Below are positions 1 through 64,000 of a stretch of DNA of 64,000 nucleotides, piece by piece. Within the stretch, counting starts at the first letter, position 1. Every line of letters starts with the position of its first letter. The stretch is from Nitrospirota bacterium (GTDB lineage: Bacteria; Nitrospirota; Thermodesulfovibrionia; Thermodesulfovibrionales; UBA6898), in assembly GCA_016235245.1 (NCBI GenBank), contig JACRLO010000012.1, positions 1-64,000 of the forward strand, read 5' to 3'. The notes under the pieces were generated by a model. That model ran no database searches, was not told the DNA's origin, and was given only the letters and a program-made list of their open reading frames with translations. A program made the position numbers and the translations under genes.

Positions 1-6
1 TTTCAT
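1..6 (-). CDS. Start of a gene running off the left edge
   Basis: Only the first two codons (Met-Lys, ATG AAA on the minus strand) lie in the window. The start is supported by a strong AGGAGG ribosome binding site 8 bases upstream (about positions 15-20) and by a well-placed sigma-54 promoter at 45-60. The product cannot be told from two codons. Confidence 0.5.
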
Positions 7-44
7 CTTCGTATCCTCCTGCTTGTTGATCTTGCCTGTATATA

Positions 45-60
45 TGCAGGCTTCATGCCA
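45..60 (-). promoter_or_regulatory. Sigma-54 (-24/-12) promoter of the left-edge gene
   Basis: Read on the minus strand the site is TGGCAT-GAAGC-CTGCA, matching the RpoN consensus TGGCAC-N5-TTGCA with the required GG-N10-GC spacing. Transcription would start near position 33, giving a leader of about 27 bases that contains the AGGAGG site. The gene would therefore need an enhancer-binding activator. An imperfect palindrome GCCTG-N8-CAGGC (34-51) overlaps the -12 element. Confidence 0.6.
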
Positions 61-103
61 ACATGAAACACTGCGTTTTTAAAGGATTCTTTTCGAAGAT
101 TTG

Positions 104-148
104 TTTGCAGTTCTGCAAATACGTCCATCCCTTTTGCAAAATTGCAAG
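104..148. promoter_or_regulatory. Pair of palindromes, likely activator sites
   Basis: Two 16-base palindromes of the same form lie 29 bases apart, about three helical turns: TTTGCA-GTTC-TGCAAA at 104-119 and TTTGCA-AAAT-TGCAAG at 133-148. They sit 44 to 88 bases upstream of the -24 box of the sigma-54 promoter at 45-60, the usual place for enhancer-binding protein sites. The identity of the activator is unknown. Confidence 0.5.
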
Positions 149-290
149 GATTTGAGCCCTTATTGATCTCTACTCTAATAAATGAATAGTCGGGGGGGGC
201 TTATCAAGGAAGATCGAAAAGCTCCTGGTTGAAAAAAAGGAGGTGAATGTTTATCATTAGCAAAGAAGTTCAGACCATTCAGGGGGAACA

Positions 291-710
291 ATGAAAAAAA
301 TAGCACTTCTGTTGCTCGTATCTGTCCTGCTTGTTTCCTGCGGCGGCAAAAAAGAGGTAAAACAGGTTAGCCAGGAATCGAAGGCAGCCACTGAAGCCTT
401 CAGCGTTGCGGATACGATCAGAAACGCCTTTATAAAGAAGGATTTGGAAACCATACAGAGAAATACCACTGAGGCAGGATTCAGGGATATTATGTCAGGC
501 AGGCAGGTCTTTGACAGTGTGGATATAATTTTCACCCCCAGATGGATCGAGATGGAAGGAGATCGGTTGCTCGTAAACATTTCCTGGAAAAGCAGCTGGG
601 TAACGTCAGGCAGAAAGACGGACGAACGCGGCATGACTGTTTTTGTGATGGAAGGTAATCCTCTGAAAGTTACCAAAATACTGAGGGCGAATCCCTTTAT
701 CCTGCAATAA
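291..710 (+). CDS. Small predicted lipoprotein of unknown function
   Basis: The 139-residue product begins with a lysine pair, a leucine-rich hydrophobic stretch and the lipobox LVSC at residues 14-17, so it is probably exported and lipidated at the Cys. The rest (about residues 18-139) is soluble, with a predicted helix-rich front half and a beta-rich tail ending in a hydrophobic strand. A GGGGGAA ribosome binding site lies just before the ATG. It stands alone and converges on the FmdB-like gene 20 bases downstream. I do not recognise a family; the fold could resemble NTF2-like lipoproteins, but that is a guess. Confidence 0.8.
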   Translation: MKKIALLLLVSVLLVSCGGKKEVKQVSQESKAATEAFSVADTIRNAFIKKDLETIQRNTTEAGFRDIMSGRQVFDSVDIIFTPRWIEMEGDRLLVNISWKSSWVTSGRKTDERGMTVFVMEGNPLKVTKILRANPFILQ

Positions 711-729
711 CCGCAATCTCTGGGCCTGA

Positions 730-945
730 TTACTTGCAGGAACTGCAGGAACCCTTACTGCAGGAGGTGCATCCTGCAGAGGACGAACCGGCAAAAGGCT
801 TATCTACACCGCTCATACCAAATGCAGACATCTTCTTCTTCACATCCTTTGATGCGCATTTGGGACAAAGAACCTCCCTGTTTCCAAAAACCAGCTTTTC
901 AAAATCCTCGCGGCATACGTTGCATTGGTACTCATAGATCGGCAT
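730..945 (-). CDS. FmdB-family zinc ribbon protein
   Basis: The 71-residue protein starts MPIYEYQC, the hallmark of the FmdB putative regulatory family, and has a CxxC pair at the front (CNVC) and a second pair (CPKC) that together form a rubredoxin-like zinc ribbon. The tail is Gly/Ser/Cys-rich with CTSC and CSSC. I chose the ATG at 945 rather than an upstream start at 996 because the family begins at MPIYEY and an AGGAA site lies 8 bases upstream. The gene follows transaldolase by 11 bases, so the two are probably co-transcribed. The family was named from formamidase regulation in Methylophilus, but its function in most bacteria is unknown. Confidence 0.9.
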   Translation of the reverse strand: MPIYEYQCNVCREDFEKLVFGNREVLCPKCASKDVKKKMSAFGMSGVDKPFAGSSSAGCTSCSKGSCSSCK

Positions 946-956
946 AACGTAAGTTC

Positions 957-1619
957 CTATCTCTTTTTCGCCGGTTGCTTCGGGACTTTTTCCCAATCTT
1001 TCAGAAACTTCTCAAGTCCGATCTCGGTCAGGGGATGCTTTATGAGCTGGGTTATTACGGAATACGGAATGGTTGCAATATGTGCTCCCATGCGTGCGGC
1101 ATCAAGCACATGGAGCGGGTTCCTCACAGAGGCGACGATCACCTCAGTCTCAAACAGATAGTTTTCATATATATCCAGGATCTCCTCAACAATGTCCATG
1201 CCATGGTGGCCGATGTCGTCGAGGCGGCCGACAAAAGGGCTTACATAGGTTGCTCCTGCCTTTGCTGCAAGGAGGGCCTGGTTAGCAGAAAAAATGAGGG
1301 TTACATTTGTCTTTATGCCCATGGAAGAAAGCTTCTTGACTGCCTTAAGCCCCTCCGCTATCATCGGGATCTTGATAACAATATTCTTATGGATCTTCGC
1401 CAGTTCCTTGCCCTCTTGTATCATCACATCAGCAGTGGTGCCGATAACTTCGCCGTTGACCGGCCCCTTCACAATGCCGCAGATTGCCTTCAGAATCTGC
1501 ACAGGGTCCTTGCCTTCTTTGGCAATAAGCGAAGGATTCGTCGTTACCCCGTCAATGACGCCCAGCTCCCAGGCCTTTTTAATCTCGTCGATGTTTGCCG
1601 TATCAATAAAGAATTTCAT
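957..1619 (-). CDS. Transaldolase (TalC / F6P aldolase-like family)
   Basis: The 220-residue protein begins [14 protein letters not shown] and has the conserved DGVTTNPSL segment (residues 23-31) and the catalytic lysine in the IVIKIPM motif, typical of the short (about 215 residue) transaldolase/TalC subfamily. It would move a dihydroxyacetone unit between sugar phosphates in the non-oxidative pentose phosphate pathway in the cytoplasm. Sequence alone does not separate transaldolase from fructose-6-phosphate aldolase reliably. An AGGGG site precedes the ATG. The last residues are a basic tail (KKR). Confidence 0.9.
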
Positions 1620-1971
1620 TGAGCACCCCTGAACATTAAGATGAATTATTATAACGAAAAGAAAAGGCTTTTTGTCTTAATACAAGCGGCCCCGACAAAT
1701 TAACCATCTAATGTGATGAGACAGACACGCTGTAAGGGTATTCTTCTTGCCGGAACCCTTCAGAAACATATCAATATAACAGCCATAGCGGTATGTTGCT
1801 ATGTATCCTTATCTGTTATAATTAATATAGTGGTGAATAACTAATCAGCAGGCAGGGCGCAGGTCCTGTATATGTATACTGATCTATCAAAGGCGACAGG
1901 AAAGGGCGATACCAATAACTCAAGGTGGAGGGTAGGTGTCGTCACCTCTATACCCCATTAAGGAGGCCTCA
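1620..1971. other. Long divergent intergenic region
   Basis: About 350 bases separate the divergent transaldolase and M6 protease genes. A TATAAT box lies at 1817-1822, preceded by TTGCTA at 1796-1801 with a short 15-base spacer, and is a candidate promoter for the protease. That would give a leader of about 140 bases. Near its end is a small inverted repeat (AGGTG-TCGT-CACCT at 1934-1947) just before the AGGAGG ribosome binding site (1961-1966). No known riboswitch or RNA gene was recognised here. Confidence 0.35.
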
Positions 1972-4900
1972 ATGATACCGAAGAAACATAACGCCTTATA
2001 TATTCTACTGCTCTGCTTCAGCATATTCTCTACGCCTCAGCAAAGCCATGCGGTCCCTGCTGCGCCGGGACTCCATACGCTTAAGCAGGCTGACGGTTCC
2101 AAAATCAGCGCACGGCAATGGGGAGACGAAAACCTCCACGGATGGGAAACGCAAGAGGGGCTCTCGATCGTCTTCGATGAGGCCGTAAAAAGTTGGGCCT
2201 ATGCTGAGCATACAGCAGTCGGCGACCTTGTCAGCTCTTCAAGGATTGCGGGCAAAGATTCTCCTGTCGGAATCGCTAAACATCTGAGACCCAAAGGAGA
2301 GGCATTGAGCCGTGTTCATAAGAGAGAACCTTCAAAAGCGCTTAAAGCCAGGAGTTCTGCGCCTGTGACAGGCGTTGCATCTGAAGGAGGACCTTCGAAG
2401 GTTGTTCCGCCAACGGGCACGGCAAACATCCCTGTTATCCTCGTGAATTTCAATAATACCTCAACCACGTATTCAAACACTGCTTTCAATACTCTGCTCT
2501 TTGGAACAGGGAATTTCAGCATGAATGACTATTATCAGGAAGTCTCTTATGGCGCTTTCTCGGTATCTGCCGGCCCAGGGGGTGTTGCAGGGTGGTATCA
2601 GGCATTAAATTCGCACAATTATTACGGGACAGATGTGGGAGGATCAGGCAATGATCAATGGCCCGGAGATCTTGTGTATGAGGCTGTTGCAGCAGCCGAT
2701 GCAGCCGGGTTTGATTTTGCTCCCTATGATCAGGATGGCGATTGTTATGTCGATGTTGTCAATATTGTCCATCAGGGAACGGGGCAGGAAGCAGGCGGGA
2801 TATCAACAGACATATGGTCTCATAGCTGGAGCCTTTCAGGGGCGTATTACTGGGTTAACAGTCACCACGGCGCTTATACCACAAACGATGCCTGCCCGGG
2901 CCATCCCGGCCAATATATCAAGGTAGATGACTATGTAGTGCAGCCGGAGGTGTTATGGGGAAGCCAGCAGACTATGGGCGTCTTTGCACATGAATACGGA
3001 CATGCCCTTGGCCTGCCTGACCTGTATGACACTGACTATACTTCAAACGGGGTGGGGGACTGGAGCCTCATGGCTGGCGGATCATGGAACGGTAATTCCG
3101 GCGACCGTCCGGCTCATATGGATGCCTGGTCAAAATACTTTCTCGGATGGGTAACCCCGGTCCAGGTTTCAGGGACTATGGTGAATGAGTCTGTATCACA
3201 GGCTGCCGGTTCGCCGGATGTCTACCAATTGCTCCTGGGCAGTCCCTCCACAGCAGGGGAGTATTTCCTTGTCGAAAACAGACAGCAGGTCGGCTTTGAC
3301 GTTGGTTTGCCCGGTGCCGGCCTCCTGATATGGCATATCGATGAGAGCAAAACCTCAAATGACAGTGAATGCTATCCTGGAGGCCCTTCTTGTGTTACAC
3401 AGCATTATCACGTCTCCCTTGTGCAGGCAGATAATCTCTGGGAGCTCGAAATAGGCAATACTGACTCGGGCGATACGGGAGACCCCTTCCCGGGCTCTGC
3501 GTCAAGGACTGCCTTCAGTTCCGCTTCATCTCCCAACAGTAATCTCTTTAACGGAAGCCCCAGCAATGTCAGCGTCACGGCCATCAGTGCATCATCTTCC
3601 ACAATGACTGCGACATTTACGGCGCCGTCAAATGATACAACCGCTCCTGTACCCGGGACCGTAACCCCTTCCAATACAGAGTTTGGCAGTTTTGTCGACA
3701 GCCCATTTGATTTGACAACGCACTTTACCGATAATGAGACTACTGTCACATCGTGCGCATATACGATTAACGGCAGTACGTGGCTTTCTGCAACAGTCTC
3801 AGGGGCCAGCCCTTTATTCACCTGCACCAAGACCGGCATAACCGCGACAAACGGACAGACATTGACCCTCAATATGAGGGCTGTCAGTGGGGGTGGAACA
3901 GGCACGGCGACACCGGTGACAAGGACTATGGATTCTGCCGCTCCGGTGACCTCTATCAATACGACTGCCGCATGGGTGAACACGAGCCCTGTAAACGTCA
4001 TACTGAGTCCTTCGGACGGCTCCGGATCAGGCGTCTCATTTACCAGATACTGTCTTGATACGGCAAATACCTGCACCCCTGCCACCTCAGGCACGGCCGT
4101 AAATGTCGTCTGCGGAGCTGGTTCTTCCTGCACACAATATGTTCGCTATTTCTCATCAGATAATATCGGCAATGCCGAAGTGGTCAAGTCAGGCCAGATT
4201 CGGCAGGATCTTTCGGCCCCGACAGACGGCACACTGACGGCATCAGGGTTCAACAAAGAAATCCTGTTAAACTGGGAGGGGGTTACAGACACCGGCAGCG
4301 GACTGAATGGAACTAACACCTATACCCTGGTCAGAAATACCGGCGCTTACCCAAACAGCCAGTGTACAAACGGCACACAGGTCTATCTGGGCAGCAACAC
4401 TGCCATCTCGGACAGCGGCTTGACCAACGGGGTCACCTATTACTATCGAGTCTGTGCAAGAGACGCCGCAGGGAATGTTTCAGCAGGCGCCGTGGCCATG
4501 GCAACGCCTGATACTTCCACCTGGAAGATGGCGAGAAACAGCTACCATCTGTTGCCTGAAGGATGGCTGCTTACGGCTTTCGCGGAAGGCGCCGGACCAT
4601 TCTCGGTCAGGTTAATGGTGACAGATGAGGCTTCCGGCTACCTTGTTCCGTCTGACCAGATCCAGGGTCTGTCGGCAAACCCTTTGATGATTACGTCTGC
4701 GGCCCTGGACCCGGATTTAACGCTGGTATTCGACGACGTCGCCCGGACAGCGTATCTGTTGCACGACAGCGCAGGCTCTGCAGTGTTAACTGAGGTGGCA
4801 GATATCAGGGCCGCTGTGACCGGCACCCCGCTCCTTGGAGCCCCGGCATCAGTGCTCTTTGGGTCTGTCAGGTCAGGCACCACAAAGGATAGCACTGCGG

Positions 4901-5142
4901 TGGTCTCAAACGCAGGCACAGGACCACTTCATATAAGCTCTGTGTCTTCACCCTCAGCGCCATTTACAAAGGTTACAGACGGCTGCAGCAGTTCGACCGT
5001 GGCTCCTTCCGGAACATGCAGCATAGTGTTCAGATTTGCGCCGACGGCAGCAACGACCTATACCGGCAGCTTCAGCATAAATTCTGACGGCGGCAACGCA
5101 ACTGTCCCGATGCAGGGTACCGGAACAACGGATAAGAATTAA
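1972..5142 (+). CDS. Secreted M6-family metalloprotease with Ig/FN3-like and ASH C-terminal domains
   Basis: The product (1056 residues) has a signal peptide (hydrophobic residues 8-24, cleavage near SHA-VP), a pro-region to about residue 130, then an immune-inhibitor-A-like M6 peptidase domain with zinc site HEYGH at residues 340-344 followed by LGLPD. The second half holds beta-sandwich modules with paired cysteines, a fibronectin-III-like module (about 760-860), and a C-terminal ASH-type domain (about 965-1052, containing SNAGTGPL and FRFAP). It should be an extracellular protease, perhaps exported by the type II system whose pseudopilins lie at 47187-50259. An AGGAGG site 5 bases upstream fixes the ATG at 1972 over an upstream in-frame GTG at 1936. 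Confidence 0.9.
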   Translation: MIPKKHNALYILLLCFSIFSTPQQSHAVPAAPGLHTLKQADGSKISARQWGDENLHGWETQEGLSIVFDEAVKSWAYAEHTAVGDLVSSSRIAGKDSPVGIAKHLRPKGEALSRVHKREPSKALKARSSAPVTGVASEGGPSKVVPPTGTANIPVILVNFNNTSTTYSNTAFNTLLFGTGNFSMNDYYQEVSYGAFSVSAGPGGVAGWYQALNSHNYYGTDVGGSGNDQWPGDLVYEAVAAADAAGFDFAPYDQDGDCYVDVVNIVHQGTGQEAGGISTDIWSHSWSLSGAYYWVNSHHGAYTTNDACPGHPGQYIKVDDYVVQPEVLWGSQQTMGVFAHEYGHALGLPDLYDTDYTSNGVGDWSLMAGGSWNGNSGDRPAHMDAWSKYFLGWVTPVQVSGTMVNESVSQAAGSPDVYQLLLGSPSTAGEYFLVENRQQVGFDVGLPGAGLLIWHIDESKTSNDSECYPGGPSCVTQHYHVSLVQADNLWELEIGNTDSGDTGDPFPGSASRTAFSSASSPNSNLFNGSPSNVSVTAISASSSTMTATFTAPSNDTTAPVPGTVTPSNTEFGSFVDSPFDLTTHFTDNETTVTSCAYTINGSTWLSATVSGASPLFTCTKTGITATNGQTLTLNMRAVSGGGTGTATPVTRTMDSAAPVTSINTTAAWVNTSPVNVILSPSDGSGSGVSFTRYCLDTANTCTPATSGTAVNVVCGAGSSCTQYVRYFSSDNIGNAEVVKSGQIRQDLSAPTDGTLTASGFNKEILLNWEGVTDTGSGLNGTNTYTLVRNTGAYPNSQCTNGTQVYLGSNTAISDSGLTNGVTYYYRVCARDAAGNVSAGAVAMATPDTSTWKMARNSYHLLPEGWLLTAFAEGAGPFSVRLMVTDEASGYLVPSDQIQGLSANPLMITSAALDPDLTLVFDDVARTAYLLHDSAGSAVLTEVADIRAAVTGTPLLGAPASVLFGSVRSGTTKDSTAVVSNAGTGPLHISSVSSPSAPFTKVTDGCSSSTVAPSGTCSIVFRFAPTAATTYTGSFSINSDGGNATVPMQGTGTTDKN

Positions 5143-5489
5143 TGCTCACAGATCCCACGTTATACGTCCATTCATCGATGAATGAGCGTAAACGGTATGA
5201 AGGCTTTTGGCATTGGAGATGAGCTGCCATTGAAAGGCTTGGCAATGCCGCGGCTCAAACCTTTTTTGGGGGCATGCGGAACGTGCAGAAAAAACTTTTT
5301 TCCGTGCCGATTTCCTGCCCCGTCTCCGGAGGCATTTTATTAGTCAGGAGCCCTGCAAACCCGCAGGGCTCTTGATTTTACGTTCATTCCTCCTGTTTGA
5401 CTTATCGCGGTAAAATCCATAATACTATATAACTTCTACGGCAACCGCTCGGAAGTTATCTTGACTTTCAAATATCGTTGGGGAGAATC
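5143..5489. other. Intergenic region with inverted repeats
   Basis: About 350 bases follow the protease gene. A perfect 16-base palindrome lies at 5169-5184 (CATTCATC-GATGAATG). A possible hairpin with arms GAGC...CATTG and CAATG...GCTC at 5221-5256 ends in a T run at 5262-5267 and could be a weak first terminator. A stronger terminator follows at 5346-5379. A promoter for the downstream protease gene is expected near 5400-5470, but no clear box was seen. Confidence 0.4.
5346..5379 (+). terminator. Rho-independent terminator after the M6 protease
   Basis: Perfect 9-base stem GAGCCCTGC (5348-5356) and GCAGGGCTC (5363-5371), loop AAACCC, followed by TTGATTTTA. It lies 205 bases after the protease stop codon and upstream of the site-2 protease gene, separating the two transcription units. 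Confidence 0.8.
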
Positions 5490-6155
5490 TTGGAACCGGA
5501 AACACTACAGCGGCTTCTCATCTCTGCGCTGCCCATTCTTATTGCGATCACCTTCCATGAGGTGGCTCACGGGTACGTTGCATACAGACTTGGTGATCCG
5601 ACCGCAAAGCTGCTTGGAAGGCTCACTCTGAACCCTCTTGCACATATAGACCTCTTCGGAACGATTATCATGCCGATAATGCTCTTTGTGCTGACAGAGG
5701 GCCGTTTTGTGTTCGGCTACGCAAAGCCCGTACCGATCAATCCCTCGAACTTCAGAAATCCCCGGAGAGGGATGGCTCTTTCGGCAATTGCCGGTCCTGC
5801 CACAAATATCGCGCTTGCCCTTGCAAGCGTGATATTTCTCAAGCTCGTGCTTGCGCCCATAGCAGGCCTTTCTCCTGACATGGTGAAAGAGACCTTAATG
5901 AAACCGCTCCTCATGATCTGTTCTGCAAGCGTAATCGTGAATGTCGTGCTTGCTTCGTTTAACATGATCCCTATCCCTCCGCTTGATGGTGGCAGGGTAT
6001 TGACAGGTCTGCTTCCGTCAAAACAGGCCATGACGTTCAGCAAGATCGAACCCTTCGGATTTATCATTGTTTTAGTGCTGATCTATACCGGCATCGCCAA
6101 CCTGTTCATTATGCCGGTCATTACATTTTTTCTGAAACTGTTCGGGATGTATTAG
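5490..6155 (+). CDS. Site-2 protease family (M50) membrane metalloprotease
   Basis: The protein (about 221 residues) is mostly membrane-embedded, with the zinc motif HEVAH in the first transmembrane segment (FHEVAHGY, about residue 24) and the third metal ligand in NMIPIPPLDGGR (about residue 160). It belongs to the compact M50 group without a PDZ domain, common in bacteria next to housekeeping genes; substrates are usually unknown. The start is uncertain: a TTG at 5490 has GGGGAG just upstream, while a TTG at 5478 adds four residues but has no ribosome binding site. It is followed by pckG after 30 bases. Confidence 0.9.
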   Translation: MEPETLQRLLISALPILIAITFHEVAHGYVAYRLGDPTAKLLGRLTLNPLAHIDLFGTIIMPIMLFVLTEGRFVFGYAKPVPINPSNFRNPRRGMALSAIAGPATNIALALASVIFLKLVLAPIAGLSPDMVKETLMKPLLMICSASVIVNVVLASFNMIPIPPLDGGRVLTGLLPSKQAMTFSKIEPFGFIIVLVLIYTGIANLFIMPVITFFLKLFGMY

Positions 6156-6185
6156 AAAATATATTGAGAGCGCAGGAGCGAAACA

Positions 6186-7973
6186 ATGAATCGAGAAATT
6201 AAGAATAAGAAACTCAATGCCTGGATTGACGAGGTCAAGGAAATGTGCCAGCCGGACGCTATCTATCTATGTGACGGATCCAGACAGGAATATGACAGTA
6301 TGATGCAGAAGCTGATCGAAAGCGGCAGCGCTACGCCATTGAAGAAACGAAAGAACAGCTTTCTGTTCAGGTCTGACCCAAGCGATGTAGCACGCGTTGA
6401 AGACCGCACCTACATCTCGACAACCTCTCAGGATGAAGCTGGGCCCACGAACAACTGGGTGGCTCCGGATGAACTCAAAGGGATCATGAAGGACCTCTAT
6501 AAGGGCTGCATGAAAGGCCGGACCATGTATGTGATCCCTTTCTCCATGGGCCCCATCGGTTCGCCCATGGCCAAGATAGGCATCGAGATCAGCGACAGCC
6601 CCTATGTTGTGGTCAACATGCATCTCATGACCAGGGTGAGTTCCCGGATCCTGGAACTTTTGGGTACTGACGGCGATTTCATCCCCTGCCTCCATTCGAT
6701 CGGTGCGCCGCTTGAACCGGGGCAGAAGGATGTGCAGTGGCCCTGCGCCCCGATCGAGCAGAAATATATCAGCCACTTCCCTGAAGAAAACCTGATCTGG
6801 TCTTACGGGTCCGGGTACGGCGGCAATGCCCTGTTAGGTAAAAAATGTCTCGCCCTTCGTATAGCCTCTGCCATGGCAAAAAGAGAGGGATGGCTTGCCG
6901 AACATATGCTCATTCTGCGGCTCACTAACCCTGAAGGCAAGCAGTATCATATTGCAGCAGCATTCCCTTCGGCCTGCGGCAAGACCAACCTGGCCATGAT
7001 GCAGCCATCGCTTCAGGGCTGGAAATGTGAATGCATCGGCGATGACATTGCCTGGCTGAAGATCGCTCCAGACGGCAGACTGCATGCCATTAACCCGGAA
7101 AGCGGGTTCTTCGGCGTTGCACCGGGAACATCCTATGCCACAAACCCTATGGCAATGGATACGGTCAGGGAGAATGTCATCTTTACAAACTGTGCGCTGA
7201 CAGATGACGGCGATGTATGGTGGGAGGGCATGGACGGCGACCTGCCATCGCATCTCATTGACTGGAAGGGTCATGACTGGACACCTGCAAGCAAGGCTGA
7301 CGCTGCGCATGCAAATGCACGCTTCACCGCTCATGCGTCACAATGCCCGGTCATCTGCAAGGACTGGGAAAATCCGGCAGGAGTGCCGATCGATATCCTG
7401 ATATTCGGCGGTCGCCGCACCAGTGTTGTGCCGCTTGTGTACGAGGCCCTATCCTGGGAACATGGCGTATTCCTGGGAGCCACTGCCGCCTCAGAGACAA
7501 CAGCAGCGAATATTGGAGCCGTGGGCAACCTAAGAAGAGATCCCTTTGCAATGAAGCCCTTCTGCGGATATAACATGGGCGACTATTTCGAGCACTGGTT
7601 CAGCATGGGCGAGAAGCTCGGCAGCAAAGCGCCGAAGATATTCTATGTGAACTGGTTCAGGAAGAGCCAGGACTGCAAGTTCCTCTGGCCCGGCTTCAGC
7701 GACAACAGCAGAGTGCTCAAATGGATCTGTGAGCGCGTTGACGGCACGATTGGCGCAGAAAAATCAGCGGTCGGTCTTCTGCCGAAAGAAGGGGACCTTG
7801 ACCTTTCAGGCCTCACACTGGAACCTGAAAATATAGAGGAACTGATGAGCGTAAATGCCGCTGAATGGAAAAATGAGATACCGGACATTGAGGCACATTT
7901 CGCAACCTTTGGAAAGCATCTGCCCGCAAAACTGAAGGACCAGCTCGAAGAGCTCAGGAAACGTCTTGATTAA
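6186..7973 (+). CDS. pckG: Phosphoenolpyruvate carboxykinase (GTP)
   Basis: The 595-residue protein matches the GTP-dependent PEPCK family over its length. It has the P-loop-like [12 protein letters not shown] segment with the reactive active-site cysteine, the GDDIAWLK metal-binding segment just after it, and FGGRRTS. It interconverts oxaloacetate + GTP and PEP + CO2 + GDP, linking the TCA intermediates to gluconeogenesis or, in anaerobes, anaplerosis. An AGGAGCG site is 6 bases before the ATG. The kinase-like gene at 8012 follows by 38 bases, so the two may be co-transcribed. Confidence 0.97.
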
Positions 7974-8011
7974 TACAGAGCGGCTCAAACCCTTCAGGAT
8001 ATTGTGACGAT

Positions 8012-9763
8012 GTGGAGATGGTAGTCTCGAAGAAAAACCTGGTCAATGTGCTGGGCGTTGTGTACGTCCATACAAAGACCAGTGATGGCGGCGATCTTTA
8101 TCTTACCCGTTTTGCCGAGAAACGCGCTAACCATTTTGAGATAGAGAACTGGTATGAAACCGGCTGGTTCAATAAACACAAACTGCGACTGATGGGTGCC
8201 AGCTCCGTGTACAAGGTCCCAACAAAAGAGGTCGATGGCCTGAGCCTCGACCTGGTTGTCAAAAACTGTCGTGTCGGCGAAGATGTGCCTCTCGATACCC
8301 ATACCCTGCAGGAGTTCTGCGATGCAGAGTTCAACAGCCCCTGGGAAGAATTCGCCCTGGTTATGGAGCTGATGGATAACCTGTATGGGCCGAAAGAGAC
8401 GAGGATACATACCCAGCTTCCCATGGCGATATACGTGCCACCGGAAATGATGCAGGCATGGCAGAGCGGCAGATCAGGGGCCAGGATCAACCGCATCCGG
8501 GCAAAACATCCGGGCATTGATCTCGATATCCTGAAGCAGTATAAGCTCATCTACGAGTGGATAACGGGCCTGAATATCAAAGAGATCTTCGCGTACATCG
8601 ATATCAACACCGACGAGATGATAAAACATCTGAAAACTCTCGATGCTGCGGCACACAAGGACCTCAATAAAAAGGGGTACTTGGTAGCTGATATGAAACC
8701 CGAGCATATCATTATCAGCGAGACGGAGGTCGAACATATTAAAGAAATCGGCCTTGGGAATAAGAAGAACCCTGAAAAAGATCAGGTTGATCATCTCTAT
8801 CAGCTGATCAGCAGCGGCAATTATTCCATCATTGATTACGAACTGCTCCTGCGTACGCCGGAGCATGAAGAGACAGTCAAGAATTCAAGAAGACATTCCT
8901 ACCTCGATGATCAAAAGCACCGTTTTGAACCGGCCTCATTGCCGGCACATCTTTCTTCTGCAGAAATTTTCGGGGTCCCCTATCTGTACGGTCATGCAGA
9001 GAGCACGGGCGGGCGCCTCTGGGTTGTCGGACGCAATCCGCATCTGTTCGATTATTTCCTCCCTGAGCGCTGGAGGAAAACACCCTCGATTAAACTGTCT
9101 GAAACCAAAGAAGTCTTTTATACCATAACAAAAGATAACATTCATCTCGTCTGGGAAACATCCAGGATAGGCGAAATGCCTGTTGGTGATGAAGAGGGCT
9201 CACGCGATCCCAAGGTCCGTCAATACGGTATAAACAGCCCATTTGAGGAATTTGCCATGGCCCAGACCCTGAACCGTCTCGGCATCCCCACCGTCTATGT
9301 CAGGGCCATCTATATGACCGGAAGCAAAAAGGTAGAGGCCTCGACCGACGACAGGAAATATGCATCTCACAAGGACCTCCTAGACCCGGAAGGGAATCCT
9401 GTGCTTCAGGAAAATCATAATTATATAACCATCCGGGGCTATTACAACGGCCCTGATCAGTGGGTCGCCGAAAACCGTGATGCCCTTTATATTCCGGTGG
9501 ACCTTTCCAAGGCAGTCGAAAAGGGGATCATCGATGAAGAGCAGTGCGGGTCGTTTTTGGATGCGGTAAAGGCGAAATTGCATATGCACGGCTTTGACGG
9601 TTCATCCCTCAAGGCCAACGACCTTCTTCTGGCTGTGGATGACAACAGGGAAGTTATGAAAAACAGGTCCGGGGAACCACAGGTCATTATCTGCAACTTC
9701 GAGTTGATCTGGAAAACTCACAGGGCCGGGCAGTGCGCAGCAGAAGTATCAAAAATACATTAA
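8012..9763 (+). CDS. Unrecognised protein, kinase-like, two related halves
   Basis: I do not recognise this 583-residue protein. The first half resembles an atypical protein kinase: a strand with LVVKNCR (possible ATP-binding Lys), a helix with NSPWEEFALVMEL (possible paired Glu), and GYLVADMKPEHIIIS near residue 227, similar to the catalytic loop of kinases and aminoglycoside phosphotransferases. The second half repeats the front part (strand LVWETSR, then NSPFEEFAMAQTL near residue 410) without an evident catalytic loop, suggesting an internal duplication. It is soluble, with no signal peptide. It lies between pckG and trpS on the same strand. The start may be the GTG at 8012 or the ATG at 8018; neither has a clear ribosome binding site. 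Confidence 0.75.
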   Translation: MEMVVSKKNLVNVLGVVYVHTKTSDGGDLYLTRFAEKRANHFEIENWYETGWFNKHKLRLMGASSVYKVPTKEVDGLSLDLVVKNCRVGEDVPLDTHTLQEFCDAEFNSPWEEFALVMELMDNLYGPKETRIHTQLPMAIYVPPEMMQAWQSGRSGARINRIRAKHPGIDLDILKQYKLIYEWITGLNIKEIFAYIDINTDEMIKHLKTLDAAAHKDLNKKGYLVADMKPEHIIISETEVEHIKEIGLGNKKNPEKDQVDHLYQLISSGNYSIIDYELLLRTPEHEETVKNSRRHSYLDDQKHRFEPASLPAHLSSAEIFGVPYLYGHAESTGGRLWVVGRNPHLFDYFLPERWRKTPSIKLSETKEVFYTITKDNIHLVWETSRIGEMPVGDEEGSRDPKVRQYGINSPFEEFAMAQTLNRLGIPTVYVRAIYMTGSKKVEASTDDRKYASHKDLLDPEGNPVLQENHNYITIRGYYNGPDQWVAENRDALYIPVDLSKAVEKGIIDEEQCGSFLDAVKAKLHMHGFDGSSLKANDLLLAVDDNREVMKNRSGEPQVIICNFELIWKTHRAGQCAAEVSKIH

Positions 9764-9782
9764 TACCAGGCGGAGGTTTATT

Positions 9783-10763
9783 GTGGACAGAGTCTTAAGC
9801 GGTATGCAGTCAAGCGGAAAGGTACATCTCGGCAATTATGTCGGCGCGCTGCAGAACTGGGTGAAGCTGCAGGATAAATACGATTGCTACTATTTTGTTG
9901 CTGACTGGCATGCCCTTACAACAGGATATACCAACCCTTCGGTGCTGCACGAATCGGTCACAGACCTGCTGGTGAACTTCCTTGCCGCAGGACTTGATCC
10001 TGATAAATGCACCATCTTTATCCAGTCCAGGATACTGGAGCATGCAGAGCTGCATCTCCTGCTTTCGATGATCACACCCCTTGGCTGGCTTGAGCGCGTG
10101 CCGACCTATAAAGAGAAGCAGACAGAACTGAGCGAGCGCGACCTCTCCACATACGGTTTTCTCGGTTACCCGCTTCTGCAGACAGCAGACATTATCATGT
10201 ACCGGGCAAAGCATGTGCCTGTCGGCATAGACCAGGTGCCTCACCTTGAGATATCGCGTGAAATTGCACGCAGGTTTAATAACCTTTACGGTGAGGTTTT
10301 CCCTGAGCCTGATGCACTGCTGACCCCCTTCCCCAAGGTGCCTGGGGTAGATGGCAGAAAGATGTCAAAGAGCTATGGCAATGCCATCTATCTTTCAGAC
10401 AGCGCAAAGGAAGTAGAACAGAAGATCAGGACCATGACCACTGACCCGGCCCGTATTCGCAGAACAGACATAGGCGATCCGGAGCAGTCTCCCGTCTTTC
10501 AGCTTCATAAGGTCTTTTCAACAGCAGAAGAGCAGGCAGAGGTTGCTGAGGGATGCAGGACAGCAGGCATCGGCTGCATTGACTGCAAGAAGGTGCTTAT
10601 CAAGAACGTCTTCTCTGTGCTTGAGCCGATCTGGGAGAAAAGGGCAGCCCTTCTTGCTGATCCTGATAAACTGCATGCGATAGCAGAAAAGGGAAACGAG
10701 AAGGCCAGAAAGGTGGCGCAGGAGACCATGCAGCTCGTACGCAAGGCAATGGGGCTGTATTAG
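9783..10763 (+). CDS. trpS: Tryptophanyl-tRNA synthetase
   Basis: The 326-residue class I synthetase starts DRVLSGMQSSGKVHLGNYVGA, containing the HIGH-like motif (HLGN, residues 15-18), and has GIDQ near residue 148 and KMSKS at 193-197. It charges tRNA-Trp in the cytoplasm. The start is GTG with GGAGG 6 bases upstream, and the length is typical of the bacterial family. It follows the kinase-like gene by 19 bases and converges on mazF. Confidence 0.97.
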   Translation: MDRVLSGMQSSGKVHLGNYVGALQNWVKLQDKYDCYYFVADWHALTTGYTNPSVLHESVTDLLVNFLAAGLDPDKCTIFIQSRILEHAELHLLLSMITPLGWLERVPTYKEKQTELSERDLSTYGFLGYPLLQTADIIMYRAKHVPVGIDQVPHLEISREIARRFNNLYGEVFPEPDALLTPFPKVPGVDGRKMSKSYGNAIYLSDSAKEVEQKIRTMTTDPARIRRTDIGDPEQSPVFQLHKVFSTAEEQAEVAEGCRTAGIGCIDCKKVLIKNVFSVLEPIWEKRAALLADPDKLHAIAEKGNEKARKVAQETMQLVRKAMGLY

Positions 10764-10772
10764 TGCGTTATA

Positions 10773-11105
10773 TCAGTAAAGAAGAGGTTTGAATTTAGCG
10801 AGGACTTGTGAAAGGGCTGTCGCTGAAATGCGGTCAGTTACTTTTACTTTGCGGACCTGCCAGTCGATAGAGCGAACCTGATCGGCAAGGGCAACTCCAG
10901 AGGTCTTCTTTGCACCGTCAAGCGCCACTTCAAATGGATAACCTTTGATCTTTGTGGTGATCGGGCAGATAAGACAGAGGCCGGAAGCCTTATTGTAGAG
11001 CGCAGGAGAAAGGACAAGCGCCGGTCTGAACCCTGCCTGCTCATGCCCTAATGTCGGATCGAAACTCAAAAGGATAATATCGCCGCGATCCGGAATTGTT
11101 CTCAT
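10773..11105 (-). CDS. MazF/PemK-family toxin (mRNA interferase)
   Basis: The 110-residue protein has the MazF signature: RGDIILLSFDPTLGHEQAGFRPALVLSP at the front (conserved GD, G-EQ-G-RP), CPITTKIKGYPFEV in the middle, and LADQVRSIDW at about 75-84. Family members cut single-stranded mRNA at short motifs and are held in check by a cognate antitoxin. The AbrB-fold antitoxin gene lies upstream on the same strand, but 130 bases away rather than overlapping, which is unusual (see the repeat at 11134-11227). An AGGGA site precedes the ATG. Confidence 0.93.
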   Translation of the reverse strand: MRTIPDRGDIILLSFDPTLGHEQAGFRPALVLSPALYNKASGLCLICPITTKIKGYPFEVALDGAKKTSGVALADQVRSIDWQVRKVKVTDRISATALSQVLAKFKPLLY

Positions 11106-11133
11106 CGTATCCCTTCAGTTACGGATGATGACA

Positions 11134-11227
11134 CCCCTCCAGCAGAAGTAGGTGCTTTAGTGACCTTTGAGCTCAGGGCCGCACTGTTTGAAGTCCCCTC
11201 TTGGGAGGGGTGAAGGGGTGGGTTGAT
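11134..11227. repeat. Repeat-like insert between mazE and mazF
   Basis: The 130-base gap between the antitoxin and toxin genes holds C-rich and G-rich tracts: CCCCTCC at 11134-11140, a 15-base string AGAAGTAGGTGCTTT at 11144-11158, and a hairpin CCCCTC-TTGG-GAGGGG at 11195-11210 followed by TGAAGGGGTGGG. The same 15-base string, again next to CCCCTCC and GGAGGTGAAG, occurs inside cbiA (59206-59275). This suggests a small dispersed element. A 15-base match alone could be chance in a window this size. Confidence 0.4.
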
Positions 11228-11235
11228 ACCCTTCA

Positions 11236-11478
11236 TTAAAGAAGCTCCTTGCCAACAGGCTGACCGTAGTCTGCCTCGGCATGACGATTTTGAGCCGTAA
11301 TCTCCTTCACAAGCTCTTTAAGGGAATACTCCTGCTTTTCAGCGGGCTTGATGATAATACCACCCTCAGCATTGTTGATCTCTATGGTGGAGTTCACCCC
11401 AATGCCTGCCTTTTTGGCGACCGCGCTGGGTATGCGCACGCCTATGCTGTTGCCCCACTGTGCTGTCTTCGCAATCAT
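11236..11478 (-). CDS. MazE-like antitoxin (AbrB/SpoVT fold)
   Basis: The 80-residue protein starts MIAKTAQWGNSIGVRIPSAV, the standard AbrB-fold swapped-hairpin DNA-binding motif of MazE antitoxins; the acidic C-terminal tail (from about residue 50, KEITAQNRHAEADYG) is the part that usually wraps the toxin. I chose the ATG at 11478 because a GGAGGG site lies just upstream and the family begins here; a longer open frame to 11541 is not needed. It would neutralise the MazF-type toxin at 10773-11105 and repress the pair's own promoter. Confidence 0.9.
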   Translation of the reverse strand: MIAKTAQWGNSIGVRIPSAVAKKAGIGVNSTIEINNAEGGIIIKPAEKQEYSLKELVKEITAQNRHAEADYGQPVGKELL

Positions 11479-11641
11479 GACACACCCTCCATTAACGCCA
11501 ATGCTAAAGAAAGTATATCCCATGGATATACATAATCTCAAGTTATTATTTATCCGTCTTTTCTTGACAGGTTAAGTCAATGGGTCTCCGTTGGCTGCAA
11601 TAGTTCAGTAATTGCGACAGCAGTTCTTGTAAACGGAATTG

Positions 11642-11824
11642 CTAACTTTTAATTAATTCGGATGTGTCCCCATTTATCCACCAACCATTATGCCCATATC
11701 TTTTTTCGAGCAACCAAGATGCACCCGTCGATATGGAAGCATCTGTCATTTGCGCAAATAGAGAACCTGATAAAAACAATATCAAACAAAGAGATAATGC
11801 ACATAGGTTTATCAAATTACCCAT
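11642..11824 (-). pseudogene. Truncated secreted protein fragment
   Basis: A 60-residue frame starts MGNLINLCAL and has a clear signal peptide (hydrophobic core to LFAQ). Only 35 residues follow, including ASWLLEKRYGHNGWW and GDTSELIKS before the stop. The pattern of a helix, a WL pair, a GxxGWW turn and a second helix resembles the first repeat of prenyltransferase/squalene-cyclase-like secreted proteins, cut off after one unit. That reading is inference. The start lies 3 bases after the stop of the frameshifted FG-GAP-like gene, so the two were probably an operon. A second Met at 11842 overlaps that gene. Confidence 0.45.
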
Positions 11825-11826
11825 AG

Positions 11827-12714
11827 CTACTTCTTTTCCCATATCTGCACCGTCCCCTCACGAGTTAGAACAACAAGCTGTTTCTTCCCCGTTCCTTTTA
11901 CGTCATCGATAAGAACCTTCGTGCCTCGCTTGTTATACGGTGGACTTTCCCACATTACTTCATACTTCTTCCCGGTCCATTTGAGTATCTTTATGTAATC
12001 CTTAACATCTGAATAGAAAAATACATCACCATCTTCGAAATATTCCCTTTCTCCATTCTCTTCAACCAGGATTATTTCGTCTATTCCATCTCCATCAATA
12101 TCCTTAACGTCAAAATATCCGACGCCAAGATTCTTCGTATGAGTAGCAAACTGAATATCCCGTTGAATAAAGCCTGACATATCCTTTTTCAGCTCAAGAC
12201 CTGAAATAATTGGCATATTATCGCCATCATACGCCTTTACAAAGCGATATCCGAAGTATTCCTCAACATCCTTACTCCTTGTTCTGCCGATATAGAAATC
12301 AGGAAGATCATAGTTCTTAATACCGAGCGGCTTCTTGCCGACCTTTACAATTTCGTATTTGGCTTTATCGTTACGAGCAGGTCGAAATATATATAAAGGA
12401 TCTTCGCCAATATATGACATTAAAAGCCCTCCCCTAATGTTATTGCCGAACCGCCCAAAAGCTCGATACCTGCCAACGCTCTTTGAATAATATATTTCCT
12501 TCTTTCCGGTCTTATGTTCCCATTCGACCGGAAATCCCGGCTCATTTCTTCTTATTTTTAATGTTTGCTCTCCATGCTCCTTCTCCTGAGAAAAGCTGAA
12601 GATTCTCAATTTGCCGTCACCAAAAAATCCCGAATTCCATATAGGCATTCGATTGGCCACTTTTTTCCACCGAATTCCGTGTTGCAGCTTGGACTCTGCC
12701 AGGGATATATCCAG
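11827..12714 (-). pseudogene. C-terminal part of a frameshifted FG-GAP-like protein
   Basis: The open frame reads from about 12714 (in-frame stop TAG just upstream) to 11827 and continues the protein begun at 13199: its first residues, LDISLAESKLQHG..., complete the SW ending of the N-terminal part. It holds VCBS/FG-GAP-type calcium-binding repeats, including FFGDGKLRIF and DVKDIDGDGIDEIILV, and ends in a WD-like VLTREGTVQIWEKK. The first internal Met is at 12660. It lacks its own signal peptide and ribosome binding site, so it is probably not translated alone. Confidence 0.7.
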
Positions 12715-13199
12715 CTACCTGTCAAGCGCGGTCTTTCACGCTGCTCATGAAATATGTATTTGTTATGTTCCCACTCGATTCCAAAATATGCAGGTTCTGC
12801 CTCAACTGTAATTCCACTGTTGCCCTTCAATACCAGTAGTTGTTCAATTTCGAATCGATACCACAAATTATTCATCTCACTCTCTGTCCAAATCTTCTTT
12901 AAATTTACATTGAGTTTAGAACCGTCCCATTCGAGAACTGCAAACATAAAATCCTTTTCTGTTTCTGACTCAAACCATTGCGTAGATTCACTATTGTGGT
13001 TGCCATGCATGCCGAAGTCGGCAACCAGTATCTCGCTTTTACCATTATGATTTAAGTCGGCGGTTGCAAAAAGATAAAAGGGCCTTTCTGTCAGTCGTTC
13101 AGTCTCGTATGTCTTTTCGAAATGCCACTTCTCTACTGCATAGCTCGATGATATAAAACAGATGCTAATCGCCAATATATAAGCAAATTTGATTTTCAT
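12606..13199 (-). pseudogene. N-terminal part of a frameshifted FG-GAP-like secreted protein
   Basis: The frame starts MKIKFAYILAISIC with a signal peptide (cleavage near SYA-VE) and an FG-GAP-like repeat, FATADLNHNGKSEILVADFG. The start at 13199 has GGGAG 8 bases upstream. From about residue 162 (GSW) the frame goes wrong: the next residues (IYPWQSP...) do not continue the family, while the -1 frame reads LDISLAES and so on to 11827. Loss of one copy of a CTGG duplication near 12711-12716 would explain the shift. If genuine, the gene is inactive; an assembly error is possible. Confidence 0.7.
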
Positions 13200-13429
13200 T
13201 TCTTGCACTCCCATCTGTCAGGATATCTGGCCCTATCATTATCCCTGCAAACACCGTCTCCAATCATGCGAGGGGTCTATAGGGTCAGACTGCTTATTGA
13301 CATTCGCCCTTATTGCACCCGGTAATTCTTAAACTCGATATCGCAAATTGCAGCTTCAAGTTATTCCGCTCCGTCACTCTATCCACTGAGTGTCCGAGTT
13401 ATACCTGTCAGCGTCAGACTATGGACTCT
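13200..13429. other. Non-coding stretch, possible REP/transposase relic
   Basis: About 230 bases between the FG-GAP-like and ORF6N genes show no gene. They contain AGGGTCAGACTGCTTATTGA (13279-13298) and, facing it, GTCAGCGTCAGACTATGGAC near 13408-13427; phrases of this kind often flank IS200-like or RAYT transposase genes in related genomes. That is a memory-based impression, not a match I could test. Confidence 0.2.
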
Positions 13430-13951
13430 TCATTTATCGGCATCCCGCCTGAACCCAATCTTGCCCTTCCTGGATATAGGCGGAGCCATTAATTGCCGTA
13501 TCGCGTCAAAGACTACCTTGAACTGTGAGTCATATTTCTTTTCCATGCTGGCGAGTTTCCGGGCGAGGTCTTTATGGGTCGCAATCAGTTCGCGGAGCTT
13601 GACGAACGTCCGCATGATCTGGACATTTACCTCAATTGACTGATCGCTGTTCAACACACTTGAGAGCATAGCAACACCCTGCTCGGTAAACACATAGGGC
13701 AAGTATTTTCGATGTTCCCCTCTGCCGCTTTTTATGGTCGCAAAATGCGACCTTAAAGATTCCGCTTCTTCCTTTGTTAGTTGAAACATAAAATCATCCG
13801 GAAATCGCTTCGGGTTCCTGCGAACCTGTTCATTAAGGCGCTTCGTTTCGACCCCGTAAAGTTCAGCCAGATCCCTATCAAGCATGATCTTGTGGCCTCG
13901 GATCAGATAGATCTTATTCTCGATTATCTCAACAGGAATAAGTTCTTTCAT
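13430..13951 (-). CDS. ORF6N-domain DNA-binding protein
   Basis: The 173-residue protein carries an N-terminal ORF6N domain (about residues 7-95: IYLIRGHKIMLDRDLAELYGVETKRLNEQVRRN, then FTEQGVAMLSSVL), a DNA-binding relative of KilA-N found in phage antirepressors and on many bacterial accessory islands. A coiled-coil-like stretch follows (about 120-150, LARKLASMEKKYDSQFKVVFDAI), then a basic tail. There is no phage module around it, so it is probably a lone accessory gene like those scattered through anaerobe genomes. Its function is not known. Confidence 0.9.
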   Translation of the reverse strand: MKELIPVEIIENKIYLIRGHKIMLDRDLAELYGVETKRLNEQVRRNPKRFPDDFMFQLTKEEAESLRSHFATIKSGRGEHRKYLPYVFTEQGVAMLSSVLNSDQSIEVNVQIMRTFVKLRELIATHKDLARKLASMEKKYDSQFKVVFDAIRQLMAPPISRKGKIGFRRDADK

Positions 13952-14219
13952 TCATCCGCCTTGAATGCCGTCGAAGAGTGCGCCCGGCCAAAAGCGGCGA
14001 AACCGAGGGAAAAGGAGATTTGCCCGCATTTCAGGGTCCAACTGAAGATCCGCTGGTAAATGGGAAAAATGAACTGCTTCGGCCCCTCGAAAAAGTTCAT
14101 CCAATTGACTGCTTGTGTTATCACTATTCTATCCGTCCCCTCCGATAGAAAAGTGCTTAATGATAATAAGTTATGACGCTAAAAACAAGGTCTATTTGTA
14201 GGTGTAAAAGTGAGGACCA
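13952..14219. other. Intergenic stretch without a recognised gene
   Basis: About 270 bases lie between the ORF6N gene and the DUF486 gene. A 7-base inverted repeat TTCTATC / GATAGAA (14127-14133 and 14144-14150) is the only structure seen; without a following T run it is not a convincing terminator. Confidence 0.3.
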
Positions 14220-14561
14220 CTATGTTCTGAAAATAAAATAGACCGCGCCCATGAGGCAGATGCCTGCCCAGAGGTAATCGAGCTTGAGCGGCTGGTCCAT
14301 GTACAGGACAACAAACGGCACAAAGACCGAAAGCGTTATCACCTCTTGCAGGATCTTGAGCTGGGGCAGGCTCAGGGAAGTTGCACCGATTCGGTTTGCC
14401 GGGACCTGCAGAAGGTATTCAAAAAGTGCAATGCTCCAGCTCACTAACGCCGCAACATACCAGGCCTTGTTGTTCAGGTTTTTCAGGTGGCCATACCACG
14501 CAAACGTCATGAAGATATTGGAAAGCACCAGGAGGCCTGCTGTCTTAACAAGTATCGTCAT
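14220..14561 (-). CDS. DUF486 (DMT-like) small membrane protein
   Basis: The 113-residue protein has four predicted transmembrane helices and the DUF486 pattern: FMTFAWYGHLK near residue 18, ALVSWSIALFEYLLQVPANRIG in the middle, and SLPQLKILQEVITLSVF. DUF486 proteins look like half of a drug/metabolite transporter and probably dimerise in the inner membrane; the substrate is unknown. The gene lies 20 bases downstream of icd on the same strand, so it may share its transcript. Confidence 0.9.
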   Translation of the reverse strand: MTILVKTAGLLVLSNIFMTFAWYGHLKNLNNKAWYVAALVSWSIALFEYLLQVPANRIGATSLSLPQLKILQEVITLSVFVPFVVLYMDQPLKLDYLWAGICLMGAVYFIFRT

Positions 14562-14581
14562 ATCCCAACCAGTCAGGTATC

Positions 14582-15799
14582 CTATGCTTTCAGTTGCAGT
14601 TTCAGGCGCTCCACCACTGCATCAATAAACTCTTCAGTCTTCGCATACGTTGTAACCTTCGGCTCGGCAATAAGCATAAGGTCCTTGGTCATAATGCCGT
14701 TTTCGATGGTCGCAATGACCGCCTCTTCAACGGTCCGTGCATAGTTCACCACCTCAGGGGTATTATCGAGCTCTCCTCTTTTTGCAATCGCGCCTGTCCA
14801 GGCAAAGATGGATGCAACCGAGTTCGTTGATGTCGGGTTCCCCTTTAAGTGTTCATAATAATGGCGCATGACCGTGCCGTGCGCTGCCTCAAACTCGAAC
14901 TTGCCGTCAGGTGAAACAAGAACTGATGTCATGAGGCCAAGGCTGCCAAAACCGGATGCAACCAGATCGGACATAACATCGCCGTCATAGTTCATGCAGG
15001 CCCAGAGCATACCGCCCTCTGATTTCATGATCTGGGCAACCGCATCATCAATGAGCATATACCGATAAGCGACCCCGGCCTTCTGCAGAGCATCCTTTGC
15101 CTTTTCTACCTCTTCAGCAAAGACATCCCGGAAAAAGCCGTGATACTGTTTTGAAATGGTATCCTTTGCGCCAAACCAGAGGTCCACCTTCTCGCTCAGG
15201 GCATACTGGATGCAGGCCTTTGCAAAGCTCCTGATCGAAGGTTCGGTGTTATGGGTGCCCATGATTACGCCGGCGCCTTTAAAATCATGGATTGTGAGGA
15301 CCTTCTTTTCCCCTCCGCCTGCAGGCGTAAAGACCAGTTCTGCTTTGCCCGGACCGTCAACAACGATCTCGGTGCTTTTATAGATATCGCCGTACGCATG
15401 ACGTCCGATAATGATCGGTTTTTTCCATGACCGCACCATGGGGGGGATGTTCTTCACAATAATCGGCTTTCTGATGACCGTGCCGTCGAGCATGGAACGG
15501 ATCGTGCCGTTGGGACTTTTCCACATCTGCTTGAGATTGTATTCCTTTACCCTCGCAGCATTGGGCGTAATCGTGGCGCATTTGACGCCTACGCCGAATT
15601 CCTTGATCGCATTGGCTGCATCTATGGTCACCTGATCGTCGGTGTCATCCCTGTGTTTCATGCCAAGGTCATAGTATTTCAGGTCAATATCAAGGAACGG
15701 GGATATGAGCTTGTCCTTGATGAACTGCCAGATGATCCTCGTCATTTCATCGCCGTCCATTTCGACAATCGGGTTCTTTACAGTTATTTTTGTAGCCAA
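14582..15799 (-). CDS. icd: Isocitrate dehydrogenase (NADP-dependent, type II)
   Basis: The 405-residue protein matches the eukaryote-like homodimeric NADP-IDH subfamily: [11 protein letters not shown] at 14-24, [33 protein letters not shown] with the substrate Ser and Arg, and [23 protein letters not shown] near 310, a cofactor site. It converts isocitrate to 2-oxoglutarate and CO2 in the cytoplasm; in organisms with a reductive TCA cycle it can run in reverse. The start codon is TTG at 15799 with AGGAGG 5 bases upstream. It is divergent from the RACo-like gene, with a 174-base gap between them. Confidence 0.96.
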
Positions 15800-15973
15800 G
15801 GCAGCCTCCTGAAAGTAGTGTAAGGGTAATTTATAGGCTCTCCCATGGAGATGTCAACCGGCCTTAAATCCATGCCGCAATCAGCTCCGCACGTCACTGC
15901 GGACAACGGACAAAGGAGACGCTCCCTGAGATTTCTTGATTTTCATTCTTGCCAACCAATACAATGAAAGACC

Positions 15974-17845
15974 ATGGAAATAAAAATACTCAACGGCAGA
16001 ACTCTTACTGCGGAGCCTGGCAAAAGCGTGTACCAGACGCTGAGAGACAACGGTGTCTATCTTGTCGCATCCTGCGGAGGCAAAGGTGTTTGCGGCAAAT
16101 GCCGCGTGAAGGTCCTCGATGGTAAATACCGGACTGAGTCGGCAACAAAACTGAAGAAAAAAGAGATCGGGGACAAGGTTGTACTGGCATGCACGACCTT
16201 TCCTGAAGAAGACATCCATATTGAGATTCCTGAAGATTCGAAGCTCGTTATCGGCGATAAAATTGCGGTCTCCAAGTCGAAAAGCTTTCTCGATTTCCTC
16301 AAGTTGGAGGAGCCGACGCTGACACCTCCTGTCAGAAAAATCATGCTTGCGCTCATGCCGCCTTCCATTGAGGACAATATCAGCGACCTGGAACGGGTTA
16401 AGAGATCCCTGATCGAGCACGGTATTGAGGAAATGCGTTTTTCTCATGGTTTTGTGCAGACCATGGCAAAGGCCCTGAGGCAGCATAACTGGACTGCACA
16501 TCTTACGTACACCGAAAATTTTGAGGCTATATCGCTCGTCTCGCCCGAGCGGGTCAAGCACTACGGCATTGCTGTTGATATCGGCACAACGACCGTTGTC
16601 GTCTATCTCGTTGACTGCACTGACGGCACGCTCCTGGATACCGGCGTGACCTACAATTCACAGATGCGTCATGGCGATGATGTCATCACACGAATTGTCC
16701 ATGCAACAGAAGGCGGAGCCCTGCAGGAATTGAGAAATGCAGTGGTCAACGACATTAACGGTCTGCTTAATCCGATGATGGAGCGTAATCATATAAGCCG
16801 CGACGATATCGACTCTGCCGTAATCTCCGGCAATACCACAATGGTGCAGCTCTTCTGGGGACTCGACCCCTCTTCGATCCGGGAGGAACCCTACATCCCA
16901 ACCGTAAATGCTTATCCGGCCTGGCGTGCAGGCACGGCAAAGCTCCTGATCAACCACCAGGCTCCGGTCTATACCATACCCTGCGTCGGCAGCTATGTAG
17001 GCGGCGATATCACTTCAGGCCTGCTTGCATCGAAGATGCACAGAAGCGCCGAAGTGGCGCTCTTTATGGACATCGGCACGAATGGCGAGATCGTAGTGGG
17101 CAACAACGAATGGCTCATTACCGCTGCCACTTCAGCCGGCCCCTGCTTTGAAGGCAGCGGTATCAGGCATGGCATGCGTGCAACCGAGGGGGCCATCGAG
17201 TCGGTTAAGATCAATTCCGCTACCTTTGACGTTGAGCTGGGAGTGATCGGCAATGCGCAGCCTGCAGGCATATGCGGCTCCGGCATGATCGATGCGATAT
17301 CGGAATTCTTTTTTGCCGGTATCATTGACCAGAAAGGCAAGTTCATGCGGGATTTGAATACAGACAGGATCAGGATCGAAGAAGAAGGTCCGGAGTTTGT
17401 TCTGCATCACGGCGAGACAAAGGATATCGTGCTTACCGAAGTGGATATTGAGAATATCCTGCGTGCAAAAGCAGCGATCTATGCCGGCATGTCCGTACTC
17501 CTTAAGGAGGTCGGTCTTTCTCTTGATATGGTAGAGCGGATCTACATTGCAGGAGGGTTCGGCAACTACCTTAATGTGGAAAAGGCGATCATGATCGGGA
17601 TGCTCCCTGATATGCCGAAGGAAAAGTTCTCCTTTATCGGCAACACCTCCATTGCAGGCGCATATCTCTGCCTTCTGTCCGGAAAGATGCGACAGGAGGC
17701 AGATGAGATTGCAAAGAAGATGACCTATATCGAGCTTTCCGTTTCTCATGGATTCATGGATGAGTATATGTCAGCACTTTTCCTACCCCATACCAACATT
17801 GACCTTTTCCCAACGGTCAGAGAGATGTATAATAGGAGTGCCTGA
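15974..17845 (+). CDS. RACo-like corrinoid protein activator (2Fe-2S + ASKHA ATPase)
   Basis: The 623-residue protein has an N-terminal plant-type ferredoxin domain (CGGKGVCGKC at 34-43, fourth Cys in LACTTF near 74), a linker, and a C-terminal ASKHA ATPase region (DIGTTTVVVYLVD near 202, FMDIGTNGEIVVGNN, AGGFGNYLN near 530). This is the architecture of RACo, which uses ATP to reduce inactive Co(II) corrinoid proteins back to Co(I) in acetogenesis or methyltransferase systems. No partner methyltransferase is adjacent; the REC-PilZ gene follows by 35 bases. The organism would need such an activator if it has a CO dehydrogenase/acetyl-CoA synthase or a corrinoid methyltransferase elsewhere. Confidence 0.9.
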   Translation: MEIKILNGRTLTAEPGKSVYQTLRDNGVYLVASCGGKGVCGKCRVKVLDGKYRTESATKLKKKEIGDKVVLACTTFPEEDIHIEIPEDSKLVIGDKIAVSKSKSFLDFLKLEEPTLTPPVRKIMLALMPPSIEDNISDLERVKRSLIEHGIEEMRFSHGFVQTMAKALRQHNWTAHLTYTENFEAISLVSPERVKHYGIAVDIGTTTVVVYLVDCTDGTLLDTGVTYNSQMRHGDDVITRIVHATEGGALQELRNAVVNDINGLLNPMMERNHISRDDIDSAVISGNTTMVQLFWGLDPSSIREEPYIPTVNAYPAWRAGTAKLLINHQAPVYTIPCVGSYVGGDITSGLLASKMHRSAEVALFMDIGTNGEIVVGNNEWLITAATSAGPCFEGSGIRHGMRATEGAIESVKINSATFDVELGVIGNAQPAGICGSGMIDAISEFFFAGIIDQKGKFMRDLNTDRIRIEEEGPEFVLHHGETKDIVLTEVDIENILRAKAAIYAGMSVLLKEVGLSLDMVERIYIAGGFGNYLNVEKAIMIGMLPDMPKEKFSFIGNTSIAGAYLCLLSGKMRQEADEIAKKMTYIELSVSHGFMDEYMSALFLPHTNIDLFPTVREMYNRSA

Positions 17846-17880
17846 CCTCTCGATCAGGCCACAGGAGAAGACATCACACA

Positions 17881-18645
17881 ATGAACCAGCTTGATGCCAA
17901 TGCCATACTCTTTGCAAATGATAACCCGTCGCTCCTCATGTATGTCGGCATCCTGGTCAAGCGGCTTGGGTACAAGGTCTATCTGGCCCTTGACGGACTG
18001 GAAGCGGTCAGGGTAGCCAAGGAGCGAAAACCGACCATTATAGTCCTTGACTATGCCCTTCCCGGCATCAATGGCGTTTCATGCCTTAACCTGATGCGCA
18101 ATGATGCCTTCCTGCGGGATGTCCCTGTCCTTATGCTCGGTTCGGAAGAGGATAACCTTTCGAAATCAGAGATCGAAAAGATGCATATCCAGGGATATCT
18201 CAAGAAACCGCTCAACGTGACCGATTTTTACCTCGCCATACAAAAATGCCTTAATCATTCCATCAAACGAAGACATATCAGGGCGCCGCTCAACATAAGC
18301 GTAAGCATCAACTGCAAAGGGCGGCAAAGGGATCTCCCGGCATCAAACCTTTCCGTTGAGGGCATCTTTCTGAAGACTGCTGAACCCTATCCTGCGGGGA
18401 CAGAAATGGATCTTGTCCTGACCGTTGATGACGAAGACCCTATCGAATTAAAGGGCATGGTCGTCTCTGCACACAAGATCTCTGCTGATGTGCAGCCGGA
18501 AGCCGGAATGGGAATCAGGTTTATGGATATTCCCGAAGATGTCCGGTACCGGATTCACTATGTTGTCATGAAGGAATTGACCAGAGACATCAGTGTCAGT
18601 GATACAGGCGAGACCTGGCTGGACGAAGCGCTGAATACTGACTAG
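17881..18645 (+). CDS. Response regulator: receiver + PilZ domain
   Basis: The 254-residue protein joins a receiver domain (about 6-122; phospho-acceptor Asp in IIVLDYALPG, conserved Lys in GYLKKPLN) to a PilZ domain (about 137-235) with the c-di-GMP motifs RRHIR and SNLSVEG. The usual acidic pair at the front is Asn-Asp (ANDN) here, so metal binding may be weaker than usual. It probably couples a phosphorelay to c-di-GMP, perhaps for motility or pilus control. It ends by overlapping the convergent panC stop by 4 bases. Confidence 0.9.
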   Translation: MNQLDANAILFANDNPSLLMYVGILVKRLGYKVYLALDGLEAVRVAKERKPTIIVLDYALPGINGVSCLNLMRNDAFLRDVPVLMLGSEEDNLSKSEIEKMHIQGYLKKPLNVTDFYLAIQKCLNHSIKRRHIRAPLNISVSINCKGRQRDLPASNLSVEGIFLKTAEPYPAGTEMDLVLTVDDEDPIELKGMVVSAHKISADVQPEAGMGIRFMDIPEDVRYRIHYVVMKELTRDISVSDTGETWLDEALNTD

Positions 18646-19490
18646 ACCGTAACGAGCATATTGTCGATAAGCCGCGTTCCGGCAAACCGCACTGCTCCGG
18701 CAAGCAGCACCTCTCCCCGAAGTTCTTCCAGCTCCTCAAGCGTATCAGGATGATACGCCGAGACATAATCAATACTCGTAATCCGTGCTTCTTTTGCAAG
18801 CTGTGATTGCATGGTTTGCCGTATCGTTACCCCTGATCGTATCCCTGATCGCATTGCATCCGCTGCTTCGTTGAGGCAGCGGAAAAGGACTGTTGCCGCA
18901 ATCCTCTCTTCACTCCCCAGGTAAGCATTGCGTGAACTCAGTGCCAGGCCGTCCTCTTCCCTGATCGTGGGACAGACAACAACTTCGACGTCAAGATTCA
19001 GGTCCTTTGCCATTTTTCTGATGATCACGGTCTGCTGAAAGTCCTTCTGGCCAAAATAAGCCCGTGTCGGTCTGACGATAGCAAAGAGCTTTGCTACGAC
19101 AGTTGCAACGCCATTGAAATGGCCCGGCCTGAAATGGCCGCACATCTTTTCAGAAAGACCCTTCACTTCGATCTCTGTCGAAAATCCTGCCGGGTACATA
19201 AGCGTATCGTCAGGGAGAAAGAGGATATCAACAGCCTCCTCCCTAAGCCTTTCGATATCAGCTTCAATCGGTCTTGGATATTTGGTGAAGTCCTCTGCAG
19301 GACCAAACTGGGTCGGGTTCACATAGATGCTCACAGCGGTTATGTTATTTTCTTCTCTGGACATCCTGATAAGGCTCAGGTGTCCCTCATGGAGCGCTCC
19401 CATGGTCGGTACAAAACCTATGGTCCTGCTGCGGAGAAGGTGTCCCCGCGATGTGTCCTGCATGATCCTCGGAATCCTGATAATCTCCAT
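18642..19490 (-). CDS. panC: Pantothenate synthetase
   Basis: The 282-residue protein has the PanC signatures VPTMGALHEGHLSL (27-40, with the ATP-binding HEGH), VSIYVNPTQFGPAEDF, the pantoate site GHFNGVATVV, FGQKDFQQ, and LALSSRN near 184. It joins pantoate and beta-alanine using ATP, the last step of vitamin B5 synthesis. It lies 5 bases after ispG on the same strand, so mltG, ispG and panC look like one transcript. The start is ATG at 19490. Confidence 0.96.
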   Translation of the reverse strand: MEIIRIPRIMQDTSRGHLLRSRTIGFVPTMGALHEGHLSLIRMSREENNITAVSIYVNPTQFGPAEDFTKYPRPIEADIERLREEAVDILFLPDDTLMYPAGFSTEIEVKGLSEKMCGHFRPGHFNGVATVVAKLFAIVRPTRAYFGQKDFQQTVIIRKMAKDLNLDVEVVVCPTIREEDGLALSSRNAYLGSEERIAATVLFRCLNEAADAMRSGIRSGVTIRQTMQSQLAKEARITSIDYVSAYHPDTLEELEELRGEVLLAGAVRFAGTRLIDNMLVTV

Positions 19491-19495
19491 CCCGC

Positions 19496-20560
19496 TTATT
19501 TCGCTCCTTTTTCAATCTCGCTCATCAATGCGCGGAGAAGATCTTTTTCCCTGACGGTTTTTACAACCTTGCCCTTCCGAAACAGTATACCCATGCCTTT
19601 TCCTCCGGCTATGCCGATATCAGCCTCGCGTGCCTCTCCCGGGCCGTTAACAACACAGCCCATGACCGCAACGGTCACCTGTTTTTCCATGTCCTTGAGC
19701 CCGGTCTCCACCCTGGAGGCAAGACCCCTGATATCTATCTGGCATCGGCCGCAGGTAGGGCAGGAAATGATTGTTGCGCCTTTCTGCCTGAGGCTGAGCG
19801 ACTTGAGTATCTCATAGGCAACACGCACCTCCTGTACAGGATCGGCTGACAGCGAAACCCTCATCGTATCGCCAATACCCTCGGAAAGGAGAATACCAAG
19901 CCCCACAGAACTCTTGATAATACCGGTAAAGGAAGGGCCAGCTTCTGATATCCCTATATGGAGCGGATAGTTGAACTTTTTTGCAAAGAGACGGTATGCA
20001 TCAACTGTTGTCGGGACATTAGAGGCCTTAAGCGACACCTTTATATCCCTGAAGTCCAGGCTTTCAAGGAGAGTAATATGTTCTGCTGCGCTTTGTACCA
20101 AGGCCTCGGGAGTAGGATGCCCATATTTTTTCAGCAGCTCTTTTTCGAGGGAACCTGCGTTTACGCCGATGCGTATCGGGATGCCCTTATCCTTACAGGC
20201 CGTAACCACCTGGGCCACTTTCCAGCGTGCACCTATATTCCCCGGGTTGATCCGCAGACCTTCGATCCCCTGACTGATCGCCTCCAGTGCAAGCCTCCAG
20301 TCAAAGTGAATATCTGCTATCAGGGGGATCGGTATCGCCTTTCTGATCTTCCCTAAGGCCTGAGCAGCCTCCATGTCCGGGACTGCCACTCTGATGATCT
20401 CACATCCTGCCTTTGCAAGCCTCCGTATCTGCCGCGCTGTTGTAGCGGCATCTCGTGTATCTGTCTTTGACATGGACTGTACGGATATGGTGCTCCCTCC
20501 ACCTACCGGGACATTCCCTACGTGGAGTTTTCTTGTCCTGTTACGATGGGCCGTTGCCAT
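19496..20560 (-). CDS. ispG: 4-hydroxy-3-methylbut-2-enyl diphosphate synthase
   Basis: The 354-residue protein is the bacterial form of IspG (GcpE): a TIM barrel (PVGGGSTISVQSMSKTDT at the front, LIADIHFD near 102, RINPGNIG near 122) and a C-terminal 4Fe-4S domain with CPTCGRC near 265 and GCVVNGPGEA near 305. It reduces the cyclic diphosphate MEcPP to HMBPP in the non-mevalonate isoprenoid pathway and needs reduced ferredoxin or flavodoxin. It overlaps the end of mltG by 20 bases, so the pair is translationally coupled. Confidence 0.96.
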   Translation of the reverse strand: MATAHRNRTRKLHVGNVPVGGGSTISVQSMSKTDTRDAATTARQIRRLAKAGCEIIRVAVPDMEAAQALGKIRKAIPIPLIADIHFDWRLALEAISQGIEGLRINPGNIGARWKVAQVVTACKDKGIPIRIGVNAGSLEKELLKKYGHPTPEALVQSAAEHITLLESLDFRDIKVSLKASNVPTTVDAYRLFAKKFNYPLHIGISEAGPSFTGIIKSSVGLGILLSEGIGDTMRVSLSADPVQEVRVAYEILKSLSLRQKGATIISCPTCGRCQIDIRGLASRVETGLKDMEKQVTVAVMGCVVNGPGEAREADIGIAGGKGMGILFRKGKVVKTVREKDLLRALMSEIEKGAK

Positions 20561-21578
20561 TACTGCCTTCCTTTGCGTTATTCATTTTTTCCTGTTTCAT
20601 CAGGCGGTAGCGCTTTACCGCCTCTGCATGCTGCGCAGCAGTCTCAGTGAACCGATGTGAGCGGTCATCCTGCGCAACAAAATATATGTAGGGCACAGCC
20701 GCCGGATAGAGTGCTGCCATGATCGATTTAATGCTCGCAGAGGCAATAGGCCCAGGGGGAAGCCCCTTATTAACATACGTATTATAGGCAGTCTGGCGCT
20801 TGAGATCTGTTAGGGTTATCCTTTCCTTCGAGCTTTTAACGCCATAGATAGCCGTAGGGTCTGCCTGAAGAAGCATCTTTTTTCTGAGTCTGTTATGGTA
20901 CACAGCCGAGATCAGTTGCCGCTCGCTGTCAACAACAGCCTCCTTCTCAATAATCGATGCAAGGGTCAGGATCTGATTTTCGGTCATGCCAAGCTCCTGC
21001 GTACGGGCCTTCACCTTATCGGTAAGCTTTTCACGCATTTTAGAGATCATGATGTCGAGGGCCTCTTCAGCCCCCATGCCCTTCGGTATGAAATAGGTAT
21101 CCGGGTAGATATATCCTTCAATACTCGGGGCCTTTATATCATAGGTTGCAAGAAGATCACGGTCTTGCGCCAATTCCATGAATGCCTCGGAAGATATGAT
21201 CCCTGTCTTTGCAAAAGCGGATGAAATCTCAAGCAGGGAATCTCCTTCGAGTATCTTCACCTCATTCTCTATAATCTTGCCCTTGCGGAGGAACTTCAAG
21301 ATCTCAAGGGGATTCATGCCGGTCCAGAGGGAATAAAACCCGGCCCTGATACGTTTGTCAACGCCGGTCAGTCTGCCGGCAACAAGAATAATCCTTTTAT
21401 CCCTGATCAGGTTCTGACTGCGGAGTATTTCAACAGCCTGTCTGAAGGTAGATCCCTTTGGGATCTGAATTTCCAGGTTCTTATTGCCGGTCTGGACGGG
21501 CAGAAAAAGCTCTATCCCGGCATAGAGCAAAAAAAGCAGAAGCGTTGCGAAAAACATGGGAAAAATGTTCTTTTTCAT
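20541..21578 (-). CDS. mltG: Endolytic murein transglycosylase MltG (YceG-like)
   Basis: The 345-residue protein has one N-terminal transmembrane helix (about 6-26), a LysM-like segment (IPKGSTFRQAVEIL, then ILEGDSLLEISSAF), and the YceG catalytic domain with EGYIYPDTYFIP near 155 and LASIIEKEAV near 210, where the Glu is the catalytic residue. It cuts nascent glycan strands at the outer face of the inner membrane and sets their length. The normal C-terminal motifs (DPTAIYG, YNTY, GLPPGPI) are all present. Confidence 0.94.
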   Translation of the reverse strand: MKKNIFPMFFATLLLFLLYAGIELFLPVQTGNKNLEIQIPKGSTFRQAVEILRSQNLIRDKRIILVAGRLTGVDKRIRAGFYSLWTGMNPLEILKFLRKGKIIENEVKILEGDSLLEISSAFAKTGIISSEAFMELAQDRDLLATYDIKAPSIEGYIYPDTYFIPKGMGAEEALDIMISKMREKLTDKVKARTQELGMTENQILTLASIIEKEAVVDSERQLISAVYHNRLRKKMLLQADPTAIYGVKSSKERITLTDLKRQTAYNTYVNKGLPPGPIASASIKSIMAALYPAAVPYIYFVAQDDRSHRFTETAAQHAEAVKRYRLMKQEKMNNAKEGSNGNGPS

Positions 21579-21652
21579 CCAGAATTAGGATGCCAGAAAA
21601 GACCGGCAAAGTAAAGGTATACACTCTGGAGTGTTTACCCTCTGGAGGATAT

Positions 21653-21682
21653 AAAAAAAGGCGGGGCAACTGCCCCGCCTTT
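21653..21682 (-). terminator. Terminator after groEL
   Basis: A perfect 12-base stem, AAAGGCGGGGCA at 21657-21668 and its complement at 21671-21682, is followed on the minus strand by a run of seven T. It ends the groESL operon 30 bases after the groEL stop. The T run at the other side is shorter, so it mainly serves the minus strand. Confidence 0.9.
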
Positions 21683-21712
21683 CAGATATTAGGGTAAGAT
21701 AATAAACGGTAA

Positions 21713-23350
<1,638 letters not shown>

Positions 23351-23385
23351 TCATTTCCTCCTGAATAATTGTGTTTGGATTTTTA

Positions 23386-23646
23386 TTACTCTACGATGCC
23401 GAGTATGTCTTCTTCTTTTACGATCAGATAGTCAGTCCCGTCAATATTTACCTTGGAGCCTGAATACTTGTCAAAAAGGATGATATTGCCGACCTTCAGT
23501 TCCTTGACTTCTGAACCGATGGCCTCAACTTTTCCCTTCTGGGGCTTTTCTTTGGCAGAATCAGGGATATAGATCCCGCCTGCTGTTTTTTCTCCTTCTT
23601 CAGAGTAGGATACAAATACCCTTTCCTTCAATGGCTTAAATTTCAT
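23386..23646 (-). CDS. groES: Co-chaperonin GroES (10 kDa)
   Basis: The 86-residue protein begins MKFKPLKERVFV and has the mobile loop (SEEGEKTAGGIYIPDSAKEKPQKG, about 17-40) that docks on GroEL, and the dome/barrel strands ending in EEDILGIVE. I chose the ATG at 23646, which has GGAG 8 bases upstream and gives the family length, over longer starts at 23652 and 23667. It is first in the groESL operon. Confidence 0.97.
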   Translation of the reverse strand: MKFKPLKERVFVSYSEEGEKTAGGIYIPDSAKEKPQKGKVEAIGSEVKELKVGNIILFDKYSGSKVNIDGTDYLIVKEEDILGIVE

Positions 23647-23685
23647 AAGCATTTCTCCTTTCTTCAATAATAGATTTTTTGGTTA

Positions 23686-23712
23686 TTAGCACTCAATGCC
23701 GGTGAGTGCTAA
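23686..23712 (-). promoter_or_regulatory. CIRCE operator (HrcA site)
   Basis: A perfect CIRCE element, TTAGCACTC-N9-GAGTGCTAA, lies 40 bases upstream of the groES start. On the minus strand a TATATT (about 23710-23715, partly overlapping) and a TATAAT further upstream (about 23731-23736) are candidate -10 boxes. The heat-shock repressor HrcA should bind here and repress groESL until heat stress titrates GroEL away. Confidence 0.95.
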
Positions 23713-23817
23713 TATAACTGGATTTAATTGATTATAGCAAGGGCAATTGCAGGATGATAAATCAGAAAAATACGCTTTTTCTCTTATTTTCTCTCAATAA
23801 CTTCTTTTATTAATAGA

Positions 23818-24732
23818 TTACTGCGAAAGTGATTTTTTCTTTGCAACCAGAAAATTATCGATAGCTTCCCGGTAAAAATCGGCCTTTTTTCTCGTCTCCT
23901 GAGGTATCCTGCTCTCATAGAGCTTAAAACCTTCTTTTACCTCCGCACCAAAAACCGCGTAAAAATCACCGCGCCTGACAGCCTCGTCAACCTTGGCAGA
24001 ATTGTAAAGATAGATGTCATTAATTATCGTACGTGAAAGCCTTCGCGCCTTTTCTACCGTCTCATCAGTTTTTTCATCTGCTGGCTGCCCTGGGGCTGGC
24101 GCAACCTGCTTCTCTCTGATAGTCGCCTCAGCATCCCTTTCTGCCGGCCTCTGCTGAGGCGCTTGCGGAACTTCCGGGTTGGGCTGTACTGCAGGTTTTT
24201 CAGGCTCAGATGGGACTCCGCTCTTTATCCGGTTGATCGACTCGATCAGGCGGACAGATAGATCATGCTCCTCGATGTAATCATCAGCTCCATAGAGAGA
24301 CACCGGTTCTCTTCTGTATTTTGTCTTGTCATATATCGAAGGGACAAGAATCAGCTTCATCCCCTTTGTTTCAGGCCGTGACTTCAGCTTCTTGCAGACC
24401 TCAAACCCGTAAATCTTCGGAAGCGCAACCTCAATAATGCAGAATGCCGGCAACTCTTTTAAAGCCCTCACCATAGCATCTATCCCGTCTGCAGACGTAA
24501 TAACCGTATACCCTTCCCCTGCAAGCAGATGCTTGATATTCTCAACAACCGACGCGCTGGAATGGGCAAGAAGGATTTTCTTATCATCTAAAGATTTCTT
24601 TTCCTGGGCAGCCGGCTTTTTGATAACGAGAACCGTGCTGCACTTAGGGCACTTGAACCTCGAGCCCTGGGGAGAAAGCTTTGTCTCGTCTACCTTCAGC
24701 CTTGTCTTGCATTTTGGGCATACAACTACCAC
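23818..24732 (-). CDS. Zinc-ribbon + receiver-domain regulator
   Basis: The 304-residue protein starts with a MJ0042-type zinc ribbon (CPKCKTRLKVDE ... FKCPKCSTVLVI), followed by a receiver domain (about 53-170) and a Pro/Gln-rich linker (about 180-225), then a helical C-terminal domain of unknown type (about 225-304). The receiver has Glu-Val-Ala in place of the usual phospho-acceptor Asp (CIIEVALPKIYG), so it may not be phosphorylated. The GTG at 24732 has AAGGAGG 8 bases upstream and is preferred over an ATG at 24756. It overlaps the rhomboid stop by 7 bases. Confidence 0.88.
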   Translation of the reverse strand: MVVVCPKCKTRLKVDETKLSPQGSRFKCPKCSTVLVIKKPAAQEKKSLDDKKILLAHSSASVVENIKHLLAGEGYTVITSADGIDAMVRALKELPAFCIIEVALPKIYGFEVCKKLKSRPETKGMKLILVPSIYDKTKYRREPVSLYGADDYIEEHDLSVRLIESINRIKSGVPSEPEKPAVQPNPEVPQAPQQRPAERDAEATIREKQVAPAPGQPADEKTDETVEKARRLSRTIINDIYLYNSAKVDEAVRRGDFYAVFGAEVKEGFKLYESRIPQETRKKADFYREAIDNFLVAKKKSLSQ

Positions 24733-25397
24733 GTGTTGAACCTCCTTGGCTGCCACAGTTTAATGGTGATAAGGCCGGCAAGAAATCCGCCTGCATGTGC
24801 GAGCCAGGCAATGCCTCCCTGTCCCGGCATTCCCTGCGCTATCAAGCCATTTATCAGTTGTATAATAGCCCAAAACCCTATAACTATCAAGGCGGGAATC
24901 TGCACTGACTGGATAAAAAAGCCAAGGAAGATAATCGTATGCACCCTCGCCATCGGAAAGAGAAGGATGTAGGCTCCAAGCACGCCCGAAACCGCTCCAC
25001 TTGCCCCAATCATCGGCACCTCAGAACTGGCTGCAGTCAGCGCATATGACAGGGCAGCTGCAATCCCGCAAAAAAGATAGAACAGAACGAACCTGAAGTG
25101 GCCGAGCCTGTCCTCGATATTATTGCCGAAGATCCAAAGATAGAGCATATTCCCAAAGATATGGAAGACTCCGCCATGCATAAACATGGAGGTAAAAATG
25201 GTAAGAAGGGGATGTATGGGCTGGGTGGATTCAAGCGAAACGATATTGTGCGGAATCGCGCCATAGGCATAGACAATGTGCTTGCCGTCTGCGCCTGACA
25301 AGAGCTGCAGCAGAAAGACGAGGATATTCAGCCCAATTATGCCGATGGTGACAAAGGGAAACGTATTCGTGGGGTTGTCGTCTTTATAAGGAAACAT
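24726..25397 (-). CDS. Rhomboid-family intramembrane serine protease
   Basis: The 223-residue protein has six or more membrane segments and the rhomboid active site: HGGVFHIFGNMLYLW (74-88), the serine in GASGAVSG (Ser133), and the histidine in LAHAGGFLAG (His201). Rhomboids cut substrates within the membrane; the target here is unknown. The gene starts with MFPYKDDNPT, as is typical in this group. It is upstream of the zinc-ribbon/receiver gene and overlaps it by 7 bases, so the two are probably expressed together. Confidence 0.95.
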   Translation of the reverse strand: MFPYKDDNPTNTFPFVTIGIIGLNILVFLLQLLSGADGKHIVYAYGAIPHNIVSLESTQPIHPLLTIFTSMFMHGGVFHIFGNMLYLWIFGNNIEDRLGHFRFVLFYLFCGIAAALSYALTAASSEVPMIGASGAVSGVLGAYILLFPMARVHTIIFLGFFIQSVQIPALIVIGFWAIIQLINGLIAQGMPGQGGIAWLAHAGGFLAGLITIKLWQPRRFNTW

Positions 25398-25490
25398 TCA
25401 GGCAAATCCTGCGGGCGAAGATACCCTGCGCCAAAATAAAGCTATTCATGGCATATTCTGCGTCTCCCTGACACTACTGTCCATGACAGA

Positions 25491-28214
25491 TCACGCATAG
25501 CGTTTCAAATAGGCTCCTGTGTAGGAATTCTTATTTTTCATGAGCTCATCCGGCGTGCCTTCAAACACAAGCGTGCCGCCCTGATCGCCGCCTTCAGGGC
25601 CAATGTCCACTACCCAGTCAGAAGCCCTGATAACATCGAGATTATGCTCAATCACAACAACGGTGTTGCCTGCCTCTACAAGTCTGTTCAGAATATAGAG
25701 CAGGGCCTTAACATCATCAAAGTGAAGTCCGACTGTCGGTTCATCAAGGACATACAGATATCCCCCCTTCGCGGTCGTGCCCATCTCTGAACAGATCTTT
25801 AATCTCTGAGCCTCTCCCCCTGAGAGCGTGGTAGCAGGCTGTCCGAGCCGGAGATACCCAAGCCCTGTTTCGATAAGTAACGAAAGCTTTGTTTTTATAG
25901 GGGGATAGTCAATAAAGAGCTCAAGCGCCTCCTCCACGGTAAGGTTCAGAATATCGTAGATGTTCTTTCCCCTGAATGTTACGCGAAGCGCCTCCGGCCT
26001 ATACCGCTTGCCGGAGCATTTCTCGCAGGTAATATAAAGGTCCTCGAAAAAAAACATCTCCATAAGCTGATAGCCGCCGCCCTTGCACGTTTCGCACCTT
26101 CCGCCTTCAACGTTAAAGGAAAAGAATCCTGGCTCATATCCATGCGCCTTTGCTTCTTTTTGCTGGGCAAATAGCTTTCTGATATGGTCAAAGACCTTGA
26201 GATAGGTTGCGGGGTTTGAACGCGGACTCTTTCCGATCGGCGACTGATCAATAAGCTTCACCCCTTTCAGATGCTCTTGGCCCTTAAGTCCATGATACGG
26301 AAGCGGCTGCTCATTACCCACCTTGAAATGGCGGGCAATACCCCGGTACAGGGTCTCCACAACAAGACTGCTCTTGCCTGATCCGGAAACGCCGGTAATT
26401 GCAATCAGTCTTTTCAGCGGGATATTCAGGTCCAGACCCTTGAGATTATTGCCGCTGGCACCCGAAAGCAGCAACTCGTCTCCTGAGAAGAACCTTCTCT
26501 TTGACGGAAGCTGGACCTTCTCCTCTCCCCGAAGATATCTCGCCGTAAGCGTATCGGCCTTGCGAAAATCCTGCAATGTGCCTGAGAAGACGACATTGCC
26601 ACCCTTGTGCCCTCCGCCGGGGCCAAGCTCAATAATCCATTCAGCAGCCTCGATAATACTTCTGTCATGCTCAACAACGATAACCGTGTTTCCCAGTTCT
26701 GCAAGCTGCTTTAATATTTCGGCAATCCTGTCCGTGTCTCTTGCATGCAGACCGATAGTAGGCTCATCCAGCACATAGAGCGTCCCGGTAAGGACTGACG
26801 CAAGCTGATTCGAAAGATTGATCCGCTGATATTCACCGCCAGAGAGGGTCTTTCCATAGCGGTTTAGCGTGAGATATCCAAGCCCCACCTTTTCGAGATA
26901 GCCGATCTTCATCGCTATCTGCCGCAGCAGCTCCTTTGCCGTCTCCCTCCTGAAGGGAGACAGTTCGATAGAAGCGAAAAATGCTGCAAGCATATTGATC
27001 GGCATGGCTGAAAGTTCGGCGATATCGAGGCCGGCAACTTTATAGGCAAGGATCTCTTTTTTTAATCTCCTGCCTCCACAGGCATGACAGGTGTTTGACC
27101 GCCGGTATCGGGAGAGGAAGACCCGCACATGGAGCTTGTACCTCCAGCCTTCGAGCTCTTCAAAAAAATCATCAATGCCTGAGAAGCCTTTTGTTCCTTT
27201 AAAAAGAATGGTCTTTTCTTCAGGTGTGAGATCCGAATAGGGTTTGTTAAGGTCAAGGCCGGCCTTTTTACCCTTTCCAATAAGCTGCTTTTTCCACCAT
27301 TTTGCGGCAGGCTTGTTCCAGGGGTCCACCGCCCCCTCTGCGAGGGAAAGGCTCCGGTCAGGGACAATGAGATCCTCGTCATACTGGAGCGTGTCACCAA
27401 AGCCTTTGCAGACAGGGCATGCCCCAATTGGATGGTTAAATGAAAAGAGCAGCGGCGACGGCTCAGGCAAAACAATACCGCAGTCCTCGCATGCATGCTC
27501 TGATGAAAAGGCAAGAAACTCTGAGGTATGCAGGTCTGCAGCGAGTTTGACCCGCATGCTGCCCTTACCCTCTCTCCATGCAGTTTCTATGGAATCGGAA
27601 AGTCTCGGTTCGTCCTTAATGATGAGCCTGTCAAGCACCATGGTGAGATTGCCGTCAATCTGCAGGTCAGATCCAGGTTCTGCCAGCTCTCCGTCTTTCC
27701 ATGCCCTGGTGAAACCCTTTCTCTTCATCTCCTGAGGCGGCTCTTTCGTATCAAAGAGGATGAAGGCCTTCTGGCCTGAATATTTTCCTGCAAGCTCTGC
27801 GGCTATCTGCGACGGATCCCATTTTCGTATTTCCCTGCCGCACTTTGGGCAAAAGGGAGTTGCGACCTTTGCGTAGAGAACCCTGAAGAAATCATACAAT
27901 TCGGTAAGTGTACCCACGGTTGAGCGCGAACCGCGAATGGAGTTCTTCTGCTCAAGCGCTATGGCAGGTCGTATGTTTAAAATTGCGTCGACATCAGGCC
28001 TGTCGAGCTTTTCGAGGAAGAGCCGCGCATAGGAAGACAGGGATTCTATAAACCGCCACTGACCTTCGGCAAAGATCGTATCAAACGCAAGCGAAGACTT
28101 GCCCGAGCCGGAGACCCCGGTCACTGCAATGACCTTGTTATGGGGGATACGGAGGGTTATGTCTCTGAGATTGTTCTGTCTTGCGCCTTCAATGATCAGT
28201 TCCTGAGTAGACAT
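25491..28214 (-). CDS. uvrA: Excinuclease ABC subunit A (UvrA), somewhat divergent
   Basis: The 907-residue protein has the two ABC ATPase modules of UvrA: first Walker A GVSGSGKSS near 33-41, zinc-binding pairs CPKC and CEDC...CPVC in the insertion regions, signature LSGGEYQRINL and Walker B YVLDEPTIGLH; second module GVSGSGKSSL, zinc site CETCKGGGYQ...CEKCSGKRY, LSGGEAQRL and YVLDEPTVGLH. UvrA finds bulky lesions and loads UvrB in nucleotide excision repair. It is a little shorter than the usual 940 and has FFFEDLY in place of the common MxFLPDVY, so it may be a second, divergent UvrA. A broken copy of its 5' end lies at 32950-33125. Confidence 0.93.
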   Translation of the reverse strand: MSTQELIIEGARQNNLRDITLRIPHNKVIAVTGVSGSGKSSLAFDTIFAEGQWRFIESLSSYARLFLEKLDRPDVDAILNIRPAIALEQKNSIRGSRSTVGTLTELYDFFRVLYAKVATPFCPKCGREIRKWDPSQIAAELAGKYSGQKAFILFDTKEPPQEMKRKGFTRAWKDGELAEPGSDLQIDGNLTMVLDRLIIKDEPRLSDSIETAWREGKGSMRVKLAADLHTSEFLAFSSEHACEDCGIVLPEPSPLLFSFNHPIGACPVCKGFGDTLQYDEDLIVPDRSLSLAEGAVDPWNKPAAKWWKKQLIGKGKKAGLDLNKPYSDLTPEEKTILFKGTKGFSGIDDFFEELEGWRYKLHVRVFLSRYRRSNTCHACGGRRLKKEILAYKVAGLDIAELSAMPINMLAAFFASIELSPFRRETAKELLRQIAMKIGYLEKVGLGYLTLNRYGKTLSGGEYQRINLSNQLASVLTGTLYVLDEPTIGLHARDTDRIAEILKQLAELGNTVIVVEHDRSIIEAAEWIIELGPGGGHKGGNVVFSGTLQDFRKADTLTARYLRGEEKVQLPSKRRFFSGDELLLSGASGNNLKGLDLNIPLKRLIAITGVSGSGKSSLVVETLYRGIARHFKVGNEQPLPYHGLKGQEHLKGVKLIDQSPIGKSPRSNPATYLKVFDHIRKLFAQQKEAKAHGYEPGFFSFNVEGGRCETCKGGGYQLMEMFFFEDLYITCEKCSGKRYRPEALRVTFRGKNIYDILNLTVEEALELFIDYPPIKTKLSLLIETGLGYLRLGQPATTLSGGEAQRLKICSEMGTTAKGGYLYVLDEPTVGLHFDDVKALLYILNRLVEAGNTVVVIEHNLDVIRASDWVVDIGPEGGDQGGTLVFEGTPDELMKNKNSYTGAYLKRYA

Positions 28215-28363
28215 CCTGTTATTTTAGCATAGGGGTTAAAAGAGGGCAGCTCCATTACAAACAAATCCGATGAAAAGATTTGGCCCGACAAGGTCGCAAA
28301 TTGCTCTGAACATCTTTTTTATTCTACGTTAACCTCTTATAATAAGCAGACCTGCTGATTGCT

Positions 28364-28379
28364 TGATCTGAACAGATCA
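28364..28379. promoter_or_regulatory. Perfect palindrome downstream of a TATAAT box
   Basis: TGATCTG-AA-CAGATCA is a perfect 16-base palindrome. It lies 20 bases past a TATAAT box at 28338-28343 and 105 bases before the acyltransferase start, a position fitting an operator. No clear -35 box was found, so both are tentative. Confidence 0.3.
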
Positions 28380-28484
28380 CCTTTTGATGAATTACAGGCA
28401 GGAATCACCCTCCCTGATTTATGAGACACATAGAGAAATATAGGCCGCCTGTGTCAAAATATCCACGATTAACACAAGCAGATT

Positions 28485-29558
28485 ATGCAAAGAGATAAGA
28501 CCATAGATGTGGCCAGGGGAATAGCGATAGTGCTGCTTGTATTTGGGCATAATTGGATCGTATTGCATCGTCCGAATGAGATCTATCGCATAATTTTCTC
28601 ATTCAACTTGCCTTTATTTTTCTTCCTTTCCGGCGTCTATCTCAGAAGGAGCAAAACCCTAAGGTTAATGGTTGCTTCAAAATTAGATACCCTTCTGAAA
28701 CCTTATTTTGTAGTGCTGATCAGTTTTTTTGCATTAAAAACATTGGCCGGCTTCGAGTTCAATATCAAGTCACTGGCCGGCATATTCTATGGAACAGGCA
28801 ATACGATAGCCTGGCAGGAGTGGCAATGGATGCCGATGTGGTTCCTGCCGCACTTGTTCGTTGTCTTTATTTTCTCCTTTGTATTTATGGGACTGATCGG
28901 GAGGCACCGCATATCATTGTGGGGCAAACTATCATTTATTGTGTTATTGCTGATTACAGGCATCACGACTATCAATTGGTTCTGGCCAGTCAGGATAGCG
29001 CCATCAGGGATCTTCTCGTTTCTGTCCGGAAAAGAACTTCAACTCCCGGGTCTGCCCTTCAGTCTCGATCTCATATTGATTACTTCGGCCTTTTTTTGTG
29101 CCGGGCATGCGCTGTCAAGACACGTTAGAACAATTGAAATAAACCTATCCGGGCTATCCCTCGCCATGGCAATATTCGCAGGCTGTCATATACTTTTTAA
29201 TGAAACCATGGACCTGAATGCAAGGACCTATGGAAATGCCTCTATTTCAACGTTGCAGGCAGTAACTGGGATTTATATCAGTCTTTCCCTCTCGAACATA
29301 CTGACGGCATTCAACTATCTCGGGGACGGCCTGGCTTTTATCGGTTCAGGAACTTTGTTCATACTCATTTTTCATACTTTTTTTCAGTGGAATGCAACCA
29401 GTTTTTTTAGCAGTATCGTAGGGCTGAATATGTATGCAAGTTCCGCCATCGGCTTTATTGTCGGGATTATCGGGCCATTGTTCCTCCTGGAAATCGCCCG
29501 AAGAAACAGCACCCTCTCAGCAATGTTACTGCCCAAAAAGCTGGCTGGACATGGGTAA
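28485..29558 (+). CDS. Acyltransferase 3-family membrane protein
   Basis: The 357-residue protein begins RDKTIDVARGIAIVLLVFGH, the start of the acyltransferase-3 (OafA/OatA, COG3594-like) family, in which the Arg-Gly and the following His are conserved, and has about ten transmembrane helices (for example FSFNLPLFFFLSGVYLRR near 39-56). These proteins add acetyl or other acyl groups to cell-surface sugars in the membrane. Its neighbours (GT-C-like, GT2, methyltransferase, pilins) make a role in a surface glycan likely. No strong ribosome binding site is visible. Confidence 0.88.
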   Translation: MQRDKTIDVARGIAIVLLVFGHNWIVLHRPNEIYRIIFSFNLPLFFFLSGVYLRRSKTLRLMVASKLDTLLKPYFVVLISFFALKTLAGFEFNIKSLAGIFYGTGNTIAWQEWQWMPMWFLPHLFVVFIFSFVFMGLIGRHRISLWGKLSFIVLLLITGITTINWFWPVRIAPSGIFSFLSGKELQLPGLPFSLDLILITSAFFCAGHALSRHVRTIEINLSGLSLAMAIFAGCHILFNETMDLNARTYGNASISTLQAVTGIYISLSLSNILTAFNYLGDGLAFIGSGTLFILIFHTFFQWNATSFFSSIVGLNMYASSAIGFIVGIIGPLFLLEIARRNSTLSAMLLPKKLAGHG

Positions 29559-29653
29559 AAGACGATGACTAATCACCTGCTTAACAAATCTATCCGCAGT
29601 ACTGGAGAGTGCAGCCTTGCTCGCTTGCCAATTACCTATACAAGGTGGAATTG

Positions 29654-31537
29654 ATGAAATCCCAGGATTCAACGCTGGAACAAAATCTCAGAAGACTATT
29701 AACGGTCCTATTTTTTATTCTCATATTCCTGTCTTTTATAAAACCTGTTCAGGACCCTGATACGCCCTGGCACCTAAAAACAGGCGAATATATTTTATTG
29801 AACAAGACTATTCCGACATCAGATCCTTTTTCTTTTGCTGACGATGCACTGCCTTTTATAGGGAAATTTATCCTTACCCAGTACTGGCTGTCTCAGATTT
29901 TTTTCTTTCTGATTTATAACTATGCCGGGCCGTTCGGCCTTGCGCTTATGAGCGCAACCATACTGACATCCCTTACCGCCCTGCTGAGGCATCTCATAAA
30001 AGATAAAGGTTACTATCTATCGTTTCTGATAACAGGGGTATTCGTTTATTTTATGGGGGAGTTCCAGGGAGTCAGACCACAGCTCTTCACTTTCTTGTTT
30101 TCCGGAATTGTGATATTTCTCTTCGAAAAATATAGAGAAAAGAGGAATCTGAGCTTTTTATTCCCCCTGATTTTCCTGATGCCTTTATGGTCAAATCTTC
30201 ACGGAGGGTTTATTTACGGAGTCGTTTTGATCGTTATCTATACAATTTCTGAGGTAATTCATTTTTTTATTGGAAGCAGGCAGGCAGCTACTCTTCCTGA
30301 CGGGTTATCCAAAAAGCATATTCATCACTTACTGATAGTGATTGCCTGCGCCATCCTGTTTTCGATGGCAAATCCCAATACATACTCCGCTTTTTTCTAT
30401 GCCTTTACAACCCACTCCAAGGACCTCTTCTCAAGCATATATGAATATTGGTCACCTTTTCAGCTGCTCATGAAACTCGGCCCGACCCCAACCATCTTTG
30501 GCATCTTTCTCTTTATTGCGGTCTCTGCTGTCATGATAGTCGTTTTTATCAAACGCCGCGACATCACTCCTCTGTTTTTGCTTGTTTTTTCCCTTGTCCC
30601 TGCTCTGGTCAGCATAAGATATTCGTCGCTTTTTTATATTGTTACAATATCCATGTTCCGGCACATTCCTGTCCGATTAAAGCCGGAAATAGCCTCAAGA
30701 ATGCGGCTTGGCATGCATATTCTTCTGGTTATAGCATCAGCGTCTGTTATGATAATGTATAACCCGTTAAGGGACAAAAATATTTACAAATTTGCAAACA
30801 GCCGTATCTATGCAGTCAGTGCATCAAACTTCTTAATAAAAAACAGCATCTCAGGAAATATTTTCGCCTCATATAATAAATCCTCATTTCTGATGTTCAG
30901 GCTCTTTCCTGAATCAAGATTATATTCCGACTCCCGCTTCCTCAGCACAGAGCGGATCAGGACAAGCAGTACCATTGAACGAGAATACACTCCTGCAGCG
31001 GAATTGTTAGGAACCATCAGCGGGTTGATACCCAAAAACATCGGGACAATTAAGGTTGCAACTAAAGAAGATGCAGGCCCGTCCGGTAATGCCCTTGTTG
31101 GGAATATGAGTTGGAAAGACTCACTGAATACCATAAAGGCGGATATCATTGTCCATGAGGCAATATATATGTATTCAGGATATATCTATCCTTTTATTCT
31201 TAACTTAATTCAGGACGATTCATGGAAATTAATATATGCAGACGGGAATGTCCTGATATTTGTCAGAGACATAAAGAAATTTGAAGATATTATTATGAAA
31301 TATAATAAGCCCAAGTCATTGATTTATGATGAAATTATTGCAGAGAGCCGAATAGACACCAACACCCCGGGGTTCTACTCAACAACCGCACTGGCAAGGC
31401 TGCTTAAGGGGTCTGCAGATAGAGATACCTATGCTCTGATAGAAAAAGCCCTCGCTCAGGACCCTAAGAACATAGTCGCACAATACTGCGAAACCCTCTA
31501 TATATTAATGGATCACGCACAAAAAAACACCCGTTAA
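29654..31537 (+). CDS. Large membrane protein, GT-C glycosyltransferase-like
   Basis: The 627-residue protein has about ten transmembrane helices in its first 400 residues. Between the first two, the periplasmic loop holds QDPDTPWHLKTGEYIL and GKFILTQYWLSQIFFF, a pattern (acidic pair after the first helix) seen in GT-C lipid-linked sugar transferases. The C-terminal 220 residues are soluble and may be periplasmic, with a TPR-like end. No specific family was recognised. I prefer the ATG at 29654, which has AAGGTGG just upstream, to a start at 29609. It ends by overlapping the convergent GT2 gene by 4 bases. Confidence 0.75.
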   Translation: MKSQDSTLEQNLRRLLTVLFFILIFLSFIKPVQDPDTPWHLKTGEYILLNKTIPTSDPFSFADDALPFIGKFILTQYWLSQIFFFLIYNYAGPFGLALMSATILTSLTALLRHLIKDKGYYLSFLITGVFVYFMGEFQGVRPQLFTFLFSGIVIFLFEKYREKRNLSFLFPLIFLMPLWSNLHGGFIYGVVLIVIYTISEVIHFFIGSRQAATLPDGLSKKHIHHLLIVIACAILFSMANPNTYSAFFYAFTTHSKDLFSSIYEYWSPFQLLMKLGPTPTIFGIFLFIAVSAVMIVVFIKRRDITPLFLLVFSLVPALVSIRYSSLFYIVTISMFRHIPVRLKPEIASRMRLGMHILLVIASASVMIMYNPLRDKNIYKFANSRIYAVSASNFLIKNSISGNIFASYNKSSFLMFRLFPESRLYSDSRFLSTERIRTSSTIEREYTPAAELLGTISGLIPKNIGTIKVATKEDAGPSGNALVGNMSWKDSLNTIKADIIVHEAIYMYSGYIYPFILNLIQDDSWKLIYADGNVLIFVRDIKKFEDIIMKYNKPKSLIYDEIIAESRIDTNTPGFYSTTALARLLKGSADRDTYALIEKALAQDPKNIVAQYCETLYILMDHAQKNTR

Positions 31538-32247
31538 TAAAATATACTCAACCAGCGGTATTTCACTATTGTCCATATCATCGTCATGCCAAGGGAAAAT
31601 GCCTTGAGCTTACTGCCGGTCACTGATGATTTTCCAACCCGCGGCTTATAATTAACGGGAATCTCGATCACATTGATCCCGTTAAGAATAATGAGTAACA
31701 TCATTTCCACCCCAAAGTGAGAACTGCCAACCGTAAATTTAGCGACAATTTTATCTAAAGCCTTCTTTTTTATCAGCCTCATTGTGCAGCCGACATCAGT
31801 AAGCGTAGTTGTGTTAAAAAGAAATTCCATCATCTTTGCAACTGCCCAGTTTCCCCATCGTAAAAATAGCCCCATATTAGAGCCCTTCCATATAAGCACA
31901 CTTGTTGTCCTTGTACCTAAGACCGCATCAAAATCCTCCGAATAGGCCAACAGTTTTCTGACATCGTGCCCGCTAAACGTCCCATCAGGCTCACTGATGA
32001 TAATTATCTCCCCTGATGCTTCCTGAAAACCCCTCCTGATGGCATATCCATACCCCTGTTTTTGTTCAAAGACTTCCCTTGCGGCTGTCATTCCGACTTC
32101 CTCAGACGTGCCCGCTGCCGCATTATTATTCACAACCACTATTTCATCCACCACGCCGGAGCCGAAAAAATCCTCAATAGATTGCCGGATTGACCCTTTT
32201 TCATTGTACGTGGGCAAAATTACCGATACGGTCTTTCCATGCCACAT
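31534..32247 (-). CDS. Glycosyltransferase family 2 (DPM1-like)
   Basis: The 237-residue protein has the GT2 fold: VSVILPTYNEKGSI near the front, EIVVVNNNAAAGTSEE for the nucleotide, SEPDGTFSGHD as the DxD-like metal site, then a conserved QRW/MMEF region. It resembles dolichol-phosphate-mannose synthase-like enzymes that load a sugar on a lipid carrier, with a possible membrane contact near its C-terminus. It is 5 bases downstream of the methyltransferase. The neighbouring TMTC-like protein (33629-35425) could use such lipid-linked sugars as donors; that link is inference. Confidence 0.9.
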   Translation of the reverse strand: MWHGKTVSVILPTYNEKGSIRQSIEDFFGSGVVDEIVVVNNNAAAGTSEEVGMTAAREVFEQKQGYGYAIRRGFQEASGEIIIISEPDGTFSGHDVRKLLAYSEDFDAVLGTRTTSVLIWKGSNMGLFLRWGNWAVAKMMEFLFNTTTLTDVGCTMRLIKKKALDKIVAKFTVGSSHFGVEMMLLIILNGINVIEIPVNYKPRVGKSSVTGSKLKAFSLGMTMIWTIVKYRWLSIFY

Positions 32248-32252
32248 TGCCT

Positions 32253-32933
32253 CTATTCCTTCCTCGCAACCACGACATTATGAGCAGCCAGCAGATTAAG
32301 TCCCGGCATTGCTTCAACACACTTCTCGATCAGCCTGAAAAAACCCATTAACCATTTTGGTGCAAAATCGGGGATAAATCCTTTTTTATATATCGCCCAA
32401 CGATACCCCCCGCTCTCAAACGGTCCGGTCATCTCTGTCTGGGGAATCAGACGCTCCTCACCAGTGTCCTGGGGCACCCTCTTCATGATAATCCTCCAGT
32501 AGGGGTTCAGTGGGTTGTGGTCCCAAAGAACAATATATCCCCCCTTCTTAACCACGCGTTTCATCTCTTCAATCGTCTGCCTTACCTTCTCTTTTTCAGC
32601 CACATGATGGAGCGCAGCCACACAGACAGCCAGATCAAACACCTCGTTGTCAAAAGGCAAGTCGTAAGAGAGCCCTTTGACAGGCTGATACCCGTTGATA
32701 CCATTTCTCATGGAGAGCATATTTTCTGAGCTGTCCAGACTGACCACGTCAAAACCTCTTTTTATCAGACCCTCTGATATCCTGCCGGTGCCGGAACAGA
32801 CATCCAGTATCCTGCCGCTCCCCAGAAGGCCGGAAAGAAAGCGCATCCTTTTTCTAAAGTAGTGTTCCTCGACGTGGGCGGGGAGGACCTTATCATAACA
32901 TTCTGCAACTGAATCGAAATGGTTCATTTTCAT
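32253..32933 (-). CDS. SAM-dependent methyltransferase, class I
   Basis: The 226-residue protein has motif I ILDVCSGTGRISEGL near 43, the acidic end of strand 2 VVSLDSSENM, and motif IV FDLAVCVAALHHV near 103, as in UbiE/type-11 methyltransferases. It also carries VPQDTGEERLIPQTEM in the insertion before the last strands. The substrate is unknown, but the neighbouring genes suggest a surface sugar, lipid carrier or quinone-like molecule. Two ATGs (32933 and 32927) are possible; CAGGTGA precedes the first. Confidence 0.88.
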   Translation of the reverse strand: MKMNHFDSVAECYDKVLPAHVEEHYFRKRMRFLSGLLGSGRILDVCSGTGRISEGLIKRGFDVVSLDSSENMLSMRNGINGYQPVKGLSYDLPFDNEVFDLAVCVAALHHVAEKEKVRQTIEEMKRVVKKGGYIVLWDHNPLNPYWRIIMKRVPQDTGEERLIPQTEMTGPFESGGYRWAIYKKGFIPDFAPKWLMGFFRLIEKCVEAMPGLNLLAAHNVVVARKE

Positions 32934-32949
32934 TCACCTGACTATTTCA

Positions 32950-33125
32950 AAAGACCGGCATATTGAACAGATCAGCGAAGATTGCACCAAAAGCAGAAGA
33001 GGATTTACCTGAGCAGCACACTCCTGTCATCGCAATGACCGTGTCGTGTAATTGGGGATATGGAGGGGTATATCCCCGCGATTCTTCTGATGCGCTCCCT
33101 CTATAAAAAGTTCCTGCGTAACCAT
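32950..33125 (-). pseudogene. Decayed copy of the uvrA 5' end
   Basis: Read on the minus strand from an ATG at 33125, the sequence gives MVTQELFIEGAHQKNRGDI, clearly related to the uvrA start MSTQELIIEGARQNNLRDI at 28214, then a stop after frame loss; a second frame continues VIAMTGVCCSGKSSSAFGAIFAD, matching uvrA VIAVTGVSGSGKSSLAFDTIFAE with a ruined Walker A. About 58 codons are represented and the copy ends near the methyltransferase start. It lies 5 kb from uvrA. It is a duplication remnant or the remains of a second uvrA. Confidence 0.85.
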
Positions 33126-33133
33126 CCAATAGT

Positions 33134-33607
33134 CTAAAAGTTTCTGTTATTATTGCAATCAATCATAAAACTGTCTCCTGCAACTCTTGTCCCGTCTACT
33201 CCTGTGGCCGTTGCCCGGAAACATGGGGTTGGGTTTGTGGCCGCACCAGCAAAATTAATATTTATCTCTATTCTATAACTGAAGAGTGCTCCAGTCGCCG
33301 GCCGAAAACGGGGCAGCACTGCCTGAATAAGAGGCACATTTGCATCGCGTATCGCCGTCGTTGAACCGGCAGCACCAATACTGCTGGTGGCGGTAGAGCA
33401 GACCCCTGCAGCCAAGGGTCGGTAGCAGCCGTTTTCAGCAAAAAACTGCTCTTCCAGCAGCCGCAGGTTTTCAAGATTTGTATAGGCTTCGGTCCTCGAT
33501 GCACTTTTCTGCTGGCCAATGTAGGCCGGGATGCCAATTGCTGCCAATATGCCAATTATTGCGCAAACAATTAGGAGTTCAATCAGTGTAAGACCCTTTT
33601 TATTCAT
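33134..33607 (-). CDS. Type IV pilin-like protein (short)
   Basis: The 157-residue protein has a class III signal MNKKG-LTLIELLIVCAIIGILAAIGIPAYIGQQ: cut after the Gly, then the hydrophobic helix with Glu5. The body is 120 residues, with cysteine pairs including CYRPLAAGVC and C...C at the end (PCFRAT ... MIDC), the usual pilin disulfide loop. I chose the ATG at 33607: AAGGAG lies 6 bases before it and directly abuts the ATG at 33613. It follows the TMTC-like gene by 15 bases, suggesting the two are made together, perhaps as pilin and its glycosyltransferase. Confidence 0.9.
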   Translation of the reverse strand: MNKKGLTLIELLIVCAIIGILAAIGIPAYIGQQKSASRTEAYTNLENLRLLEEQFFAENGCYRPLAAGVCSTATSSIGAAGSTTAIRDANVPLIQAVLPRFRPATGALFSYRIEININFAGAATNPTPCFRATATGVDGTRVAGDSFMIDCNNNRNF

Positions 33608-33628
33608 GTTCATCTCCTTACTAATAAA

Positions 33629-35425
33629 TTATTCTGCTGCCATGCTCCTGAATGTATTATACGCCTCTATTGCCTTTTCATCATCGCCTTTTTCTTTATA
33701 AAGGAGCGCCAGATTGTAGTAGATATTTCTGCTTCTTTTTATTTTTTGTGCCTTCTCAAATGTTTCTATGGCCTTATCAGGCTGCCCGGCGCGTGCATAT
33801 AACAGTCCGAGATTGAAGTACGAGGCGGTAACCGTGGGGTACAATCTGACAGCATCGCCATAGAACGTGCCTGCCTTTTCGCTTTCTCCAAGTTTTTCGT
33901 ACGTTTTCCCGAGCTTGTTCAACAGGCTTAACCTCACCTTGGCAGTATAATCAATACGCAGCGATTCATGATAAAAGTTCGCTGCCAGATTATAATCCTT
34001 TTTCTGATAATAAATATCTCCGAGATGCAGAAAAACCTCTGGGTAAAGCAGACCGAGCGACATTGATTTTTCGAAAAGTTCGATTGCTTTACCAAAATCC
34101 CCTCTTTTTTTATAGACAATGCCCAGACCGGCATATCCCCTTGGATTGGAGGGCGATTTCGCGATCACATCCTTCCATACATGCTCATCAGAGGCCCATG
34201 CCACGTTTCTCTGATAGGTAAAGAACGACAGAGTCATAATCAGGAGCACAATAGCGGCTGGCTTAATTTTTTTCTGAGAGACCATCCAGTCAAACATCGC
34301 GGTAGCTGCAAGAAAAAAACCTATGGAGGGAAGATAGAGCCTGTGTTCGACAATAACCTCTTTTATCGGAATAACGGTTGATTCAATCGAAAGTGTCAGG
34401 AAGAACCAGATTATGCCAAACGATGCCAGTCTGTATTTCTTAAATAGCACCAGTGCGGATAAAAATAGCAGGATAAGAAAAGAAAAGGAGATTATCACGT
34501 CTGCGGAGAAAAATGTTCTGGAAACAGCATAGTCATAGTCGAGATGCTGCCTGATTGGAAGCACGAGAAGCCTTAGATACGTCATTATGACCCTGAACTG
34601 GGTATAGAGGTACTCTGACCTCGTAAAAGGGATCCGATCATCTTTTGTCACAGCATCAAAAATCTCGATCAGCTCAGAAGCTGACTTTGTGGGGACAAAG
34701 TTAAGTGTGCTTAGGGGAATTATCAGAATGGTCAGGAGCAGCGGCGCAAGATACAGGATTCGTTTTTTCATCCCGTCCCTGTTATCAAAAAAATACGCTT
34801 CAGAGAGTGCAAGCGCAACAGGAAGGGTGAAGGCTATCTCCTTTGTCTTCATAGCGCAGACGGTAAAAAACAGAGCTAATACATAATAATAGAGGTGTTT
34901 TTGAGCCAAAATCTTGGCCGAGTTAAGAAGCTCAAGACGTGCTTTAAGATAAAAGATGAGCGCAAGCAGATAAAACAAGGTTGCAAAAGAGGTATACCTC
35001 TGAACGATATAGCTTACTGCCTGGGTCTGGATCGGATGAGCAACAAAAATGAAGGCTGTTGAAAAAGCGATAAATTGAGATGATACCCGGGTAGCGGACA
35101 GGGCAGGCGTCAAAAATATCAGGTTTATAAAATAATAGACCAGTAATGCATTCATTACGTGTATCAGCACATTGGTAACATGGTATCCAAAAGGGATAAG
35201 CCCTGCAACTGCATAGTTCAAGGCAAAGCTCAGATTTCCAAGATACCGCGTTTCTGAAAAGCCGGCAAGAGCTTTTCCGAGACTCTTAACAGCAGGGTTA
35301 TACGTAATGGATACATGATCGTCAAAGACAAATTCACCATTGAGGCTGTTGGAATAGATCACTGTGCCAAGCAGACAGAGTCCAACAAGGGCCAAGAGAG
35401 AAAATCCCGATTTAGCGCTGTCCAT
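33629..35425 (-). CDS. TMTC-like membrane glycosyltransferase with TPR tail
   Basis: The 598-residue protein has about ten transmembrane helices in the first 400 residues, with the GT-C hallmark FDDH early (NGEFVFDDHVSITYNP, about 29-44), and a C-terminal set of four or more TPR repeats (for example AGLGIVYKKRGDFGKAIELFEKS, HLGDIYYQKKDYNLA, YNLALLYKEKGDDEKAIEAY). This layout is shared by animal TMTC protein O-mannosyltransferases and by bacterial membrane proteins beside pilins. A role in O-glycosylation of pilins is plausible because pilin genes lie on both sides. The start has AAGGA 9 bases upstream. Confidence 0.85.
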   Translation of the reverse strand: MDSAKSGFSLLALVGLCLLGTVIYSNSLNGEFVFDDHVSITYNPAVKSLGKALAGFSETRYLGNLSFALNYAVAGLIPFGYHVTNVLIHVMNALLVYYFINLIFLTPALSATRVSSQFIAFSTAFIFVAHPIQTQAVSYIVQRYTSFATLFYLLALIFYLKARLELLNSAKILAQKHLYYYVLALFFTVCAMKTKEIAFTLPVALALSEAYFFDNRDGMKKRILYLAPLLLTILIIPLSTLNFVPTKSASELIEIFDAVTKDDRIPFTRSEYLYTQFRVIMTYLRLLVLPIRQHLDYDYAVSRTFFSADVIISFSFLILLFLSALVLFKKYRLASFGIIWFFLTLSIESTVIPIKEVIVEHRLYLPSIGFFLAATAMFDWMVSQKKIKPAAIVLLIMTLSFFTYQRNVAWASDEHVWKDVIAKSPSNPRGYAGLGIVYKKRGDFGKAIELFEKSMSLGLLYPEVFLHLGDIYYQKKDYNLAANFYHESLRIDYTAKVRLSLLNKLGKTYEKLGESEKAGTFYGDAVRLYPTVTASYFNLGLLYARAGQPDKAIETFEKAQKIKRSRNIYYNLALLYKEKGDDEKAIEAYNTFRSMAAE

Positions 35426-35456
35426 AAGCGTTAATCCTTGTACTTATGTTTTGGCT

Positions 35457-35493
35457 GCAAAAAAAACCGGGAAAGCAGAGTATGCTTTCCCGG
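35457..35493 (-). terminator. Terminator after pilA
   Basis: Stem CCGGGAAAGC (35467-35476) and GCTTTCCCGG (35484-35493), loop AGAGTAT, followed on the minus strand by at least eight T. It lies 25 bases after the pilA stop, and the TMTC-like gene starts only 30 bases further on, so that gene depends on readthrough or an unseen promoter. Confidence 0.9.
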
Positions 35494-35517
35494 CGTAACC
35501 GATAACGACGCGACAAT

Positions 35518-36057
35518 TTAGTCGGAAGTTATTGACTTGAAATGTATTTCTGTGCCGCCACCATCAAGTGCGGTAAGCTGAATAGCACTTGTAGGAGATG
35601 TTTGAGTGCACTGTATGCGACCGTTTTCACCTGCGCCGCCAGGGGTGGTAACGCGGACCGTATTGGCGATCCAGAGATTATTATTGCTGTTCCAAGGCGA
35701 CTTCAGAGCTTTGGCATTCATTGCATCACGGTAGGTATTACATACACCAGCAGCACTTGAAGCCAATTGCTCGTTTCTAAGGTCTGTTCCGGGTTCTATG
35801 GCACCATTGCCATCAGTATCATTTTCTGTCAGTAATGCCTGTGCGCCACCCTTCAATGATGAATTAAGCCATCCCTGAAGCTCAGGCTCGGATGCTGATG
35901 CATTCCTGACAACAGCTCCCTTCTTGGACCTTTCCTGCATACCGAGATAGCCCGGTATTGCGATTGCCGCGAGAATACCGATGATCGCGACAACGATCAG
36001 GAGCTCGATAAGGGTAAAGCCTTTTTGATTCTTGAGATTGTTCATTCCCTGATACAT
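35518..36057 (-). CDS. pilA: Type IV pilin (PilA-like major pilin)
   Basis: The 179-residue protein has the class III signal MYQGMNNLKNQKG-FTLIELLIVVAIIGILAAIAIPGYLGMQERSKKGA, with Glu5 after the cut. The 140-residue C-terminal domain contains an Asn/Asp-rich stretch (LTENDTDGNGAIEPGTDLRNEQ, perhaps calcium-binding) and one cysteine pair (GVCNTY ... RIQCTQ). The ATG at 36057 has AAGGAGG 7 bases upstream, so the leader is longer than that from the inner ATG at 36045. A sigma-54 promoter at 36151-36166 and its own terminator make this a single-gene unit, as for major pilins. Confidence 0.93.
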   Translation of the reverse strand: MYQGMNNLKNQKGFTLIELLIVVAIIGILAAIAIPGYLGMQERSKKGAVVRNASASEPELQGWLNSSLKGGAQALLTENDTDGNGAIEPGTDLRNEQLASSAAGVCNTYRDAMNAKALKSPWNSNNNLWIANTVRVTTPGGAGENGRIQCTQTSPTSAIQLTALDGGGTEIHFKSITSD

Positions 36058-36091
36058 GATGCTTCCTCCTTCTGTTAACGATTAATAATTA

Positions 36092-36108
36092 TGTGACAAA
36101 ATGTCACA
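36092..36108. promoter_or_regulatory. Palindrome in the pilA leader
   Basis: TGTGACA-AAA-TGTCACA, a perfect 17-base inverted repeat, sits between the expected transcription start and the pilA ribosome binding site. It shares the TGTCA half-site with the two upstream inverted repeats at 36231-36255 and 36268-36284. Confidence 0.4.
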
Positions 36109-36150
36109 GCCTGAAACCTGAATCATCTGCTACCTTAACGCTATACAAGA

Positions 36151-36166
36151 TGCAACTGCCATGCCA
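36151..36166 (-). promoter_or_regulatory. Sigma-54 promoter of pilA
   Basis: On the minus strand the site reads TGGCAT-GGCAG-TTGCA, matching the RpoN consensus TGGCAC-N5-TTGCA with exact spacing. Transcription would start near 36139, giving a leader of about 80 bases. Major pilin genes are commonly driven by RpoN with the activator PilR, which is expected elsewhere in the genome. Confidence 0.85.
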
Positions 36167-36230
36167 ATTTCCTGATATATAACCTGTTGTTCTCTCAGAG
36201 AAAAAACTATATCAATGATCAGAACCAGAG

Positions 36231-36284
36231 TCAAGTGACATTTTACGTCACTTGATATCGCTGTTTTGTCATTTAATAAATGAC
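36231..36284. promoter_or_regulatory. Two inverted repeats upstream of the pilA promoter
   Basis: TCAAGTGAC-N7-GTCACTTGA (36231-36255) and GTCATTT-AAT-AAATGAC (36268-36284) are both perfect. They are 65 and 102 bases upstream of the -24 box, the range for enhancer-binding protein sites, and share GTCA/TGAC halves. PilR is the likely ligand by analogy with TGTC-type PilR sites; this is inference. Confidence 0.5.
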
Positions 36285-36372
36285 CCGCTAAATTTAATCT
36301 GAATCAGCAGGAGAATGATAGAATCAGTCATAACCCCCTATGGTATAATGCAACAAAAAACCCTTAGAATTT

Positions 36373-36804
36373 ATGATATATATCGGGCTGGATGCAGGTT
36401 CTGTAGCGAGTAAGATCATTGTCCTTGATGAGAGGGGCAATATTGTCCTCAGCATCTATCAGCGTCATAAGGGAAGGCCGCTTCCTGTTTCGCTTCAGCT
36501 CCTCAAGAAGGCTGTTGATCAATTTTCAGGTAAAAAGACCTCTCTTTCCCTTACCGGTTCTGCCGGAAGATTAATCGGGACCATACTCGGCATTCCGCCG
36601 GTCAACGAAGTGGTTGCCCATGCCTATGCAACGCGGAAACTCTATCCCCGGATCAGAACGATCATCGAACTTGGAGGTGAGGACTCAAAACTTATCTTTC
36701 TCGATGAGTATTCCTCTTCAGCAAAGGACTTTGCGATGAACTCGGTCTGTGCAGCAGGCACCGGCTCATTCCTTGACCAGCAGGCAGAACGGCTCAACCT
36801 CTGA
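36373..36804 (+). pseudogene. CoA-dehydratase activase, fragment 1 of 3
   Basis: The 143 residues are the first ASKHA ATPase module of a long 2-hydroxyacyl-CoA dehydratase activase (BadF/BadG/BcrA/BcrD family): IGLDAGSVASKIIVLDE at the front, IELGGEDSKLI, and VCAAGTGSFLDQQAERL. The frame then stops at 36802-36804. Normally a short stretch follows before IAGRCSVFAKSDMIH; that second part is found in another frame from about 36805, so about 40 bases, not a multiple of three, appear to be missing. The fragment would end before the domain is complete. Confidence 0.85.
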
Positions 36805-37246
36805 AACCGCCCAGAATTGCGGGAAGATGCAGTGTCTTTGCGAAATCTGACATGATCCATCTCCAGCAGATCGCAACCCCGGTCAAAGACATTGCAGCCG
36901 GCCTCTGTTTTGCCGTTGCCCGCAACTTCAAAGGCTCAATCGCAAAGGGCCGGACCCTTGAGCCGCCCATTTCTTTCCAGGGTGGCGTTGCAGCAAATAA
37001 AGGAATGGTAAGGGCCTTCGGAGAGATCTTCAACATTGATAACTTATTCATTCCTGAGGAATTCGCGCTGATGGGCGCCATTGGGGCCGCATGGAAAGAT
37101 ATGGACTCAGCCAGGTTTCATACCTTTGACCTGGCTTTGATAGAAGATTTCATAAATGCCGATACGCCACAGGAAAAAGGATATTCACCCCTAATTGCAG
37201 TGGGCGGGGACTTCACGAAAAGACACCTTTCTTCAGAGATTGGTGC

Positions 37247-37316
37247 TTGGGGATCAGGGATCAGTAAAATGGAAAACACTATTATTACCAAACCCCAGAC
37301 CCCAGACCCCAACTCC
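37247..37316. repeat. Heptamer hairpin element in the activase gene
   Basis: The left arm has two GGGATCA units (37250-37263). After about 28 bases the right arm has ACCCCAG twice then ACCCCAA (37292-37312). The G-rich and C-rich arms can pair in part. The element is translated in frame as a low-complexity linker (SGISKM ... KPQTPDPNSS) between two activase domains. Confidence 0.75.
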
Positions 37317-38103
37317 TCAACTAAGGCCTATCTCGGAGTTGATATCGGATCTATCAGCACAAATCTGGCAGTAATCGATGAAAAATGCAATGTAGTAGCC
37401 AAACGTTACCTCATGACAGCGGGCAGGCCTATTGAAGCGGTGAAACAGGGGCTTGAAGAGATACGCAGGGAGATCGGAAACAGAATAGCCATATCAGGGG
37501 TAGGAACCACCGGCTCTGGCAGGTACATGATTGCCGATTATATCGGTGCCGATATCATTAAAAATGAGATTACCGCCCAGGCAACGGCAGCAGCCTTTAT
37601 TGACAGGGATGTTGACACCATCTTTGAGATAGGAGGTCAGGACTCGAAATATATATCGCTGAAAAATGGGGTAATTGTCGATTTCGAGATGAATAAGGCT
37701 TGCGCTGCAGGAACAGGCTCGTTCATAGAGGAACAGGCAGAGAAGCTGAATATCTCGGTTAAGGGAGAATTTCAGGAGATCGCTTTCTGCGCAAAGAATC
37801 CCTGCAGACTCGGTGAGCGCTGCACCGTCTTTATGGAAAACTCGCTTATGGCCAACCTCCAGAAGGGTTTGCCGAAAGAAGATCTGCTTTCGGGTCTTGC
37901 GTATTCAATCGTTCAAAACTACATCAACCGTGTTGTCTGTAAGCGTCCCATTGGAGACAGGATCTTTTTTCAGGGCGGGGTCGCCTTTAATAAGGCAGTA
38001 GTTGCCGCCTTCGAAAATTATCTTGGTAAAAAGGTCATTGTGCCTGAACATCATGACGTTACCGGTGCCATCGGTATGGCACTGATCGCAAGGGAACATA
38101 TGA

Positions 38104-38180
38104 GAAGTCAGAGGCCAGAAGTCAGAAGTCAGGAACAGGACAAAATATTGTACTCATCCAGTCCCCAACCCCCAATTCCC
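38104..38180. repeat. Composite heptamer element in the activase gene
   Basis: Five 7-base units at 38104-38138 (GAAGTCA, GAGGCCA, GAAGTCA twice, GGAACAG) are followed after about 20 bases by AGTCCCC, AACCCCC, AATTCCC at 38160-38180. It is translated in frame (RSQRPEVRSQEQ ... PQPPIPET) just before the Cys-rich segment of the activase. Confidence 0.75.
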
Positions 38181-39074
38181 GAAACCAGCTTTAAAGGCTT
38201 TGAAGCTTCACAGCGTCCATACGAAATTACTTCCTTTGAATGCAAGGGCTGTTCAAACATCTGCGAGATCAACCGCATTAACGTGCAGGGGGTAAAGGCT
38301 CATCTCTATTACGGCGGCAGATGCGAAAAATATGATGCAAGAAAAAAAACCGACAACTCTGATCTGCCTGACCTTTTCGCATTCAGGGATGAGATGCTCT
38401 GGCGGGCGCATCTGAAATACAGCACAGCTTATGGGGCAAAGAGTAACGAGCAGAAGAAAGACAGAATTTCGACAGCAACGCCCCACCGCCGATTACCCGT
38501 AAAGATCGGTATTCCCTTTATTTTCTATTTCCATGATCTTCTGCCCTATTGGACAACCCTCTTCTGGGAACTCGGTTTCGAGGTTGTAGTTTCCCCCGGG
38601 ACCAAAAGGAGCATTATTGACCTTGGCAATGAGACCATTCTTGCAGAGACCTGTTTCCCTGTCAAGGCTGCTCACGGCCATATTGCTCATCTGATACAGG
38701 AGCGGGTTGATGCTGTTGTCATTCCGAGTTTTATCGATCTGAATGCTGAACCTGATCGGGCAAACGCAGGCCTTGCCTGTCCTTATACCCAAACCATACC
38801 CTACCTGGCAAAAACCGCCTTCCCTGATACAACCTTTATCATGCCTGCGGTCAGATTGTCCAGGGGAAGAAACAACCTTAAACAGGAACTCCTGCGAAGC
38901 CTGAGGCAGTTCAATATCTCTTCTTCCAAACTGTCTTCGGCCATGGCTGCCGCAGACAAGATGCAGGAATTCTTTGTTCAAACGATTAAAGATAAGGGAA
39001 GAGAAGTCCTCGCCGGCCTGAACGAAAAAGCCGTTGTTATCGTCGGCAGGGCATAAAATTCCTTTGACAAGGGC

Positions 39075-40673
39075 ATGAATCTTGATATCCCGAAAAAGAT
39101 CGGCAATCTCGGCGTACAGACCATTCCGATGGATTTTCTGCCCCTTGAACAACAGGAGATACATAAAGAATGGCCCACTATGTATTGGCGAGCGGGGCAG
39201 CGGATTCTCAGCGCAGCCCGGATCATAGCCGTAACCCCTCTCCTTGATGCAATCTATATCGGCAACTTTTCCTGTGGCCCTGACTCTTTTATTTTGAAGT
39301 TTTTTGAAGAAGAGATGGCAGGGAAATCCTTTCTTCACCTTGAACTTGATGCGCACAGCGCTGATGCAGGGGCTGTAACGCGGTGTGAAGCTTTTCTCGA
39401 CAGTATCCGGAACCGTGATTCAGCAGTCATGCCTAAAAAGCGCATAAACCACATTCAGAAGATATCGCCATCTCACATGAGACACGACGCCTCCAGAACT
39501 GTCTATATCCCCCATATGTCTGACCATGCCTTTGCGATCGCAGCAGCCTTCTCCTATTGCGGGACAACCGCGGAAGTGCTCCCAGAGTCATCTCAGGAGT
39601 CTGTTGATCTTGGCAGGAGATTCGTATCAGGCAAGGAATGTTATCCCTGCGCCGTAACTACAGGGGATATGGTAAAGAAAGCCCTTGAGCCAGGCTTCGA
39701 TCCGGCAAGATCAGCTTTCTTTATGCCGTCGGGAACAGGCCCGTGCAGGTTCGGTCAGTATAACGTCTTCCAAAGGATGGTGATCCGCGATCTTGGCATG
39801 GAAGATCTCCCGGTCATTTCACCAAACCAGAATGAACATTTCTATAAACACCTTGGCCTCGTCGGACAAGGGTATGCAATGAGGATCTGGGAGGGAGTAG
39901 TTGCGATAAGCCTTCTCAGGAAATGCCTTCTTGAGACAAGGCCTTATGAAAAGGAAAAGGGAGTAACTGACAATATCTATCAGCAGAATCTGCTGCGACT
40001 ATGCGGAACACTGAGCGCAAGAACAGGGAATGTTGAGGAAGCGCTTAAAATGGCGCGACAGGAATTTGAGGGCTTATCCGTACAAAAAGAGGAAAGACCC
40101 CTCATCGGCATCGTGGGTGAGATATTTGTCCGCTCAAACAGGTTCTCCAATGAAATGCTTGTCAGGAAAATCGAAGCGCTCGGCGCAGAAGCCTATCTCA
40201 CCCCTGTTGACGAATGGATCAGCTACATTAATCTCATGGGGCTCCGCAAGGTCTTGATTAAAAAAGACCTGTCTGGTATGATTACTCTTCTGTCAAAGAG
40301 GTTCTTTCAAAAGAGGGTAGAGCATAGATTGGGAAAGCTTTTTTCAGGCTTTCTGCGCACGTTGCATGAACCTGACACACGTACGATCATGCGAAATGCG
40401 CACCCCTATATCCACCCGACCTTTGAGGGCGAGGCCATCCTGAGCATAGGAAAAAGCATTGACCTTGTCAGGAGAGGGGCTTCAGGCATTATCAATGCCA
40501 TGCCTTTTGGCTGTATGCCGGGCACAATAGTCAATGCACTTCTGCGGGGAGTCAAGAATAACCATAGGATCCCGTGTTTGAGCATTCCCTACGACGGGAC
40601 AGAGTCCCTGACGACCGAGATACAGCTTGAAGCATTCATTGACCAGGCAAAAGAATTTAGAAATAACCGATAG
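39075..40673 (+). pseudogene. CoA-dehydratase activase, fragment 3 of 3
   Basis: The 532-residue frame continues the protein of fragment 2 in the same reading frame after the TAA at 39054-39056 (seven codons between): NSFDKGMNLDIPKKIGNLGVQTIPMDFLPL. It holds the second half of the long activase, related to 2-hydroxyglutaryl-CoA dehydratase subunits, including SGKECYPCAVTTGDM, GTGPCRFGQYN and NAMPFGCMPGT. It has only a weak AAGGG next to its first ATG, so independent translation is uncertain. Together the three pieces span 1433 codons, the usual length of the intact fusion. Confidence 0.8.
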
Positions 40674-40721
40674 CACGCAGCATCTGTTTTACCAAGAACC
40701 AGGAAAGAAGGAGGTGAGTCT

Positions 40722-40817
40722 GTGGGAAGCGTTGTCAAGTGGCGTAAAAAGAAGATGAGCAAGCATAAACACAAAAAACTGCTCAGGAAGACCAAGCATC
40801 AGAGGAGGAACAAATAA
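40722..40817 (+). CDS. AURKAIP1/COX24-like 31-residue basic protein
   Basis: A very short gene begins GTG at 40722 with GGAGG 7 bases upstream and encodes a 31-residue, very basic protein (MGSVVKWRKKKMSKHKHK, then KLLRKTKHQRRNK). It matches the tiny bacterial COX24/AURKAIP1-domain (DUF1713-like) proteins, related to a mitochondrial ribosome subunit and probably ribosome-associated. It follows the activase remnant by 48 bases and is separated from the convergent DUF1460 gene by 50 bases. Confidence 0.9.
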   Translation: MGSVVKWRKKKMSKHKHKKLLRKTKHQRRNK

Positions 40818-40867
40818 TTAGCCCTGTCTGTTCCAAAAGGCCATACCGTATTCTGGACAGTGCATAT

Positions 40868-41596
40868 TTATTCCAGGCGGGATACCTTTATCCCGACAAA
40901 CGGCATTTCTCTGCCGTACTCGGATAAAAGGATTTTTCCCACCGTTCCTCCTCTGTTTTTCCTGCCAAAAGCACTCACAAGATAAGTCTTTTCTGCCTCG
41001 ACTTTTATAATACCGATATGCCCGACGATCTCTCGAGAGATCCGTTTTTTCGGGTCCTTGACAAAAAAAACAAGGTCGCCGCTCTGGAGTCTCCCAAGCG
41101 CTTTGGGGATCTCCTGTTTTCGTCTCATCGCTACGCGCTTCCTGCCCCTCTCACCCTTGATCATGACGGTTTCTCCAAGCTCTGCCGTGATCTCCCTGCC
41201 CCATTTCCCGCTTTCGATCATGTCTTCACCATATCTAAATCGTTCCGTATAGTTACTGACCCTTCCATCTTTAAGAAGCCCCTTGCCATGAAAGCGTTTA
41301 TCAAGGGCCACGGTTATCGAGTCGGCAGGGTCCTTTCCGAGCGCAAGCTCAACAGACCTGAATACGTGGTACATGCAGTCTACCCGCTCATCAGCAACGA
41401 CAACATTTTTTCTCACATATTCTCCCAGAGGATCCGGGTCATACGGCAAAGCGATGAACTGCTCAGCCCAAAAGGCTATTCTCTCTCCTGTTGACCAGCC
41501 TGCGGTAGTGCGCTGAAGAACCGCGATCTCATCATCCGCCATAAAAGCGGCCGCAAAAGATGGAAGGAAAACCAATAAAATCAGAAGTTTCTTCAT
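40868..41596 (-). CDS. DUF1460 protein, NlpC/P60-like amidase
   Basis: The 242-residue protein has a signal peptide (MKKLLILLVFLPSFAAAF) and the DUF1460 pattern: FIALPYDPDPLGE, the nucleophile Cys in ERVDCMYHVF, and the catalytic His in GHIGIIK (about residue 200). Family members resemble N-acetylmuramoyl-L-alanine amidases or peptidoglycan-peptide hydrolases acting outside the inner membrane. A TATAAT box ends 5 bases before the ATG (41603-41608 on the minus strand), so the message could be leaderless if that box is used. Confidence 0.9.
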   Translation of the reverse strand: MKKLLILLVFLPSFAAAFMADDEIAVLQRTTAGWSTGERIAFWAEQFIALPYDPDPLGEYVRKNVVVADERVDCMYHVFRSVELALGKDPADSITVALDKRFHGKGLLKDGRVSNYTERFRYGEDMIESGKWGREITAELGETVMIKGERGRKRVAMRRKQEIPKALGRLQSGDLVFFVKDPKKRISREIVGHIGIIKVEAEKTYLVSAFGRKNRGGTVGKILLSEYGREMPFVGIKVSRLE

Positions 41597-41663
41597 GATT
41601 CATTATACCCTTTTCAGGAAAAAGACTTTGAAAGGATAGTCTCCGATAGAGTATCATTCATAG

Positions 41664-42668
41664 ATGTTAAAACCATATATGACAACAGGGATCGGAAGCC
41701 TTCCTCACCACAGTGCAATTGATGGGTGCAGGCTTGTACTCAGCTCCTTTGATATTCCGTTTTGGCCTCAATTTCCGAAGATATCCTTTAAAGAGTTCAT
41801 GATACCGCAGTTCTCTGAGGGCATGCCCTTTTTGAAACTTGATCTTGACAAACAACTGATAGGGGTCGAAAAAAACAGCTCCGATGAACTAGAGCGCTTC
41901 TACGAAAGCTGCACACCGGAAAGCAGAATCGCGATATCTGAGGATTATGCCCAGGGCCTGCATGCCTTTCTCAGGATGATCAAGGGCAGGAGATTCAACG
42001 TCCTGAAGGGGCATGTCACCGGACCGCTCACCTACACGCTCGGGCTGAAAGACGATACCGGGAAGGCCGTCTATTTTGATGAAGAATTCCGCGAGATCTC
42101 ACTCATGCTCCTGCAGGCAAAAACCCGCTGGCAGGTCGACATGCTGAAGCAGCATGCTGACAGCGTCATTATTTTTATTGACGAGCCGATTCTTTCTGCC
42201 CTCGGGAGTTCAAGCTATCTCGGCGTAAACGCTGATGAGGCACTCAGGCTTCTGAAGGAGATGGTCAAAACGATCAAGACTGAAGGAGGGACCGCCGGCA
42301 TCCACTGCTGCGGAAATGCCGACTGGCCGATGGTAATGAAAAGCGGTGCTGATATCGTGAATTTCGATGCCTATGACTACCTTGACACCCTTGCCCTGTA
42401 CCCTGAGGAATGCAGAAGCTTTCTTGAAAAGGGCGGGTATTTTGCATGGGGCATTGTGCCGACGTCGGATGCCATATCAGGAGAAAATCCCGACTCTATT
42501 CGCGAGAAATTTCAGGCCGGCCTGCGGACCCTTTCGCAGCATATTCCGCAGGATCTTATCCGCTCCCAGCTGCTCCTTACCCCTTCCTGCGGCACGGGCT
42601 CAAGAACCATAGAAGAGGCAGTAAAAATATTCCAGCTGCTTATACGATTGAAAGAGGACCTGGCGTGA
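41664..42668 (+). CDS. MetE-like (COG0620 / UROD-superfamily) protein
   Basis: The 334-residue protein is a single TIM barrel like the C-terminal half of cobalamin-independent methionine synthase: TGIGSLPHH at the front, GHVTGPLTYTLGL near 115, IFIDEPILSALGS near 173, the zinc-ligand segment GIHCCGNADW near 212, and LTPSCGTGSRT near 310. His, Cys and the second Cys are present, but the Glu ligand of MetE falls at Asp-rich VNFDAYDY here. 'Core MetE' proteins of anaerobes use methyl-corrinoid donors; this could be one, given the B12-rich setting. It overlaps tmk by 4 bases. Confidence 0.8.
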   Translation: MLKPYMTTGIGSLPHHSAIDGCRLVLSSFDIPFWPQFPKISFKEFMIPQFSEGMPFLKLDLDKQLIGVEKNSSDELERFYESCTPESRIAISEDYAQGLHAFLRMIKGRRFNVLKGHVTGPLTYTLGLKDDTGKAVYFDEEFREISLMLLQAKTRWQVDMLKQHADSVIIFIDEPILSALGSSSYLGVNADEALRLLKEMVKTIKTEGGTAGIHCCGNADWPMVMKSGADIVNFDAYDYLDTLALYPEECRSFLEKGGYFAWGIVPTSDAISGENPDSIREKFQAGLRTLSQHIPQDLIRSQLLLTPSCGTGSRTIEEAVKIFQLLIRLKEDLA

Positions 42669-43297
42669 AGGGCATTTTCATCTCGCTCGAAGGCATTGAA
42701 GGTACCGGCAAGTCGACGCAGGCGAGACTGCTGACCGAATATCTGCAGCAGCGTGGACGGATTATAGTCTGCACGGCAGAACCGGGCGGAACCGCCATAA
42801 GTCTGAAAATTCGCGAACTCCTTCTTTCTCTTGATAGCAGAGAAATGGACCCTGTAACCGAACTCCTTCTCTATAATGCAGCCCGGGTACAACATATCAG
42901 AGAGGTCATTGCTCCTGCACTGGAAAGGGGAGAGGTTGTTATTTCCGATCGTTTCAGCGATTCCACGCTCGCGTACCAGGGATATGGAAGAGCAATAGAC
43001 CGCCGGATGATAGAGGCCCTTGATGCGATCGCAACCAAAGGCATGAGACCTGACCTGACCCTTCTGCTTGATATCGATGTCGAGACAGGCCTGCAGAGAA
43101 ACAGGGAGATCAACAAGCGCGACAGACTCGAACTGGAGGATGTTGCCTTCCATAAAAAGGTGCGCGCCGGTTTTCTTGAAATGGCAGCAGGGCAGCCGGA
43201 CAGGATACGGATCATTGACTGTAGTGGCAGCATTGAATCCATACACAAAAACATAACAGAGACTGTTGACGCTTTTTTGGATCAACATCCGATATAG
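42665..43297 (+). CDS. tmk: Thymidylate kinase
   Basis: The 210-residue protein has the P-loop FISLEGIEGTGKSTQ, the thymidylate site EPGGTAISLKIRELLL, the lid region RFSDSTLAYQGYGRAID and DLTLLLDIDVETGLQR. It phosphorylates dTMP to dTDP. The start is GTG at 42665 (GTGA overlap with the preceding stop), with GAGG upstream; a longer reading frame from 42446 does not match the family. It is followed by holB 32 bases on, a common pairing in bacteria. Confidence 0.96.
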   Translation: MKGIFISLEGIEGTGKSTQARLLTEYLQQRGRIIVCTAEPGGTAISLKIRELLLSLDSREMDPVTELLLYNAARVQHIREVIAPALERGEVVISDRFSDSTLAYQGYGRAIDRRMIEALDAIATKGMRPDLTLLLDIDVETGLQRNREINKRDRLELEDVAFHKKVRAGFLEMAAGQPDRIRIIDCSGSIESIHKNITETVDAFLDQHPI

Positions 43298-43329
43298 CTG
43301 CGCAGAGAGCAGAATCCGGCAAAATTGTC

Positions 43330-44343
43330 ATGGCATTGAAAGATATCATAGGTCAGAAAAAGGCTGTCAGCATGCTTCAGGGCATCTTAAAGAGAGACCG
43401 GCTTGCCGGCGCATATCTTTTCTGTGGAGAATCCGGCATCGGGAAAAAAACAACCGCAGTGAATTTTGCAAAGGCCGTGAACTGTTTGCATGCCGGCGGC
43501 AGCTCAACTGAGGAACAGGTCGGTTTTTTGCTGACCCCTGACCCCCAATCCCAAGTCCCTGCTTTTGACGCCTGCGAAGTCTGCGACTCCTGCCTCAAGA
43601 TCAATGCGGGCACCCACCCTGATGTCGTAACGATTGCGCCTGAAGAACGCATCATCAAGATAGAGGAGGTGCGGGCCATTGAAGAGACCCTGTCCTTCAG
43701 ACCTTTTGAGGGAAAAAAGAAAACGGTCATTGTAGATGATGCTGACAGCATGAATCTCTCGGCGGCAAACGCCTTTCTTAAAACCCTTGAAGAACCGCCC
43801 GAAGACAGCCTTATTATTCTGGTCACATCTCGGCCTGATCGTCTTCCTGCAACCATACGTTCACGGTGCTCGAAGATCTCGTTTCATACGCATTCACTGA
43901 CTTCCTGCAGAGAGATCCTTAAAGAGAAGATGAACGGCGACGAGGCTGACCTGACACTAAGGCTTTCCCTCGGAAGACCAGGGCTTGCCCTATCCTCAGA
44001 CGTCAGGGAAGATCGGGATTGGTTTATGGCCCTGCTGGGGGCAATGACCCAGGCCGAAAAAGATGGCTGGGCATCACGGGAAGAGATGGAGAAATGGTTT
44101 GACCTTGCCCTGATGTTTATCCGGGATCTTGCCGTGCACAGAATAACCGGGAAGGCCTCGCATCTCATAAACGCGGACCTTGCTGAAACTCTGGGGAAGA
44201 TAGGAAAATCTGTCGACATACAGGGTATAATACTAATATATAAGGAACTGAGCTTCATAAAGTCGATGCTGCTGTTCAATCTGAACAAATCGCTCACATG
44301 GAACTACACCGCATCCCTGCTGAGAAAGGAACTGTATCCATAG
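43330..44343 (+). CDS. holB: DNA polymerase III delta-prime subunit
   Basis: The 337-residue AAA+ protein has GESGIGKKTTAVNFAKA near 33, the zinc module (C in AVNC, then CEVCDSCLKI near 82), and a clamp-loader sensor region LKTLEEPPEDSLIILVTSRPDRLPATIRSRCSKI. It is the stator subunit of the clamp loader. A heptamer run at 43533-43560 falls in the variable loop between the P-loop helix and the zinc module (FLLTPDPQSQVPAFDA). It overlaps none of its neighbours; ricT follows after one base. Confidence 0.93.
   Translation: MALKDIIGQKKAVSMLQGILKRDRLAGAYLFCGESGIGKKTTAVNFAKAVNCLHAGGSSTEEQVGFLLTPDPQSQVPAFDACEVCDSCLKINAGTHPDVVTIAPEERIIKIEEVRAIEETLSFRPFEGKKKTVIVDDADSMNLSAANAFLKTLEEPPEDSLIILVTSRPDRLPATIRSRCSKISFHTHSLTSCREILKEKMNGDEADLTLRLSLGRPGLALSSDVREDRDWFMALLGAMTQAEKDGWASREEMEKWFDLALMFIRDLAVHRITGKASHLINADLAETLGKIGKSVDIQGIILIYKELSFIKSMLLFNLNKSLTWNYTASLLRKELYP
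43511..43560. repeat. Heptamer element in holB
   Basis: GGAACAGGTCGG (43512-43523) is followed by four 7-base units at 43533-43560: GACCCCT, GACCCCC, AATCCCA, AGTCCCT. It is read through in frame in a loop of the protein. The leading GGAACAGG also occurs in the elements at 38132 and 50709. Confidence 0.75.
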
Positions 44344-44344
44344 T

Positions 44345-45220
44345 ATGCCTGATATTGTCGGAATACGTTTTAAGAGCTGTGGAAAGATCTACGAGTTTGA
44401 TGCAAACGATCTTGACCTTCGTAAAGGGGACAAGATCGTCATTGATTCAGAGTTCGGTCTGAGCATCGGAGCGGTTGTGGAGCCTCCGCGTCCCCTTGAA
44501 AGTTCGCCGAAGGATCTGAAAAAGGTACTCCGTGTCGCCTCAAATGAGGATTTCAAGCAAAAGGCCGACAACGAAAAATTCGAACAGGAAGCAAAGAGCT
44601 TCTGTTATGAGCGGGTTATGGCACGGGGATTGCCGATGAAGCTGGTTCGGGCCGAGGCGACACTTGACCGGAAAAGGATTGTTTTTTACTTCACTGCTGA
44701 CGGAAGAATAGATTTCCGGGAACTTGTCAAAGACCTCGCCGCCAGATTCAAGACGCGCATTGAGATGCGTCAGATCGGCGTAAGAGACAAGGCAAAGCTC
44801 GTTGGCGGCTTTGGTCTCTGCGGCCAGGAACTCTGCTGCAAGGCCTTTCTTTCCAATTTTGAACCTATCTCGATAAAAATGGCAAAACAGCAGGACCTTA
44901 CGCTTAACACGGGAAAACTCTCAGGGGCCTGTGGCAGACTTATGTGCTGCCTTGGATATGAATATCACGAAGGTCAGCAGCCTTTGACCGCCGAAGAGCG
45001 TGGGCGCAGGAAGAAGGAACCCATCGCTGAGCCGGCAAAAGTGGTCGAAGAAACCCTGCCTGTCGACAGTGAGATCGCACCCCCTGCAGGGGCCTTTGCG
45101 GAAGAGGCAGCAACGCCTTCAGCGGAACAAAAAAGTGAACAACAGCCGGGGAATCCCCATAAGAGAAGACGAAGAAGACGCAACAAAAAGAGACCGCCAA
45201 AACCGGAAGCAGGTGCCTGA
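44345..45220 (+). CDS. ricT: PSP1-domain protein RicT (YaaT-like)
   Basis: The 291-residue protein matches the RicT/YaaT (PSP1) family over residues 1-205, with the conserved cysteines in VGGFGLCGQELCCKAFLSNF and LSGACGRLMCCLGYEY, which in the RicAFT complex carry iron-sulfur clusters. In Bacillus the complex assists RNase Y and phosphorelay signalling; in bacteria lacking the partners the role is unclear. The tail (205-291) is low-complexity, first acidic then strongly basic (KRRRRRRNKKRPP), and may bind RNA. metG starts 5 bases later. Confidence 0.92.
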   Translation: MPDIVGIRFKSCGKIYEFDANDLDLRKGDKIVIDSEFGLSIGAVVEPPRPLESSPKDLKKVLRVASNEDFKQKADNEKFEQEAKSFCYERVMARGLPMKLVRAEATLDRKRIVFYFTADGRIDFRELVKDLAARFKTRIEMRQIGVRDKAKLVGGFGLCGQELCCKAFLSNFEPISIKMAKQQDLTLNTGKLSGACGRLMCCLGYEYHEGQQPLTAEERGRRKKEPIAEPAKVVEETLPVDSEIAPPAGAFAEEAATPSAEQKSEQQPGNPHKRRRRRRNKKRPPKPEAGA

Positions 45221-45225
45221 AGCAA

Positions 45226-47184
45226 GTGCATAAGAAATTCTATGTTACTACACCGATCTATTATGTAAACGATATCCCCCATATCGGTCATGCATACACG
45301 ACTATTGCAGCTGATATACTGGCGCGCTATCACAGACTGAAAGGCGATGAGGTGTTCTTCCTCACCGGCACGGACGAGCATGGCCAGAAGGTGGAGAAGG
45401 CTGCTGCGGATAAAGACCGTTCTCCCAAAGAACATGCGGACCTCCTTGTTGATAACTTCAAGGCCATATGGAAGAAACTGAATATCACCAATAATGCCTT
45501 TATCAGGACAACAGACGCTAACCATATCAAGACCGTGCAGGGCCTCCTCCAGATGCTCTGGGACCGGGGCGAGATCGAGAAACGCTCCTATTCCGGATGG
45601 TACTGCACGCCTGATGAGAGGTTCTGGACAGAGAAGGATCTTGTAGGCGGAAACTGTCCTGACTGCAACAGACCTGTTGAGCAGATCCAGGAAGAAAACT
45701 ATTTCTTCCTGATGTCAAAATATCACGAGAGGCTTGTTGCCTATATCAAGGATCATCCTGACTTTATCCTTCCGGAGACAAGGCGGAATGAAGTACTCGG
45801 CTTCCTCAAGAACAACGCCCTTGGAGACCTCTGCATATCAAGGCCGAAACATCGGCTCTCATGGGGCATACCACTTCCCTTCGATGACAGGTTCGTCACC
45901 TATGTCTGGTTCGATGCGCTGGTGAACTATTTTTCTGCAACGCGCTATCTTGCACCAGATGCAGATAAGGCACGAACAGGCGATTTCTGGTGGCCTGCTG
46001 AGCACCACCTTGTCGGCAAAGATATTCTCACTACTCATGCGGTGTACTGGTCAACCATGCTTATCGCGCTCGGTCTTCCCCTGCCCGGCAATATCTTTGC
46101 CCATGGCTGGTGGACAATAGAGGGGAAAAAGATGTCCAAGTCGGTCGGCAATGTTGTTGACCCTCATGACATGGCCGACCGCTACGGCGTGGACGCCTTC
46201 AGGTACTTTCTCTTTAAAGAGGTGCCCTTCGGCCTTGACGGTGACTTTTCAGAGCAGGCCCTGGTGAACCGCATCAATACTGATCTTGCAAATGACCTCG
46301 GCAATCTCCTGAGCAGGTTCATCACCATGGCGGAGAAATATTTCGGCGGGATGATCGAAAAGCCGCAACCCTTTGGCAAGACAAATTTCGGACTGCAGTG
46401 CCGTAATGCTTTTAACAGTGCCCATAATACTGAAATCTGGTCCCGCTGCCAGTTCAATACTATTCTCGATCATATCTGGGACCTGGTGAGAGCATCCAAC
46501 AATCATGTCGCCCAGACTGAACCATGGAAACTGGCAAAGTCAGATCTGCCCAGGCTCAAGGAGGTCATGTTCGACCTCTGGAACACGCTCAGGCTTGTCG
46601 CCCTGTCGATCTATCCTTTTATGCCGGCAACGGCAGACAAGATATGGCAGCAGTTAGGACTGGAATCACTGACCAACGAGACAGGAAAAAGCAGAACGGA
46701 AACAGAAGAATTCCCCAGCATCTACGATGTCGAATGGGTGCCGGGCTATACCATAAAAACAGCAAAAGGGGAGCAACTCTTTCCGAGGATAGAAAAGGAA
46801 AAAAAGATGACAGAAGAGTTAAAGACAGAAGCAAAGCAGGAAGAGAAGAAGGAAGAAACAAACCTCATCGCCATACAGGATGTTGCAAAGGTCGAACTCA
46901 GAATCGGGAAGGTGATAAGCGCCGAGAGAGTGAAAAAATCAGACAAGCTGCTCTGTCTTCAGGTGGACACCGGTGGCATGCGCCAGATCGTGGCAGGCAT
47001 CGGGAAGGCCTATGCGCCTGAAGACCTTGTAGGCAGAAAGATCGTCGTGGTCACCAATCTCCAGCCCGCAAAGCTGATGGGCGTTGAATCACAGGGCATG
47101 CTCCTTGCCGCAACAGGCTCTGACGGCGTACCAATCATTCTCATGCCTGAAAAGGACGTTGAAGAAGGGGCAAAGATCAGGTAA
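45226..47184 (+). CDS. metG: Methionyl-tRNA synthetase
   Basis: The 652-residue protein has PIYYVNDIPHIGHAYT (HIGH motif), TGTDEHGQK, a zinc-binding knuckle with CPDC near 147, KMSKSVGN near 302, and a C-terminal tRNA-binding OB domain (about 550-652, VELRIGKVISAERV) joined by a Lys/Glu-rich linker. It charges both initiator and elongator Met-tRNA. The start codon is GTG with no strong ribosome binding site, so translation is probably coupled to ricT. Confidence 0.96.
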   Translation: MHKKFYVTTPIYYVNDIPHIGHAYTTIAADILARYHRLKGDEVFFLTGTDEHGQKVEKAAADKDRSPKEHADLLVDNFKAIWKKLNITNNAFIRTTDANHIKTVQGLLQMLWDRGEIEKRSYSGWYCTPDERFWTEKDLVGGNCPDCNRPVEQIQEENYFFLMSKYHERLVAYIKDHPDFILPETRRNEVLGFLKNNALGDLCISRPKHRLSWGIPLPFDDRFVTYVWFDALVNYFSATRYLAPDADKARTGDFWWPAEHHLVGKDILTTHAVYWSTMLIALGLPLPGNIFAHGWWTIEGKKMSKSVGNVVDPHDMADRYGVDAFRYFLFKEVPFGLDGDFSEQALVNRINTDLANDLGNLLSRFITMAEKYFGGMIEKPQPFGKTNFGLQCRNAFNSAHNTEIWSRCQFNTILDHIWDLVRASNNHVAQTEPWKLAKSDLPRLKEVMFDLWNTLRLVALSIYPFMPATADKIWQQLGLESLTNETGKSRTETEEFPSIYDVEWVPGYTIKTAKGEQLFPRIEKEKKMTEELKTEAKQEEKKEETNLIAIQDVAKVELRIGKVISAERVKKSDKLLCLQVDTGGMRQIVAGIGKAYAPEDLVGRKIVVVTNLQPAKLMGVESQGMLLAATGSDGVPIILMPEKDVEEGAKIR

Positions 47185-47186
47185 TT

Positions 47187-47831
47187 TCAGCGCGGACCGG
47201 TTGGCTTCCGCTGAACTGCAGTCTTGACGATCATTTCGGGAATCTCGAGCTTCTGTCCTTTGCGTTCAAGGGTTATCTTAACCTTAACGGCTGCAGGTAT
47301 TGTCTCTTTGTCTTTGGGGTCCCATTCGCTGATCCAGGTACCCTGCTTTTCCCCTTCCTTGATTTCGAAGAATTCAAACTCTATTTTTTTTACCTCAGGG
47401 TCAAGCAGATAGACTTTACCGTTACTGTCTTCAAACACATCTTCCAGAAAATATATTTTTTCCCGGATCTTCAGCCCTTCATTGTCTGCAAAGATCGAGA
47501 CCCATTTCAATCCTGCAAGGTCCTCCGGTCCTGCGCCGTGAGTATCAATGCTGGATGTCACAAAACCGACCCTGTCAGACTTGCCGTCGAAGAATATCTT
47601 CTTTTCGTCAGGCTTCTTCAAAAAAAAGGGATAGGTACCCCTGATAAGCCACGCAATCCTGTCTTCCAGAATACGCACTTTCTGCGTCACCTCGCTCCGC
47701 TCTGTGCCTTTTGACTGTGACATGTATCCAAGCCTCATGGCCGCACCAAGTACAACAAGGATCAGGATCGAGAGGGTTATCGCGATGAGCAGTTCGAGGA
47801 GCGTAAAGCCCCGGTTATCCTTCAGGAGCAT
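47187..47831 (-). CDS. gspJ: Type II secretion minor pseudopilin GspJ-like
   Basis: The 214-residue protein starts with a class III signal MLLKDNRG-FTLLELLIAITLSILILVVLGAAMRL, with Glu5 retained, and a beta-rich body that fits GspJ (long C-terminal domain, VSIFADNEGLKI and WDPKDKETIPAAVKVKITL). GspJ is part of the tip complex of the type II pseudopilus. It overlaps gspI by 17 bases and is last in the F-G-H-I-J series. It converges with metG. Confidence 0.85.
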   Translation of the reverse strand: MLLKDNRGFTLLELLIAITLSILILVVLGAAMRLGYMSQSKGTERSEVTQKVRILEDRIAWLIRGTYPFFLKKPDEKKIFFDGKSDRVGFVTSSIDTHGAGPEDLAGLKWVSIFADNEGLKIREKIYFLEDVFEDSNGKVYLLDPEVKKIEFEFFEIKEGEKQGTWISEWDPKDKETIPAAVKVKITLERKGQKLEIPEMIVKTAVQRKPTGPR

Positions 47832-48234
47832 AGACAGAACGGAGTCCTTTGATGGTCAGGTTTCCGGAAGGAGGCCAGGTGACGGTCACCACGATCTCAT
47901 AGAGCTTCGCCTTCTTGTCCTCCGATTCTGATTTAATCACCACTTGCCGGCTGACCGTATAGTATTTCTCATATTCTTTTGATCCTGATGCATCAGAAAG
48001 ATCAGAGAAGCTGTATGCTTCATCGAGCATGGAACGTGCATAGAAAATCGCTTTGGTGATGTCTTCGGCCTTCTTTGTTGAACGCAGAGCACGGGAATAG
48101 AGCTGAAACACGGCCACTACCGCAACAGCCATGATCGCGAGAGCGACCATAACCTCCATCAGACTAAAGCCGTTTGATTGAAGACGTGCCGAGGACCTGA
48201 TTGACCTCAATCGCATATTTCTGCCCTTTTTCAT
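47815..48234 (-). CDS. gspI: Type II secretion minor pseudopilin GspI-like
   Basis: The 139-residue protein has a class III signal with a long basic leader (LRSIRSSARLQSNG-FSLMEVMVALAIMAVAVVAVFQLYSRAL) and a short C-terminal domain, the shape of GspI, which starts the pseudopilus tip complex. Met-Glu at positions 4-5 after the cut is typical. Internal Met7 (48216) is an alternative start. It overlaps gspH by about 70 bases and gspJ by 17. Confidence 0.85.
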   Translation of the reverse strand: MKKGRNMRLRSIRSSARLQSNGFSLMEVMVALAIMAVAVVAVFQLYSRALRSTKKAEDITKAIFYARSMLDEAYSFSDLSDASGSKEYEKYYTVSRQVVIKSESEDKKAKLYEIVVTVTWPPSGNLTIKGLRSVYAPEG

Positions 48235-48607
48235 TCTGTATTTCTATCAGGCCTCCGGAGCTGTTCCCCTTGGGGAAAAAGAAGATATCTGCCCCGGTTA
48301 CGGGATATTTTTTCGGAACGATATGATTCTCTGACGGTTTTGAACCCGGATAATCAAGCCAGTACGTATTCGTCTCCTCGTTGAGCCTGAAAGCGACCTC
48401 TGTTCTGTCAAGAATGGCAGCCTCCCTGGCATGCCGTGTCGTCAGGTATATCCTGCGCGCCTCTTCCGTAAAGAGTGCCTTGTCGCGAAATCTCCCGACA
48501 GAAACTGCAACAATGGATACGATTATACCGACAATAAAGAGAACAACAAGGAGCTCAAGGAGCGTGAATCCACTCCTATTCCCAACTGTTGACGTCTTTA
48601 TTTTCAC
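48164..48607 (-). CDS. gspH: Type II secretion minor pseudopilin GspH-like
   Basis: The 147-residue protein begins at a GTG (48607; GGGGGAG just upstream) with a class III signal VKIKTSTVGNRSG-FTLLELLVVLFIVGIIVSIVAVSVGRF. The body contains a GspH-like sandwich (EARRIYLTTRHAREAAILDRTEVAFRLNEETNTYWLDYP). A longer open frame to 48838 overlaps gspG almost fully and is not needed. GspH is one of the minor pseudopilins and may guide substrates. Confidence 0.85.
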   Translation of the reverse strand: MKIKTSTVGNRSGFTLLELLVVLFIVGIIVSIVAVSVGRFRDKALFTEEARRIYLTTRHAREAAILDRTEVAFRLNEETNTYWLDYPGSKPSENHIVPKKYPVTGADIFFFPKGNSSGGLIEIQNEKGQKYAIEVNQVLGTSSIKRL

Positions 48608-49010
48608 CTTCTCCCCCTGCAGCACCATCAGCACCATAGGAAAACAGGTCATAGTCACCATGTGCCCCTGGTGCCTGGTACTGATAGGGTTTCTGCCAGG
48701 GATCGTTCGGCACCCCTTTTTTGAGATAGGAACCGTCCCAGCCCTGTGCACCGGGATTCGTGACCAGCGCATTGAGACCTTCTGAAGTAGTTGGGTATCT
48801 GCCGACATCAAGCCGGTAGCTGTCAAGGGCCTGGCCAAGCATCTCTATCTGGGTCCTGGCAGCAGACTGCTTGCCTTTCCCGACCTTGCCAAATATCTGG
48901 GGGCCGACAAGGGCTGCCAGCATCCCGAGGATGACCATAACGACCAGCAATTCTATGAGCGTAAAGCCTTTTCTGTTGTTAACGTGACCCTGTTCTTTTC
49001 TATTGTTCAT
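48576..49010 (-). CDS. gspG: Major pseudopilin GspG
   Basis: The 144-residue protein has the class III signal MNNRKEQGHVNNRKG-FTLIELLVVMVILGMLAALVGPQIFG and the highly conserved GspG body: LDSYRLDVGRYPTTSEGLNALV, YLKKGVPNDPWQKPYQYQAPG and YDLFSYGADG with the calcium-binding loop near the end. It forms the shaft of the type II secretion pseudopilus. The gene is preceded by a heptamer repeat between it and gspF. Confidence 0.95.
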   Translation of the reverse strand: MNNRKEQGHVNNRKGFTLIELLVVMVILGMLAALVGPQIFGKVGKGKQSAARTQIEMLGQALDSYRLDVGRYPTTSEGLNALVTNPGAQGWDGSYLKKGVPNDPWQKPYQYQAPGAHGDYDLFSYGADGAAGGEGENKDVNSWE

Positions 49011-49029
49011 ATATCCTCCTGCTTTTCAG

Positions 49030-49064
49030 TATTCTGGCTTCTGATTTCTCTATTCTGTATTCTT
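49030..49064. repeat. Five heptamers between gspF and gspG
   Basis: Five perfectly phased 7-base units, TATTCTG, GCTTCTG, ATTTCTC, TATTCTG, TATTCTT (each matching xxTTCTx), fill most of the 55-base gap between the two genes and end 2 bases before the gspF stop codon on the minus strand. Confidence 0.8.
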
Positions 49065-49065
49065 G

Positions 49066-50259
49066 CTACATTGGTATCTCGTTGATGCTGAAGATGCCCA
49101 TAAGCATGGAAATGACGATCAGGCCTACCACGATGCCCATGAGCAGGATAAGCAGGGGCTCAAAGAGACTCACAAACCGTTTGATAAGGTTCCTGGTGTC
49201 TGCCTCGAACCTGTCTGCTATCAAAAGAAATGTCTCCTCTAGTCTTCCTGCCTCTTCACCGACCGCCACCATCTGGTTAAAAATAGCAGGGAAGACGCCA
49301 CTCTCTCTCAAGGGGACAGAAATACCCTTGCCTTTGCTTACGCCCACTTCCAGCACAATAAGCTTCTTTGCAACAACGTCATTGTCTATGACATCCCGTG
49401 AAACCCGTATGGCCTCAAGAATCGGAACACCGCTCTGAAGGAGTGTGCCGAAGGTCCTCGAAAATCTGGCAATGATGAATTTCATGCTCAGCTTTTTCAG
49501 CACAGGCACTTTCAGCTTGAGCCCATCGATATAACTCTTGCCCTCTGCAGTCCTTGCATACCCGCGAATCAGAAAAATAATCGCAACGAGCCCGCCCAGG
49601 AATGCCCACCAGTAGGCTGCAAACAGGCTGCTCACCTTCATCAGGATCAAGGTAGGCAGGGGAAGTGTCTGCCCCATATCAGAGAATATTTTAGCAAAGT
49701 TCGGGATAACAGAGAGCATCAGCACTGACACGGCCAGGCCACCGACAACGGTAAGGAGAATAGGATAGATGAGCGCTGAGGTAATCTCCTTTTTGAAATT
49801 GATACTTGTTTCAAGAAAACCTACCAACCGCTTAATGACTACCTCAAGAATCCCGCCTGACTCTCCTGCCTTGATCATATTGATATAAAGCCGTGGAAAT
49901 ATTCTGTGCTTGGCCATGGCACTCGAGAGCGTATTGCCTCTCTGGATGTCAATATAGACTTCCTTGATGATCGCACAGAGCGCCTTCTTCTCAGAGTGCT
50001 CTGAAAGCACATAAAGAGCCCTGTCTATGGGCAGTCCTGATTCAAGCAGGTTGCCGAGTTCCTGAGTAAAGATCAGGACATCTTCGTTTGTTATCCTCTG
50101 AAACAGGGAGATTTCTTTTGCCTCGCTCACCTTGATACTGAGAGGCACAAGCCCCATGCCCCTGAGCGTTGACTTAAGGGTGTCTTCGTCCGAGGAAGAA
50201 ATTGTTTCTTTTACTTTTTTCCCGGCGGAATCAATGGCTTCGTAGCTGAAGACAGGCAT
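49066..50259 (-). CDS. gspF: Type II secretion inner-membrane protein GspF
   Basis: The 397-residue protein begins MPVFSYEAIDSAGKKVKETI and has the two homologous GspF/PilC domains: FTQELGNLLESGLPIDRAL (about 64-82) and FSRTFGTLLQSGVPILEAIRVSRDV (about 265-289), with PRLYINMIKAGESGG and FNQMVAVGEEAGRLEE and three membrane helices. It is the platform protein of the type II secretion machine. The upstream genes (gspE, gspD) are not in the window, so the operon F-G-H-I-J seems to start here. Confidence 0.94.
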   Translation of the reverse strand: MPVFSYEAIDSAGKKVKETISSSDEDTLKSTLRGMGLVPLSIKVSEAKEISLFQRITNEDVLIFTQELGNLLESGLPIDRALYVLSEHSEKKALCAIIKEVYIDIQRGNTLSSAMAKHRIFPRLYINMIKAGESGGILEVVIKRLVGFLETSINFKKEITSALIYPILLTVVGGLAVSVLMLSVIPNFAKIFSDMGQTLPLPTLILMKVSSLFAAYWWAFLGGLVAIIFLIRGYARTAEGKSYIDGLKLKVPVLKKLSMKFIIARFSRTFGTLLQSGVPILEAIRVSRDVIDNDVVAKKLIVLEVGVSKGKGISVPLRESGVFPAIFNQMVAVGEEAGRLEETFLLIADRFEADTRNLIKRFVSLFEPLLILLMGIVVGLIVISMLMGIFSINEIPM

Positions 50260-50500
50260 GAGCCTATCTTATCACGCTGGGCAAAAGACCGTCAAACAAG
50301 GGAATCCTGCGAATCTGCTGCTGTCATCTGAAGACGTTATTTATGAATTCTGTTTTTGTTATTGTGGTATTTTTTGGGGAACTTCAGGCTAACGATCATG
50401 CAGAAATAAATTTGACGCAACGATAATTTTTCTTTCACAATCTGATAATTGCAGGTTGAACTTGATATATTTGCCGCTTTGTTGTCACAATAGCGCAACG
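50260..50500. other. Intergenic region upstream of the cobalamin leader
   Basis: About 240 bases between the divergent gspF gene and the B12 aptamer must hold promoters for both directions. AT-rich tracts (for example around 50340-50480) occur, but no box pair good enough to name was found. Confidence 0.3.
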
Positions 50501-50692
50501 TTCAGGTGCCAAGAGGCATAATAGGGAATCCCGTGAGGAAACAATCCGATCCGGGGACGGTCCCGCCGCTGTAATCCTGATCCCGGCCATGCCGGGATAA
50601 ACGCCTTTGCTGGTAGTACGCCACTGTTCTGATTATCGGGATGGGAAGGCTGGCAAGGGTCAGGAGAGTCAGAAGACCTGCCTGGATGAAGC
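50501..50692 (+). ncRNA. Cobalamin riboswitch aptamer
   Basis: The leader carries the conserved core of the B12 riboswitch in order: GTGCC and GGGAAT near 50507-50529, GTGAGGAAACAATCCG, GGGACGGTCCCGCCGCTGTAA, the B12 box GCCACTG at 50620-50626, GGGAAGGC at 50643-50650, and GAGTCAGAAGACCTGCCT near 50665-50682. It should bind adenosylcobalamin and shut down the downstream operon when cobalamin is plentiful. The expression platform is the terminator at 50809-50850. Confidence 0.95.
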
Positions 50693-50700
50693 AGGGTATA

Positions 50701-50756
50701 GGTATTAGGGAACAGGTATTAGTAAAAAACTAACACCCGCTCCCCAACCCCCGATC
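50701..50756. repeat. Heptamer hairpin between the B12 aptamer and terminator
   Basis: The left arm (50701-50723: GGTATTA, GGGAACA, GGTATTA, GT) and the right arm (50729-50751) pair at 17 of 23 positions with no gap across an A5 loop. Five of the six mismatches are T-to-C changes. The right side continues in 7-base steps (CCCGCTC, CCCAACC, CCCGATC) to 50756. It lies between aptamer and terminator of the riboswitch. Confidence 0.85.
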
Positions 50757-50808
50757 CCTCAGATGCCTTCCCGCGGATGGAAGAAGAGGATGAAGTGAAA
50801 CAGGGTGC

Positions 50809-50850
50809 AATCCTCAAGGCAAATTTTCTGCCTTGAGGATTTTTTATTTT
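50809..50850 (+). terminator. Riboswitch terminator (expression platform)
   Basis: A perfect 13-base stem, AATCCTCAAGGCA (50809-50821) with its complement at 50829-50841, is followed by T5-A-T4, directly before the first gene of the operon. Cobalamin binding to the aptamer would favour this terminator. Confidence 0.92.
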
Positions 50851-50862
50851 ATGGAGACGACA

Positions 50863-52164
50863 ATGACACAATTGGAAAGAGCAGCAAATGGCGAAGTTAC
50901 CGCGGAGATCAGGGCAGTTGCGGATATCGAAGGGTTCGATATTGAAATCATTCGGAGACGGGTTGGAGGCGGAAAGATCGTTATTCCTTCGAACAACAAC
51001 CGAAGAAAGAGGGTCGTAGGCATAGGAAAGGGGCTCAGGACCAAGGTAAATGCCTCGATCGGCTCATCAACCGAGATCGCGGACATTGCGATGGAAGTTC
51101 AAAAGGCAAAAATCGCAGAACAGTACGGCGCTGACACTCTGATGGATCTGAGCGTTGGCGGTGACATAGAAGCGATCAGAAAGGCCGTGCTGGACGAGAT
51201 CAGCCTCCCCGTAGGTACTGTTCCGCTTTATGAGGCCTTTGCGATTGCGATCGAAAAATACGGCGCGGCTGTCAATATGCCTGCAGAACTGCTCTTTGAG
51301 ATGATCGAAAAGCAGTGCGCAGAAGGGGTCGGCTTCATGGCGATCCACTGTGGTATTAACAAAAGGACTGTCGAGATGCTCAGGAAGCAACACTACCGGT
51401 ACGGCGGACTTGTTTCAAAGGGCGGCTCGTACATGGTTGCCTGGATGGAGCATAACAAGAAGGAAAATCCTCTTTACGAACATTTTGACCGCGTTGTCGA
51501 AATCATGAAGAGGTATGACGCAGTACTCAGCCTCGGCAACGGATTCCGCGCAGGCGCGATCCATGACGCATCAGACCGGGTACAGATCCAGGAGATGCTG
51601 ATAAACTGCGAACTTGCAGAGCTCGGCCGTGAACAGGGCTGCCAGACCATGGTAGAAGGCCCGGGCCATATCCCTATCAACGAGATAGAGGCAAATATCA
51701 TTATGGAAAAGAAGATGAGCGGCGAGTCGCCGTTTTATATGTTAGGCCCGATCACGACCGACATTGCGCCCGGATACGACCATATCACTGCTGCGATTGG
51801 GGCAGCTCTTTCCTCTTCCTTTGGCGCTGACTTCATCTGTTATGTTACACCTTCCGAGCATCTCGGCCTGCCGTTTCCTGAAGATGTCAGGGAGGGTGTT
51901 ATTGCATCGAGGATTGCGGCCCATGTCGGCGACATGATCAAGCTCAAGAACCTGCATCAGGATAAGGAGATGTCAAAGGCAAGGCGGAATATGCAATGGG
52001 ATAAACAGTTCTCCCTTGCAATCGATCCTGAGCGGGCTAAAGAGATCAAGGCAAAGAGGGGCAATGGCGACGAGCATTCCTGCACCATGTGCGGAAAGTT
52101 CTGCGCCAATGATATGCTCCGTGGCATGTTCGAAGCCGACATGGCCGGCTCTGATAAAAAATAA
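50863..52164 (+). CDS. bzaF: 5-hydroxybenzimidazole synthase (BzaF-like, ThiC paralogue)
   Basis: The 433-residue protein is a ThiC-family radical SAM enzyme: SIGSSTEIADI near 62, GADTLMDLSVGGDI, MAIHCGINKRTV, MVEGPGHIPINEIEANI and the cluster motif CTMCGKFC at the end. ThiC makes the thiamine pyrimidine; the paralogue BzaF turns the same substrate (AIR) into 5-hydroxybenzimidazole, a cobamide lower ligand. Control by a B12 riboswitch and the position directly before cobU-cobT favour BzaF. No bzaC/D/E methyltransferase gene is in the window. The ATG at 50863 (GGAG 6 bases upstream) is preferred over upstream starts. Confidence 0.85.
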   Translation: MTQLERAANGEVTAEIRAVADIEGFDIEIIRRRVGGGKIVIPSNNNRRKRVVGIGKGLRTKVNASIGSSTEIADIAMEVQKAKIAEQYGADTLMDLSVGGDIEAIRKAVLDEISLPVGTVPLYEAFAIAIEKYGAAVNMPAELLFEMIEKQCAEGVGFMAIHCGINKRTVEMLRKQHYRYGGLVSKGGSYMVAWMEHNKKENPLYEHFDRVVEIMKRYDAVLSLGNGFRAGAIHDASDRVQIQEMLINCELAELGREQGCQTMVEGPGHIPINEIEANIIMEKKMSGESPFYMLGPITTDIAPGYDHITAAIGAALSSSFGADFICYVTPSEHLGLPFPEDVREGVIASRIAAHVGDMIKLKNLHQDKEMSKARRNMQWDKQFSLAIDPERAKEIKAKRGNGDEHSCTMCGKFCANDMLRGMFEADMAGSDKK

Positions 52165-52688
52165 TGTCAGAACGCATTAACAGAATTACCTTTGTACTGG
52201 GCGGAGCGCGGAGCGGCAAGAGTTCCTTCGCGCTCAATCGCGCCTCAGAACTGCCGGGACAAAAGGTGTATATAGCCACGGCACAGGCATTCGATGCGGA
52301 GATGTCCGACCGCATCGCAAAACATAAAGAAGAGCGGGGCAGTGACTGGAATACGGTCGAAGAGCCTTTGAATTTAGCAGAGGTATTAAGAACTGCTTCC
52401 TCTACCCATGATGTTGTTCTCGTTGACTGCCTCACTCTCTGGCTCTCTAATCTCATGCTTGCCGATAAAGATCAGGAAAAAGAGATGCAGTTTTTTATCT
52501 CATCACTCATTACTCATCACGCATCACGGGTTTTTGTAGTCTCAAATGAAGTCGGTATGGGTATTGTCCCGGACAACGAACTTGCCCGGAGATTCAGGGA
52601 CATGGCAGGAAGGCTGAATCAGCAAATTGCAGCTGTTGCCGACGAAGTCTATCTCGTGGCTGCAGGAATATCGATAAGGATAAAATAG
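52164..52688 (+). CDS. cobU: Adenosylcobinamide kinase / guanylyltransferase
   Basis: The 174-residue protein has the P-loop [12 protein letters not shown], the guanylylated His region [22 protein letters not shown] and [17 protein letters not shown]. It phosphorylates adenosylcobinamide and adds GMP to give AdoCbi-GDP for CobS. Its start overlaps the bzaF stop (TAATG). Four heptamers at 52501-52528 encode part of the helix and strand before NEVGMG. Confidence 0.95.
52501..52528. repeat. Four heptamers in cobU
   Basis: CATCACT, CATTACT, CATCACG, CATCACG in perfect 7-base phase, translated in frame as [11 protein letters not shown] related array (CACCCAT units) occurs in the adenosylcobyric acid synthase gene at 56521-56548. 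Confidence 0.75.
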
Positions 52689-52692
52689 GGGG

Positions 52693-53751
52693 ATGGATAT
52701 GCAGGATACTATCAGGAAGATCGAAGCGGTCAGACCGGAATTTTTCGAAGGGGCGCAAAAGAGGCTGGACAATCTCACAAAACCTCCCGGAAGCCTCGGC
52801 AGACTTGAGGATCTGGCAAAACAGCTCGTTGCCATTACTGAAAATACCATGCCGGTAATTGACAAAAAAGTGGTATTCACCTTTGCCGGAGATCATGGAA
52901 TTACTGAGGAGGGAGTGTCTGCATACCCAAAGGAAGTGACCCCTCAGATGGTATTTAATTTCATTAGAGGCGGTGCAGGAATAAACGTTCTTGCCAGACA
53001 TGCAGGTGCAGAAGTGATTGTCGTAGATGTCGGCGTTGACCATGATTTCGGCAACATCGAAGGGCTCGTGTCGCGGAAGATCATGCGCGGTACAAAAAAT
53101 ATGATGAAGGGTCCGGCCATGACCAAAGATGAAGCGCAGCAGTGCATTCAGGTCGGCATTGATCTCGCCTCAGAATATGCCGGAAAAGGGTACCAACTCT
53201 TTGGCACCGGTGATATGGGCATAGGCAATACAACACCTTCCAGTGCAATCGCCTCTGTGATGACCGGCAGGGCAGTTGCCGACGTGACAGGCAGAGGTAC
53301 TGGCATAACTGATCAGTCCCTGAAGCGGAAGATCGAAGTTATCGAAGAGAGTATAAAATTAAACAGACCTGATTCTTCAGATGCACTTGACGTTCTTGCA
53401 AAAGTAGGAGGTGCTGAGATTGGCGGGATTGCCGGCCTGATCCTCGGGGCTGCAGCCCACCGTATTCCTGTTGTTATCGATGGGTTTATCTCTACTGCCG
53501 GGGCCATTATTGCATACGGCATTGAGCCTAAGACAAAGGACTATATGATCGCAGGCCACAGTTCTGTCGAGATCGGACATAAGGCCATGCTCGAAAAGCT
53601 GGGGCTGGAGCCAATTCTGAATCTGAATCTGAGACTTGGTGAAGGCACAGGCGCTGCACTTGCGATGCATATGATCGAGGCAGGGCTGAGAATATACCGG
53701 GAAATGGCCACATTCGGTGAAGCGGGCGTCACCGACGACATTATCAATTAA
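52693..53751 (+). CDS. cobT: Nicotinate-nucleotide-dimethylbenzimidazole phosphoribosyltransferase
   Basis: The 352-residue protein has [12 protein letters not shown] near 28, [43 protein letters not shown], and the catalytic Glu in [12 protein letters not shown] near 318. It attaches ribose phosphate to the lower-ligand base; with BzaF upstream the base is probably 5-hydroxybenzimidazole. The start codon at 52693 follows a GGGGG run. It shares its last base with the start of cobS. Confidence 0.97.
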
Positions 53752-54566
53752 TGAAGAAGATGCTGCTTGCAATACAGTTTCTGACCATAATACCGGTGAA
53801 GATAAAAGGCGATGTATCTGAAAAGGACATGGTCGATTCATCCATATTCTTTCCGGTTGCGGGCGCCTGTCAGGGGCTGATGATCACATTGACAGCAGCG
53901 GTGATGGTTCGCTTCTTTGATGCAGCGGTTGTATGCGGCCTCATCATGTTAGCGCATATCATATCCAACGGAGGATTTGATCTGGACGGTCTTGCAGATA
54001 CCGCTGACGGTCTGTCGGTGAAATCTTCAGGCAACGCTGCTTCAGATATCGAAAAGCGTCTGCTGGTTATGAAAGACAGCACGATAGGCGCAGCAGGGGC
54101 CACGGCAATAGTAATGTCGCTTATGCTGAAATTTCTGCTTTTGAACAGTCTTTTTCATCTGGTCCCACTGTCGCTTTTTCTTGGGGCCGTATTTATGATG
54201 ACCGTATTTTCGAAGTGGGTAACAGTCCCTGCAATGCTGCATTGCCGCTCTGCGCGAAAGGATGGACTCGGCAGGATCTTTATCGATAATATCAAGGCTG
54301 GGCATCTGATCGGTTCAACGCTTGTTCTGTTTATTCTTTTTGTAGTCTCTTTTTTTTCGGTTCTGCAGGACCGATTCCATGTAGGCTACACGTTTCTTTT
54401 TGTTCTTCTCGTTGTATCGCAATATCTTTTATCCATCGCGGCGGTTCAGTTCTTCAGAAAAAGGCTCGGGGGAATGACCGGGGATACGCTCGGCGCACTG
54501 AGTGAGGCATCAGAGATAATTTCTTTAATGGTGACATATACATGGTTACGACACTCTATCTCATAA
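53751..54566 (+). CDS. cobS: Adenosylcobinamide-GDP ribazoletransferase (cobalamin synthase)
   Basis: The 271-residue membrane protein starts [16 protein letters not shown] and has the conserved metal-binding segment NGGFDLDGLADTADGL near 73-88 and KDSTIGAAGA near 108, with about seven transmembrane helices. It joins AdoCbi-GDP and alpha-ribazole (phosphate) at the inner membrane. It overlaps cobC by 25 bases. Confidence 0.96.
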   Translation: MKKMLLAIQFLTIIPVKIKGDVSEKDMVDSSIFFPVAGACQGLMITLTAAVMVRFFDAAVVCGLIMLAHIISNGGFDLDGLADTADGLSVKSSGNAASDIEKRLLVMKDSTIGAAGATAIVMSLMLKFLLLNSLFHLVPLSLFLGAVFMMTVFSKWVTVPAMLHCRSARKDGLGRIFIDNIKAGHLIGSTLVLFILFVVSFFSVLQDRFHVGYTFLFVLLVVSQYLLSIAAVQFFRKRLGGMTGDTLGALSEASEIISLMVTYTWLRHSIS

Positions 54567-55231
54567 GGCACGGCGAGACAGAAGGCAGCGAGACAAAACG
54601 CTATAAGGGCAGCATTGATGTGCCTCTGTCTGAAAACGGCATAAGGCAGGTCGAAAGGACCTCCGTGTTTGTGGCCGCACAGGTGAAAGGCTCCTCTTCT
54701 TCAAGGCATATGAGCTATCTAAAAGATATTCATGACACGCAGGCGACTCTGTCAGGGTTTTCTGACAGGTTGAAGGCTGTCTATACATCTGATCTCTGCC
54801 GGGCGGTTAAAAGCGGAGAGATCGTTGCTGCTCCTCACGGCATTGTACCTATTGAGGTCACTGAACTCAGGGAACGGAGCTTCGGTATCTGGGAAGGCAT
54901 GAGCTTTACAGAGATCAAGGAGCAGTATCCTGAGGAGTTTAATGCATGGGCAGACAACCCGCTGAAATATAGCCCTGTGGACGGTGAGAGCACGCTTGCG
55001 GTGAAAGAGAGGGTAATAACAGCACTGGATAAGATACTGTCAGGCCATGCCGGTGAATGCATCGCTGTTGTAGCTCACGGCGGCGTCAACAGGATAATCC
55101 TCTGTCATGTTCTGGGCATTCCGCTCGAAAACATATTCAGGATAGAACAGGATTATGCAGCTGTAAATGTTATCGAGTTCTGGGACAAGTATCCGGTTGT
55201 GAAGCTGATAAATGGCAATGCAAATGACTAA
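54542..55231 (+). CDS. cobC: Alpha-ribazole phosphatase / histidine phosphatase
   Basis: The 229-residue protein has the phosphoglycerate-mutase-like catalytic LIRHGETEG near 6-14 and the second His in VVAHGGVNR near 175. Between FVAAQVK and LKAVYTSDL it has about 28 extra residues (GSSSSRHMSYLKDIHDTQ...) not usual in the family and perhaps an inserted loop. It removes the phosphate from alpha-ribazole phosphate or the finished cobamide phosphate. It overlaps the next gene by 20 bases. Confidence 0.88.
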   Translation: MVTTLYLIRHGETEGSETKRYKGSIDVPLSENGIRQVERTSVFVAAQVKGSSSSRHMSYLKDIHDTQATLSGFSDRLKAVYTSDLCRAVKSGEIVAAPHGIVPIEVTELRERSFGIWEGMSFTEIKEQYPEEFNAWADNPLKYSPVDGESTLAVKERVITALDKILSGHAGECIAVVAHGGVNRIILCHVLGIPLENIFRIEQDYAAVNVIEFWDKYPVVKLINGNAND

Positions 55232-56780
55232 AGCGCTGATGATACAGGGCACGGGTTCAGGGGCAGGTAAGAGCCTTATTGCGGCAGCGTTATGCAGAAT
55301 CTTTGCCGATGAAGGAGTGAGGGTCGCCCCATTTAAGGCACAGAATATGGCACTTAACTCGTTTATTACCCAGGAGGGCAGCGAGATCGGAAGGGCCCAG
55401 GCCCTGCAGGCAGAGGCGGCAAGAGTGGTACCGACTGTCGATATGAACCCGATACTGCTTAAGGCCTCTGGCGAGATGGGCTCCCAGGTGATTATCCATG
55501 GCAGGGCGTTTCGATATATGAAGGCGCAGGAATACTATACCTTTAAAAAAGAGGCATGGAAGGCGGTAACTGCATCGTATGAGAAACTTGCCAAGGCTTT
55601 CGATCTGATCATTATGGAAGGCGCAGGCAGTCCTGCAGAGATAAATCTTATGGATGTAGACATTGTGAATATGTCTGCTGCAAAAATGGCAAGAGCGCCT
55701 GTGCTGCTTGTCGGCGATATCGATAAGGGCGGGGTCTTTGCATCGCTTTACGGCACCGTGAAACTATTAGGCAGAGACAGCAGGCATATCAAGGGATTTA
55801 TTATCAACAAGTTCCGTGGCGATATGGAGATTCTTCGACCCGGACTCCAGATGATACAGGACAGGACAGGGAAACCGGTTATCGGTGTGCTTCCCTATGT
55901 CCATGATCTGGGTCTGCCTGAAGAAGACGGCATGGCCCTGTCGCAAGGTTCAAGGAGCAGGGACCATGGCTCAAAAGAGATCCGAATAGTCATAGTCAGG
56001 CTGAAATATATCTCCAACTTCACAGACTTTGACCCGCTTGCTCAGGAACCTGATGTGGAACTCGTTTATTCCACCAATCCTGCTGAGATCGAAAATGCAG
56101 ATATGGTTATTGTCCCCGGATCAAAAAATACCGTAAAGGATCTGCTGCTTCTGAGAAAGCAGGGCCTTGATAAAAGCATCAGCAGGGCTTTTGCAAAAGG
56201 CATTGAAATTATGGGTATGTGCGGAGGATATCAAATGTTAGGCAGCAGAATCCTCGATCCGCACCATGCAGAGAGTTCACATCCTGAAGTGGAAGGCCTT
56301 GGGCTTCTGAATATTGAGACTATTTTTGAAAATGAGAAGATTACCTGTCAGGTCGAGGCGGAAGAGGCAGGTATTAGGGATTGTGGATCAGGGATCGGAA
56401 ATAGTGCCAACCCCCAAAACCAAATCCCTAATCCCCGCCTTTCTGGCTATGAGATACATATGGGCAGGAGCACTGGTGATATCGGGCTGTTCAGAATCAG
56501 GAGATTGTCTTCAGACTTATCACCCATCACCCATCACTCATCACGAATTCTGGACGGTTCAGTCAATAAAAACTGCTGGGGCACTTATCTGCACGGCATC
56601 TTTGACAACAACACATTCCGGCGTGATCTGCTTAACCGGATCAGGGAAAAGAAAGGCCTGCCTGTTCTGCCTGTTACGGTCGACTATACAGGAATGAAGG
56701 AAAAGGCATTGGACAATCTTGCTGCCATGGTAAAAAAGAATATCGACATGGAATTCCTCAGGAGGATCTTAACCCTGTGA
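55212..56780 (+). CDS. cobQ: Adenosylcobyric acid synthase (CbiP/CobQ)
   Basis: The 522-residue glutamine amidotransferase has the P-loop-like GTGSGAGKSLIAAALCRI near 12, KAQNMALNSF, the glutaminase Cys in MCGGYQMLG near 337, and GYEIHMGRS and GTYLHGIFDN in the C-terminal domain. It amidates four carboxyls of the corrin ring. Two heptamer elements fall in loops of the C-terminal domain (56370-56437 and 56521-56548), adding about 22 and 10 residues. It overlaps cbiB by 4 bases. Confidence 0.96.
   Translation: MAMQMTKALMIQGTGSGAGKSLIAAALCRIFADEGVRVAPFKAQNMALNSFITQEGSEIGRAQALQAEAARVVPTVDMNPILLKASGEMGSQVIIHGRAFRYMKAQEYYTFKKEAWKAVTASYEKLAKAFDLIIMEGAGSPAEINLMDVDIVNMSAAKMARAPVLLVGDIDKGGVFASLYGTVKLLGRDSRHIKGFIINKFRGDMEILRPGLQMIQDRTGKPVIGVLPYVHDLGLPEEDGMALSQGSRSRDHGSKEIRIVIVRLKYISNFTDFDPLAQEPDVELVYSTNPAEIENADMVIVPGSKNTVKDLLLLRKQGLDKSISRAFAKGIEIMGMCGGYQMLGSRILDPHHAESSHPEVEGLGLLNIETIFENEKITCQVEAEEAGIRDCGSGIGNSANPQNQIPNPRLSGYEIHMGRSTGDIGLFRIRRLSSDLSPITHHSSRILDGSVNKNCWGTYLHGIFDNNTFRRDLLNRIREKKGLPVLPVTVDYTGMKEKALDNLAAMVKKNIDMEFLRRILTL
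56370..56437. repeat. Heptamer hairpin in cobQ
   Basis: Left arm units GGTATTA, GGGATTG, TGGATCA, GGGATCG (56370-56397); right arm units CCAACCC, CCAAAAC, CAAATCC, CTAATCC (56407-56434). The arms are imperfect complements around a 9-base loop. Translated in frame as GIRDCGSGIG ... NPQNQIPNPR just before GYEIHMGRS. The left-arm first unit is shared with the element at 50701. Confidence 0.85.
56521..56548. repeat. Four heptamers in cobQ
   Basis: CACCCAT, CACCCAT, CACTCAT, CACGAAT in phase, translated as SPITHHSSRI in a loop before the conserved GTYLHG motif. Same unit type as in cobU at 52501-52528. Confidence 0.75.
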
Positions 56781-57757
56781 TCGGACCTCTCGAACTTATT
56801 CTGGCATTTATTCTGGACCTCGCCATAGGCGACCCGAGATGGCTGCCCCATCCTGTCAGGATCATCGGGAAGGCGATTTTGTATATGGAAGACCTTCTCA
56901 GATCTTTCTTTTCTGGAAGCAGGGAAAAGGCCGGAGGTGTCATCCTCATTCTTTTGATTGTACTTCCGTCTGCCCTTTTGACGTATCTGCTTTGTATTAT
57001 GTTGAGAGAGGCGACATCAGGATTTCTTCTGATCATGAGCGAGGCACTCCTGATATATCTGGTCGGAACAACGATTGCCCTTCGGGAACTTGTTTCGTCA
57101 GCAAAACAGGTAATCGACTCGATAAAGGCCGGCATGCTTGATGATGCCAGACAACATCTGAGCATGATCGTTGGACGGGATACGGCGGAACTCTCTGAAG
57201 ATGGAGTGCTGCGGGCAACAATCGAGACGCTTGCTGAAAACCTCTCTGACGGCGTAATCGCACCAGTTTTCTATCTCGCTATTGGCGGTCTGCCTCTTGC
57301 GATTGCATACAAGGCGATCAACACTTTAGACTCTATGGTCGGATACAAGAATGAAAAATATTTTCGTTTTGGCTGGGCGGCTGCAAGGCTCGACGATATC
57401 GCCAATTATATCCCTTCCCGATTGTCCGGATTGCTCGTCGTAATATCGTCATGTATTATTCAGAGGTCTTTTTCTGCGGCCCGTTATGCAATGAACATCA
57501 TGTTCCGTGACAGCAGGAACCATACGAGCCCAAACAGCGGAGTACCTGAAGCTGCAATGGCAGGGGCACTTGGTATCAGGCTCGGGGGACCTTCAACGTA
57601 TGGAGGTGTGGTAATCGCAAAGCCCTATATCGGTGATATCAGAAATATAGACTATCTTTCAGCCGCAAGGAAGACCGGCTCTATTGTTATTGTGGCTTCT
57701 GGGTTATCGGTAATCGCTGCTGCGGTCATACTCGAACTAGTGAGAACTTCGCGATGA
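56777..57757 (+). CDS. cbiB: Adenosylcobinamide-phosphate synthase CbiB
   Basis: The 326-residue membrane protein has LAFILDLAIGDPRWLPHPVRIIGK near the front, IVGRDTAELSEDGVLRATIETLAENLSDGVIAPVFY near 134-170, and NTLDSMVGYKNEKYFRFGWAAARLDD near 188. It attaches aminopropanol phosphate (from CobD) to cobyric acid. The start is GTG at 56777, overlapping the upstream stop; the end overlaps cobD by 4 bases. Confidence 0.96.
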   Translation: MIGPLELILAFILDLAIGDPRWLPHPVRIIGKAILYMEDLLRSFFSGSREKAGGVILILLIVLPSALLTYLLCIMLREATSGFLLIMSEALLIYLVGTTIALRELVSSAKQVIDSIKAGMLDDARQHLSMIVGRDTAELSEDGVLRATIETLAENLSDGVIAPVFYLAIGGLPLAIAYKAINTLDSMVGYKNEKYFRFGWAAARLDDIANYIPSRLSGLLVVISSCIIQRSFSAARYAMNIMFRDSRNHTSPNSGVPEAAMAGALGIRLGGPSTYGGVVIAKPYIGDIRNIDYLSAARKTGSIVIVASGLSVIAAAVILELVRTSR

Positions 57758-58815
57758 CAGGGCACGGCGGCAATATCCATAAGGCTTCGCAGATGTCTGG
57801 CCTGCCACTGAAACAAATTCTTGATTTCAGCGCATCCATTAATCCTCTTGGAGTGCCGAAGACTGCAATTGCGGCAATAAGAAAAGCAATAAGTCTTCTG
57901 CCACACTATCCTGAACCTTTTGCTGAGTCACTTGCCTCCTCTATTGCGCGGTATTATGGCGTTTCAGCCGAATCTGTGGTCTGCGGCAACGGCAGCACTG
58001 AACTCATATATCTGATCCCGCGGGTACTCAAACCGAAAAGGGTGCTGGTTACATCTCCCTCCTTTTCTGAGTATGAAAGGTCCTGCAGTAGTATTCGGAA
58101 GACAGACATCAGAAGGCTTAAGCTGGAACCCGAAAATAACTTTGATATAGCTTCTGAGGCATTTATTAGGTCGATGAAAGGTTGCGATCTGGCATTTCTC
58201 TGTAATCCGAACAATCCTACAGGAAGACTTTTAAAGAAAAAAGACGTTCTGAAGATCGCAAACGCAGCCAAGGATCTTGGATGTTATCTTGTTGTTGATG
58301 AAGCCTTTATGGATTTCTGTCCGGATGAAACGGTCATAAAGCATGTCAGCCGGAATCCGTATCTGATTGTGCTCAGGTCCATGACCAAGTTCTATGCGCT
58401 TGCCGGACTCAGGCTCGGGTTTGGAATATTTCCGCTCAAGGTGGCCCAGAGAATGAAGATGCAGAAAGAGCCATGGACAGTAAACTGTATTGCTGATGCT
58501 GTCGGCAGGGCTGTGCTCGAAGATACGGGGTGTCGGACAAAATCACTTGATATGATGCGTCGTGAAAAAAAGTATCTCGAAGAGGGCCTCGACAGACTGG
58601 CTATTAAATATATTCGTTCAAGCGCAAACTATTATCTGATCAAGATGAAAGATGCGCAGAAGGTTATTCATGCCCTCTCAAAGAAGGGTATCCTTTTAAG
58701 GGACTGCTCCAACTTCGATGGCCTCGGCGAAACATACCTTAGAATTGCGGTCCGTTCAAGAAAAGAAAATCGAATCCTGTTAAAGGAGTTGTCGAAATTA
58801 TGTCCGGCATCGTAG
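57754..58815 (+). CDS. cobD: Threonine-phosphate decarboxylase (CobD-type)
   Basis: The 353-residue PLP enzyme of the class I/II aminotransferase fold has GHGGNIHKASQ at the front, DFSASINPLG, NPNNPTGRLL near 150, DEAFMDF near 186 and the PLP lysine in SMTKFYALAGLRLGF near 211. It makes (R)-1-amino-2-propanol phosphate from threonine phosphate for CbiB. Histidinol-phosphate aminotransferases look alike, but the operon position settles the assignment. It overlaps cbiA by 16 bases. Confidence 0.93.
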   Translation: MTGHGGNIHKASQMSGLPLKQILDFSASINPLGVPKTAIAAIRKAISLLPHYPEPFAESLASSIARYYGVSAESVVCGNGSTELIYLIPRVLKPKRVLVTSPSFSEYERSCSSIRKTDIRRLKLEPENNFDIASEAFIRSMKGCDLAFLCNPNNPTGRLLKKKDVLKIANAAKDLGCYLVVDEAFMDFCPDETVIKHVSRNPYLIVLRSMTKFYALAGLRLGFGIFPLKVAQRMKMQKEPWTVNCIADAVGRAVLEDTGCRTKSLDMMRREKKYLEEGLDRLAIKYIRSSANYYLIKMKDAQKVIHALSKKGILLRDCSNFDGLGETYLRIAVRSRKENRILLKELSKLCPAS

Positions 58816-60215
58816 TAGCAGGCACACACAGCGGTTGCGGCAAGACGACCGTAACACTCGGGTTGATGGCTGCCTTGAGGGAAAAGGGACTTATTGTCCA
58901 GCCATTCAAGTCAGGACCTGACTTTATCGATGCCGGTCTTCATCGGCTTGTAACTGACAGGCCTTCGAGGAACCTTGACCTCTGGATGTGCGGAGAAAAT
59001 TATGTCAGAAACTGTTTTGTAAGGCATTCGCTTGATGCAGATATCTCGGTGGTCGAAGGAGTGATGGGGCTCTATGATGGTACCTTGAGCACTGCAGCGC
59101 TTGCCGGCTGTCTCGGGATTCCTGTTGTTCTTGTTGTCGATGCCTATGGCATGGCAGAGACAGCAGGGGCGATTGTGAAAGGGATGATCGATTTCAGCCC
59201 CCTCCTCTCTCCCCTCCTTGCCAAGGGACCAGAAGTAGGTGCTTTTAAGCAGGGGATGGGGGAGGTGAAGTCGCCACTTAATTTTGCCGGCGTTATCTTT
59301 AACCGTGTTGCATCAGAAAATCACTTTAAGCGGCTTAAGGAGAGTATTATAGATATGCCGGTGCTCGGCTATCTGCCGAGGGACCTGAACTTTGAAATAC
59401 CCCACAGACACCTTGGTTTAACAACAGCTGAGGATAATCCTATTGCAAAGGAAAACATCGACAGACTTACCGATGCGGTCATAGGACAGATTGACGTTGA
59501 TCGTATAATAAAGAGCGCGTCCAGGCTCAGAGGTCAAGGCCCGGGGCTGTCAGATAGCGAGGACCAATCCCCTGTGACTTGCCGTATTGCTGTTGCCCGA
59601 GACAGGGCCTTCTGCTTTTATTATGAGGATAATCTCGATCTGCTGAGAGAGGCGGGTGCTGAGCTGGTCTTCTTCAGCGCTCTTGAGGACACTCAGCTGC
59701 CAGTCAAAATTGATGGTATTTATATCGGCGGCGGATATCCTGAACTGCATGCGGAACAGCTATCCCGAAACAGTTCCATGCTCATGGCAATCAGGAATTT
59801 TGCGGAATCGGGCAGAACGATATATGCGGAATGCGGCGGGCTGATGTATCTGTCTAAAGGAATATGGAAAACCGAACATGAGAGATATAAGATGGCCGGG
59901 GTTTTCCCCTTTGAGACGGTAATGAAAAAAGGCAGGTCGCGCCTTGGGTATCGTGAGATAGGTCTGACCAGAGACTGCCTTCTCGGCAGCAGTAATGAAG
60001 TTGCAAGGGGGCATGAATTCCACTATTCTGAGATTATGGATGGGCAGGATCAGGGGGTGGCACGCTCCTATTCTGTAAAGAATGGATCAGGAGATATACT
60101 TTCGGCTGCAGGGTTTACGTATAAGAGAACCCTCGCCAGCTACATCCACCTTCACTTCGGAAGCAATCAGGCTATAGCAAAGGCATTTATCAATTCTTGC
60201 AGGGATGAAAGGTAA
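58800..60215 (+). CDS. cbiA: Cobyrinic acid a,c-diamide synthase
   Basis: The 471-residue protein has GTHSGCGKTTVTLGL near 7, KSGPDFIDAGLH, EGVMGLYDG, and the glutaminase Cys in YAECGGLMYLS near 342, with LGYREI near 380. It amidates the a and c carboxyls of cobyrinic acid. About 25 extra residues (SPLLSPLLAKGPEVGAF...) fall between KGMIDF and NFAGVIFNRV, encoded by a C/G-rich repeat-like insert (59206-59275). It overlaps the cbiX-cbiC gene's open frame by 11 bases. Confidence 0.95.
   Translation: MSGIVVAGTHSGCGKTTVTLGLMAALREKGLIVQPFKSGPDFIDAGLHRLVTDRPSRNLDLWMCGENYVRNCFVRHSLDADISVVEGVMGLYDGTLSTAALAGCLGIPVVLVVDAYGMAETAGAIVKGMIDFSPLLSPLLAKGPEVGAFKQGMGEVKSPLNFAGVIFNRVASENHFKRLKESIIDMPVLGYLPRDLNFEIPHRHLGLTTAEDNPIAKENIDRLTDAVIGQIDVDRIIKSASRLRGQGPGLSDSEDQSPVTCRIAVARDRAFCFYYEDNLDLLREAGAELVFFSALEDTQLPVKIDGIYIGGGYPELHAEQLSRNSSMLMAIRNFAESGRTIYAECGGLMYLSKGIWKTEHERYKMAGVFPFETVMKKGRSRLGYREIGLTRDCLLGSSNEVARGHEFHYSEIMDGQDQGVARSYSVKNGSGDILSAAGFTYKRTLASYIHLHFGSNQAIAKAFINSCRDER
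59206..59275. repeat. C/G-rich insert in cbiA
   Basis: C-rich tract (CCCCCTCC, then CCCCTCC to 59218), a central AGAAGTAGGTGCTTT (59231-59245), then G-rich AGGGGATGGGGGAGG and TGAAG. It shares the central 15 bases and the flanking tracts with the gap in mazEF (11134-11227). It is translated in frame as SPLLSPLLAKGPEVGAFKQG. Confidence 0.5.
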
Positions 60216-60219
60216 TAAG

Positions 60220-61206
60220 ATGGAACATATCATACTTATCGGACACGGAAGCCCAAAAAAAGAGGCAAACAACATAGATATTGTCGGCAGGCTGCTGCAT
60301 AACACGATCCACCCTGATTGTTCATCCACGTGCGTGCGGTCAGCATATCTCGAATTTGGAAAGCCCGACATCATGACTGCAATCCGGCAGAGCGTTGAGG
60401 ATGGAGCAACAAGGATCATAGCCCATCCCTACTTTCTGAGTTCAGGCATGCATGTTACAAAGGACATCCCCGGAATAATTGACGAAGCGCGCAGCAGGTT
60501 CCCTGATCTGGACCTGGTCTATACGGAGCCTCTTGGGGTACATGACAAACTTGTAGAGATTGTCATGGAGCGCATACAAAGCGCAAAGTTCGCAGTTCCT
60601 CTGGATATTGAAAAGAGGAGTTTCGAGATAATTTCTGAAGAAACTGACCTGAGCGGTCTTCCCGCAGAGCAGGTGCCGATAATAAAGAGAGTGATACATT
60701 CAACTGCTGATTTTGAATTTAAAAATACACTTACGTTCCACCCGGAAGCAATAAAGGCCGGCATAGAGGCGATCAGGGCAGGCAGGAATATCCTGACCGA
60801 TATCGAGATGGTGAAGGCCGGGATCAATAAGAAACTGATGAGTAAGTGGGGCGGGAAAGTGATCTGTAGTATTGCGGATGAAGAGGTTGCAAGGATATCT
60901 GAGGAGACCGGAAAGACCCGCTCGGAAATTGCTATGGAAAAGGGGCTGGCTGAGAATATCGGAATTATTGCCATCGGAAATGCTCCGACCGCATTATTGA
61001 AGATCATTGAACTGTTTAATTCCCCCCTTGCCCCTCGCCCCCTGCCTCTTGTTGTTGGGGTGCCTGTTGGCTTTGTAAAGGCCCTTGAGTCAAAGGCGCT
61101 CCTTGCAACCCAGCAGTTTCCATTCATAACGAATTTAAGCAGAAAGGGCGGCACGCCGGTTGCGGTCGCAATCGTAAATGCATTATTGAAGATGGCGGAA
61201 GAATAA
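60220..61206 (+). CDS. cbiC: CbiX-CbiC fusion: sirohydrochlorin cobaltochelatase + precorrin-8X methylmutase
   Basis: The 328-residue protein joins two enzymes. Residues 1-120 match the short CbiX cobaltochelatase (LIGHGSPKKEAN near the front, HPYFLSSGMHVTKDI near 74-88 with the metal His). Residues about 125-328 match CbiC/CobH, with the catalytic His in VIHSTADFEF, GRNILTDIEMVKAGI, and GNAPTALL ... VGVPVGFVKALESK. One inserts cobalt into sirohydrochlorin; the other moves a methyl group from C-11 to C-12. The start at 60220 is the better of two. A heptamer run (61024-61051) lies in the last third. Confidence 0.93.
   Translation: MEHIILIGHGSPKKEANNIDIVGRLLHNTIHPDCSSTCVRSAYLEFGKPDIMTAIRQSVEDGATRIIAHPYFLSSGMHVTKDIPGIIDEARSRFPDLDLVYTEPLGVHDKLVEIVMERIQSAKFAVPLDIEKRSFEIISEETDLSGLPAEQVPIIKRVIHSTADFEFKNTLTFHPEAIKAGIEAIRAGRNILTDIEMVKAGINKKLMSKWGGKVICSIADEEVARISEETGKTRSEIAMEKGLAENIGIIAIGNAPTALLKIIELFNSPLAPRPLPLVVGVPVGFVKALESKALLATQQFPFITNLSRKGGTPVAVAIVNALLKMAEE
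61024..61051. repeat. Four heptamers in the cbiC part
   Basis: CCCCTTG, CCCCTCG, CCCCCTG, CCTCTTG in phase, translated as SPLAPRPLPLV between the helix TALLKIIELF and the conserved VGVPVG strand. It appears to replace or extend a surface loop. Confidence 0.7.
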
Positions 61207-61955
61207 TGAATAACAGATTTGCGGTTTTGCTCTTCACGCTTTTCCCTTTACTGCTGGCTGCCTCTTCCGCTCATGCCATGCATATCTCAGAGGGCATACT
61301 GCCTTTTAACTGGGCATTACTCTGGTCGCTTGTCGCAGTTCCGTTTGTGGCATGGGGGCTTTATAAACTCAAAAAAGAGTCATCTATTGACCTGTCATTC
61401 AAACCGCTTGTAGGTCTGATGGCTGCGGTTGTATTTATCATCTCCTGCCTGCCGATTCCGGTTCCGACAGCCGGGACATGTTCCCATCCTTGCGGCACAG
61501 GCATCGCAGGCATACTTGTCGGTCCAGCGATCAGCATATTGATTACCGCTGTCGCCCTCCTGATACAGGCCCTTTTCCTTGCGCACGGAGGATTGAGTAC
61601 GTGGGGTGCGGATATTGTCTCAATGGGGGTGATGGGCTCTTGTACCGGTTTTTTGACATTCAAGCTCTTGCGCACAATAAAAATTAATATTGCCGTCTCC
61701 GGTTTTATTGCCGGTCTTCTTGCTGACTGGGTAACGTACATGACAACTGCAGCCGAGCTTGCATCAGGCATCAGGGGAGAGGACGCCTTTATGCCCCTCT
61801 TCCTGAAAATCCTGATCGCCTTTATCCCGACACAGCTTCCTCTTGGAATACTTGAAGGTGCAATGACAGCCGGCATGGTTGTGCTTCTCTATAAGAAGAG
61901 GCCTGATTTGCTGGTAAAGATGCGAGTCCTGAAGCCTGAAGAGGTGACAGGATGA
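61206..61955 (+). CDS. cbiM: Cobalt ECF transporter S component CbiM
   Basis: The 249-residue protein has a signal peptide (cleavage after HA, so the mature protein begins MHISEGILP, the cobalt-binding N-terminal motif), about six more transmembrane helices, and conserved GTCSHPCGTGIAGILVGP near 96-113, ALFLAHGGLSTWGADI near 128 and GMV in the last helix. It captures Co2+ and works with CbiN, CbiQ and CbiO. It overlaps cbiN by 4 bases. Confidence 0.96.
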   Translation: MNNRFAVLLFTLFPLLLAASSAHAMHISEGILPFNWALLWSLVAVPFVAWGLYKLKKESSIDLSFKPLVGLMAAVVFIISCLPIPVPTAGTCSHPCGTGIAGILVGPAISILITAVALLIQALFLAHGGLSTWGADIVSMGVMGSCTGFLTFKLLRTIKINIAVSGFIAGLLADWVTYMTTAAELASGIRGEDAFMPLFLKILIAFIPTQLPLGILEGAMTAGMVVLLYKKRPDLLVKMRVLKPEEVTG

Positions 61956-62284
61956 GAGTTCAAGGTTCAAAGTTCAAAGTTCTATGCTTCATGGGAGTTC
62001 TGCTGCTCGTCACCCTTTATTCCTCACTCGTTATGGCCGCTGAAAAATGGTCAGGCGTGGACGAATCGGTCATAGAAAAATATGCAAAGGACCATGGCAG
62101 GGAAGCAAGGGAGCCGTTGATCAATACGGATCAGGGGGACCTGTTGCTGTTTGTATTTCTTCTTGCAGGCACTGTCGGCGGTTTTGCTGCAGGGTATTAC
62201 TGGAGAACGTTACTGGATCAAAAGAAGATGAGCAATGGGTCTAACGATAAGGAGAAAAAAGAGAGTAATGCAACTCTTCTCTGA
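61952..62284 (+). CDS. cbiN: Cobalt transporter component CbiN
   Basis: The 110-residue protein has two membrane segments (about 8-28 and 67-86) around a periplasmic loop with WSGVDESVIEKYAKDHGREAREPL, as in CbiN, which stimulates Co2+ loading of CbiM. The N-terminal leader (MRVQGSKFKVLC) is written in a heptamer array (61956-61983). It overlaps the start of cbiQ. Confidence 0.9.
   Translation: MRVQGSKFKVLCFMGVLLLVTLYSSLVMAAEKWSGVDESVIEKYAKDHGREAREPLINTDQGDLLLFVFLLAGTVGGFAAGYYWRTLLDQKKMSNGSNDKEKKESNATLL
61956..61983. repeat. Four heptamers at the start of cbiN
   Basis: GAGTTCA, AGGTTCA, AAGTTCA, AAGTTCT in phase, immediately after the ATG. The array makes the first dozen codons of cbiN. Confidence 0.75.
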
Positions 62285-63023
62285 AGGCATCCAAACAGAA
62301 CATGGTCTTTCAGGCATTGATGCCAGGGTGAAGCTTGTCTTCGCCCTGATTCTGCTCGGACTGGTCCTCAGCTATAAGGGTTTTATCTTCCCGGTTATTG
62401 TTCTGTCGGGTTGTCTGGCCGGTTGCATGCATATCAGGGTACCTCTTAAAATATTTCTGCTGAGGTTTTCAGAGCCCCTGTTCATCATCATAATGCTGGT
62501 GCTGCTGAAGTTCTTCTTCTCAGGCAGTGACGTCATGTTTTTGATAAAGGTTTCAGGCATCTCTATAACCGGGCATGCAGACGGATTAAAGGAGGGACTG
62601 ACGATCGCCTGCAGAATTCTTGGTGCTGTGTCCGTACTCGCGCTGCTCGGTTTCTCTACACCGTTTACTGCGCTCATGTCTGCACTTTCATGGTTGAGAG
62701 TGCCGAAGGGTTTCGTAGAGATCCTGATGTTTGCATACCGCTATATATTCGTAATCTTCGAGGATGCCCAGGTTATCTATAATGCACAGCGAAACCGGCT
62801 TGGATATGCCGGGCTGAGGCGGGGGCTTGGATCTTTTGGTACTCTGGCCGGTTCGCTTGTTCTGAAGGCCTTTGACCGGAGTCATGCCATAACTGTCTCG
62901 ATGATTCAGCGCGGATATGACGGGGATATGCCGATGCTGAAGCATAAACCTTTCAGGGCATGGGAAGTCTCAGGAGCAGTAGTGATTGTATCGCTCATGG
63001 GAGTGGCATGGAAACTTCTGTAA
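62268..63023 (+). CDS. cbiQ: Cobalt ECF transporter T component CbiQ
   Basis: The 251-residue membrane protein starts MQLFSEGIQTEHG at 62268 (GGAG upstream; the ATG at 62235 is too far out for the family), has five or so transmembrane helices, and the coupling-helix motifs ASR-like RNRLGYAGLRRG and RSHAITVSMIQRGYDG near 205-220. It transmits ATP hydrolysis by CbiO to CbiM. It overlaps cbiN by 17 bases and cbiO by 16. Confidence 0.94.
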   Translation: MQLFSEGIQTEHGLSGIDARVKLVFALILLGLVLSYKGFIFPVIVLSGCLAGCMHIRVPLKIFLLRFSEPLFIIIMLVLLKFFFSGSDVMFLIKVSGISITGHADGLKEGLTIACRILGAVSVLALLGFSTPFTALMSALSWLRVPKGFVEILMFAYRYIFVIFEDAQVIYNAQRNRLGYAGLRRGLGSFGTLAGSLVLKAFDRSHAITVSMIQRGYDGDMPMLKHKPFRAWEVSGAVVIVSLMGVAWKLL

Positions 63024-63862
63024 GGCTGGACCTCAATATCAGGTCCTTTAAATATCCGGATAATACGGTTGCCCTGTCTGACATACAGATCAGCATAAAG
63101 AGTGGGGAATTTACCGGGCTGTTAGGCTCTAACGGTTCCGGCAAGACTACTCTGCTGAAAGTCATGGACGGTCTGCTGAAGGATTTCGATGGCAGTGTTC
63201 TGCTTGACGGCACTGAGATCAGGAGGCTTTCGCCAAAGGAAATATATCGGAAGATCGGTCTTATTTTTCAGAATCCTGATGAGCAGCTCTTTGCACCCAC
63301 AGTATTTGAGGATGTTGCATTCGGCCCCCTGAATATGGGCTTTTCAGAGGATGAGACTTCCGAGCGTGTTTTAGGAGCTTTACGCGATGTTGATATGGAA
63401 CACTATGCGCAGAAGTCGATCCATAATCTCAGCTTTGGACAGAAAAAGAGGATATGTATTGCAGGTCTTCTTGCAATGGGACATGAGATACTCCTGATGG
63501 ACGAACCGACAGCAGGGCTTGATCCGATGGGAGAGTACAGGATGATGAAGCTTCTTACCGAACTGAACAGGAAGAAGGGGGTTACGATCGTGATGGCAAC
63601 GCACAGCGTTGACCTTGTCCCTGTCTTTCTTGACAGGCTGTACATTTTGAGCAAAGGGAAAATTGTACGCGGCGGGTCCCCAGAGGAGGTTTTTACGGCA
63701 CCCAAGGATATGGAGCAGGTCAAACTCAGGCTGCCTCATATTGCAGAGATGATTTATAAGCTAAAACATGAGGACAAGATCGGGTTTGGAAAGATACCTC
63801 TTACTGTTGGTGAGGCAAGAAGGGCAATATTGAAGATAATGGAAGATGTGAAGGTAGGCTGA
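63008..63862 (+). CDS. cbiO: Cobalt ECF transporter ATPase CbiO
   Basis: The 284-residue ABC ATPase has Walker [16 protein letters not shown] near 37, the Q-loop [12 protein letters not shown], signature LSFGQKKR near 141, Walker [14 protein letters not shown] and the His loop ATHSVDLV. The [15 protein letters not shown] segment is typical of the CbiO/EcfA group. The ATG at 63008 has GGGAG upstream; a longer frame to 62960 is unlikely. Confidence 0.96.
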
Positions 63863-63864
63863 AT

Positions 63865-64000
63865 ATGCGCAGGGGATATATCCAGGTATATACAGGAAAC
63901 GGCAAAGGCAAAACAACTGCGGCCCTGGGGCTTTCTCTGCGGGCTGCAGGAGCAGGATTGAGAGTATTTGTTATGCAGTTCATCAAAAAAAGCAGGTGCA
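63865..64000 (+). CDS. cobO: Cob(I)yrinic acid a,c-diamide adenosyltransferase (partial)
   Basis: The start of the gene is in the window and the rest runs off the right edge. The first 45 codons read [19 protein letters not shown] with [20 protein letters not shown], the front of the CobA/CobO-type ATP:corrinoid adenosyltransferase with its P-loop. It adds the adenosyl group to Co(I) corrinoids, linking to the diamide made by CbiA. It starts 2 bases after the cbiO stop. Confidence 0.94.

Follow-up and report, generated by a model that had tools for sequence, protein, structure and literature searches.

Among described enzymes, the closest counterparts of the gene considered here belong to the HAD/BCR/DCCP family, from which the facts about DCCP and the analogy with a reductase built of an activator and a catalytic part are drawn (PMC11971306). 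In the system of the double-cubane cluster protein and its reductase (DCCP/DCCP-R; 6eno, 7yyl), chain E of 7yyl is homologous to an activase domain of the gene, and DCCP is matched by its DUF2229 half with a Z of about 14. Here, however, the activases and the catalytic half form one chain, the genes are broken, identity in the catalytic half is about 12% and the type of cluster is putative. The 2-hydroxyacyl-CoA dehydratases (3o3m/3o3n) and the class I benzoyl-CoA reductases (8s02, 9gai) provide the top structural matches, with VIA Z values of 12-15 and 9-15% identity over residues 61-400 of a predicted model, but at the sequence level the catalytic half finds no PDB chain at E 0.01. Activase domain 2 is homologous to 4eht, 1hux, 7yyl chain E and 9gai and also matches MbdPQ; its relatives are activators of 2-hydroxyacyl-CoA dehydratases, a benzoyl-CoA reductase activase and the DCCP reductase. 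The full architecture, two BcrAD_BadFG domains plus DUF2229, is found in the long 'acyl-CoA dehydratase activase' fusions of Thermodesulfovibrionales/Nitrospirota, which have the same length (1380-1580 codons), the same domain order and 55-80% identity, and whose flanking genes are also alike in the aligned same-genus loci. Unlike these fusions, the copy described here is interrupted twice.

The window, the whole stretch of DNA that was analysed, comprises 64,000 nucleotides of contig C12 in genome G000; G002 and G003 are sister genomes of the same genus. Three frames between 36373 and 40673, with open reading frames at 36373-36804 (143 aa), 36852-39056 (734 aa) and 39075-40673 (532 aa), had been taken by the first-pass annotation for pieces of one protein. 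They align end to end with the single frame of 18 relatives as one protein of about 1430 codons, and jointly they match one uninterrupted frame in these relatives and in 80 loci from public genomes. Pfam and NCBIfam profiles give the domain order as two BcrAD_BadFG/TIGR00241 activases followed by DUF2229 (Table 1). Fragment 1 covers profile positions 1-153 of 271 in BcrAD_BadFG (PF01869; 2.8e-13, 50.5 bits), and fragment 2 lies above the curated cut-offs of both PF01869 (154 bits, cut-off 31.5) and TIGR00241 (203 bits, cut-off 125.4). DUF2229 (PF09989) is matched over profile positions 1-217 with 179 bits, not as a full open frame but with one TAA inside. No Rfam elements are found in the window between 30 and 48 kb. 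The interdomain linkers contain translated 7-bp tandem repeats (for example CCAGACC, AGAAGTC and ACTCATC), located at 37250-37264, 37288-37311 and 38103-38132 in the window and at 626-732, 1462-1593 and 2432-2468 in locus L042. They differ among sister species, and the reading frame is preserved even though the unit is no multiple of 3.

Table 1. Coordinates of the interrupted gene, its domains and conserved residues, and the other interrupted genes of the genome (window positions unless contig C4 of G000 is named)
Feature	Position	Strand	Evidence or remark
Fragment 1: N-terminal part of activase (ASKHA) domain 1, closing in the frameshift-made TGA 36802-36804	36373..36804	+	Pfam BcrAD_BadFG, G002/G003 alignment
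First cluster Cys, activase domain 1 (NSVCAAGTGS)	36748..36750	+	Conserved in alignment; putative ligand by comparison with HgdC-type activases
Deletion scar, net 37 bp relative to sisters; frameshift, 12 codons lost	36798..36808	+	Nucleotide and codon alignments
Second cluster Cys, activase domain 1 (GRCSVF)	36828..36830	+	Conserved in alignment; 5' of first ATG of fragment 2
Fragment 2: end of activase domain 1, all of activase domain 2, cysteine motif, first DUF2229/HAD-like lobe	36852..39056	+	
Activase domain 2, complete	37332..38090	+	PF01869 (fragment 2 residues 161-413, 5.6e-45), TIGR00241 5.5e-60
DUF2229 domain with internal TAA	38502..39137	+	PF09989 1.5e-52
Invariant Cys, lobe 1 (ETCFPVK; A1 C146)	38652..38654	+	Orthologue alignment
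Invariant Cys, lobe 1 (ACPYTQ; A1 C188)	38778..38780	+	Orthologue alignment
In-frame TAA at invariant Tyr (A1 Y280), start of lobe 2	39054..39056	+	Alignments; model m13beb93eea40
Fragment 3: lobe 2 of DUF2229/HAD-like domain and second HgdB-like domain; first ATG 39075	39057..40673	+	
Invariant Cys, lobe 2 (SCGPDSF; A1 C353)	39273..39275	+	TAA sits between C353 and C146/C188
DUF2229 gene, 317 aa, TAA at codon 84	G000 C4:161147-160197	-	G002 comparison
HgdB-like gene, 363 aa, TAG at codon 88	G000 C4:160197-159109	-	G002 comparison
Glycosyltransferase, in-frame TGA at codon 112 relative to G002	G000 C4:130622-129720	-	

The structure of the C-terminal half was predicted for the intact G003 orthologue (mean pLDDT 81). 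The model has a HadB/DCCP-like fold, and the top 13 Foldseek matches all belong to the HAD/BCR/DCCP family, the best being 2-hydroxyisocaproyl-CoA dehydratase, the double-cubane cluster protein and class I benzoyl-CoA reductases. Each half of the catalytic part has three invariant cysteines (A1 numbering C146, C188 and C353; C475, C510 and C766), an arrangement compatible with a [4Fe-4S] or [8Fe-9S] cluster and ATP-dependent reduction. By analogy with the described systems, the intact protein would most likely act as a reductase driven by ATP, its activator and its catalytic part being joined in a single chain. Judged from its domains and predicted fold, the paired ATP-driven activase domains (archerase) would feed low-potential electrons to the HAD/BCR/DCCP-like Fe-S half of the same chain.

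The first lesion, in the alignment with G002 and G003, is a net loss of 37 bases directly after 36801, beyond which the frame runs into TGA 36802-36804. An earlier estimate of about 40 bases lost with a frameshift near 36800 was close; of the 12-14 codons thought to be missing, the loss of codons stands but the exact size does not, being 12 codons plus the frameshift. Because of the deletion and frameshift, Cys 36748 and Cys 36828 are in different frames, and activase domain 1 does not have both cluster cysteines in one polypeptide. The first ATG of fragment 2 (36852) is downstream of both, and Cys 36828, lying upstream of this ATG, is therefore absent from fragment 2. The second lesion, TAA 39054-39056, replaces a Tyr present in 34 of 34 aligned orthologues. 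The first-pass annotation had placed this Tyr in a GRPYN motif, which reads GRAYN in close relatives, and had described fragments 2 and 3 as one frame except for the stop; the frame is indeed unbroken on both flanks. In the model the stop falls at residue 280, within the HAD-like match spanning 61-400 and between C188 and C353, the presumed cluster ligands.

Sister genomes had been named as the comparison by which the split could be judged, and in every close relative examined the gene is whole; the window copy alone is broken, and it is broken twice. All 18 fully aligned relatives, from the genus, the family and the order, have one uninterrupted frame, as do all 80 orthologous loci from public genomes (72 complete, 8 running off a contig end). 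The frames of G002 and G003 have 1484 and 1500 codons and are about 80% identical to the window copy. Within the genus, the copies of G001-G005 and G007 are whole, and that of G006 is cut solely by contig ends. Apparent breakage in other genomes proved not to be recurrent, the splits in G011 and G014 being runs of N and those in G006 and G009 contig ends. In G014, a single-contig genome (L059, C1:287000-298000), the orthologue meets an N gap with other genes directly after it, which suggests a mis-joined scaffold.

Apart from the lesions, the gene looks like an intact one. Of the 488 columns that are invariant among the 18 intact copies, 3 differ in the window copy (fragment 1 has none, fragment 2 two and fragment 3 one), compared with 3 in G002 and 4 in G003. 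Two earlier judgements are supported: the rest is well preserved, with deviations at invariant columns matching those of intact sister copies, and decay is recent, there being no missense excess and all relatives examined being intact. Polarised changes show no acceleration on the window lineage. Since dS on the window branch is about 0.4, even a few per cent of the branch spent under neutrality should, by a hand estimate, have left more changes. The missing missense excess means that the lesions are either too young to show relaxed selection or not real. If they are real, they would be very young, because the remaining sequence is without decay.

Two further genes of this kind, which the first-pass annotation did not cover, are each broken by one nonsense codon on contig C4. 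They are a DUF2229 gene, the sole other one in G000, and an adjacent HgdB-like gene, which sit in a ketosynthase/LolA-like/activase cluster (L067) and are intact in sister species. The pair is a stand-alone version of the fused system, beside an intact activase. One nonsense codon is at an invariant Gln and the other at an invariant Glu. Among columns invariant in the other six, 1 of 269 and 5 of 168 deviate, the stop included, and the G000 copies otherwise show no decay beyond the sister range. In a DUF2229 search across the genus, each of the two G000 copies contains a TAA, and the matches in seven sister genomes are all stop-free. A third HgdB-like gene with an activase, on C1 (about 169-171 kb), is intact, so not every relative has been lost.

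As a check on assembly quality, interruptions were counted genome-wide over 468 kb of G000 compared with syntenic G002, plus family controls; a second round of the comparison applied a tighter gene filter and took in a further 16 kb. Four of the 219 genes with a purifying signature between G002 and G000 are truly interrupted in G000. Three of the four (the window gene and the C4 pair) belong to this small family, the other being a glycosyltransferase. In the reverse direction the same 219 genes give no convincing interruption. A hypergeometric calculation by hand puts the chance that a family of 4 among about 216 genes supplies three of the four broken ones at about 1e-5, a post hoc value; if the C4 pair is treated as a single locus, the value is about 4e-4, again for a clustering noticed after the fact. 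Several 'broken' frames of the first G002-G000 comparison were antisense ORFs or over-long start choices and were set aside. On the contig of the window, an ABC ATPase profile extends over two frames at G000 C12:117962-118344(-), possibly another broken gene, and three overlapping minus-strand ORFs at 47187-48838(-) in the window might be one interrupted gene.

The preferred reading, to which we assign a probability of roughly 0.62, is a recent, coordinated pseudogenisation of an archerase-type reductase at two loci. The deletion would have destroyed activase domain 1, and the nonsense codon would have divided the catalytic half. On C4, the stand-alone version (DUF2229 and HgdB-like) would also have been inactivated by nonsense codons, its activase staying open. 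Since the window gene and the C4 pair both appear inactivated, the lineage would recently have lost the reductase function at each of these separate loci; the likeliest reason is that the function had become dispensable or disadvantageous. That cells really carry the lesions, that function is abolished and that one cause lies behind them all is our inference. A point against coordinated loss is that, with no missense excess, neutral decay would be expected to leave somewhat fewer than four lesions.

The strongest competitor, itself unlikely, is that an assembly or consensus error or a strain chimera made the deletion and the stops and that the living population carries an unbroken gene. False pseudogenes are a known and common product of assembly errors (PMC11017572), and the 41-contig assembly is apparently metagenome-derived, in which case consensus errors or strain mixing are possible; conservation of the rest of the gene like that of intact copies is also what is expected if nothing is broken. 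However, random errors should not hit three members of one family, the 183 control domain matches in G000 (138 Response_reg and 45 ABC) are all free of internal stops, and a 37-bp deletion is atypical for base-calling. If the lesions are artefacts after all, they are a warning that assemblies can yield even a cluster of stops in a single family.

Far less probable is that the pieces are translated separately and still cooperate as in naturally split relatives. The domains do exist as separate genes elsewhere, as on C4, and fragments 2 and 3, both well conserved, contain internal ATG codons. In the naturally separate C4 form, however, the gene borders are at domain ends, elsewhere than the lesions in the window, and the C4 genes are likewise cut within domains. 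The TAA falls inside one HAD-like fold of the model, parting C146 and C188 from C353, and domain 1 is left without its second cluster cysteine. Since both lesions part cysteines that should share one iron-sulphur cluster, it is unlikely that the pieces function separately. ATG 39075 shows no sign of a new start signal, the sequence upstream being that of the intact sisters save for single bases. The suggestion that the pieces are still made separately is not supported, fragment 2 starting past both cluster cysteines of domain 1 and the TAA lying in the middle of a HAD/DCCP-like domain.

An older, staged inactivation, with the deletion first, a shortened protein from 36852 that worked for a while and the TAA later, is equally improbable. 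Unrooted branch estimates seem to favour it, dN/dS being 0.41-0.44 in fragment 1 and 0.08-0.13 in the rest. But outgroup polarisation of the changes in fragment 1 places 11 columns on the ancestor of G002 and G003 and 1 column on the window lineage, which largely refutes it; the relaxed selection on fragment 1 is an artefact of unrooted polarisation, the changes being on the sister side. Stop-codon readthrough or suppression yielding a full-length protein would suit nonsense codons within otherwise constrained sequence but is scarcely credible, since no stop anticodon occurs among the 39 tRNAs of an incomplete set readable by ARAGORN, the stops differ in kind and replace Tyr, Glu and Gln, internal stops are missing from other genes (the Response_reg and ABC controls), and the frameshift would stay unbridged. 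A 38-bit tRNA-like match at L270 135-223(-) (G000:C38:116034-116122), not called by ARAGORN, has an apparent insertion near the anticodon arm.

Recent loss of the reductase at both loci is best read as an event of a known kind and not as a new kind of gene. An internal stop and a frame-shifting deletion in an otherwise alignable gene are shared with the nonsense and frameshift pseudogenes of bacteria, but here there is scant or no missense decay, and the lesions cluster in one functional family at two loci; this clustering is the mildly surprising part. More tentatively, and less likely than not, the fusion and the C4 operon may serve one shared function that was recently selected against, all DUF2229-type partners being knocked out quickly; an uncharacterised reductase family would then be tied to a niche change. 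If the lesions are real, G000 would be a natural double knock-out of a widely conserved, uncharacterised electron-activation system, caught before its sequence blurred, and the contrast with intact sister species could reveal the role of that system.
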